A stretch of 31,771 nt of DNA from a virus. The position numbers and the translations under genes are program-made. The DNA lies in IMG/VR virus record IMGVR_UViG_3300005327_000017, positions 1-31,771 of that record; one strand, written 5' to 3'. Below the pieces are notes generated by a model. The model was not told the DNA's origin. It made no database searches and saw only the letters and a list, made by a program, of their open reading frames with translations. This document shows positions 1-31,771 of this stretch, piece after piece; the stretch's first letter is position 1, and each line of letters opens with the position of its first letter.

Positions 1-1404
1 GACTTTCTGGGTATGGTGACCGCCCGAGTCCTGGCATGCGGCCATGATCTCGAACGGGCGCCCGTCAGCCCGGCGCCAGATGCGCTTGAGGAATGCGTCG
101 AGCCGGTTCCACGGCTCGGGAGTCTCCATGTCACCCTCGATCACCTCGTAGGCAATCGACCACGACTCCTCGTTCGCGCCCCACCCCACGACCTCAACCT
201 CAAATCGATCGTCCTGGGTATCGATGCCGACCGTCAACACGGCTACGCCGTCGGGCACTTCCGCCGCCCAGGTCTCGCCGCGCGCGGCCAGCTTCGTCTC
301 GTTCAGCGCCTTGTCGCCGCGGTCTTCGTACGGCTCGCCCAGAACCAGGTTGATGAACGTCTGGCGCAGGAGCGGGTCGTCCTTGACGCGCAGCCACTCG
401 GCGACGAGGTTGCGCCAGGAGGCATTCGGGAACAGCGAGTAGCCGGCCCAGATATGAAAGCTCGCATGACCCTTGAACGGGCGCGCGGCGATCCAACGGC
501 CGGCCGCCACCATGTCCGGCTTGTCGTCGTCCTTGATAATGCAGCCGGTAACCTTGCAAACGTAGTAGACCGACTCCGGAATCCCGGCCCCGTTCTCGTC
601 CTTGTCCCATTTCATACCGTGAGGGGTATCCGGACCGCCCCACTCCAGCACCTGATATTCACCGCAGTGTGGGCACGGCACGTGGTAGCGCCGCTGGTCA
701 CCCTCGAGGAACGACTTTTCGATGCGTGAATCACCCTTGACCGTCGGCGTGCTGCCGATGACGATCTTTCGGTTCCAGAACGTCTCCGCGCGCTTGGCAC
801 CCAGGGCTAGCTGGTCACCTTCGGCGCCCGCGCCGCCCACCGGGTAGCCGTCGACCTCATCGAACAGGACGACGCGCGCCGTGATCCGCCGGAAGCCGCC
901 AGGGCTGTTCGCGCCCACGAACGTAATGCTCGAGCCGTTCCTCAGCACCTTCTTCAGGATGGTCTGACCACTGTCCTTGGCCTTCGCGTCGCCGGCCAGC
1001 TCGGCCAGCACCGGGGTATCGCGCAGCATCGGCACGATTTCGGTCTTGCTGTAGTCTTCCGCGTCCTCTACCCGCGGCTGAACGACAAGGATCGGTGCCG
1101 GGTCCTGGTGCAGGTAAAAGCCGACGACATGGTCGAGAATCTTGGTGTAGCCGACCCGCGCCGACTTGATGACCGACACCATCTCGACAGTCGGGTCGGT
1201 GATGGCATCCATGATGCCATTCTGATAAGGAAATGCCCTGAACCTGCCGGTCTGGGCGCTCGTCTCCTTCGACAGGACCGCATAACGGTCGGCCCACTGG
1301 CTCAGGGTCAGCTTTGGCGGTGGCTGCAGGTTCTTGAGCCGGGCTTTGCCCAGCTCTTGACGGAAGATGGACAGGCCATGCGCATATCGGCTAGCTTCCT
1401 CCAT
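1..1404 (-). CDS. terL: Phage terminase large subunit (GpA/TerL family), 3' end cut by window
   Basis: This is the ATPase-nuclease motor that packages DNA into proheads and cuts concatemers. The first 468 codons are open to the window edge. Visible motifs are a Walker-A-like segment KSARVGYTK (residues 80-88), a Walker B segment VVLFDEVD (178-185), a CPHC zinc-type pair near residue 230, and VGIDTQDDR near the nuclease acidic site. All fit the lambda GpA family (PF05876), whose members are usually 600 or more residues, so the C-terminus lies outside. The ATG at 1404 overlaps the end of terS by 14 nt, implying translational coupling. It has the high GC of its neighbours and shows no frameshift. 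Confidence 0.95.
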   Translation of the reverse strand, partial: MEEASRYAHGLSIFRQELGKARLKNLQPPPKLTLSQWADRYAVLSKETSAQTGRFRAFPYQNGIMDAITDPTVEMVSVIKSARVGYTKILDHVVGFYLHQDPAPILVVQPRVEDAEDYSKTEIVPMLRDTPVLAELAGDAKAKDSGQTILKKVLRNGSSITFVGANSPGGFRRITARVVLFDEVDGYPVGGAGAEGDQLALGAKRAETFWNRKIVIGSTPTVKGDSRIEKSFLEGDQRRYHVPCPHCGEYQVLEWGGPDTPHGMKWDKDENGAGIPESVYYVCKVTGCIIKDDDKPDMVAAGRWIAARPFKGHASFHIWAGYSLFPNASWRNLVAEWLRVKDDPLLRQTFINLVLGEPYEDRGDKALNETKLAARGETWAAEVPDGVAVLTVGIDTQDDRFEVEVVGWGANEESWSIAYEVIEGDMETPEPWNRLDAFLKRIWRRADGRPFEIMAACQDSGGHHTQKV

Positions 1405-1942
1405 CTTTGGTCAGTTCCTCGAGTGCTTCCGTGATCAGTTCCTGCAGCACGTCCTGCACCTCGGTGACGGTCTTGAGCCGATGGATGCGCGGGGCATGCT
1501 CGGCCGGGATCGACAGCAGGCGCGTGCGCACCTTGGCATACTCCTCACCGACGGCCGCCGCGACCAGGGCCGCCTCGACCACCAGGCCGGCCTCCTTGTC
1601 GTAGTTGAGCTGGGCTGCCAGGGCCAGGTAGTTTTCCTTGACGCGCCGGGCCTCTTCGATCGTCATGTTGGCGCCGGAGGCCAGCATGATCCGCGTAACG
1701 GCCTGCTCGGTCGTCTCGCCCGCGCGCGCCGCTGGTAACGCAGGTAACGTGTTACCCCCGTTACTCGAATCGTTACCTCCCTTGAGGCCCACGGCCCGAT
1801 ATTTCTGCAAACGCGCATCGGAGGGTTCGACGTCGACGCCCCCATCCGCCAGGACGATTTTTCCCTCTTGTTTCCACTGGGTGACGGTCTTCTTGCTGAC
1901 GCCGCGCAGGCGCGCATATTCGGCTTGCGAGACGATCGTCAT
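1391..1942 (-). CDS. terS: Phage terminase small subunit (Nu1-like)
   Basis: A protein of 183 residues that would recognise the packaging site and recruit the large subunit. Residues 5-28 (QAEYARLRGVSKKTVTQWKQ) form a helix-turn-helix like that of Nu1-type small terminases. The remainder is helical and charged, as expected for oligomerisation and TerL contact. The ATG at 1942 follows a GAGG ribosome site with correct spacing. The gene lies directly before and overlaps terL, which supports the call. An unusual cluster of GTTACC/GGTAAC motifs lies inside and just ahead of the gene. Confidence 0.88.
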   Translation of the reverse strand: MTIVSQAEYARLRGVSKKTVTQWKQEGKIVLADGGVDVEPSDARLQKYRAVGLKGGNDSSNGGNTLPALPAARAGETTEQAVTRIMLASGANMTIEEARRVKENYLALAAQLNYDKEAGLVVEAALVAAAVGEEYAKVRTRLLSIPAEHAPRIHRLKTVTEVQDVLQELITEALEELTKDGGS

Positions 1943-1958
1943 GCGTTACCTCGTTACC
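1734..1958. repeat. Cluster of GGTAAC/GTTACC motifs in and before terS
   Basis: GGTAACG occurs at 1734-1740 and 1743-1749. The reverse complement GTTACC occurs at 1751-1756, 1772-1777, 1945-1950 and 1953-1958. The core GTTAC/GTAAC also occurs at 1760-1764 and 1695-1699. The last two full copies are 8 nt apart and sit in the ribosome-binding region of terS. Packaging phages often carry terminase-binding repeats here, so this may be a cosB/pac-type site. That is inference from position and repetition only. Confidence 0.4.
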
Positions 1959-2049
1959 CAAATTTGAAATTTTTTTAGCTAGCGACAACCCGGGGCGCGC
2001 AATGCCCTCGGGACAGGAATCCCCGGGAAGGACCCGTCGGCCATCCGCG
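1943..2049. other. Intergenic region before terS with inverted repeat (candidate cos region)
   Basis: This 107-nt non-coding gap between the last adhesin-region gene and terS contains CCCGGGG at 1989-1995 and its complement CCCCGGG at 2021-2027, next to an A/T-rich tract at 1960-1978. No U-tract follows the stem on either strand, so it is not a convincing terminator. Cohesive-end sites commonly lie just ahead of terS and often contain GC-rich dyads. I cannot identify a cut site. Confidence 0.25.
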
Positions 2050-2718
2050 CTATCGCGCCGTGCGCAGGGCAGCCGCCAGCGCGTCCTCGAAATCGCCCTG
2101 CAGATGCGCGTCGATCACCTTCCGGGCGGTTCTGCCGAACTCCAGACGCTTGTTCACGGGCAGCGCATCGCCGAAACGAATCAACAACTTGAGCGTCGCA
2201 GTCGGGCCCTGGTTCAATCCGCGGAGCCGACGGCCATTCGCCGCCACCAGCTTCCGGCCAGGCGCTGTCACCCGTTGCCACACGCCGTTGACCGGGCCGG
2301 CCTTGGTCTTGACGATACCGATGAAGATGTCCGGCCGCGCCTTCAGCTTCGCGAGCGTCGCACGTGGCAGCTGCCCATACTGGTTGAGCTTGATGTCCTT
2401 CGGGTTCAGCAGCGCGCGACTGTTCAGGAAGTGCTTGCCGCCCTCCTCGTACGGTTGCAGGTACTTCGCCGCGATGTCCTTCACGAATACCGCCGCCGTC
2501 AGATTGGCCTTGTTGGCGCGGCTGATGCCGATGGAGTTCTGTGTGAATGGCGTCGGCTTCGTGAACTTGTCGCGGATGTTCTGCTGCTCGACCGGCTTTA
2601 CGCGGCCCGCGACCTTGTTCAGGGCCTGGGCCGTCGCGAACGGCATTTGCTGCCGGGCGATCCGATCCAGACTGGCGGTGATCTCCTTGATGTTCGAACT
2701 GACATCGATCTTGAGCAT
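2050..2718 (-). CDS. Phage minor tail/neck-like protein, possibly GpZ-like
   Basis: A protein of 222 residues, basic and lacking signal or membrane segments. The N-terminus (MLKIDVSSNIKEITASLD) followed by an alanine-rich helix and a conserved lysine/arginine-rich stretch resembles phage minor tail proteins of the Z / HK97-gp10 type that complete the tail end at the head-tail junction. That resemblance is remembered, not aligned. It lies 3 nt downstream of the repeat-rich adhesin gene, so they are co-transcribed, and it is the last gene before the terminase pair. Tail completion genes normally sit after the head genes, so this position is unusual. Confidence 0.5.
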   Translation of the reverse strand: MLKIDVSSNIKEITASLDRIARQQMPFATAQALNKVAGRVKPVEQQNIRDKFTKPTPFTQNSIGISRANKANLTAAVFVKDIAAKYLQPYEEGGKHFLNSRALLNPKDIKLNQYGQLPRATLAKLKARPDIFIGIVKTKAGPVNGVWQRVTAPGRKLVAANGRRLRGLNQGPTATLKLLIRFGDALPVNKRLEFGRTARKVIDAHLQGDFEDALAAALRTAR

Positions 2719-2721
2719 CCG

Positions 2722-3534
2722 CTATCCCGTCACGTACAACGAGCCGGATCCATATTCGGGAAGAATGATGGTCTGGCCGGCACTCGTTTGCACTGTGCAC
2801 GTCGGCGTGTAGATCACGCCAGGCACGTGCGCGGAGAAGAGTTCACTCACCTTTGCGCCTGAAATCGTGCAGCGATTTTGCATCATCGCGTTCGGATTCG
2901 GGTCATCGCCGCTCGATACAGCATTCGACCAACTCGCAGATATGATCGTTTCTCCTGGCGCTAGGGCCGGGCCGAAATCAATGGTGAGCACCTCTACCTC
3001 AGTCACACGCATCGGGGAAAAATTCGACTTCCATCCCGATATGTAAAGCATGCGGGGATTGATCGGAAGCGGCGGCATCGAGGCGCCAAGCACGTTGAAC
3101 GTGCCGACGAAGTCCTGCGACACCGACGACACCGACGACAGCACGTCAAACGTGCCAACAAGGTCTCTCGATACCATCCCCAACACATCAAACGCGCCGG
3201 GGAAATCATTCGTCACGCTCCCCAGCACGTCGAATGTGCCGGCAAAGTCTCTGATCACCTTCGCCAACACGTCGAATGTGCCGGGAAAATCGCTCGTCAC
3301 AACCCCGAGCACGTCGAAGGTGCCCGCGAAGTTCTGCGACACCGAGCCCAGCACGTCGAACGTACATGTAAAGTTTTGCGACACCGTCCCCAGCACATCG
3401 AAGCTGCCGACGAAGTCCTTCGTGACGCCACTCAGCACATCAAATGTACCGACCAAGTCAGCCGTAACCGTGGTCGTGCCGGCGCCTGGGCTGTCGCCGA
3501 GCGCGGTGGCGCCAAGTGCGTTGTAGCCGAACAT
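2722..3534 (-). CDS. Phage structural protein with nine 14-residue tandem repeats and a C-terminal beta domain
   Basis: A 270-residue protein in three parts. The N-terminus MFGYNALGATALGD is a short glycine/alanine motif of a kind I recall from phage virion proteins. Residues 26-151 are nine tandem repeats of about 14 residues with pattern [DN]-[FL]-x-G-[TSA]-F-[DN]-V-L-[GS]-x-V-[ST]-x; the eighth is 17 residues long. Residues from about 165 to the end, rich in beta-forming residues (VEVLTIDFGP, AGETIISASW, GSGSLYVTG), look like an Ig-like phage domain. The alternating pattern suggests a fibrous beta structure, so a fibre or decoration protein exposed on the virion is likely. It is in the late operon, 9 nt after the beta-propeller gene. 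Confidence 0.6.
   Translation of the reverse strand: MFGYNALGATALGDSPGAGTTTVTADLVGTFDVLSGVTKDFVGSFDVLGTVSQNFTCTFDVLGSVSQNFAGTFDVLGVVTSDFPGTFDVLAKVIRDFAGTFDVLGSVTNDFPGAFDVLGMVSRDLVGTFDVLSSVSSVSQDFVGTFNVLGASMPPLPINPRMLYISGWKSNFSPMRVTEVEVLTIDFGPALAPGETIISASWSNAVSSGDDPNPNAMMQNRCTISGAKVSELFSAHVPGVIYTPTCTVQTSAGQTIILPEYGSGSLYVTG
3082..3459 (-). repeat. In-frame tandem 42-bp repeat array (nine units)
   Basis: Nine in-frame units of 42 bp (one of 51 bp) encode the GTFDVLG-type repeats. The units are diverged at third positions, while T/S-F-D/N-V-L is kept in every copy. This points to selection on the protein rather than very recent slippage. The 9-nt extension in the eighth unit duplicates the codons for SSV. 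Confidence 0.9.
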
Positions 3535-3543
3535 GGGACGCCT

Positions 3544-4746
3544 TTACTGGTGAATGTTGAACACCGACACCGTGTACGGGACGATGGATGACGTCGCATA
3601 CAGGTGCTTCCCATCCGGTGACGGGAAGCACCAATCCGGTCCGATACTACTTGCCGTCGTCGTGTAGTTTGGCGAGGCGCGGACCCGTGCCGGGAATTTC
3701 GCCGTCAGCTGGCCGAACGTACCTGACGCCGGGTTATTGTCCCGCGTGAACTGGTCAATCAGGCACGCATCACTGCCTGCCACGTACACGTTGGCCCCGT
3801 CCGGCGATACCTGCACGCACCATGGGCCTGAGCTCACACCGGTGTAGTTGGCAAGTTGCGTCAGCGAGCCGTCGCTCTGGTTGATGGTGTACGCGGTGAC
3901 CGCGCCCTTGTCGCAAGCGACGTACAGGTGCCGGTCGTCCGGAGAGATACACAGCCAGGCAGGCTGGCCCGTGGGCGACGCGATCGAAGCCTGCACCGAG
4001 TTGATCGACAACTGCCCGTAGGTTCCCGAGCCCGAATTGTTGTCTCGGACCAGGCAGCAGATCTGCGGTGATGTCGTGGTGAAGTTACCCACGTACAGGT
4101 ATTTGCCGGCGATGCCGCTGGAGCCGTTTTTCGTGATGGCGATGTGGATAGGGTGGTCACAACCGGTCGGCGTAATACTCGCCTGCCCAGTAAGAGTAGT
4201 CACCTTGCCGTACGTCCCGGAGCCGGAGTTGTTGTCGCGCGCGAAGCAATAGACCTTCGAGTCCGCGTTGGCAGCAGCGTAAATGTGCGCTCCGTCTGGC
4301 GAGATACAGGCCGAGCTGGCGTTGGAGCTCGACGTTCCCACCGTGATGTTAGGTGCCGCGGCGAATGAACTGAGGGCGCCGGTGGTCGAGTTCCGGTTAA
4401 ACGTCTTGATTTCACTGGTACTGCCATACACTACATGGATGTGCGCCGCGTCGGGCGACTCAACCAGGTATTGGCAGCCGTACCCAGCGCACATCGGCGC
4501 AAGGGCGTCCAGTCGCGTCAGCGCACCCGTGATCGAGTCCCTGGCGAATGCTGTTACCGCATTCGGCTGGATCGTGTTGGCCGAGTAGACGTGCTTGCCG
4601 TCAGCGGTAACGAAAACCCGGTCCGGGTGGTTGTTCGACCCGCTATAGCTGCCGCCGTCCGTCCAGCTGATCAGGGACAAGGTGCCGGGACCTGGAGGCG
4701 TCGGAACGCCCGCGTTAGCAGGAAAATTTCCTCGACGGCGTGCCAT
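3544..4746 (-). CDS. Phage-encoded beta-propeller (YVTN / lactonase-like) protein, probable adhesin
   Basis: A 400-residue protein built of about seven repeats with patterns such as ISPDGAHIYAA, SPDDRHLYVAC, SPDGANVYVAG and SPDGKHLYATS, each followed by FxRDNNSGSGTYG-type loops. This is the signature of a seven-bladed propeller of the YVTN/6-phosphogluconolactonase-like fold. There is no signal peptide, as expected for a virion protein. A catalytic lactonase role is not supported by the context; receptor or glycan binding on the virion is the better inference. The ATG at 4746 overlaps the previous stop as TAATG; a longer frame to 4872 exists but runs into the upstream gene. Confidence 0.7.
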   Translation of the reverse strand: MARRRGNFPANAGVPTPPGPGTLSLISWTDGGSYSGSNNHPDRVFVTADGKHVYSANTIQPNAVTAFARDSITGALTRLDALAPMCAGYGCQYLVESPDAAHIHVVYGSTSEIKTFNRNSTTGALSSFAAAPNITVGTSSSNASSACISPDGAHIYAAANADSKVYCFARDNNSGSGTYGKVTTLTGQASITPTGCDHPIHIAITKNGSSGIAGKYLYVGNFTTTSPQICCLVRDNNSGSGTYGQLSINSVQASIASPTGQPAWLCISPDDRHLYVACDKGAVTAYTINQSDGSLTQLANYTGVSSGPWCVQVSPDGANVYVAGSDACLIDQFTRDNNPASGTFGQLTAKFPARVRASPNYTTTASSIGPDWCFPSPDGKHLYATSSIVPYTVSVFNIHQ

Positions 4747-5396
4747 TACGCATACCCCACGCAACGCCACAGGGAATCGAGCGAGTTCCACGTGAACGAA
4801 ACGGACATCTGCGTACCGCTCGTCAGGCTGGTCGGCTTCGTGATCGACGAATCCTCGAACTTGGCGCCCCATGCGATCGTGGCATTTGCCGTCGGCTTGA
4901 AGTGGAACGTGATTTGCTCGCCATGGTTAGGCGTGCCGGTCAGGTTCGTGGTCATCGACGTGATGTTGCCGGACACCGGGTTGAGGATGACCTCGTCGTA
5001 GTTGTCCGTATTGATGGTCGGCGTCGCGCTGAATGCCAGCGTCGTCACGCGCGGCACGGCGCGCTTGTTCGTCAGCGTGACGGTGTTCTCGGAGTCGACG
5101 GCGTAAGCGGCCGGGTAGACGACCGTGACATCCTTGCTGCCCGAGGCGAAGGTGACGGCGGAGCCCGCATTGCTGCTGGAGATCAGGCCGTTGCGCGTGA
5201 GCACGCCGCCCGACAGCGTGTAGTAGCCGACCTCCCAAGCGCCCGCCGAGTCCGGCCCGACCTTGATCGGGATACGCGTCGTGCCGTCGGCGTAGGCCGA
5301 GGTGAATGCCTGGTAGTTCGCCACCGCACCACCCGGCGTGAAAGACGCCGTGCTGGTGACGCTCGTCGTCTCCTTTACGTTGTCTTTGTAGTTCAC
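4746..5396 (-). CDS. Phage tail-fibre-like / virion-associated protein
   Basis: A 216-residue protein starting at a GTG whose GTGA overlaps the stop of the preceding gene. The N-terminal part (YKDNVKETTSV, then AWEVGYYTLSGGVLTRNGLI, SSNAGSAVTFASGSKDVTV, YPA) matches a fibre/baseplate-associated domain widespread in tailed phages. The C-terminal half is beta-rich (NHGEQITFHFKP, WGAKFEDSS, SFTWNSLDSLWRCVGYA), resembling carbohydrate-binding or pectate-lyase-like tail modules. The likely role is part of the host-recognition apparatus. It is coupled by overlap to both neighbours. Confidence 0.7.
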   Translation of the reverse strand: MNYKDNVKETTSVTSTASFTPGGAVANYQAFTSAYADGTTRIPIKVGPDSAGAWEVGYYTLSGGVLTRNGLISSSNAGSAVTFASGSKDVTVVYPAAYAVDSENTVTLTNKRAVPRVTTLAFSATPTINTDNYDEVILNPVSGNITSMTTNLTGTPNHGEQITFHFKPTANATIAWGAKFEDSSITKPTSLTSGTQMSVSFTWNSLDSLWRCVGYA

Positions 5397-5875
5397 GCTG
5401 CGGTGCTCCCGGAAACGCGCACGGTGTAGCTGTCGCCAGTGATGGCCGGGCAACCAGCGCTGACGGTGCGACGCAGCCAGACGGCACGATGCTGTCCAGC
5501 CGGGATGTCACCCAACGTGATGGGGCCGGCGCCAAAGGTCACACCAGACGGCGCCGTACCTTCATCTGCGACGGTCTGCTCGGTGCCGTTCACGGCACTT
5601 GTTCCGAGACCGATATCGACAATGGTCGTGCCATCCGGCGTGTCGACCTGGATGTTGGCGGTGGCGCTGAGCAGCGTGAGCGAGGCATGGGCGTTGTGCA
5701 CGTACACGCAACGGTATTCCACATCGCCGGCCGCCGCCTCCGCCGCGCTGACGGTGTCGAACACGCCTGCCGGCGCTACGGTCGACGACTTGACGCCGCC
5801 GAGTGATGCCAGTGCAGAGGAATTGCCGGCGCCGCCAGAAAGCCGTTGGATGATGTCGGTCGATTGAATTGCCAT
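5393..5875 (-). CDS. Conserved phage virion-associated protein (unknown)
   Basis: A 160-residue, beta-rich protein with conserved-looking segments FRLSGG-like (QRLSGGAGNSS), AGDVEYRCVYVHN, GTEQTVADEGTAPSGV and GQHRAVWLRRTV. I recall this protein in phages of several proteobacteria next to tail-fibre genes, with no assigned function. Its place immediately ahead of the fibre-like gene, with a GTGA overlap, suggests a structural adaptor or minor capsid component. It has no signal peptide or membrane segment. The ATG at 5875 is preceded by only a weak AAAGAA-type ribosome site, so coupling to the upstream gene may matter. Confidence 0.55.
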   Translation of the reverse strand: MAIQSTDIIQRLSGGAGNSSALASLGGVKSSTVAPAGVFDTVSAAEAAAGDVEYRCVYVHNAHASLTLLSATANIQVDTPDGTTIVDIGLGTSAVNGTEQTVADEGTAPSGVTFGAGPITLGDIPAGQHRAVWLRRTVSAGCPAITGDSYTVRVSGSTAA

Positions 5876-5887
5876 GTCGTTCTTTCA

Positions 5888-6073
5888 TTATTCAGCGAGC
5901 CGCATAGCGATGTACGCCTGCAGTTCGGCGTCGGACTGGCCGACTATGTTTTCGGGGAAGAGTGCAATCGAGCCGGATCGGCTCATAACAACAACCACAA
6001 GCGTGCCTGGCACGGCAGCTTCAGCGCGAATGTTTGCGATCCAAACATCCGCCTCACAGCGCGCGCGGTGCAC
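5888..6073 (-). CDS. Small hypothetical late protein
   Basis: A frame of 61 codons filling the gap between two better-supported late genes. The core VPGTLVVVVMSRSGSIALFPENIVG reads as a short beta hairpin and ends in an amphipathic helix (SDAELQAYIAMRLAE). The GTG at 6073 has no clear ribosome site; it lies 2 nt after the previous stop, so re-initiation is plausible. Internal starts would shorten it. No function is recognised. Confidence 0.45.
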   Translation of the reverse strand: MHRARCEADVWIANIRAEAAVPGTLVVVVMSRSGSIALFPENIVGQSDAELQAYIAMRLAE

Positions 6074-6075
6074 GA

Positions 6076-6441
6076 TCAGTCAATCCCGCCGTGCGAGATG
6101 CCGTAGAACTTCGCGATCTCATCTGGCTCATACACGCGCCTGGCGCACGGTGGCAGCCTCGATGTTCGCTCCATGTGATCCCTATGCGCGCGGGCGACAC
6201 GTTCACGCATCCAGCCATCAAAGTCGAAAGGCTCAGGAAGGCTGCGTGCCAGCTCCACGAACGTCATGCCAGCGGTGCCACATCCCTTCGCACGCAGGAT
6301 CGCTTTTGCCTCCTCGCAGTCGACGAGGTGCGCGGCGATCGTGTTCAGCCGCTCAATGTCCGCGACCTTGCATTCGTTCGCCTTATCACCCAGCACGGCG
6401 CGCAGGATCTCGGCGAGGTAGACGTCTGCCGGGCCTTTCAT
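6076..6441 (-). CDS. Hypothetical late-operon protein
   Basis: A 121-residue, mostly helical protein starting at 6441, where ATGA overlaps the stop of the preceding 32-residue gene. The N-terminal half (ADVYLAEILRAVLGDKANECKVADIERLNTIAAHL) is helical with paired charges, and the C-terminal part is basic (MRERVARAHRDHMERTSR), ending in YEPDEIAKFYGISHGGID. A longer frame to 6507 has no ribosome site. I do not recognise the family. It is early in the late operon. Confidence 0.6.
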   Translation of the reverse strand: MKGPADVYLAEILRAVLGDKANECKVADIERLNTIAAHLVDCEEAKAILRAKGCGTAGMTFVELARSLPEPFDFDGWMRERVARAHRDHMERTSRLPPCARRVYEPDEIAKFYGISHGGID

Positions 6442-6536
6442 GCTACGGCCCGCATGCGATCGATTACCGCGTCTTCGCGGCGCACCTGCTCCATCAGCCT
6501 CAGCCAAATCACCTCAGCCTCGAGACTCATACGCAT
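6438..6536 (-). CDS. Very small late-operon protein (32 aa)
   Basis: This is the first gene after the putative late-leader terminator. The ATG at 6536 has GAGG about 6 nt upstream; a second ATG at 6530 is possible. The product is a short charged amphipathic helix (SLEAEVIWLRLMEQVRREDAVIDRMRAVA). It ends in an ATGA overlap with the next gene, which supports translation. Function unknown. Confidence 0.5.
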   Translation of the reverse strand: MRMSLEAEVIWLRLMEQVRREDAVIDRMRAVA

Positions 6537-6550
6537 GGCGTACCTCATGA

Positions 6551-6590
6551 ATAAAAAAATGCCGCCGGCGCATTGCTGCGACAGGCGGCG
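6551..6590 (-). terminator. Intrinsic terminator ahead of the late genes
   Basis: On the minus strand, GCCGCC (6589-6584) pairs with GGCGGC (6566-6561) and is followed at once by seven U (6559-6553). It lies just upstream of the first late gene. That is where Q-dependent phages keep the terminator that the antiterminator overrides. Confidence 0.6.
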
Positions 6591-6965
6591 AAAGTCCAGG
6601 AACGAGAGCGAACCCAGAGGAGACAGGTTGCGGCGGGCACCACCCAGAGGCCTAGTCAGGGCAGACGCTGGGGCGCAGATGCGCAGAGCACCCACCACAC
6701 AAAGCCCGCAGCCATCATCCGCACACGCGGAACGTGATTGTCAGGCTTAGGCTTTGTGTGGAGGCCGGTTACAGCGTCCGGCGACGTAGCGCGCTGGGTT
6801 GCGCTCGCCTGTTCTGGCCGATGCCAGTTCAAATTCCGTGTCGTCTATGGTGCCGTCTTCTGAGTGTCGCCGGGCGGGCGCTCCGGCACTCATCGGGCAA
6901 CTGTGATCCCGTGCGCGTTTCGTCGCGCTTCTACGTGATGACCAGGCTCAAATCGGGTTAGGTCT
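6591..6965. other. Non-coding, structured region of about 375 nt (candidate late-promoter leader)
   Basis: No frame here has a credible start, ribosome site and codon use. It contains a perfect 12-bp inverted repeat (6695-6706 / 6750-6761), an 8-bp inverted repeat CCGGCGAC/GTCGCCGG (6778-6785 / 6866-6873) and a tRNA-like segment at 6780-6845 that fails as a real tRNA. Its position suggests a late promoter and leader RNA. I find no convincing -10/-35 pair for the minus strand. Confidence 0.4.
6695..6761. repeat. Perfect 12-bp inverted repeat
   Basis: CCACACAAAGCC at 6695-6706 is exactly complementary to GGCTTTGTGTGG at 6750-6761, with a 43-nt loop. The stem would form in RNA from either strand. 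No U-tract follows on either side, so it may be a binding site or a structured leader element. Confidence 0.6.
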
Positions 6966-6995
6966 TCATGGCGGCCTCACAAAAAAGGCATTGGG

Positions 6996-7039
6996 AATAA
7001 ACAAAAATGCTTGCATTGATAAACGTTTTTGTTTATTAT
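6996..7039 (+). promoter_or_regulatory. hicAB promoter and inverted-repeat operator
   Basis: The promoter has -35 TTGCAT (7011-7016), a 17-bp spacer and -10 TATTAT (7034-7039). A perfect 12-bp inverted repeat, AATAAACAAAAA (6996-7007) and TTTTTGTTTATT (7026-7037), brackets the -35 and overlaps the -10. The HTH in HicB makes autorepression at this site the likely control. Confidence 0.75.
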
Positions 7040-7069
7040 AACCACATCGACAACACGAAAGGAGGTGCG

Positions 7070-7246
7070 GTGAAACAGAGCGAGTTTGTAAGGTGGTTGA
7101 AGCAGCAGGGAGCGATAACCAAGGAAGGTAAAAGCCACTTGAAAATCTACCTGAACGGCGAACAAACCATCCTACCGAGACACCCAAGCAAGGAGTTGAA
7201 ACAGCCCCTTGTCGAGGGAGTGAAAAAGAAACTGAAACTCAAGTGA
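7070..7246 (+). CDS. hicA: HicA-type toxin (mRNA interferase)
   Basis: A 58-residue protein with the double-stranded-RNA-binding-like HicA fold: SEFVRWLKQQG, then GKSHLKIYLNG with the conserved catalytic His (residue 23), then LPRHPSKELKQPLVEGVKKKL. HicA toxins cleave mRNA and arrest translation. The GTG at 7070 follows a very strong AAAGGAGG site with short spacing; a longer frame from 7007 would start inside the promoter and is rejected. It is followed by its antitoxin, on the strand opposite to the surrounding phage genes. It is AT-richer than the late genes. Confidence 0.88.
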   Translation: MKQSEFVRWLKQQGAITKEGKSHLKIYLNGEQTILPRHPSKELKQPLVEGVKKKLKLK

Positions 7247-7249
7247 GGC

Positions 7250-7267
7250 AGGCCCCGAAAGGGGCTT
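7250..7267 (+). other. GAAA-tetraloop hairpin between hicA and hicB
   Basis: AGGCCCC-GAAA-GGGGCTT forms a 7-bp stem (one G-U pair) capped by a stable tetraloop, starting 4 nt after the hicA stop. No U-run follows, so complete termination is unlikely. It could cause pausing, processing or different toxin and antitoxin levels. Confidence 0.45.
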
Positions 7268-7312
7268 GCAGCACAGCACCGCACCGAGTACGCACCTTGA
7301 AAGGGCACTACT

Positions 7313-7729
7313 ATGAAATATCCAGCAACCTTTACCCCGGCCGATGAAGGCGGGTTCGTTGTGACGTTCCGCGACATCCCGGAAGCGATCACCCAAGGCG
7401 ATGACGAGGCCGAAGCGCTCGATATGGCCGCCGACGCGCTGCTGACTGCGATGGACTTCTATTTTGAAGACCGGCGCCCCGTCCCTCTACCGTCTGAAGC
7501 GGTCGAGGGTGAGCGCCTTATCGAGCTTCCGTTGAGCGCATCTGCTAAGGTTCTGCTCTTGAATGAGATGCTGACCCAGAAAGTGCGCCCAGTCGATCTG
7601 GCGCGGCTTATGGGGATCAAGCCGCAAGAGGTCAACCGCATCGTCGATCTTGAGCACGCGACGAAGATCGATACGCTTGCAGCAGCGTTTAAGGCGGTTG
7701 GCCGTGAACTGGATCTTACCGTTCGATAG
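7313..7729 (+). CDS. hicB: HicB-type antitoxin with C-terminal HTH
   Basis: A 138-residue protein. Residues 1-60 (MKYPATFTPADEGGFVVTFRDIPEAITQGDDEAEAL...ALLTAMDFYFEDRR) are the degraded RNase-H-like HicB domain that masks the toxin. Residues 80-138 (LLLNEMLTQKVRPVDLARLMGIKPQEVNRIVDLEHATKIDTL) form a Cro/XRE-type HTH expected to bind the upstream inverted repeat. The ATG at 7313 has only a weak AAGGG site. This hicA-hicB order and spacing are standard. As phage cargo it could stabilise the prophage or limit other phages. Confidence 0.9.
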   Translation: MKYPATFTPADEGGFVVTFRDIPEAITQGDDEAEALDMAADALLTAMDFYFEDRRPVPLPSEAVEGERLIELPLSASAKVLLLNEMLTQKVRPVDLARLMGIKPQEVNRIVDLEHATKIDTLAAAFKAVGRELDLTVR

Positions 7730-7753
7730 CTCGACTCCATTTATTGGCGTGCA

Positions 7754-7794
7754 GTGGTGCGAATTCCTCACCAGTGATGGGGAATGCGCACCAC
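7754..7794. repeat. Long imperfect hairpin downstream of hicB
   Basis: GTGGTGCGAATTCC (7754-7767) pairs with GGAATGCGCACCAC (7781-7794) with one mismatch in 14 bp and a 13-nt loop. It starts 25 nt after the hicB stop. Without a U-tract it is not a simple terminator; it may be a REP-like or recombination remnant. Confidence 0.5.
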
Positions 7795-7841
7795 GCCGGC
7801 CGACGAACCCCAAGGCTATCTGCACAAGTGGGCCGTAAACG

Positions 7842-7870
7842 ACAAAACCCGCCGACGTGGCGGGTTGTTT
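7842..7870. terminator. Probable bidirectional intrinsic terminator
   Basis: AACCCGCC-GACGT-GGCGGGTT is a perfect 8-bp stem with a 5-nt loop (7846-7866). U-rich sequence follows on both strands: GTTTC on + and TTTTGTC on -. It lies between the convergent hicB and the coiled-coil gene and can serve both. Confidence 0.75.
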
Positions 7871-8035
7871 CAGTTCCTGCGGACGAACGCCGGCTTTACT
7901 GCTGGCCGGACTGCTCGACTGCCTCGGGTGACGTTGGCGCCGTAGCGCGCATTACGTGGATCGAGGGAACTGTAGATGAGGACTTAAGTTTACGCGTGTT
8001 TCGCAAGCAATTCAAGTGCCTTCTTGCTCCATATC

Positions 8036-8869
8036 CTAAAATCTCCTAAGAGCTTCCTCCGCCAGCTTGTACATGCGCTCAGCCGCCTCGCGCGCCTCTT
8101 TTGCAAACGTATCCGCGTTGCCAGTCTGGCCTAGATCTTGGCGCATGCGGAGCACTGTTTGAACGCCGAGATCCAGTAGCGATTTCATGGCCGGGAGAGA
8201 CTGCAACGCGTAGCTTCTATGCAGTTCGGACGCCTTGCGGTTAACCGATGCCAGCTTTTCTCCTTCCTGCTCAAAGAGCGAATTTAATACCTCGTAACGT
8301 CGCTGCAAGCCTGCGGCTCGTATATCGTTTCGTTCGCCGCTTTCGAGGATTGCCCCAGAGGCCAGAGTTACTCGCTCGATTTCGGCTAAATGCTTTTCCC
8401 GAAGCTTTGTGTGCACATCGGCAATCCCCCGAAGCGCGGCAATTTCCATTGCCACGGGCGCAAAACGAATATATATAGAACTGCACTCAACAGAGAGTTT
8501 ATGCACGACAATGGCGGTCTCCTGATCCGAAATCAGGCCCAACTTCCCCGCAGAAGATGCCAACTGTCCTAACGGTTTACTTTTCCCTATCTCATCAATA
8601 GTGAGATTCGGCAAGGTAGAAAGGAACTTCAGTGCATCGTTATACTCAGCAACCACCGGAAGATAAACCTCGCGCCTCAACGCCATCGTTCGTTCCCGAG
8701 ATTTTTCCTCCGACTCATGCACACGCTGTGCCTTAGCACGCGCAACGCTCCAGCGCTCAGTAAGCGCTGCCGTAAGTAGGGCAATGAGGGAGCCCCATAC
8801 GGCACCAAAAACTGTTCCCCACACCGCTCCGGGAACCTGGGCGAGAGCGGAAACCGATCCCATACTCAT
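8036..8869 (-). CDS. Membrane-anchored coiled-coil protein, unknown (phage cargo)
   Basis: A 277-residue protein with one hydrophobic segment at about residues 13-38 (GAVWGTVFGAVWGSLIALLTAAL), then a long, charged helical body (ARAKAQRVHESEEKSRERTMALRREVYLPVVAEYNDALKFL and on) likely to form coiled coils in the cytoplasm. Base composition is lower in GC than the replication genes, suggesting acquisition. It follows the Q-position gene by 43 nt and ends at a terminator, so it behaves as an inserted cargo unit. Candidate roles include superinfection exclusion, but no family is recognised. The start could be 8869 or 8863; neither has a strong ribosome site. Confidence 0.6.
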   Translation of the reverse strand: MSMGSVSALAQVPGAVWGTVFGAVWGSLIALLTAALTERWSVARAKAQRVHESEEKSRERTMALRREVYLPVVAEYNDALKFLSTLPNLTIDEIGKSKPLGQLASSAGKLGLISDQETAIVVHKLSVECSSIYIRFAPVAMEIAALRGIADVHTKLREKHLAEIERVTLASGAILESGERNDIRAAGLQRRYEVLNSLFEQEGEKLASVNRKASELHRSYALQSLPAMKSLLDLGVQTVLRMRQDLGQTGNADTFAKEAREAAERMYKLAEEALRRF

Positions 8870-8912
8870 AAATAATCTTGCCTCAAGAAAAATCTAAGGC
8901 TAGCACAACTAT

Positions 8913-9458
8913 TCAGGCAGCGCGGCGCAATCTTGATGCAGCTCGTGCGCCATGCGCCTGATACAACCCCTCCAATTCGGACACCATGTCTTTGATGCGC
9001 TCTACTTCGAGCGCGCCGCCGGCGATCGGCTCGCGCCCCGACCCAGAACAGTGCGAGCAGGCACGGCCAGCCGCGATCTTCGTGCCGTTGCATACCTCGC
9101 ACTCACCTTGCAGCCAGTGGGCGAGCGACACGCGCGCGATCTTCTCGTAGATGCCGTGTGCCGCCTTGATGTCCCATTCGTGCTTGATCTTAAGCCACTG
9201 ACGATCCAAACCTTTTTGTACAACGAGCTTCGTCCAGGCCCGCAGCAGCACGGCCAAGTTATGATTCCCGGCCTCGAACGTCTTGTGCTGGATGCCGTCG
9301 GCGTACTTCGCGCGCGCCAAGAGCGAGCCGAGCACCTCGCCGGATCCGCCCGTCAGGTCCGCCAGCGCGGCAGCTGCGAGCGCATCCGTCTTGTGGTGCA
9401 GCTCGTCGTCCCTCAGGTCCGACGTGTTGAGCGATTGAAGGTACTTTTCGACGAACAT
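8913..9458 (-). CDS. Zinc-motif protein in the late-antiterminator (Q) position
   Basis: A 181-residue protein. The N-terminal 110 residues are helical. A zinc-binding module follows, with Cys at 120, 123, 134 and 137 (GECEVCNGT, then ACSHCSGSGRE), and then a charged C-terminal helix. Some lambdoid Q antiterminators are built this way, and this is the last gene of the leftward early operon, where Q is expected. DnaJ-like CxxCxGxG spacing is partly present, so another zinc-finger role cannot be excluded. The ATG at 9458 has a strong AAGGAG site. Confidence 0.5.
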   Translation of the reverse strand: MFVEKYLQSLNTSDLRDDELHHKTDALAAAALADLTGGSGEVLGSLLARAKYADGIQHKTFEAGNHNLAVLLRAWTKLVVQKGLDRQWLKIKHEWDIKAAHGIYEKIARVSLAHWLQGECEVCNGTKIAAGRACSHCSGSGREPIAGGALEVERIKDMVSELEGLYQAHGARAASRLRRAA

Positions 9459-9562
9459 GGCTTGCTCCTTGGAATGGGGAGAAGCTTAGCACTCAGCAGT
9501 ATTTTTGCAGGCTGCTACGACATTTTCCAAATCACAATGTGACCTACTGATTCTGCTCATCA

Positions 9563-9582
9563 AGCAAAATTTGCTCTACAAT
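9563..9582 (+). promoter_or_regulatory. Palindrome and -10 element ahead of the membrane-protein gene
   Basis: AGCAAA-A-TTTGCT (9563-9575) is a perfect 6-bp dyad directly before a -10-like TACAAT (9577-9582). The -35 is poor. A repressor site over a weak promoter is a reasonable reading. Confidence 0.4.
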
Positions 9583-9606
9583 AAATTTTTCACCGCGTCG
9601 GTCAAC

Positions 9607-10038
9607 ATGATGGATATTTTTCAGAGAACTTTGGATGCTCACGACAAAAACCTTGATCGCATAGATGCGGAGACGCTGCGTGCGGACTCGCATACCACCG
9701 AGGGTCTCAAGGCTCTAATCACTCTGCATGGCGGCGGCTGTGTGGCTATGCTCGGATTTATGCAGGCACTGCTCACCAAGGATAAGACATCAATATTCAC
9801 CGCCTATAAGTACTACGGGGAGAATGCGCTCCTGTTTTTCGCTATAGGACTTGTCATCGCAGCCTTGATGCCGGCCGCTCGAGTGCTCGACGCACACCAT
9901 TCCATTGCAAATCTACTCGGCGCCAGCGGCCACCACTGGTGGGCTCGCGCTTCGTACGCGCTGTGGGGGTTGTCATGGGTTGCATTTATTATCGGACTAG
10001 CTTTTGTCGGCCGTGGTATTGATCTCGCTGTGATCTAG
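9607..10038 (+). CDS. Small inner-membrane protein, unknown (phage cargo)
   Basis: A 143-residue protein with an N-terminal soluble helix (residues 1-33), a weak hydrophobic stretch (36-55) and two clear membrane segments (about 73-93 and 116-136). It is on the + strand, between two minus-strand early genes, with its own promoter-like sequence, which is the arrangement of a lysogenic-conversion gene. The ATG at 9607 or 9610 is chosen because an earlier start at 9505 would run through the promoter. No family is recognised; superinfection exclusion is only a guess. Confidence 0.6.
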   Translation: MMDIFQRTLDAHDKNLDRIDAETLRADSHTTEGLKALITLHGGGCVAMLGFMQALLTKDKTSIFTAYKYYGENALLFFAIGLVIAALMPAARVLDAHHSIANLLGASGHHWWARASYALWGLSWVAFIIGLAFVGRGIDLAVI

Positions 10039-10074
10039 TGACAAAGTGGCCCGATACACCGACGCCTTCGGCAT

Positions 10075-10431
10075 TTATGCGACATTCCCGACCTCATTCA
10101 CCTGCCAACCGCCGCCATCTTTTTTCGGGCGCGTACGGATAACGAAGAACCGCATCGGGTACAGGTCTGACGCAACCTTGATCTTCACATTTGCATCGTC
10201 TTGCATGTAACCTTTGACCTCATGCATTTCCAACGCCCCGTCAGCCAACATAACGGCGAAATCCGGCGTATAAAAAGTGTTGTCGGCAAGCCGAAGCTTG
10301 ATGCCTTCGAACTTGTACCACACCACCTCGCCGGCGGCGCGGCGCTGCTCTAGCGTCGCCGCGTACGCCTGCTCAGTCTTGTTCATGGCGCCGACCTTGA
10401 GCCGGCCCAAGGCCTGCAAGCCTCGCTTCAC
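10075..10431 (-). CDS. DUF1064-like protein, probable PD-(D/E)xK nuclease
   Basis: A 118-residue protein with the motif order of a restriction-like nuclease: N-terminal MNKTEQAYAATLEQRR (glutamate in helix 1), TPDFAVML (Asp of the PD motif) and EMHEVKGYM (E-x-K). These proteins occur in phage nin-type regions and are proposed Holliday-junction or flap resolvases. I start it at the GTG of a GTGA overlap with the preceding gene (10431), which has GGGGT upstream; the ATG at 10386 is an alternative. It is the penultimate gene of the operon, before the Q-position gene. Confidence 0.65.
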   Translation of the reverse strand: MKRGLQALGRLKVGAMNKTEQAYAATLEQRRAAGEVVWYKFEGIKLRLADNTFYTPDFAVMLADGALEMHEVKGYMQDDANVKIKVASDLYPMRFFVIRTRPKKDGGGWQVNEVGNVA

Positions 10432-10799
10432 TGGCCTACCCCAATCGATGCCGCGAGAAGCTTCACTTCCGGAAGGCGGGCCCACACTTCAGGGAACTGT
10501 GCGCGCGCCTGAGCCATGAGCTCTTCCGGCGCGATGGTCAATGACGGCGCGTAGAACACGCTGTTGCTGCCACTGCGGCTGTCGACGGTGTAGTCCCAGA
10601 ACGCCAGTGCGGTGACGCCCCAAGCTTCCAGGCGAGAGACGGTAGCGACATACCCGGCCCTGCTATCTTGCGGCGGCAGCAGGCCATCGAAATTCCGCAG
10701 GTTTTGCATCTCTCGATCATAAGGCTCACGCATGCCTGGCTTGAAGAGGAAATGCCCGGGAGACCTATAGCACCCGAAGTAGAGCCAATCTTTGATCAC
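10428..10799 (-). CDS. Conserved phage protein, unknown
   Basis: A 123-residue soluble protein starting WLYFGCYRSPGHFLFKPGM and containing TVSRLEAWGVTALAFWDYTVDSRSGSNSVF. The aromatic-rich N-terminus recalls short phage proteins of nin regions with no known function. The GTG at 10799 follows AAGGAA with good spacing. The reading frame stays open far upstream, but that part lies antisense-like over other genes in poor codon use and is not part of the gene. It ends in a GTGA overlap with the nuclease-like gene. Confidence 0.65.
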   Translation of the reverse strand: MIKDWLYFGCYRSPGHFLFKPGMREPYDREMQNLRNFDGLLPPQDSRAGYVATVSRLEAWGVTALAFWDYTVDSRSGSNSVFYAPSLTIAPEELMAQARAQFPEVWARLPEVKLLAASIGVGQ

Positions 10800-10828
10800 C
10801 TTCTGTTCCTTTCGTATCGTTGCTGTTG

Positions 10829-10847
10829 CCGCCCGGAGGACGGGCGG
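10829..10847. other. GC-rich hairpin between two early genes
   Basis: CCGCCCG-GAGGA-CGGGCGG forms a perfect 7-bp stem, with no U-tract on either strand. It lies in the 59-nt gap upstream of the GTG-start gene and may pause or protect the transcript. Confidence 0.4.
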
Positions 10848-10858
10848 GGTGGTGGCGG

Positions 10859-11245
10859 TTATAGCTGCTCGGCGCCCGCGATCGCATCCCAATGCAGTTG
10901 ATCCTTGAGCGCATAGCCCATCAGCGGCCAGATCTTCTGCACGGCGTTTTGGCGCGCGATCTTGCGGCCGATCTCGGCGTCGAAGTTCTCCGGGCTGGCG
11001 CACGCGCTCTCGCCGGTGACGGTGAAGCCGTTGCGCAGGACCAGCACGCAGAAGGTGAGCAGGCTCAGTGCGGGCGGCTGCGGATGCGCGGCTTCGCCTG
11101 TCTGGTCGGCGGTCGCCATGGCCGCGCCCTGCTCGGCCGTGAAGTAGTGCTCGCTGGCGATGTTCGCCTCGATGTCCGCCGGCGTGACGCGCGGAGCGGT
11201 CTTGCCCTTGGCCTGGCTTTCCTGCTCGATTGCTTGGTCGTTCAT
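10859..11245 (-). CDS. Phage gp49/66-family protein (N4 Gp49 / Sf6 gene 66)
   Basis: A 128-residue protein whose segments PRVTPADIEANIASEHYFTA, LLTFCVLVLRNGFTVTGESACASP, ENFDAEIGRKIARQNAVQKIWPLMGY are diagnostic of the N4 Gp49/Sf6 gene 66 family (PF13876). The family is common in phage early regions and its biochemical role is unknown. Full length. The ATG at 11245 follows AAAGG. It is in the same operon as the replication gene. Confidence 0.85.
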   Translation of the reverse strand: MNDQAIEQESQAKGKTAPRVTPADIEANIASEHYFTAEQGAAMATADQTGEAAHPQPPALSLLTFCVLVLRNGFTVTGESACASPENFDAEIGRKIARQNAVQKIWPLMGYALKDQLHWDAIAGAEQL

Positions 11246-11254
11246 GTCTGCCTT

Positions 11255-11515
11255 TCAGGTTGGTGCTGCGGTTGATGTTGACTGCTTCGCTCGTTTTTCC
11301 TGCTGCTTTTCGATCCACTGCTGGCGGATCACTACATCGGCCGCCCTGGAGAACCGCGCGCAGGGCTTGCCAGACCACGGCACGAACGGGTTGATCAGCG
11401 GCTGGGCGTTGTCGTAGCCCATGCACCGACCGAGACCCACTCGGGCATGGTCCGGGTACTCCTTCATCTTGAAGTGCCTGCAGCGCGCGCACATGTCATT
11501 CGGGAGAACGGTCAT
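11255..11515 (-). CDS. Small Cys-rich phage protein
   Basis: An 86-residue protein with CARCRHF (C9, C12), GRCMGY and KPCARF, enough cysteines for one zinc site, then a helical charged tail (VVIRQQWIEKQQEKRAKQ). The start forms an ATGA overlap with the stop of the replication gene, so it is translationally coupled. Small zinc-site proteins of this kind are frequent in replication operons; a DNA-binding accessory role is inference. Confidence 0.65.
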   Translation of the reverse strand: MTVLPNDMCARCRHFKMKEYPDHARVGLGRCMGYDNAQPLINPFVPWSGKPCARFSRAADVVIRQQWIEKQQEKRAKQSTSTAAPT

Positions 11516-12666
11516 GCTGCTTGCCTCTCGTTCGATGCGACCACACCAGCCCGCGCATTACCCGCCTTCTCACTCATGACCCGCATGGCCTCGCGCAGTT
11601 CATCGCGCCGGGCCTTACGCTGCTCGTCGGTCAGTTGCACGCCCTCGGGCACGGTCGGCGGGATGTATGCCCGCTCGATCTTCTCAGGTGGCGGCGGGGC
11701 CACGTGGCTATGCAGCGGGTCGGGGTCGACCATGCCCAGCGCCAGGCGAATTCGTGCGGCGAATTCCTTGGGATACTCGCCTTTGTTCGGGGTCAGCGGC
11801 GGCGTGAGCATCAAGCCTGCGGCCTTCATTCCCTCAGCCGACTCCCACCAGCCGGGCGGTAGCTTCGGCGGCGGCGCCACGTAGGGTCGGACCTCATCGA
11901 GCCAGCGTCCGGCCCGCAACCAGGTCGCCGGGTGCGGGATGAACTGGCCGTCTTCCTTGCGCCAGTCAGCGCCCTGCTTCTGGTTCTCGATGGCCTTCAG
12001 AATCAGAGCTAACAGCACGCTGTCAGGCTTGATCTTGGCCCAGGCCTTCTGCGCATCCTGTTTGCCGACGCGACGTGGGTAGGCAGCCCAAAACTGATCG
12101 AAAGGCTTAGCGACTTCAGGCTCCGGCTCGACAACATCGTCAGTGGCAGCTGACGAAGAGGGTTTAGGTTCTGTGTTTTCCTGCTCTTGCTCCTGCTCTT
12201 GGCTTTCTAGGGGCATCGAAGGGGCTTCAAAGAGGCTTCCTTGATTCCTGTTCGAAGACATGCAGAATGCCGCCGCGTACATGGCATAGAAGCAGCCTAG
12301 GTAAGGGTTTTCTGGGAGAGAGTCATATTCGTTCTGCACGCCCTTGATGCGCAGGTCCTTCCCCTGCAGCTTGTCGGCGATCTGGTAGCGCGCCATCTCC
12401 ATCACCCATACCATTTCGCTGTCGTCGTCGTACCGGCAGAACCCTGCTTCGATGCAGCCTTGAAGGCCCTTCGAAGCCCCTTCAATGCCCAATCCTGTTT
12501 CGTGGGCCATAAATGCGCGCGGCAAGTAGTAGAGGCCCAGCATGTTGGCGTGCGGGCTGGTGAGCAAGTACAGGGCGACGAGCTGAGCCTCGAGGCCCTG
12601 CTTGCGCAATGCCTTTCCGGTCGGACCGATCCAGAACTTCGGCGAGATCTTGCCGTAGTCACGCAT
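11512..12666 (-). CDS. Phage replication initiation protein (O-like)
   Basis: A 384-residue protein. The N-terminal 110 residues (MRDYGKISPKFWIGPTGKALRK, LYLLTSPHANMLGLYYLP) form the winged-helix-like domain of phage replication/primosome proteins. A Glu/Gln/Pro/Ser-rich linker covers about 150-188. The C-terminal module begins with the recurrent FWAAYPRRVGKQDAQKAW motif (192-209). The likely role is origin binding and helicase recruitment. No helicase or loader gene is seen next to it, so the host loader or a distant gene must serve. The Glu/Gln-repeat linker (QEQEQEQE) is a likely slippage site. The start overlaps the previous gene by 8 nt. Confidence 0.75.
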   Translation of the reverse strand: MRDYGKISPKFWIGPTGKALRKQGLEAQLVALYLLTSPHANMLGLYYLPRAFMAHETGLGIEGASKGLQGCIEAGFCRYDDDSEMVWVMEMARYQIADKLQGKDLRIKGVQNEYDSLPENPYLGCFYAMYAAAFCMSSNRNQGSLFEAPSMPLESQEQEQEQENTEPKPSSSAATDDVVEPEPEVAKPFDQFWAAYPRRVGKQDAQKAWAKIKPDSVLLALILKAIENQKQGADWRKEDGQFIPHPATWLRAGRWLDEVRPYVAPPPKLPPGWWESAEGMKAAGLMLTPPLTPNKGEYPKEFAARIRLALGMVDPDPLHSHVAPPPPEKIERAYIPPTVPEGVQLTDEQRKARRDELREAMRVMSEKAGNARAGVVASNERQAA

Positions 12667-13363
12667 TGGCCGCTCCAGCGATGTTCGCGTAGCGCTTCGC
12701 CAGGAAGACTTGACCGGCGCCCGTGACCATCGTCGTAAAGGTCGCGTGCGTCACGCCCTTGCTGTCCGTGTAGGGCTGCTGCTCGATGACGGTGAAATAC
12801 TCTCGGTCGATGTACTTCTGGTATGGAAGATTGTTATCCAAGAGGATGCCGTCGGCGCGTAGGCGCCTGAAGAACTTGTTCCGACCAATGCCGAGCGTCT
12901 TGGCGATCTTTTCGATGTGGCAAGCGCCGTCGATCGCGCGCACTGCTTCGGCAAACGCCACTTTCGGCGCGTCTGCGGTGATCTTGGCATCCAATTCGAT
13001 TACTTTGTCCGAGTACTGCAGCAGCAGCGCGCGCAAAGCATGCGGGTTCGATAGATCGGGCGCAACCGGCGCCGATGCCTCGAGCTCTATCCAGCGGTCA
13101 ACGACACGCCCAGTGAACTCAGGCGACAGTCGCGCAACCAAAACGAGCGAGTCCCGCTTGTTCAGGCGGTGCTCGGGGTACTGAACTCCGTTCTGTTCAT
13201 GCCGGTAGAGGGTCTCCACAGATTGTGTAACCCCCTGCGCGACCAACTCGCGGGCAGTGCGCAGCACTTGATCGTGCCTACGGCCAGTCAGATCCGCAAT
13301 CTCGCGGCTCGACATCGTTGCCTCGGCGGCGCCGATGGTGTGCAGTGTCAGCATGCTTCCCAT
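12659..13363 (-). CDS. Rha-family regulator with KilAC/Ant C-terminal domain (antirepressor-like)
   Basis: A 234-residue protein. Residues 15-105 (MSSREIADLTGRRHDQVLRTARE ... NKRDSLVLVARLSPEFTGRVVDRWIELE) are the phage pRha domain. Residues 135-232 (VAFAEAVRAIDGACHIEKIAKTLGIGRNKFFRRLRADGIL ... GVTHATFTTMVTGAGQVFLAKRY) are a KilAC/phage antirepressor domain. Such fusions interfere with repressors or host regulators during induction or superinfection. The ATG at 13363 has GGGAG at good spacing. In this operon it would be made after induction from pR. Confidence 0.85.
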   Translation of the reverse strand: MGSMLTLHTIGAAEATMSSREIADLTGRRHDQVLRTARELVAQGVTQSVETLYRHEQNGVQYPEHRLNKRDSLVLVARLSPEFTGRVVDRWIELEASAPVAPDLSNPHALRALLLQYSDKVIELDAKITADAPKVAFAEAVRAIDGACHIEKIAKTLGIGRNKFFRRLRADGILLDNNLPYQKYIDREYFTVIEQQPYTDSKGVTHATFTTMVTGAGQVFLAKRYANIAGAANA

Positions 13364-13379
13364 GTTGTCTCCCTTGCAT

Positions 13380-13790
13380 CTATTGCATGAACAGCGCAGC
13401 CGCCCAGTTCTTCGGCGCCGCCTTCGCCTTCTTTTCCCAATGGCGGCTGCGATGCCGGGCCTTACGCTGGTCGTACTTTTCGGTTCCCCTGATGCGCTTC
13501 TCGTAGCGCTCCGAGATTTGCTGTCTCGTCAAGCGAGGAAGCGTGTCCTGAGCATCCACGCCTGGGCCAGCGTGATAGACCGCCATCGAAGGACCGTGGA
13601 CCGGGTGCGCGCGCCATGCGCCGATGTGCACTTTCCCGGCCTTGTGCAGCTCTGGCATGACCTTGAGGACCGTGGCGAAGTGCACGCCGGCGCGGTGTTC
13701 GATCTCGGTTTTCGTCGCCGGAAGAACAGCCAGGATGGCCGCTATCGTTCGTGCGCGCTTTGGATTCACATAGTCGGCGCACTCGGTCAT
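13380..13790 (-). CDS. Winged-HTH phage protein
   Basis: A 136-residue basic protein. The N-terminal segment RARTIAAILAVLPATKTEIEHRAGVHFATVLKVMPELHKAGKVHIG is a clear winged helix-turn-helix. The C-terminus is strongly basic (RYEKRIRGTEKYDQRKARHRSRHWEKKAK), giving a DNA- or RNA-binding tail. The start lies in an ATGA overlap with the Dam-type methyltransferase gene. It probably regulates or assists replication. Confidence 0.7.
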   Translation of the reverse strand: MTECADYVNPKRARTIAAILAVLPATKTEIEHRAGVHFATVLKVMPELHKAGKVHIGAWRAHPVHGPSMAVYHAGPGVDAQDTLPRLTRQQISERYEKRIRGTEKYDQRKARHRSRHWEKKAKAAPKNWAAALFMQ

Positions 13791-14281
13791 GCTGCCTCCC
13801 GCTGCAGTTCAAGAACAACTCCCAGGCCACACGAGCGCAGCGCCGCAGCATTCGCGGCGCCGTAGGCAACCAAACAGATTGGTGCCCCGCTGTTGAACGG
13901 CGAACGCCTCCCGTCGACGTAGTGGAAGTGAGGTCGGCCCTTGATGAACAGGACCGCGTCGGCCACACCCCATACGCACTCGTAAAACATTGCTGTTTCC
14001 GTGTGCGCCGGTATCAGGGCGATGCCATTGCCGTGTTTGGCCATGCGGCGCAGCCACTTGACTGCTTCGCGGCCGAACGGCGGGTTGCACCAGACGCGCC
14101 CCTCCCAAGGTTGAGCAAGTCCGTCATCCTCGACGGTGTAATGCTTGCCGGCGGTCGACCACGGCCGGATGATCGGCGAGCACGGGTCCAGGTCAAAGTA
14201 GCCAAGGGCGCCGTTGATTTCCGGCGGCGTCAACCACTCGTCGTTTTTCATACGTGCTGACTGATGACTCGACATGCTCAT
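13787..14281 (-). CDS. Phage DNA N6-adenine methyltransferase (Dam family)
   Basis: A 164-residue protein, the short phage Dam type (PF05869). It has DEWLTPPE (14-21), FDLDPCSP (29-36), the catalytic NPPF motif (66-69) and GRPHFHYVDG. It transfers methyl groups to adenine N6, protecting phage DNA from restriction or marking replication. The ATGA overlap with the previous gene supports the start at 14281; ATG at 14251 is an alternative. It pairs in this operon with a separate cytosine methyltransferase. Confidence 0.87.
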   Translation of the reverse strand: MSMSSHQSARMKNDEWLTPPEINGALGYFDLDPCSPIIRPWSTAGKHYTVEDDGLAQPWEGRVWCNPPFGREAVKWLRRMAKHGNGIALIPAHTETAMFYECVWGVADAVLFIKGRPHFHYVDGRRSPFNSGAPICLVAYGAANAAALRSCGLGVVLELQREAA

Positions 14282-14847
14282 ACAGTCTCCTTTGCATTTT
14301 CGTGACCATCACGATTAAGCAATGAGGCCTCCGTAATCCCCAGCATCGCCATGCACTCCGCCAGCAAATCCATCTGCATGCCGTAGCGCGCCTGGAACGT
14401 TGCCTTGCGGCCGTGCACACTGATGCGCCCGCGTGGGTCGCTGTCGTCCTGCTGATGGTGCGGGCCACATAGGGGAAGCACGAGGAAGTGCGCGCCCGGC
14501 TTCGTGCGCCCGTCGATGTGGTGCAGGCTGATCGCGTGATTCGTCCAGCCGTCTTTCAGGCAGCAGATGCACGGGAGCGTGCCCATGCGATCCATGAAGC
14601 GCGCTTCCTCCGCAGTTGGCGGGCGCCCCTTCATACCGCGCGACTTCATCGGTTTGGGCAACTTTGACGGCTTCGGCTCCCGGTTTCGCGCGAGCGAGGT
14701 CTTGGCCTGGACGGCGGCTACGCGCAGCAGGCCGGCGCCGGCGGCTGGGGTCTTGAACCCGCTACCGCGCGACATCGGTGTCTTACGCACCAACGGGTGG
14801 CCCTGCTTGAGCGGAATGCCGGGTTTCAGAGATGTGCGTCGCATCAT
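14278..14847 (-). CDS. Ref-like (P1) HNH nuclease
   Basis: A 189-residue protein. A basic, disordered N-terminus (residues 1-75, many K, R, P) precedes a compact HNH domain with CICC (93-96), SLHHIDGRTKPGAHF (catalytic His 109/110) and LCGPHH (Cys 127, His 130-131). This organisation matches phage P1 Ref, a RecA-filament-dependent nuclease that cuts at D-loops. NinG-type proteins are an alternative. It starts with tandem ATGs at 14847; the AAGGA site is rather distant. It likely works in phage recombination with other operon products. Confidence 0.75.
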   Translation of the reverse strand: MMRRTSLKPGIPLKQGHPLVRKTPMSRGSGFKTPAAGAGLLRVAAVQAKTSLARNREPKPSKLPKPMKSRGMKGRPPTAEEARFMDRMGTLPCICCLKDGWTNHAISLHHIDGRTKPGAHFLVLPLCGPHHQQDDSDPRGRISVHGRKATFQARYGMQMDLLAECMAMLGITEASLLNRDGHENAKETV

Positions 14848-14879
14848 GCTACGATGTCCTTTTTGACAACGGAGCGGTC

Positions 14880-15131
14880 ATGGAAAAGCAACGTCTGAAC
14901 GAAGACCAGTACATCGCCAAGCTGAACGAACGCCTGCAGCAGCACCCCGACTACGTACCGGGCATGGCATTCCTTCCATACCCTGATGGTGCGCGCGGCG
15001 GCAACATTAGGGGAATCGGCATCAGCGAGATTCGTTTCAACCATGTGTTCATGGACGCCAACCTTGAGGTTCAGGCCGAATATGATCTTGAGCCGACGTA
15101 CGCCGGCTTTCAGCGGCAAGTTACGGGCTAA
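14880..15131 (+). CDS. Hypothetical protein encoded against the replication operon
   Basis: An 83-residue soluble protein (MEKQRLNEDQYIAKLNER, then FLPYPDGARGG and EYDLEPTYAGF) on the + strand between two minus-strand early genes. The ATG at 14880 has GGAG 6-9 nt upstream and the codon use is good. It leaves only 5 nt before the stop of the convergent ParB-like gene. No good promoter is visible: TTGACA at 14863-14868 lacks a partner -10. Function unknown; opposite orientation suggests lysogenic or separate expression. Confidence 0.65.
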   Translation: MEKQRLNEDQYIAKLNERLQQHPDYVPGMAFLPYPDGARGGNIRGIGISEIRFNHVFMDANLEVQAEYDLEPTYAGFQRQVTG

Positions 15132-15136
15132 CAGCT

Positions 15137-15955
15137 TCATGGCGCCGCCCGCACCGCGGTGCCGCGCAGGTAGGAGATCAGCTGTGCGAACCGCGGCGCC
15201 AGGTCCTCGGCCCGGAATTTGCCGCCGCTGTCGATTTCAGTCTGGATCGCCTTGACCAGATCCGCCGGGGTATTGCCGTCGACCTGCTTGGCCGTGACCC
15301 TCCGCTTACCTTGCAGACGCGCCGCCTGTTGCGCTTCCTTCAGCGCCGCGCCGGCCGCCTCGCCCTTTTCCTTGACCACTTTCACGGCGGTGGTTTTCGA
15401 GACCTCGCCGGCCTTCACCATCTGGTGCACATCGTGATTCGCACCAGCCAGGATCAGCGCTTGCTGAACGGTCGACACCGAGCACAGCATGCCGTCGGCG
15501 ATCTGCTGCACGGACTGGCCGAAGCCGTCGTGCGCGCGCTGCACGAGTTCCGCGAACTGCAACGCTTTCATCTTCTTGTGCTTGTTGCTGGTGCCGATGC
15601 GGTACAGGCGTTGCAGGTCATTGCCGCTGAACTGGCGAACCGCGATCAGCATGCGGCCCTTGTCGTCCGGCTTGAAGTGGCCGGTGGCGATGGCGCGCCC
15701 GATCTGCTTGTGCCGGCGGTGGCCGTCCACGATCCACACCCCGCCGCCTTCTCGCGGCCGCACCTCCAGCTGCGGCAGCGCCAGGACGCCATGCTTGATG
15801 ATGAACTGGTAAAGCTCCTCGTCGTCGGCCTCGTCTTCGTCGTTGCGGTCGCCGGGGTTGAAGCCGGGTTCGACGTGGATATTGGCGTACTCGATCTTCT
15901 CGGCGTCCGCGCGCACCAGTTCGCCGTCGAGTCGCATTTGTTTAAATGATTTCAT
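15137..15955 (-). CDS. Phage ParB-like protein
   Basis: A 272-residue protein. The N-terminal domain carries the ParB/sulfiredoxin-like signature VDGHRRHKQIGRA (77-89), corresponding to the GERR box. A central HTH lies at about 130-175 (FGQSVQQIADGMLCSVSTVQQALIL). The C-terminal part is helical with an alanine/lysine-rich linker (GEAAGAALKEAQQAARLQGKRRVT). The role could be CTP-dependent DNA clamp, transcription control or nuclease; no parA partner is near, so partition is unlikely. The start is fixed by an ATGA overlap at 15955 with GGGGAAGG ahead. Confidence 0.8.
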   Translation of the reverse strand: MKSFKQMRLDGELVRADAEKIEYANIHVEPGFNPGDRNDEDEADDEELYQFIIKHGVLALPQLEVRPREGGGVWIVDGHRRHKQIGRAIATGHFKPDDKGRMLIAVRQFSGNDLQRLYRIGTSNKHKKMKALQFAELVQRAHDGFGQSVQQIADGMLCSVSTVQQALILAGANHDVHQMVKAGEVSKTTAVKVVKEKGEAAGAALKEAQQAARLQGKRRVTAKQVDGNTPADLVKAIQTEIDSGGKFRAEDLAPRFAQLISYLRGTAVRAAP

Positions 15956-16275
15956 GCCTTCCCCTTCGCTGCCTTGATGACCACTTGCAGGTAGTCCAAG
16001 CACTCAAGCGCCTTCGGTTCGCCCTCAAACACATCACGGGCGTTCTGGATCGCCTCGGCCAACTGGACGCCGTTTAGACGATGAACCGCCGCAATCACCT
16101 CGGGAATCTCGTAGTCGTAGCTGCCGCCGAACAGAATCGCAGCAATATCCTGCATGCCGCGCTTGAAGCGATCCTTACGCACGATCTTGCCGTCAGAGCG
16201 GAATTCGTAGTCCTCCGGCTTCCCCTCGCGGTATTCCGGCGCGCGCAGGTCTTTTTCCATAACTTCGCGCGTCAT
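15952..16275 (-). CDS. Hypothetical phage early protein
   Basis: A 107-residue protein with a charged N-terminus (REVMEKDLRAPEYREGKPEDYEFRSDGKIVRKD) and a helical remainder (MQDIAAILFGGSYDYEIPEVIAAVHRLNG). Phages of this group often have such a protein next to ParB-like genes. It is coupled on both sides by ATGA overlaps. No catalytic motif is seen. Confidence 0.65.
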   Translation of the reverse strand: MTREVMEKDLRAPEYREGKPEDYEFRSDGKIVRKDRFKRGMQDIAAILFGGSYDYEIPEVIAAVHRLNGVQLAEAIQNARDVFEGEPKALECLDYLQVVIKAAKGKA

Positions 16276-16709
16276 GCATCACCCCCAGCAATGTTCTTGA
16301 AGCCGAAGCCCGCCGGCCGCTGCGACCAGGTCGGCGCCGCGTCGCTCGCTGGACGCAAGCCGCGGCTGTTGATCTGGTATTTCTTGCTCAGGCCCGTGCC
16401 AGCGAACACATTGCGCGTGGCGGCCGGAACCATCTGGCCAACGTACTTTTCTACTGGCTTGTCGCCCTGCTCGTCGTAGTAATCGGTAGCGGCCTGGCTG
16501 CATGCGATCTTTCCGCGCGAGGTTTCCATCAGCCAGCCGCCGCGAATGGCGCGCTGCAGGGCCTCGTTCCGCGCGCTTCGCGTGCCGCCGAAGTTCACGG
16601 CCAAGAACAGATCTGCCTCGGTGCACGAGCCATGCTTGTACAGGTACTCGCCAGCGGTGTGCAGGATCTCGCCAGGTTGCGGGCGACGGATGTTTTGACG
16701 TTGGGTCAT
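16272..16709 (-). CDS. Hypothetical phage early protein
   Basis: A 145-residue basic protein. Residues 10-60 (GEILHTAGEYLYKHGSCTEADLFLAVNFGGTRSARNEALQRAIRGGWLME) read as a winged-helix-like fold, suggesting DNA binding. The rest is polar with GLRPASDAAPTWSQRP. The start at 16709 lies in an ATGA overlap with the methyltransferase stop. The longer open frame upstream is a shadow of that gene. Confidence 0.6.
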   Translation of the reverse strand: MTQRQNIRRPQPGEILHTAGEYLYKHGSCTEADLFLAVNFGGTRSARNEALQRAIRGGWLMETSRGKIACSQAATDYYDEQGDKPVEKYVGQMVPAATRNVFAGTGLSKKYQINSRGLRPASDAAPTWSQRPAGFGFKNIAGGDA

Positions 16710-17620
16710 GCTGCCTCCAGCATTGCGGTGATGACGTCGCGCGCGGCCGGCGGGCAGACGGCATTGCCCAGCATGTGCACGGCATCCCTGTGCGCTGCGG
16801 GCAGAATGTAATCGTCCGGGAAGCCCATCGCGGCGCGGCACTCCTGGGCCGAAAACATGCGCATGCGGTCCCCGTCAATGATCGCGTGGCGGTCGCGCGT
16901 GGTAATGGTGCCGACCGGCCGCGCAATTGAGCGCCCACCCTTCTCGGCGCCGTAGTAGCTGCTGATGAAGCGATCGCCATGCGCGGCGCGGCCGGCGGCA
17001 ATGCGCGCGAGCGTGTTCGCAGCGCGGCCCGGCTTGTCGATCGGCTGCCAGCTCCCGGCGCTGAAATCGATGAAGCTGCTGGCCGGCACGTGCGGCCGCT
17101 TCGGAAGGTCGATCATGAGCGGGTGCTTGGCACGCACGCCCACGATGAACAAGCGCTGACGATGCTGCGCCACACCGTGGTCGGCTGCGTCGACGATCAT
17201 CGGCGTCAGCGCATAGCCCAGCGCGACCATCGCCGCGCACCAAGCCGGGTAGAGTGCCCAGCCGGTAAACTCGGGCACATTCTCGATCACGGCTAATTCA
17301 GGCCGGTGATATTCGGCAGCTGAAACCACAGCCCATGCGGTTGATCGGCTGGCATCATGCTGCGGATTACCGCTGGCCTTGCCGCGCGCCCTACTGTGAC
17401 CTTGGCAGCACGGCGACGCCATCAGCAGGTCGTGCGACGGCACCTCGGCCCAGTTTGCCTGGTGAAGGTCTTGGCATGCGTGCTCTGCGCCGGGATGGTT
17501 CTGCGCGTGGATCTCGACGGCGCTTTTCCAGTGATTTGCTGCCCACACGACATCGATGCCGGCCATGCGGGCGCCCGTGCTGAATCCGCCTGCCCCGGCG
17601 AAAAGGTCGATGGCCTTCAT
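16706..17620 (-). CDS. Phage DNA (cytosine-5) methyltransferase
   Basis: A 304-residue protein with the ordered C5-methyltransferase motifs: I DLFAGAGGFSTG (5-16), IV SPCCQGHS (69-76) with the catalytic Cys, VI IENVPEF (112-118), VIII AQHRQRL (151-157) and X GNAV (about 285). The target-recognition region is short. It would methylate cytosine to evade host restriction or modify gene expression. The PCCQ box has one extra Cys compared with the usual PCQ. The ATGA overlap at 17620 fixes the start; the frame extends further upstream only as a shadow. Confidence 0.9.
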   Translation of the reverse strand: MKAIDLFAGAGGFSTGARMAGIDVVWAANHWKSAVEIHAQNHPGAEHACQDLHQANWAEVPSHDLLMASPCCQGHSRARGKASGNPQHDASRSTAWAVVSAAEYHRPELAVIENVPEFTGWALYPAWCAAMVALGYALTPMIVDAADHGVAQHRQRLFIVGVRAKHPLMIDLPKRPHVPASSFIDFSAGSWQPIDKPGRAANTLARIAAGRAAHGDRFISSYYGAEKGGRSIARPVGTITTRDRHAIIDGDRMRMFSAQECRAAMGFPDDYILPAAHRDAVHMLGNAVCPPAARDVITAMLEAA

Positions 17621-18069
17621 GCACACACCCCAGCCGGCGCCAGGTTGAAGAAGTGCGCCATCATCGGCTCGTGCGCAGGGAGGCCACGCTGGATCCGCAC
17701 CTTGAATTCCTCGTCGTCGTGCATGATGTGGATGTGGCGCGCCGGGTCGCGCGCGGCCAGTTCCATCGGGGTCGGAGGGCGATTCTTGACGGGCCGCGCC
17801 ACCGGCAGGGCTTCCAGACTCGCGAGAAACGCGCGCGCCTTGTCCGCATCTGCTGTCAGGCGGAACACCTGCTCGTCGGCGTCGCGCACCAGTTCGACCA
17901 ACTGGCACAGGTCCGCGAGGTACTTGCGCACGCCCGACGGACCGATCTTCAGCAGCGAGCCGATCTCGTCGCGGCGCAGGTTGCGCTCCTGGAGCGCGAG
18001 GATCAGCTGGCGCGTGCGTTCGTTGCGCTCCGCGGTGCGGGATGGGGTGACGTAGCGGGCGCGGGTCAT
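17617..18069 (-). CDS. Winged-HTH regulatory-type phage protein
   Basis: A 150-residue protein. Residues 10-60 (AERNERTRQLILALQERNLRRDEIGSLLKIGPSGVRKYLADL) form a winged helix like ArsR/MarR-type or phage regulators. A C-terminal segment HIHIMHDDEEFKVRIQRGL resembles a conserved tail of such proteins. The start at 18069 lies in an ATGA overlap. It probably binds DNA; targets cannot be read from the sequence. Confidence 0.65.
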   Translation of the reverse strand: MTRARYVTPSRTAERNERTRQLILALQERNLRRDEIGSLLKIGPSGVRKYLADLCQLVELVRDADEQVFRLTADADKARAFLASLEALPVARPVKNRPPTPMELAARDPARHIHIMHDDEEFKVRIQRGLPAHEPMMAHFFNLAPAGVCA

Positions 18070-18341
18070 GCTCCACCTCCAGCAACCAGAGGCAAGCCAG
18101 CAAGACCGCAATAGCCGCGGGCCTCACTCCCATCAAGATCCTCCGATGGAAGCCATCTCCACATCGCGCAACGGTCAGCGACGCAAAAACTGGCGGAGGG
18201 GAGACCCGGCTTAGAATCGCCCTCAATTTCAACTCGATTAAATACGACCTGGCCGCCGTTCACAAAACCTCGACTCGTGGCCTTTTCCATCCGGGTCATC
18301 GGGCACCACGTCTGATAAGCCTCGCCTATCTCAAGAATCAT
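18066..18341 (-). CDS. Small hypothetical phage protein
   Basis: A 91-residue protein with cysteines scattered (TWCPMTR, SFCVADRCAMWRWLP, GYCGLAG). The ATG at 18341 follows a perfect GGAGGT site, which supports expression. The C-terminal third is short on features. It overlaps the winged-HTH gene by ATGA. Confidence 0.6.
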   Translation of the reverse strand: MILEIGEAYQTWCPMTRMEKATSRGFVNGGQVVFNRVEIEGDSKPGLPSASFCVADRCAMWRWLPSEDLDGSEARGYCGLAGLPLVAGGGA

Positions 18342-18365
18342 GCTGCACCTCCGCTCGTGAACATG

Positions 18366-18845
18366 TCAGCAACGCGCGGATCGCGGGTCGGCGAATTCGT
18401 GGCGGCAGCATGGGCAAAAATCGGCTTCCGTCAGCTTATGACGCCCGACGGCCTGCGCCTGGTAGACGAAGTCACCGGGGCGCAGAAAATCGTTTGCGGC
18501 GATCAGCGCCGGCAACGAATTGGCCGGGAATTCATCGTTCGTGACAGACCAGAACACACCGCGGCCCACGTCCATGGCCGCGAGCACGGCGCATGCATCG
18601 GACAGGCCGGCGAGGTCCGCACTTTTGACCGCGTCGAAAAGCGCACGGATGGCTGTGTGATGCTCGGCATTGAAGCAGAGCGACACGTCGTCGTTTTCGT
18701 CCTGCAGCCAGTCATTGGCCAATTTCTTCGCCGCCGTCAGCAGTTGGACGGCGAGATTCGACCAGTGCGCCGCGCGCGCTTCGAACTGGTGCGAGGACTG
18801 ATCTTCACCGGCGTGCGCCGCCGGCGTTTGGGTTTGTGCTAACAT
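18366..18845 (-). CDS. Hypothetical phage early protein with C-terminal zinc-type motif
   Basis: A 159-residue protein, helical (SNLAVQLLTAAKKLANDWLQDE; FNAEHHTAIRALFDAVKSADL) with a C-terminal FCPCCRHEF motif that could hold a metal together with nearby His. The ATG at 18845 follows GGAGAACGC. It stands 24 nt ahead of the next gene without overlap. No family recognised. Confidence 0.6.
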   Translation of the reverse strand: MLAQTQTPAAHAGEDQSSHQFEARAAHWSNLAVQLLTAAKKLANDWLQDENDDVSLCFNAEHHTAIRALFDAVKSADLAGLSDACAVLAAMDVGRGVFWSVTNDEFPANSLPALIAANDFLRPGDFVYQAQAVGRHKLTEADFCPCCRHEFADPRSARC

Positions 18846-18875
18846 GCGTTCTCCAAATGTTGTACTTGTTTCAGG

Positions 18876-18900
18876 AAGCCCGGTTGCAGCCGGGCTTTTT
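18876..18900 (+). terminator. Hairpin with U-tract on the + strand
   Basis: AAGCCCGG-TTGCAG-CCGGGCTT is an 8-bp stem followed by T-rich sequence only on the + strand, where no + gene ends. On the minus strand it directly follows the stop of the 33-residue gene without a U-tract. It may stop antisense transcription or attenuate the leftward operon. Confidence 0.5.
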
Positions 18901-19001
18901 CATTTCTGCTGGCCTTCCAGCAGCTCTCGGTACTTCTTCTTGCTCATTACGTGGCCAGGCTCGATCGGCGCCGGCTCTTGCTCTTGTTCGTTCTGCTGCA
19001 T
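18900..19001 (-). CDS. Very small charged phage protein (33 aa)
   Basis: A 33-codon frame with an AGGAAG ribosome site 5 nt before ATG 19001. The product begins MQQNEQEQEPAPIEPGHVMS and continues KKKYRELLEGQQK. Strong ribosome site, complete use of the gap and no competing frame support it. Function unknown. Confidence 0.6.
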   Translation of the reverse strand: MQQNEQEQEPAPIEPGHVMSKKKYRELLEGQQK

Positions 19002-19030
19002 CTACTTCCTTTCTCTATAGGTCGAGGGAC

Positions 19031-19237
19031 TTACTTCGCCAGTTTGCGGATCTCTTTCGTTGGAATGTCCCAGCGCTCGTGAATCCGCAGAATCGTTCTC
19101 TCGCTGAGCGTCCGCATCCCTGAGCGAAGCCTGCTGATGTCCGGAGGGCTCATCCCGAGCTCGCGCGCCAAAGCCGAGTCGCTCTTGATGTCGAACCGCG
19201 CGCGCAGCGTGTCCAGCAGGTTCGATACGTTCGTCAT
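19031..19237 (-). CDS. Small HTH (Cro/XRE-type) regulator
   Basis: A 68-residue protein consisting of one XRE-type helix-turn-helix (LRARFDIKSDSALARELGMSPPDISRLRSGMRTLSERTILRIHE). The ATG at 19237 follows AGGAG. It is the second regulator downstream of cro in the leftward operon and may share the role of CII- or Cro-like factors. Confidence 0.75.
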   Translation of the reverse strand: MTNVSNLLDTLRARFDIKSDSALARELGMSPPDISRLRSGMRTLSERTILRIHERWDIPTKEIRKLAK

Positions 19238-19293
19238 CTTTTGGGCTCCTGTTCTTGGTGTTGGTGGCGGCATGCCCGCCGCCTGGGTCTTCC

Positions 19294-19866
19294 CTACCGC
19301 GAAGGCTGTTCAAGCTGACGCGCGAGCAGCGTTGCCTCGAGATCCACCAACGTGGATTCGCTGGCCTCCACTTCTTCTCGCACCTCTTTAATGGCCGCGA
19401 CCAGGTTGGCAATCGAAGGCTCATTCGTCGCCAGAACAACGGCTGTTTGCGCCTCCGACGCCTCTTTGATCATGCTGCGCAGATGGCTGAAGCCGTCGAA
19501 GCAGCCCGGAGTCACACTCTCGCGGGCGCGCACTTCTACGCCCAGAGGCCGAAACATCTGGTTGAGGCAGTGCAGGCGCACGTCCAGCGGCAATGCCGCC
19601 AAGATGCTTTGCACCATGCCGGCCGGCAGCGTGCCGTCGACGTCCAGCCAGCGGAACAGCTTCTGCGCGCCCTTCTTTGCCTGCGTGTACGTGTCGCCGA
19701 CGAAGCTGAAATCGACACCGGTGACGGCCTCACCGCCAAGCGCAGCATGCGCATCCATGACCATGGCAGCGACGGCCTCCCGGCTGATGCTGCCGGCGCG
19801 GCGCCAAGCTTCGATCTCGGCGCGGAGCACGGCTGCGATGCCTTGGTTGTGAGGATTGATATTCAT
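19294..19866 (-). CDS. YdaT-like phage regulator in the cII position
   Basis: A 190-residue protein. The N-terminal half (AEIEAWRRAGSISREAVAAMVMDAH ... TQAKKGAQKLFRWLDVDG) matches the pattern of YdaT, including the QKxFRWLD box. The C-terminal half is helical with a coiled-coil tail (EVREEVEASESTLVDLEATLL). YdaT proteins of E. coli prophages are encoded next to YdaS (Cro-like) and have been described as functional equivalents of CII. Here it is directly downstream of a Cro/YdaS-like gene, which fits. Family assignment is from memory of motifs. Confidence 0.6.
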   Translation of the reverse strand: MNINPHNQGIAAVLRAEIEAWRRAGSISREAVAAMVMDAHAALGGEAVTGVDFSFVGDTYTQAKKGAQKLFRWLDVDGTLPAGMVQSILAALPLDVRLHCLNQMFRPLGVEVRARESVTPGCFDGFSHLRSMIKEASEAQTAVVLATNEPSIANLVAAIKEVREEVEASESTLVDLEATLLARQLEQPSR

Positions 19867-19927
19867 GACTTTTTCCTATCTGCAAGCTAATCTGACAACA
19901 CTGAAGAACAACCACCGGGAGCTTGTG

Positions 19928-20167
19928 ATGTCTGACGCCACCTTCGTACTGATGAACTGCGATCTGATCGCGGCTTCGGTGCAGATCGACTGCGCTGGCG
20001 TGACTACTCTGTATTGCGGTACGCGCCGGGCTAGTGAACTGCTGGCCGGCTCATCAACGCCGTTCGGCGAGGCTCGCCGAACTAATCGGTCGCTCGACGA
20101 CGCGGCGCTTGCGCATCCAAACCGAGCGATGCAAACACTGCCGGGCGGGCCAGCTTCAAAAATTTGA
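19928..20167 (+). CDS. Possible small gene antisense to the cro 3' end
   Basis: A frame of 79 codons (MSDATFVLMNCDLIAASVQID, then TTLYCGTRRASELLAG) on the + strand with GGGAG ahead of ATG 19928. Its first 50 codons lie in the otherwise empty gap between cro and the YdaT-like gene and have normal codon use; the rest overlaps cro in antisense. It may be real or may mark an OOP-like antisense RNA. Confidence 0.4.
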   Translation: MSDATFVLMNCDLIAASVQIDCAGVTTLYCGTRRASELLAGSSTPFGEARRTNRSLDDAALAHPNRAMQTLPGGPASKI

Positions 20168-20297
20168 GTCGCGCCTTCGGTATGCCTAACTTCCTCCACT
20201 CGGAGACTGAAGCTGGCTGAATCTCACAAAGTCGCGCTACCTCAGACGTCCCGCCCAGGGCGTCGATGATTTCGTCGGGCGATTTCTCAGTAGTCAT
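20082..20297 (-). CDS. cro: Cro/YdaS-like repressor
   Basis: A 71-residue protein with one HTH (EIIDALGGTSEVARLCEIQPASVSEWRKLGIPKARLKFLKL), the form of YdaS/Cro-type regulators that dimerise on phage operators. It is the first gene of the leftward operon and divergent from cI. The pR -10 element ends only 6 nt before its ATG, so the mRNA is predicted to be leaderless or nearly so. It would repress cI transcription after induction. Confidence 0.85.
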   Translation of the reverse strand: MTTEKSPDEIIDALGGTSEVARLCEIQPASVSEWRKLGIPKARLKFLKLARPAVFASLGLDAQAPRRRATD

Positions 20298-20303
20298 GCG
20301 CCT

Positions 20304-20332
20304 ATTTTAGGCATACCTAAATACGAACGCAA
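20304..20332 (-). promoter_or_regulatory. Promoter pR for cro and the leftward early operon
   Basis: Read on the minus strand, the -35 TTGCGT (20332-20327), 17-bp spacer and -10 TAAAAT (20309-20304) sit with the operator TTAGGCATACCTAA in the spacer. Bound repressor would block polymerase. The predicted start coincides with the A of the cro ATG. Confidence 0.75.
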
Positions 20333-20377
20333 GCATTTTTAGGCTTGCCTCACAAAAAAACATTTAGGATTACCTAA
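20307..20377. promoter_or_regulatory. Operator region OR: three CI/Cro sites
   Basis: Sites are TTAGGCATACCTAA (20307-20320), TTAGGCTTGCCTCA (20339-20352) and TTAGGATTACCTAA (20364-20377). Their left ends are 32 and 25 bp apart. The first lies in pR and the third abuts the cI start codon, giving an O1-O2-O3 layout like lambda. Confidence 0.85.
20342..20370 (+). promoter_or_regulatory. Candidate pRM promoter for cI
   Basis: A weak -10 TAGGAT (20365-20370) lies 6 nt before the cI ATG; the matching -35 position (GGCTTG, 20342-20347) is poor. This suggests a promoter needing activation by CI, and a leaderless or near-leaderless cI message. An AGGA within the operator could also act as ribosome site if transcription starts earlier. 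Confidence 0.45.
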
Positions 20378-21090
20378 TGGAAGAATGGAAAGTACGACTA
20401 CGAGAGGCACGCGAGGCAAAGGGGCTTAGCAAGAGCGACTTTGCTAAAGCTGTTCGCATCTCTCCTCCTACCGCAACGGACTGGGAGAAAAGCGTCGCAG
20501 ATGGTGGTATCAAGGAGATTTCCGGCGTTAGGCTGACCAAAGCTTGCGAGGTGTTGGGAGTCGATTCAGCGTGGCTTCTACATGGTAAAGGCTCCGGCCC
20601 GACCACCACTCCTGCGCCAGACACGATTGAGGAAATCCGGCCCGTCCGAGTGCTTGCCGACGAAGACCCCCTATTCGTGCATATCCCCAAGGTGAGGCTT
20701 TTGGTCTCAGCTGGCGTGAGTGGTTTCGGCGTCGAGCCGGAACCTTATGATGGCTCAACCGCTCCTGTGCCGGCCGATTGGCTGCGCCGTCGCCAGCTTC
20801 GCCCAGAAAAGCTCATCGCCATTCGCGTCCGAGGGCAAAGCATGGAGCCTACGTTTTACGAGGGTGACACCGTCATCATCAACCAGGACGACACCACGCC
20901 CGTCGACGGAGCAGTGTTCGTCATCAATTACGAAGGCGAAGACGTGATCAAGCGTCTGGTGCGAGATGCTGGTGATTGGTGGCTTATGTCTGACAACCCG
21001 AACCAACAGCGATACCATCGCAAGCTTTGCAAAGGCGCGGCTTGCCTAATTCTGGGGCGTGTCGTCCGTAGTGAGCGAGAGCACTACTGA
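20377..21090 (+). CDS. cI: CI-type repressor (LexA/S24-family autocleaving)
   Basis: A 237-residue protein. Residues 5-60 form an XRE HTH (LREAREAKGLSKSDFAKAVRISPPTATDWEKS). Residues 100-230 are an S24 peptidase domain with the Ala112-Gly113 cleavage site (VSAGVSG), catalytic Ser155 in RGQSMEPTF and catalytic Lys192 in EDVIKRL. RecA filament formed on DNA damage would trigger self-cleavage and induction. It maintains lysogeny by binding the OR and OL sites. Its stop overlaps the next ATG as TGATG, so the downstream gene is expressed with it. Confidence 0.95.
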   Translation: MEEWKVRLREAREAKGLSKSDFAKAVRISPPTATDWEKSVADGGIKEISGVRLTKACEVLGVDSAWLLHGKGSGPTTTPAPDTIEEIRPVRVLADEDPLFVHIPKVRLLVSAGVSGFGVEPEPYDGSTAPVPADWLRRRQLRPEKLIAIRVRGQSMEPTFYEGDTVIINQDDTTPVDGAVFVINYEGEDVIKRLVRDAGDWWLMSDNPNQQRYHRKLCKGAACLILGRVVRSEREHY

Positions 21091-21380
21091 TGCAGTGCGC
21101 GGTCATTGATCTTTGCTGTGTTCGCATTGCGGTTGTGAGGGTCCCGCCCCTTATGCTCGTTGATCCGCTCGCAACTCGGACTATTAGGGATCTGCAGCCA
21201 CGTTTTGGCGTCGTTCCGATCCTGCTCGTCAGTTTTGACCAAGTCGACCTGGGTGACATTCAGGGATTTTCAGAGTTCCCGACGGCACCTTACCTGATCG
21301 ATCTGGTCGAATGGAACAGCATGGAGCCCATCGAATGGCATCCGCTGCCCCCACTGATCGAGGAAGAACTACCGTTTTAG
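21090..21380 (+). CDS. Hypothetical protein coupled to cI
   Basis: A 96-residue, acidic protein with an alternating hydrophobic core (CAVIDLCCVRIAVVRVPPLML, FGVVPILLVSFDQVD, YLIDLVEWN) and an acidic proline-rich tail (HPLPPLIEEELPF). It overlaps the cI stop by 1 nt, so it is made in the lysogen. Similar short proteins follow repressor genes in other betaproteobacterial prophages as far as I recall. Function unknown. Confidence 0.65.
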   Translation: MQCAVIDLCCVRIAVVRVPPLMLVDPLATRTIRDLQPRFGVVPILLVSFDQVDLGDIQGFSEFPTAPYLIDLVEWNSMEPIEWHPLPPLIEEELPF

Positions 21381-21418
21381 GCGCTACGGCACGCTTGGAT
21401 GCCGCAACCAGGACTAGC

Positions 21419-21844
21419 ATGGCACGTACTTTTGAGAACCCGATTAATCGGCACCAAGAGACCATTTCAAGCTCTGATGGTCTCGCCGTGTTCTTTTTAG
21501 GGTTACTCTATTTAATCTTTGAAGGCCTGTGGAACCACGTCTTCATCTGGCTCTTAATCGTAATTGGGCCGGCTTTCGTGTTTGGTCCAATTGTTATTAT
21601 CATTACCTTGCCCAGTGTGGCAATAGCGTATGCCCTAGGCATTCAGGAAATATTGGCCGGACGTTACCTCCGCAATGGTTGGCGCGAAGTCATCGCGGGC
21701 GGAGCATCGCCATCGAGTTCAAGTGCTGACGGTATGAAACTTTGTCCGTACTGCGCGGAGGAGGTCAAAGCTGCGGCCTCGATGTGCAAGCATTGCCAAT
21801 CTGATCTACCGCCATCTGCTGGTCTAGTTGGTGAATCAACATGA
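21419..21844 (+). CDS. Membrane protein with C-terminal zinc ribbon, possible superinfection-exclusion protein
   Basis: A 141-residue protein. Hydrophobic segments at about 21-35, 42-58 and 58-76 form two or three membrane helices. A serine-rich linker (96-105) leads to a zinc ribbon CPYCAEEVKAAASMCKHC (Cys 109, 112, 123, 126) on the cytoplasmic side if the usual topology holds. The start at ATG 21419 has AGGA 6 nt upstream; an earlier ATG is antisense-like. It is in the cI transcription direction, so lysogen expression is likely. The exclusion role is inferred from position. Confidence 0.65.
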   Translation: MARTFENPINRHQETISSSDGLAVFFLGLLYLIFEGLWNHVFIWLLIVIGPAFVFGPIVIIITLPSVAIAYALGIQEILAGRYLRNGWREVIAGGASPSSSSADGMKLCPYCAEEVKAAASMCKHCQSDLPPSAGLVGEST

Positions 21845-21975
21845 GCGCGCCGCGACGCTAAATGACTGTCCGTGGGCGGGCGTTCGAAGTGCTCACCGGC
21901 GCCAATGCACAGTGCCGGGATGGCGCCGACTCGTTCAGCCAGCATCGGCGAGGAGGTGTTCGCATCATGGTGGTG

Positions 21976-22004
21976 TTGAGGGTTAGTGACAGAAAAACTA
22001 ATCC
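21976..22004 (+). promoter_or_regulatory. Weak candidate promoter for the HEPN-like gene
   Basis: TTGAGG (21976-21981), 17 bp, TAATCC (21999-22004). The gap 21845-22061 is non-coding. The -10 is far from consensus, so this is tentative. Confidence 0.3.
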
Positions 22005-22061
22005 ACGCTCGCGGCGGGACTGACGAGCGCTCTTTCACGCAGTTAATTAGGCGAATCAATA

Positions 22062-22640
22062 ATGGCATGGGTTAACACAGCACTTACAGAGCATCCTGAA
22101 CATGCGATAGTGATAGCAAATATCATCGCAGCTTGGAATACGATAGAAGATGAAGTTTGCTCTTATCTTGAGTTGTTTTTTGCTTTGGGTATGGGTGATG
22201 CAAGAGCGATCGCTAGCAAAATTCAAAGTTCAAAAGGAAGGGTGGATTTTGTCGCTGAAGCTGGGAAAAATTTCATCAGACACAATTCAGATTTGCTTGC
22301 GGAGTTTGAGGACATTTTAGCCGTATTACAGAAGAGAATTAAGCATCGCAACCTATACGCGCACGCGATTTATGTAACCAATCTTGATGATCGTGAAAAT
22401 ATATATATTGCAAATAGAACTACCAATCCTTTTGATATAGACGGATACACGAAAATTCCGCTTGCAGATTTGCATTCTCATATGCGGCTTATGGTAGATG
22501 CAAAAAAAAGGCTATTTGATTTCCGGCGGAAGCTTGAGAATAGTATTCCACAGGTATTGAAAACCGAAATAATGCGAGTTCAATTGTTGCGATTCTCGCT
22601 TTCAAATGGTGAAGATATCGAGAACATTGCCTTCGATTAA
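22062..22640 (+). CDS. HEPN-like putative RNase (R-N-x3-H motif), AT-rich cargo gene
   Basis: A 192-residue, mainly helical protein. Residues 20-45 (NIIAAWNTIEDEVCSYLELFFAL) and 50-95 are amphipathic helices. KRIKHRNLYAHAIY contains R96-N97-x3-H101, which is the Rx4-6H signature of HEPN ribonucleases, with the preferred polar residue after Arg. HEPN proteins are common in abortive infection and toxin systems. The gene is visibly AT-rich compared with its neighbours and uses A/T-ending codons, a sign of transfer. The ribosome site is weak. No recognisable antitoxin partner is adjacent, though the membrane gene or the opposite-strand cassette could act with it. Confidence 0.6.
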   Translation: MAWVNTALTEHPEHAIVIANIIAAWNTIEDEVCSYLELFFALGMGDARAIASKIQSSKGRVDFVAEAGKNFIRHNSDLLAEFEDILAVLQKRIKHRNLYAHAIYVTNLDDRENIYIANRTTNPFDIDGYTKIPLADLHSHMRLMVDAKKRLFDFRRKLENSIPQVLKTEIMRVQLLRFSLSNGEDIENIAFD

Positions 22641-22641
22641 T

Positions 22642-22806
22642 TCATGGTTTTCTTTTCGATTCAGCCTTTTGCATTGCCTCCCACACAAGTTGGGCAAGAT
22701 CCTCCAGATCAATGTGGTCCGGTGAATTTTGACAACCTAACTCTCGAAAGAGGACGGTTCGGCCCGCCTGCCGCATCTCGTCTGTCACAACGCGTACCTT
22801 ATCCAT
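22642..22806 (-). CDS. Small acidic hypothetical protein (54 aa)
   Basis: A 54-codon frame (MDKVRVVTDEMRQAGRTVLF, then DLEDLAQLVWEAMQKAESKRKP) with GGAG 7 nt before ATG 22806. It ends one base after the stop of the convergent HEPN-like gene. It is the last gene of a three-gene minus-strand cassette. Confidence 0.6.
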   Translation of the reverse strand: MDKVRVVTDEMRQAGRTVLFRELGCQNSPDHIDLEDLAQLVWEAMQKAESKRKP

Positions 22807-22834
22807 GTTTATCTCCAGTTACATATAAATATTA

Positions 22835-23104
22835 CTACCCTGCTGAGCATTCAAGAAACGCAACCATCGTCCAAAATATTTTTTCAGTTGCAGTAGGTAG
22901 ATGACACGACATTTCTTGTGTCAAGATATCTATCTCTTCGCTTAGCTGATCCATTGCTCGTTTAACACCTTCTGGCCCTCCAAAATAGTAATTCGCCTTC
23001 TCGCGAAGCTCGGGTTCCAGATCAGCGCAGTTCCAAAATTCATCGCCTTCGAAGTCCCGCGCGTGCTTGAACCGCTTCGGCGTTGTCGTGTCGTTCTTAT
23101 CCAT
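22835..23104 (-). CDS. Hypothetical protein of the opposite-strand cassette
   Basis: An 89-residue, acidic, helical protein (DFEGDEFWNCADLEPELREKANYYFGGPEGVKRAMDQLSEEIDILTQEM). The ATG at 23104 has a perfect GGAGGTGAG site. It is AT-richer than the gene upstream. No known family or catalytic motif. Confidence 0.65.
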   Translation of the reverse strand: MDKNDTTTPKRFKHARDFEGDEFWNCADLEPELREKANYYFGGPEGVKRAMDQLSEEIDILTQEMSCHLPTATEKIFWTMVAFLECSAG

Positions 23105-23202
23105 CTCACCTCCATGCCGAGCATAACGCGGCTTTTTAATGCCCTGACGCCGGGCCGGCGCGCCCGCGGTGTTCGAGCTGAATATCGTCCACAAGAAATT
23201 TT

Positions 23203-23559
23203 TTACGCTCTCAGCGCCGACCTACGTGCGCGGTAGCGCCGGGCCAGGCGCGGCACGAAGCCCGGGAACAACGCCGCCGTCAGGGCCGGTACGGCGGGCG
23301 GCTGCGGCGCCCCGCTATTCTTCCCCACCTCGGCCGAGCGACACTCGGCCCGGTTCCGCGCCTCTTGCTTCGCCGCCCGGATACGCACCTCCGCATCCTC
23401 GATCATCGCCGGCGTGATCTCCAACGCACCGTATCGCCACGGCCAGCCGGCCTGCAACGGGTACGGGATCCCGAAGGCCTCAGCCTCGCCTCTTTTCAAT
23501 GCCTTTGCCTTTTTGCCTCGTTGCTCCAGGTAGGCCGACAGGGTCAATTTTTCGGGCAT
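23203..23559 (-). CDS. Hypothetical phage protein, first gene of the opposite-strand cassette
   Basis: A 118-residue basic protein. Residues 1-60 (LTLSAYLEQRGKKAKALKRGEAEAFGIPYPLQAGWPWRYG, EITPAMIEDAEVRIRAAK) are a compact conserved-looking domain; the C-terminus is a Pro/Ala linker and a basic tail (PRLARRYRARR). The ATG at 23559 has AAGG ahead; a GTG at 23583 is possible. Function unknown. Confidence 0.6.
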   Translation of the reverse strand: MPEKLTLSAYLEQRGKKAKALKRGEAEAFGIPYPLQAGWPWRYGALEITPAMIEDAEVRIRAAKQEARNRAECRSAEVGKNSGAPQPPAVPALTAALFPGFVPRLARRYRARRSALRA

Positions 23560-23940
23560 TTTCGGGCCTTTTTTTCTCCGCACCCGTTAAAGGTACTGTT
23601 GAGGTACTAATTCTTGGCTGATCTAAGAGGTATTCTTAGGTTATAGGTATCTAAGGATACCCCAGCAGAGTCTCGGTTCCGGATGGCACCCTCCCTAAAG
23701 GCCAGCGATAAAGCTGGCTTTCGTGGAGAGCGCCGTACCCCGTGCTTTCGCCTTCGGACGCGCTTGGCAACAGACTTTCCAGGTGCTTCCACCTGTCCCC
23801 CGGCGCGCTCTGTTCCTACCACCCACGCGTTGCCCTTCCGGCGTCCTTGGCTCTTGGGCCTGGACGTCGGCGGTTTCCCCTCCCTGCTCCAGGCTTGCAG
23901 TCAGCCAAACTCAGCCAACGGCCTAATTGTACCTAAAAAT
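23560..23940. other. Non-coding region upstream of OL/pL
   Basis: This stretch of about 380 nt has open frames on both strands with unnatural composition (long Pro/Arg/Ser runs) and no ribosome sites. It contains repeated AGGTAYT and CTAAG motifs near 23591-23656, a GCCAGC/GCTGGC hairpin (23701-23718) and a C-rich, G-poor + strand tract at about 23740-23890 that could serve as a Rho-loading site. A degenerate operator-like sequence lies at 23923-23936. Confidence 0.5.
23591..23656. repeat. AGGTAYT and CTAAG/CTTAG repeat cluster
   Basis: AGGTAC/T occurs four times across this stretch, and CTAAG, CTTAG and CTAAG alternate at 23623-23656, including the dyad CTAAGA-N5-TCTTAG. It lies upstream of the opposite-strand cassette and is likely its promoter and operator area. 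Confidence 0.45.
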
Positions 23941-23989
23941 TTAGGCATACCTCAATCTTTTTGTTGACAGGCGTGTTAGGCATGCCTAA
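23941..23989. promoter_or_regulatory. Operator region OL: two CI/Cro sites
   Basis: TTAGGCATACCTCA (23941-23954) and TTAGGCATGCCTAA (23976-23989) match the OR sites. A weaker CTAATTGTACCTAA (23923-23936) may be a third. The second full site lies inside promoter pL. Confidence 0.88.
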
Positions 23990-23992
23990 TAT
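23964..23992 (+). promoter_or_regulatory. Promoter pL for the rightward early operon
   Basis: TTGACA (23964-23969), 17 bp, TAATAT (23987-23992): a near-consensus promoter with an operator filling the spacer. It drives the + strand genes from 24028 onward and should be fully repressed in the lysogen. Confidence 0.9.
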
Positions 23993-24027
23993 GATCATCA
24001 ACGCAGCGAACTCAACCAGGAGCCGCA

Positions 24028-24183
24028 ATGAAGCAGACGACGAGACCGAGCCATCAAGCAGTTCGTAGTTGGATGCAGAACCGCCGAGGAGTGAACGAGC
24101 CCCCTCCTCGTCCTGAAGAAATACGGCGCGTGCTTGGGTGGCATCTGGTTGAGGCGGAGCGAGAGGCCAAAAGGCCGGGGTAA
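24028..24183 (+). CDS. Small basic protein, first gene after pL (51 aa)
   Basis: A 51-codon frame (MKQTTRPSHQAVRSWMQNRR, then PPPRPEEIRRVLGWHLVEAER) with AGGAG 6 nt before the ATG, about 30 nt after the predicted pL start. A basic N-terminus and a helical C-terminus suggest nucleic-acid or host-protein binding; the lambda gene in this slot is N, but no arginine-rich N-type motif or nut site is evident. Confidence 0.7.
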   Translation: MKQTTRPSHQAVRSWMQNRRGVNEPPPRPEEIRRVLGWHLVEAEREAKRPG

Positions 24184-24230
24184 CAAGACAAGGACGCGCA
24201 CTTGGCGCGGCGAGAACGGGAGAGAAAAGG

Positions 24231-24638
24231 ATGGGTACTCGTGCAGATTTTTACGTTGGCAAGGGCAAGGATGCCGAATGGCTCGGCAGCATTGGCTGGG
24301 ATGGCTATCCGAATGGAGTCGATGACGACGTGCTGCAGGCTGCGGATGAGGCTTCGTTCCGTAGCGCCGTCGTTCGATTCTTCTCCACCCGCACGGATGT
24401 GACGCTGCCTAAGCAAGGCTGGCCATGGCCTTGGAATGACAGCGGCACGACCGATTACTCCTACTGGCAGTTCGACGGCAAGACCTGGGGCTCTTGCTTT
24501 GGCGGCGATTTGTTCCCCTGCGACCAAGAGCAGCCGGAAGAAAGCACAGGCATCGCATGCCACGAGATGCCCGACATGAGCACTCGTAAAAACGTAGCCG
24601 ACGGCAATCGTTCCGGCCTGATCGTGATTGGCGTCTGA
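24231..24638 (+). CDS. Conserved phage protein, unknown
   Basis: A 135-residue acidic protein beginning MGTRADFYVGKGKDAEWLGS and containing SIGWDGYPNGVDDDVL, WPWPWNDSGTTDYSYW and TWGSCFGG. I recall this protein in early regions of Burkholderiales phages, with no known function. Full length by its self-contained domain. The ATG at 24231 has GGGAG upstream. Confidence 0.7.
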   Translation: MGTRADFYVGKGKDAEWLGSIGWDGYPNGVDDDVLQAADEASFRSAVVRFFSTRTDVTLPKQGWPWPWNDSGTTDYSYWQFDGKTWGSCFGGDLFPCDQEQPEESTGIACHEMPDMSTRKNVADGNRSGLIVIGV

Positions 24639-24679
24639 CGCCAACCTGCGCCTGTTACGACGCCCCTCTGGAGCAAACG

Positions 24680-24964
24680 ATGAGCAACCCGAACAACGAC
24701 ACGCATAGCATGACCAGCGCGCAGATCCTCGGCGCCTTCATCAAGTCGATGCGCCTTTCGGATGAGATGGACGCGAGCGGAATCAACGAAGGGTTCGAGC
24801 GCGCCTGGTTTCGCCTGGATGCTTTTCTCGCCGCACTCGGCCGTGAAGTTGACGCAGTGGCGCCCGAACTGCACAACCAGCTGATGGCGTATCGCATGCG
24901 CGTCATCGCCGACGAAAACTCGCTGCGCACCGCTCGCGAGATCGCAGACGGAAAGACGAAATGA
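24680..24964 (+). CDS. Hypothetical phage early protein
   Basis: A 94-residue helical protein (SAQILGAFIKSMRLSDEMDASGINEGFERAWFRLDAFLAALGREVDAV). A GGAG-type site precedes the ATG at 24680. It ends in an ATGA overlap with the next gene. No family recognised. Confidence 0.65.
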   Translation: MSNPNNDTHSMTSAQILGAFIKSMRLSDEMDASGINEGFERAWFRLDAFLAALGREVDAVAPELHNQLMAYRMRVIADENSLRTAREIADGKTK

Positions 24965-25401
24965 CCTGCCAGCGCAATGAATGGTCCGACAAGTACCTGC
25001 GTGAGGCCTTTGCCGACGAGATCGAACTGGCCTGGGCGAAGCTGCGCCGCCGCTACGTCGCCCCGAGCCCGATCGGGCCGCGCGAGGATCTGCGCCCTGC
25101 TCCGCGCCGCGGCGGCTCGCTGATCAACGCCGGGAGCGCGCGCCTGATGCTCGGGGCGACCGAGCCGGCCGCGCCGCCGCACTGGCGCCGCTCGTGGGCT
25201 GCAGCAGGCCCGCTGATCGGCGAGTTGGGCCTGAGCGTCCGCACCTGCGATGAGGAAGGCACGGTATCCGTCGGCAACGGGAGCCGGCGCCGTGACGTCA
25301 CGGAATCGTATGCCGACCACCCGAACAAAGATGCAGCAATTTGTGCGGCCATCGTGCGCGCCGCGATCCGTGTTTGCACTGAAGCGCGCGAAATCTACTA
25401 A
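24961..25401 (+). CDS. Hypothetical protein with NinX/DUF2591-like C-terminus
   Basis: A 146-residue protein. The N-terminus is helical and basic. The C-terminal pattern SWAAAGPLIGELGLSV ... NKDAAICAAIVRAAIRV resembles NinX/DUF2591-type phage proteins (a W-x-x-x-GPLI box and a terminal helix). The biochemical role is unknown. It is coupled to the previous gene. Confidence 0.55.
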   Translation: MTCQRNEWSDKYLREAFADEIELAWAKLRRRYVAPSPIGPREDLRPAPRRGGSLINAGSARLMLGATEPAAPPHWRRSWAAAGPLIGELGLSVRTCDEEGTVSVGNGSRRRDVTESYADHPNKDAAICAAIVRAAIRVCTEAREIY

Positions 25402-25428
25402 TCGAACATTCGACCATTGGAGGCCGGC

Positions 25429-25563
25429 ATGGCTTTTCGCATCACCGTAATCGACGCAGTCGGCGCGGACCCGCGCACTTACATCGCAATCGGCAACCGT
25501 GACGCCTTGATGGACAGCGAGTACGACCGCGGCGCCCTGGGCGTGACTCTGGTGCGCGAATGA
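25429..25563 (+). CDS. Very small hypothetical protein (44 aa)
   Basis: A 44-codon frame with GGAGG 5 nt before ATG 25429. The product (MAFRITVIDAVGADPRTYIA, then YDRGALGVTLVRE) looks like a small beta-alpha unit. It overlaps the next gene by TGATG. Confidence 0.6.
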   Translation: MAFRITVIDAVGADPRTYIAIGNRDALMDSEYDRGALGVTLVRE

Positions 25564-25685
25564 TGAGCGCACCGACCATGAGCCGCGACCAGATCGCAGC
25601 GCGCTTGGCCTCGTACGGGATCCGCTGCGCCGCAGCAGTTGGATTGGTCCTCGTGATCGTCATGAACGCAGCGGGGCAACAGTGA
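25563..25685 (+). CDS. Very small membrane protein (40 aa)
   Basis: A 40-codon frame coupled by TGATG on both sides. A polar N-terminus precedes one membrane helix (IRCAAAVGLVLVIVM). Likely an inner-membrane peptide; function unknown. Confidence 0.55.
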   Translation: MSAPTMSRDQIAARLASYGIRCAAAVGLVLVIVMNAAGQQ

Positions 25686-25813
25686 TGCGCCGCGCAGCCC
25701 TTGTGATCGTAGGCGTGCTGGCGTACCTGATGCTCCTCGCGGAGATCGAACACCTGGACAACATCACGCAAGCCCAAATCGAGAAGCAGCGCTATTTCAT
25801 CTCGCACCAATAA
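25685..25813 (+). CDS. Very small membrane-anchored protein (42 aa)
   Basis: A 42-codon frame starting in the TGATG overlap. N-terminal membrane helix (AALVIVGVLAYLMLLAEI), then a charged, probably cytoplasmic or periplasmic, tail (DNITQAQIEKQRYF). Together with the preceding gene it forms a pair of small membrane peptides ahead of rdgC. Confidence 0.55.
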   Translation: MRRAALVIVGVLAYLMLLAEIEHLDNITQAQIEKQRYFISHQ

Positions 25814-25834
25814 CGACAACAGAAGGAACCCAAG

Positions 25835-26734
25835 ATGTTTTTCAAGAACCTGCAGGTGTATCGCCTCCCGAAGAAATGGGATATGACGGCCGAACGCCTC
25901 GCCGACGCCCTCGCCTCCCAAGCATTTACGCCGGCATCAAGCAATGAATTCCTCCGCCAAGGCTGGAAGGCGCCGCGCGGCGCCGGCGCGCCACTCGTCC
26001 ACGCCGTCAACGGCCAGTTCCTGCTCACACTGGCCACCGAAAAGAAAATCCTGCCGGAGAAGGCGATCAACCATGCCGCGAAGGCGCGCGCTGCGGAGCT
26101 GGAGGAACAGCAGGGATTCCCGCCTGGGAAAAAGGCGATGAAGGAGTTGAAGGAGCGCGTCACCGACGAGTTGCTGCCGCGCGCGCTCTCCGTCCCGTCC
26201 GAAACGAACGTCTGGATCGATCCGGTCAACGGCTGGCTCGTCGTCGACGCGGGCAGCCCGAGCAAGGCCGACGACGTCATCAAGTTCCTGCTGAAGGCCG
26301 TCGACAAGATGCCGCTGGAGTCGCTGCGCGTGCAGCGCTCGCCGGTCGCGGTGATGACCGGCTGGCTGGAGTCGGACGAGGCGCCGCACGACTTCACGAT
26401 CGACCAGGATGCAACTCTTCGCGCGACCGGTGAGAGCAAGGCCCAAGTCGGCTACAAGCGTCACACCCTGGAAGTCGGCGAAATGCGCGAGCACATCGCC
26501 CGCGGCAAACAATGCGTGCGCCTGGCCATGACGTGGAACAGCCGCATCTCGTTCGTCCTGACCGATGGCCTGGTGATCAAGAGCGTCAAGCCGCTGGACG
26601 TCATCAAGGAAAACGATGCGATCCCGTATGCCCAGGACGAGCGATTCGACAACGGCTTTGCCCTGATGACCGGCGAACTGGCCAAGATGCTCGCCGATCT
26701 GGTCGACGCACTCGGCGGCGAGGCCCAGGGATGA
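25835..26734 (+). CDS. rdgC: Recombination-associated protein RdgC
   Basis: A 299-residue protein, full length for the family (about 300). Diagnostic segments are MFFKNLQVYRLPKKWDMTAE, EFLRQGWKAPRG, NGQFLLTLATEKKILP, ATLRATGESKAQVGYKRH and RISFVLTDGLVIKSVKPLD. RdgC forms a ring-shaped DNA-binding dimer and restrains RecA-driven recombination. In a phage it may tune host RecA activity, which also affects CI cleavage. AAGGAA precedes the ATG at 25835. It ends in an ATGA overlap with a small gene. Confidence 0.95.
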   Translation: MFFKNLQVYRLPKKWDMTAERLADALASQAFTPASSNEFLRQGWKAPRGAGAPLVHAVNGQFLLTLATEKKILPEKAINHAAKARAAELEEQQGFPPGKKAMKELKERVTDELLPRALSVPSETNVWIDPVNGWLVVDAGSPSKADDVIKFLLKAVDKMPLESLRVQRSPVAVMTGWLESDEAPHDFTIDQDATLRATGESKAQVGYKRHTLEVGEMREHIARGKQCVRLAMTWNSRISFVLTDGLVIKSVKPLDVIKENDAIPYAQDERFDNGFALMTGELAKMLADLVDALGGEAQG

Positions 26735-26910
26735 AGAAGCGCCGCATCCGCCGCAACTTCCCAGCCGCCGCGCCCGGCATCACGGCCGAGGACCGGAAGG
26801 CAATGCAGACCTACCGGATGAACCGAGGCTCGCGCCGCTACCACGACGACCTCGCCGTGATCGACAGCGGCGAGAACGTGAAACACAAGACCGACACCGA
26901 ACCGAAATAA
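26731..26910 (+). CDS. Small basic protein coupled to rdgC (59 aa)
   Basis: A 59-residue, strongly basic protein (MKKRRIRRNFPAAAPGITAE; MNRGSRRYHDDLAVID). The start at 26731 is fixed by the ATGA overlap with rdgC. Charge suggests nucleic-acid binding. No family recognised. Confidence 0.6.
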   Translation: MKKRRIRRNFPAAAPGITAEDRKAMQTYRMNRGSRRYHDDLAVIDSGENVKHKTDTEPK

Positions 26911-26924
26911 CGAGAGAGCGAACC

Positions 26925-27575
26925 ATGTCGAACGAGAGCGAGAACAAGCCGGCGCGCCGCGTCGAAGACAAACGCGCGGACGGCGCATTGGATTGGACCG
27001 ATGCTCCGCGCTTCACGGCGCTGGGCATTGCCGAGACCTGGTGCGTGACCGTGGAGGCGGAAGGACGTCGTGTCGTCTCCATCAGCGAACAGCATTGCGC
27101 CGGCCTGGCCGATGACGACCTGGCGCAGTTCAAGGACACGATCCGTTCGTGCGCCCAGCATCTGCTCGCATTCGCCGGATCGGCGCCGATCGTGAGCCCG
27201 GCGGGTGCCGCAGCAGAGAAGCCGACCGGCGATCTGCCTCCGTTGCCGTGGGGCGACGACTTCGAAGCATGGCTGGAGCCACGCCGTCAGAAAGACGTGG
27301 CCGCCGCGATGCATGACTATGCCCGCGCTGCGATTGCATTGCACATCGCCAGCCAGCCGACCGGCGATCTGACGGATGAGCAGGCTTGGAAGATTGCGAC
27401 CGACCTGTTCGGCACGGTCCGGTACGTATCGCGTGAAGATGAATATGTGAAGATCGAAAACGCAGCCGACGCAGGCCAATTTGCCCGCGCTGCGATTGCC
27501 GCTCACCTCGAAAGACAGGTGCAGGCCACTTCGGCGCCGGAACTGGAACCTTCCAGGAGGTTGGCGGAAGCCTAA
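26925..27575 (+). CDS. Mosaic phage protein with internal duplication
   Basis: A 216-residue protein. The first 85 residues are one domain; the rest contains repeated units: PTGDL twice and DYARAAIALHI / QFARAAIAAHL. At DNA level TGCCCGCGCTGCGATTGC occurs at 27320-27337 and 27482-27499, so the duplication is recent or maintained. Such ARAAI-rich proteins are common in early regions of Burkholderiales phages with unknown function. The ATG at 26925 has a weak GAGAG site. Confidence 0.6.
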   Translation: MSNESENKPARRVEDKRADGALDWTDAPRFTALGIAETWCVTVEAEGRRVVSISEQHCAGLADDDLAQFKDTIRSCAQHLLAFAGSAPIVSPAGAAAEKPTGDLPPLPWGDDFEAWLEPRRQKDVAAAMHDYARAAIALHIASQPTGDLTDEQAWKIATDLFGTVRYVSREDEYVKIENAADAGQFARAAIAAHLERQVQATSAPELEPSRRLAEA

Positions 27576-27580
27576 ACAAA

Positions 27581-27724
27581 TTGCGCAACTCGCCAATCGG
27601 GAAATTGTATGTGAACCCGGATTTCTGGGAAAGCCTGATGGGATGGCCGATCGGATGGACAGGAACCGCGCCATTGGAAACGGTCAAGACCCAAGAGTGG
27701 CTGCAACAGCATGGAAAATTCTAA
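27581..27724 (+). pseudogene. Remnant of a phage DNA methylase C-terminus
   Basis: The frame ending at 27724 reads YVNPDFWESLMGWPIGWT ... EWLQQHG. This is the typical C-terminal tail of phage DNA methylases. The frame remains open upstream but without homologous methylase motifs, and the only start nearby is TTG at 27581. A truncated leftover from recombination is most likely; expression as a 47-residue peptide is possible. Confidence 0.5.
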
Positions 27725-27737
27725 CTGGAGAGATGGC

Positions 27738-29369
27738 ATGACCGACAAGAACACCGCAGGCATCGACCTGGACAAGCCAGAGAACGCGCTCGCAGCGATC
27801 ACGAACCGTCTTGCCCTTGCCTACAACCTCTGCTGCGGCCTGGCGCCAAAACAAGCCGTCGGCGAGCTTCTGGAAGTGACGATCAACATGCCCGAATGGG
27901 AAACCGTGCACGCGGCTCTCGCCCGCCGCGCAGAGCCGAGCGTGACGGCAGATGAGCGAGTACTGTTCGAGCAGCAGGCGAACGACGCACGCTTCTTCCC
28001 GCGTGAAATCGACTTCTCACGCACCAAGTCGCCAGGTGGGCGCGACGAGTATGCCAATAGTCACCTGCAATCGCGATGGGAAGGCTGGCAGGCCCGCGCC
28101 GCCCTCGCATCGCCCGCAGTCACCGAAGGCTACAAGCTGGTTCCCATCGAGCCGACGCCAGCCCAGCAGCAGGCGGGCCACGATACGCCCGGCGCGCACG
28201 GATACAACGCCAGCTACCGTGCGATGGTCAAAGCGGCGCCCGCAGTCAGCCAGTCGGCCGCGCTTGAAGCGCCTGCCCTGCGCCCGCTTTCGGCTGGCCT
28301 GCCGCTACCAGAAGACCATGACCGTGTGCTGGTCTACACCGAAGGAGTCGATTTCAACGGCGACCAGTATTTCGACATCAACACCGAAGACCTGTGGGAG
28401 CCTGATCCCGACATGCGCACCGAAGTGGCTGACGCGGCAACGCACTGGATGCCGCTGCCGCGCCCTGGTGCCGCGCCCGAAGTGCCGACCAACGAAGTGC
28501 TCGAAGAACTGTGGACGACGACGCATTATGGCCACCCAGCCGATTTTGCTGCCGATGTGCTGCAGCGTTGGGGCGGATGGCAACCGGGCTTACTGGGTTA
28601 CGGCGGCGCGCTGAATGCCAAGGCTAACGCGCCCGCAGTCAGCCAGATGGACGGGGCGGCTGTCGAGTGCGGCAAGTGCAACGACAGCGGCATCGTAGGC
28701 TTCCCGCCGGACCAGTACGAATCGTGCCCTGCCTGCACCCCTGCGGCCACCACGGCAAGCGCGATTGAGTGCACGACCTGTAACGGCAATCGTGAACGCG
28801 AAATCAGCGAGTTCAAGACCGTACCATGTCCTGACTGTGCCACAGCACCCAGCCAGGATGCCGATAAATGCGATGGCTGCGAAGGGGACTGCGACAGTTG
28901 CCCACTCGATGAAAAACGAGCAGCCCTCGCCCGCGCACCGCTGCCCGGTCAAGGGGACTGGCGCAAGACAATGCGTGACCTCGTGCGTGTTCTGCGCGGC
29001 GTCGAGTGCGGCGATGACGGGCAATGGAAATTCATCGCCAATGTGTGCAGCAACGCCGAAGAACTACTCGCCGCTCCAGCGCAAGCAGGCGATGCACTGG
29101 ATGAGAGAGACATGATGCTGTGGCTGTCCGATGATCCCGAGGTGTTCGCAAATGGCCCTGACGACTTTGCCAATGACTACGCGGCCAATTGCCTGTCGGT
29201 AGGCGATGACGTGGAGGTTGACGTGGACTGTACGTACCGTGCGCCTAAGCGGGCGCTGCGAATCGCATTGATCCCGAAAGGCGATGACGACGATTGCGAA
29301 GTTGTATGGAAGTGGGTCGAGCGTGCCGCCATGTCCGCATCCCAAGGCACGACGAGGGAGGCGGAATGA
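27738..29369 (+). CDS. Large mosaic phage protein with DUF551-like and multi-zinc segments
   Basis: A 543-residue protein. Residues 1-130 are helical (early-region type, ending SRWEGWQARAALASPAV). Residues 185-243 (LPLPEDHDRVLVYTEGVDFNG ... THWMPLPRPG) are DUF551-like. Residues 311-388 hold a run of CxxC pairs (Cys 311/314, 330/333, 345/348, 364/367, 378/381, 385/388), enough for two or three zinc sites. The C-terminus is acidic. The linker APAVSQ occurs twice, from an 18-nt repeat (28236-28253, 28629-28646). The start at 27738 has GGAG; an in-frame ATG at 27711 overlaps the methylase remnant. Confidence 0.65.
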   Translation: MTDKNTAGIDLDKPENALAAITNRLALAYNLCCGLAPKQAVGELLEVTINMPEWETVHAALARRAEPSVTADERVLFEQQANDARFFPREIDFSRTKSPGGRDEYANSHLQSRWEGWQARAALASPAVTEGYKLVPIEPTPAQQQAGHDTPGAHGYNASYRAMVKAAPAVSQSAALEAPALRPLSAGLPLPEDHDRVLVYTEGVDFNGDQYFDINTEDLWEPDPDMRTEVADAATHWMPLPRPGAAPEVPTNEVLEELWTTTHYGHPADFAADVLQRWGGWQPGLLGYGGALNAKANAPAVSQMDGAAVECGKCNDSGIVGFPPDQYESCPACTPAATTASAIECTTCNGNREREISEFKTVPCPDCATAPSQDADKCDGCEGDCDSCPLDEKRAALARAPLPGQGDWRKTMRDLVRVLRGVECGDDGQWKFIANVCSNAEELLAAPAQAGDALDERDMMLWLSDDPEVFANGPDDFANDYAANCLSVGDDVEVDVDCTYRAPKRALRIALIPKGDDDDCEVVWKWVERAAMSASQGTTREAE

Positions 29370-29680
29370 TATCGCCGCTTGAATGGCTGCTGACGGCGAA
29401 CAAGCGCCGCCCCAAGCTGCCGCAGACCACTGAATGGTTCAGCGGCCTCACGGCGCCGAAGCGTTCTGGCTGGTACGAACGCCACTTCACCGATTCCCCG
29501 GTCATCGGAGACGCATCGATGCAATGGTGGGACGGCTATCAGTGGTTAGCGCACCCGAGAAACATATTGCCACACTGGCGACAGATCGGCGACTACCCGT
29601 GCTGGCGCGGCCTTGCCGAAGACCCGAGCGCATCCCCGGCATCTCACGACACGCAAGGCACGCAAGGAGAGAAGAATTGA
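29366..29680 (+). CDS. Hypothetical phage early protein
   Basis: A 104-residue, aromatic-rich protein (LEWLLTANKRRPKLPQTTEW, GWYERHFTDSPVIG, WWDGYQWLAHPRNILPHWR). The Trp-rich pattern is like DUF551-type proteins of phage early regions. The start is set by the ATGA overlap at 29366. It ends DTQGTQGEKN, sharing its C-terminal linker with the next gene. Confidence 0.65.
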   Translation: MISPLEWLLTANKRRPKLPQTTEWFSGLTAPKRSGWYERHFTDSPVIGDASMQWWDGYQWLAHPRNILPHWRQIGDYPCWRGLAEDPSASPASHDTQGTQGEKN

Positions 29681-30093
29681 AGATCAAGGCATCAATCACG
29701 ATTTCGCGCGACAGCAATGACATTATCAACGTTCGCATTGAGGACAGAGCCAGCCACATCGAATTCGCACGCATGGAGTTCACTCCGCACGATTTCATGA
29801 TGGCGCTGATCGGACTTTCAAGCGTGGATGCGCAGAGCGCGGAAGTCATTGGTCTGGACGCAGTTGGCAAGCGGAAAGTGACGGAGACCCGCTCCATCGT
29901 CTACCCCGGCAAATCCTACGACGACCGCGACAAAATGCGCGCATGGCTGATCGAGAACGGCAAAGAAGAAGGTTGGATTGTGCATCCACACCTCGGGAGT
30001 CAGCGCAGTATCTCGACCGTCACCGGAAAAACCACATTGAATTACAGCGTCTACCGTTACGAGGAAATCAGCGACACGCAAGGAGAGAAGAAT
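29659..30093 (+). repeat. Direct repeat pair, 19 nt, at gene junctions
   Basis: CACGCAAGGAGAGAAGAAT occurs at 29659-29677 and 30075-30093. Each copy covers the end of one gene and the ribosome site and start of the next. A partial third copy precedes the first. The two copies flank the whole gene at 29677-30099. Confidence 0.8.
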
Positions 30094-30099
30094 GTCTGA
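29677..30099 (+). CDS. Hypothetical phage early protein (TTG start)
   Basis: A 140-residue protein (LKIKASITISRDSNDIINVRIED, SHIEFARMEFTPHDFMMALIGLS, then GWIVHPHLGSQRSISTVTGKTTLNYSVYRYEE). The TTG at 29677 overlaps the previous stop (TTGA) and has AAGGAGAG ahead, which decides the start. A mixed alpha/beta protein of unknown function, seen in phage early regions as far as I recall. Confidence 0.65.
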   Translation: MKIKASITISRDSNDIINVRIEDRASHIEFARMEFTPHDFMMALIGLSSVDAQSAEVIGLDAVGKRKVTETRSIVYPGKSYDDRDKMRAWLIENGKEEGWIVHPHLGSQRSISTVTGKTTLNYSVYRYEEISDTQGEKNV

Positions 30100-30985
30100 A
30101 CTGAACATGGACGACGACCGCGCCGCTGCGCTCTGGAATGCACAAGCCGACCAGCACAACCAGTGGAGCGAGTTGGATGCCGACGAGAAGGCTGCATGGA
30201 TCGCTAAGTGCGCCGCTCCTGTGGGAGAGGTGGAGTTGCCGGCGCTGCCTGAGCCGGATGTGATCGCATATACCTGCATCGGTGACAACGACGCATACAG
30301 CCCGCAACTGGTCAAGCAGATCGTTGCCAAGCGGGATGAGCGTATCCGCGTGCTGGAGCGCGAACTGGCCGAGCGAAAGCAGCCGGCAGCATGGGGCCGC
30401 GTTGAAACGGTCGGCGACATGGTGCGCAACCTGCTCACGCTCGACCAGTCCACCCCAATCCATGCCGCGTTCCACATCGACTACGAAGGCGAACGCCGCT
30501 GCCGCACCCGCCCCGTTTCGATCAGCCGCGAGCGCGTCATCGATGGCAAGTGGGTGGACATGAGCCGCAAGGACGTGCCCTACGCCGTCATCGTGTGGGC
30601 CAAGCAGGACGAGCGCGCCCAGCAGCCGGCGCAGAGCATCGATACGCCCGAGTTCCGCAGATTGATGTATTGCTGGGATGGAGTCATGCCGCCATTGCGC
30701 AGCCAAGATAACTCATGGGCCACCCTCATCGCCTACATCGACGGTCGCGCCGCTGGGGCAGCGCCGGTATGGCAGCCGATTGAAACAGCGCCGGCAAATA
30801 TGGCGTCGCGCCTGTACCTGGTCGGCGGATTTTGTGTGCAGGGCTTTGTAGATGCAGCTGGCGAGCTGATGGTTCAAAGCGAAGTGTCGCCACATTGGCG
30901 GAAGATGCGCGGGAAACCGACGCACTGGAGTCACCTTCCTGCCGCTCCTTCCCCTCAACATGGAAAGGAGGGAGGCAATGACTGA
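30092..30985 (+). CDS. Hypothetical phage protein with DUF551-like C-terminus
   Basis: A 297-residue protein. Residues 1-110 are helical with a coiled-coil-like part (KQIVAKRDERIRVLERELAERK). The middle (FHIDYEGERRCRTRPVSIS ... VIVWAKQDERAQ) is a separate unit. The C-terminal WQPIETAPANMASRLYLVGG ... PTHWSHLPAAP is DUF551. The start at 30092 overlaps the previous gene by 8 nt, with its ribosome site in the repeated linker. Confidence 0.65.
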   Translation: MSELNMDDDRAAALWNAQADQHNQWSELDADEKAAWIAKCAAPVGEVELPALPEPDVIAYTCIGDNDAYSPQLVKQIVAKRDERIRVLERELAERKQPAAWGRVETVGDMVRNLLTLDQSTPIHAAFHIDYEGERRCRTRPVSISRERVIDGKWVDMSRKDVPYAVIVWAKQDERAQQPAQSIDTPEFRRLMYCWDGVMPPLRSQDNSWATLIAYIDGRAAGAAPVWQPIETAPANMASRLYLVGGFCVQGFVDAAGELMVQSEVSPHWRKMRGKPTHWSHLPAAPSPQHGKEGGND

Positions 30986-31334
30986 TCGTGAACTGTTGGA
31001 ACTGGCGGCCAAGGCGGCGGGGATTGAGCTTTGGCCTGGCGATGCCTGGCGGATGATCACACCGCGCTTCAGTGGCCTGCTGCTGAAGGACGGGGCCACC
31101 ATCTGGAACCCGCTTACCGACGACGGCGACGCGCTGCGGCTGGCTGTGAAGGTTGGTCGCATGCCTGAACTGATCCGCGATGGAAGCGGCGTGTTTTGCG
31201 GATACGAGACGAAGCGGAATTGCCACTCACCGATCATCGAAAAGTTCGGCGATGACCGTATGGCTGCTATCCGCCGCGCCATCGTGCGCGCTGCAGCAGA
31301 GGTCTACCGCAATCGCACCACAGAGGAGGCATAA
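30978..31334 (+). CDS. Hypothetical NinX/DUF2591-like protein
   Basis: A 118-residue protein beginning MTDRELLELAAKAAGIELWP, followed by WNPLTDDGDALRLAVKVG and a C-terminal helix DDRMAAIRRAIVRAAAEVYRN. The pattern is common in early regions of phages and often annotated as NinX-like or hypothetical. The ATG at 30978 overlaps the previous gene by 8 nt with GGAGG upstream. Confidence 0.65.
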   Translation: MTDRELLELAAKAAGIELWPGDAWRMITPRFSGLLLKDGATIWNPLTDDGDALRLAVKVGRMPELIRDGSGVFCGYETKRNCHSPIIEKFGDDRMAAIRRAIVRAAAEVYRNRTTEEA

Positions 31335-31771
31335 ATGGACACCGACAATCTGAAGGCGCTGGCACTGGCGGCGACTCAAGGAAACTGGACCGTAGACAAA
31401 CGCAGCGCCGACTGCGCATACCTCAATGGGCCGCCAAGGTCATACGACGAGTGCTACTTCGAGAACGCGGCTGATGCCGAGTTCATCGCCGCCTGCCGCG
31501 AAATGGTTCCTGAACTGATCGCCGAAGTCGAGCGGCTGCGGGCGGAAATCACGGTGCTGGGGAAAGCGCCCGAAATCAACGTGGATAACGCTGAAACCCG
31601 CATGGATACTGGCTTTGGCGGCGCTGGGCAAATCGCGGCTCCCGCAGCTGGAACAGAGAATGATGCACTGGCTGCGCTGAATGATTTGGCCGAAGAGGCG
31701 CATGCGAATGGCAACGACTGGGATGGATGCATTGTCCCGCTCGTCAACAGAGTCCGCGCAGCTATCGAAGC
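31335..31771 (+). CDS. Ea22-like phage early protein, cut by window
   Basis: At least 145 residues, open at the right edge. It has TQGNWTVDKRSADCAYLNG, then NAADAEFIAACREMVPELIAEVERLRAEI, the AD-x-FIAA-x-R box and coiled coil typical of Ea22/Ead-like proteins. The ATG at 31335 follows the previous stop directly with GAGGAGG upstream. Function of the family is unknown. Confidence 0.65.
   Translation, partial: MDTDNLKALALAATQGNWTVDKRSADCAYLNGPPRSYDECYFENAADAEFIAACREMVPELIAEVERLRAEITVLGKAPEINVDNAETRMDTGFGGAGQIAAPAAGTENDALAALNDLAEEAHANGNDWDGCIVPLVNRVRAAIE

Follow-up and report, generated by a model that had tools for sequence, protein, structure and literature searches.

In the window, by which we mean the whole 31,771-nucleotide stretch of IMG/VR virus record IMGVR_UViG_3300005327_000017 that was analysed, a gene downstream of a cI-type repressor encodes a 192-aa protein that is probably HEPN-like. 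Our best reading, which in our judgement is poised evenly between right and wrong, is that the protein works on its own as a HEPN-type RNase, bringing about superinfection exclusion or abortive infection. The gene and the two conserved signatures within it are as follows.

22062-22640, plus strand: gene of the HEPN-like protein, 192 aa (ATG-start ORF, composition, and homologues sharing the signature)
22134-22148, plus strand: codons of W25-N-T-I-E29, the W-x3-E signature in the predicted first long helix (conservation)
22347-22364, plus strand: codons of R96-N97-L-Y-A-H101, the HEPN Rx4H signature (conservation; published motif, PMC3710099)

HEPN proteins are defined by an Rx4-6H motif with N, D or H after the R, often accompanied by an acidic residue upstream (Ex3[KR]), and their domain is a bundle of four helices, the third of which ends in the motif (PMC3710099). 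The first-pass annotation had matched RNLYAH at residues 96-101 to this signature. Taken alone, the motif is weak evidence and only mildly unusual: composition-preserving shuffles of the 192-aa protein contained RNxxxH in 3.1% of cases and R[NDH]x3H in 7.7%. What takes RNLYAH beyond chance is that its R and H are invariant among distant homologues. Searches of phages, plasmids, viral contigs and genome contigs with the HEPN-like protein alone returned zero matches, and the homologues were reached through whole-genome searches and through profiles built outward from the first homologue. The latter, the one clear match (E 1e-9, plain single-sequence search) in 394 genomes of Massilia brevitalea's bacterial family, is 201 aa long and carries RNAIAH in register, with W-x3-E upstream as in the 192-aa protein. 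Profile searches added L048, L049 and an Azospirillum plasmid protein, and family matches at E <= 1e-3 occurred in 24 of 398 Pseudomonadota genomes (~6%).

Across an alignment of 26 members, which are 11-26% identical to the 192-aa protein, Arg96 and His101 are invariant and Glu29 and Asn97 are at least 90% conserved, a level reached by no other position; the W of W-x3-E is present in most members. The fit to the Rx4-6H definition, with a polar residue after the R, was thereby borne out, and the conservation of the Arg96/His101 pair, which had been named beforehand as a point on which the assignment could fail, held in every aligned member. Glu29 is a candidate accessory acidic residue, yet the sequence E29-D-E-V-C33 has no K or R at the +4 position of Ex3[KR]. 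The alignment excluded L061 (which is without the motif), L064 (two ORFs, the second half with RNRFVH) and L072 (a coiled-coil match), as well as L058 (RNTFAH) and L065 (RDFIVH), both of which have R[ND]x3H. A profile of residues 1-92, which ends before the motif, recovered most of the same proteins, and nearly all of its matches carry Rx4H, indicating that the conservation of the motif is more than an artefact of searching with a motif-containing profile. The least conserved region of the family is the C-terminal part, residues ~103-192.

No library model used here covers the family; the 192-aa protein had no match in Pfam, NCBIfam or PHROG, and no significant match by sequence to a Pfam HEPN family or a solved HEPN structure. 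The profile search against HEPN families that the first-pass annotation had proposed was answered in part, in that family members matched HEPN models of PADLOC weakly, whereas the 192-aa protein itself gave no significant match. Four of the seven PADLOC models that family members matched weakly are HEPN models (Csx1, the best at 9.2e-5, RTasHEPN, CARF-HEPN-CARF and Csm6), a raw count that is not scaled to the share of HEPN models in the library. Alignment to HepT sequences with hhalign placed RN...H on RN...H with a score of 20.6, versus 8.6-10.1 for reversed controls, at a probability of only 4%. Other candidates were set aside. The PADLOC model PDC-M04B (E 0.0035) was aligned over profile positions 4-84 only, and we dropped it because the better genome matches to this model cover a different part, positions 61-157, and look like an unrelated protein. 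A DARPin from the PDB search, and anti-RecBCD protein 2, Phage_antitermQ and T4 Cef from Pfam, fell below threshold and were attributed to chance.

An AlphaFold model built from a 3-sequence alignment reached a pLDDT of 68.7 and a pTM of 0.58 (a single-sequence model reached a pLDDT of only 59), and in this low-confidence model helices span residues 12-40, 44-52, 57-71, 76-100, 134-161 and 164-191. In the same model the motif ends the long helix 76-100 and is followed by a beta hairpin. With this query, of pLDDT 69 and built from 3 sequences, Foldseek returned nothing significant from the PDB, HEPN structures included. Against viral models, Foldseek returned one protein (E 4.3e-3, probability 1.00, TM 0.54/0.63). 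The 192-aa protein resembles the HEPN superfamily, to which HepT of the HEPN/MNT modules, Csm6/Csx1 and reverse transcriptase-associated HEPN proteins belong, in its Rx4H with a polar residue after the R, in a conserved acidic residue upstream and, as far as the low-confidence model goes, in an all-helical core whose motif stands at a helix end (PMC3710099). It differs from the superfamily in that the 192-aa protein itself has neither a significant HEPN model match nor a partner domain.

These results also bear on the alternative that the protein is not HEPN at all, and is instead an unrelated helical protein in which R-N-x3-H serves a structural or ligand-binding role. The lack of a significant match to a Pfam HEPN family or structure, the appearance of the motif in 3% of shuffles, and the lack of an obvious separate first core helix ahead of the W-x3-E helix would all agree with it. 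We nevertheless regard it as very unlikely, given that the R and H are invariant at the right 4-residue spacing, with a polar residue after the R and an acidic residue upstream, in very divergent members; that HEPN models come first among the weak PADLOC matches; and that in the low-confidence model the motif stands at a helix end with a beta hairpin next to it, as in Csx1-type HEPN domains (PMC3710099). The HEPN-type signature is well supported at the level of the family, and the HEPN fold is putative.

The gene had been described as AT-richer than its surroundings and as lying downstream of cI in the same direction, and both descriptions proved accurate. Its GC content is 39.2% (GC3 35.8%), whereas the window has 60.3%, cI 57% and the gene at 23203-23583 67%; the repressor lies ~970 bp upstream on the same strand, a position and strand from which the HEPN-like gene is probably expressed in the lysogen. 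Four features delimit the locus.

20377-21090, plus strand: cI-type repressor (HTH_3 and Peptidase_S24, Pfam), the left anchor of the locus
21090-21380, plus strand: conserved 96-aa ORF, bounding the variable segment on the left (55-67% identity to its counterparts in L002-L005 and L009)
21889-21976, plus strand: decayed 3' remnant of a resident gene, bounding the HEPN insert on the left (79% DNA identity to the end of the intact L015 gene)
23203-23583, minus strand: conserved kin-phage gene, the right edge of the variable segment (45-67% identical in L002, L003, L004, L009, L015 and L016)

Four viral contigs and the Massilia brevitalea locus L009 carry repressors 75-87% identical to this one, and on that basis the phage is assigned to Massilia-type hosts. 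The 96-aa ORF lies directly behind cI in each of L002-L005 and L009, and most of the close kin share an arrangement of cI, the 96-aa ORF and, further on, the minus-strand gene at 23203-23583, with phage-specific genes between. When distant kin (repressor 60-62% identical) are included, the segment measures 1.8-6.8 kb in eight loci, its right edge in L005 being placed by eye, and it is AT-richer than its flanks. From the cI region to the 23203-23583 gene, the genes are largely different in each of these eight loci; the segment behind cI is a high-turnover, hypervariable cargo site.

The decayed gene end at 21889-21976 translates as GANAQCRDGADSFSQHRRG, after which the frame is lost, and the intact gene is found at L015 12286-12714, while L016 retains a shorter piece of it near 3870-3890. 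The two remnants and the intact gene indicate that the left edge of the insert lies at one place in three phages. We take the C-terminus of this gene, decayed in the window and intact in L015, to resemble DUF3761. An 82-bp stretch common to the window and L015, initially taken for a possible recombination or promoter element, proved to be the decayed gene end.

In two of the eight kin loci, L002 and L009, genes matching PADLOC defence models occupy the site behind cI. The first (L002:11076-12679) holds genes that match cll (7.6e-27) and beta (9.3e-18; PD-Lambda-2_C is matched as well), and the second, in Massilia brevitalea (L009:11762-12972), a two-gene DUF1828/PDC-M24B-type cassette. By these profile matches, the segment appears to house anti-phage systems in relatives, and we infer from the eight kin loci that the locus behind cI is a prophage defence hotspot. 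In L015, the site behind cI (L015:12771-14224) holds a gene for a HATPase-like protein followed by one for a DUF4325 STAS-like protein, together an unassigned two-gene cassette.

Hotspots of this kind have been described in Vibrio, where K139-like prophages have an antiviral cI-integrase hotspot, and in P2 and P4 as well (PMC9122126). The locus behind cI resembles the Vibrio cI-integrase hotspot in being a small, high-turnover locus behind the repressor, with conserved phage genes around it and defence-model genes in relatives; it differs in belonging to a phage of another lineage with a Massilia-type host, and in being inferred from eight kin loci. Among 21 newly found defence systems of E. 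coli, six have HEPN-like motifs and 12 are in prophages (PMC9519451). For the gene examined here, the chance of an anti-phage role, such as several prophage genes are known to have, seems to us close to even.

A different role must be weighed against this: the protein could be HEPN-like, cutting or binding RNA, and yet serve a purpose other than exclusion, for instance by processing RNA, responding to stress, or regulating prophage or host within the lysogen. HEPN domains are active in RNA processing as well (PMC3710099). Most homologues are chromosomal, about half are not AT-rich, and many have a GC content matching their surroundings; the family is not phage cargo exclusively. The residence of most homologues in bacterial genomes (24/398 Pseudomonadota), many with GC like that of their surroundings, agrees with parts of the family serving in housekeeping or stress. 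However, just two viral homologues were found, L075 and L076, each of them AT-rich cargo lying between tail genes of P2-like prophages. The window copy and these P2-like prophage copies alike are strongly AT-rich and occupy variable or moron-type sites as cargo; the defence-model genes at the equivalent site in kin phages are a further point against a role other than exclusion. We consider such a role somewhat unlikely for the window copy. Two side observations concern neighbours of homologues. In L075 and L076, the HEPN-like gene has a gene for a 264-aa membrane protein beside it, which in L075 (L075:4944-6639) follows it, possibly forming a two-gene cassette, and the gene directly downstream of the homologue in L048 (L048:1996-2850) also encodes RNxxxH (RNALAH), perhaps a second HEPN-like protein.

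The immediate neighbours of the gene in the window raise the question of partners.

21419-21844, plus strand: membrane protein with a C-terminal zinc ribbon (weak Pfam zinc-ribbon matches, clear PHROG ribbon matches)
22642-22806, minus strand: small convergent ORF, 54 aa (ORF only)
22835-23104, minus strand: small convergent ORF, 89 aa, with a good ribosome-binding sequence before it (ORF only)

The first-pass annotation had offered the zinc-ribbon protein or the convergent small genes as the other half of a system, and this suggestion was not supported by the comparison of homologues. Neither the zinc-ribbon gene nor the small ORFs were found beside any homologue, and, close relatives of each other aside, no neighbour recurs across all of them within ~1.5 kb on each side (for most loci). 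The 54-aa ORF, which stops two bases from the end of the HEPN-like gene, had no relative among the compared loci or in plasmids, and the 89-aa ORF had none among the compared loci or in phages. Zinc-ribbon membrane proteins are also present in the variable segments of L005 and L009, which lack a HEPN gene. With no recurring neighbour, with small ORFs that have no relatives, and with zinc-ribbon proteins that occur apart from a HEPN gene, we treated the gene as standalone. No MNT nucleotidyltransferase gene adjoins it, its neighbours being the zinc-ribbon membrane protein and the two orphan ORFs; the 192-aa protein has no nucleotidyltransferase, CARF, reverse transcriptase or other partner domain; and no Rfam RNA near the gene scored above threshold.

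The same observations inform the possibility that the protein is the toxin of a toxin-antitoxin module, in which the antitoxin would be the convergent ORFs at 22642-22806 and 22835-23104, acting as protein or antisense transcript, or else the zinc-ribbon membrane protein. HEPN toxins with adjacent antitoxins are common, as in HEPN/MNT (PMC7641770), and here two small ORFs oppose the HEPN-like gene, the nearer ending two bases away. Moreover, Tha, a HEPN anti-phage system that S. aureus prophages carry and that a phage tail protein activates, is controlled via overlapping, opposing transcription (PMC11087260). We judge a toxin-antitoxin module unlikely, as these neighbours stand beside no homologue and no partner is common to all homologues, the small ORFs lack relatives and lie on the opposite strand, unlike the usual toxin-antitoxin operon, and the zinc-ribbon membrane proteins of the L005 and L009 segments do without a HEPN gene.

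A standalone HEPN-type RNase in phage exclusion, the reading we prefer, invites comparison with Tha itself. Both are prophage-encoded single proteins with R-N-x3-H (RNSIMH in Tha-1) and opposing transcription nearby. Tha-1 is cargo that protects the lysogen (PMC11087260), and such protection is what we propose here. Tha-1 is a 301-aa protein whose HEPN domain is C-terminal (184-296) and whose N-terminal part has no known domain; the 192-aa protein, in contrast, carries its motif mid-protein (96-101) and has no long N-terminal part, and in this respect it falls outside Tha. Phage-encoded AbiF of C. difficile is comparable as a HEPN-type abortive-infection protein on a phage, but AbiF is under RNA-based regulation (PMC12373285); near the HEPN-like gene no Rfam match exceeded the threshold. 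A further parallel is provided by lambda RexAB, whose genes are likewise on the lysogen side, downstream of cI and in the same direction, exclusion being the proposed role here. RexAB differs in that RexA acts as a sensor and RexB as an ion channel in the membrane.

We postulate that the protein may act as follows. Its gene is carried as cargo by a temperate phage of Massilia-type soil bacteria, at the site behind cI, and is probably expressed in the lysogen; the product is most likely a metal-independent endoribonuclease in which Arg96 and His101 would form the catalytic pair, with Asn97, and perhaps Glu29, assisting. HEPN RNases generally work as homodimers, and the protein is putatively a homodimer also. 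When another phage infects, some cue would release the RNase, and residues ~103-192, as the least conserved part of the family, are the likeliest sensor. Once released, the RNase would cut RNA, such that the infection is stopped and the cell lost, which would amount to superinfection exclusion or abortive infection of the kind known from Tha. A bolder conjecture, which we think quite unlikely, is that an unmodelled W-x3-E ... R-N-x3-H family has been recruited independently as cargo by unrelated prophages, each member combining sensor and RNase in one gene, with detection by the C-terminal part and control by the convergent small genes.

If the preferred reading is right, an undescribed and fairly common small HEPN-type family would join the candidate one-gene effectors of phage defence, and the stretch behind cI in Massilia-type prophages would be a place to seek new defence genes.
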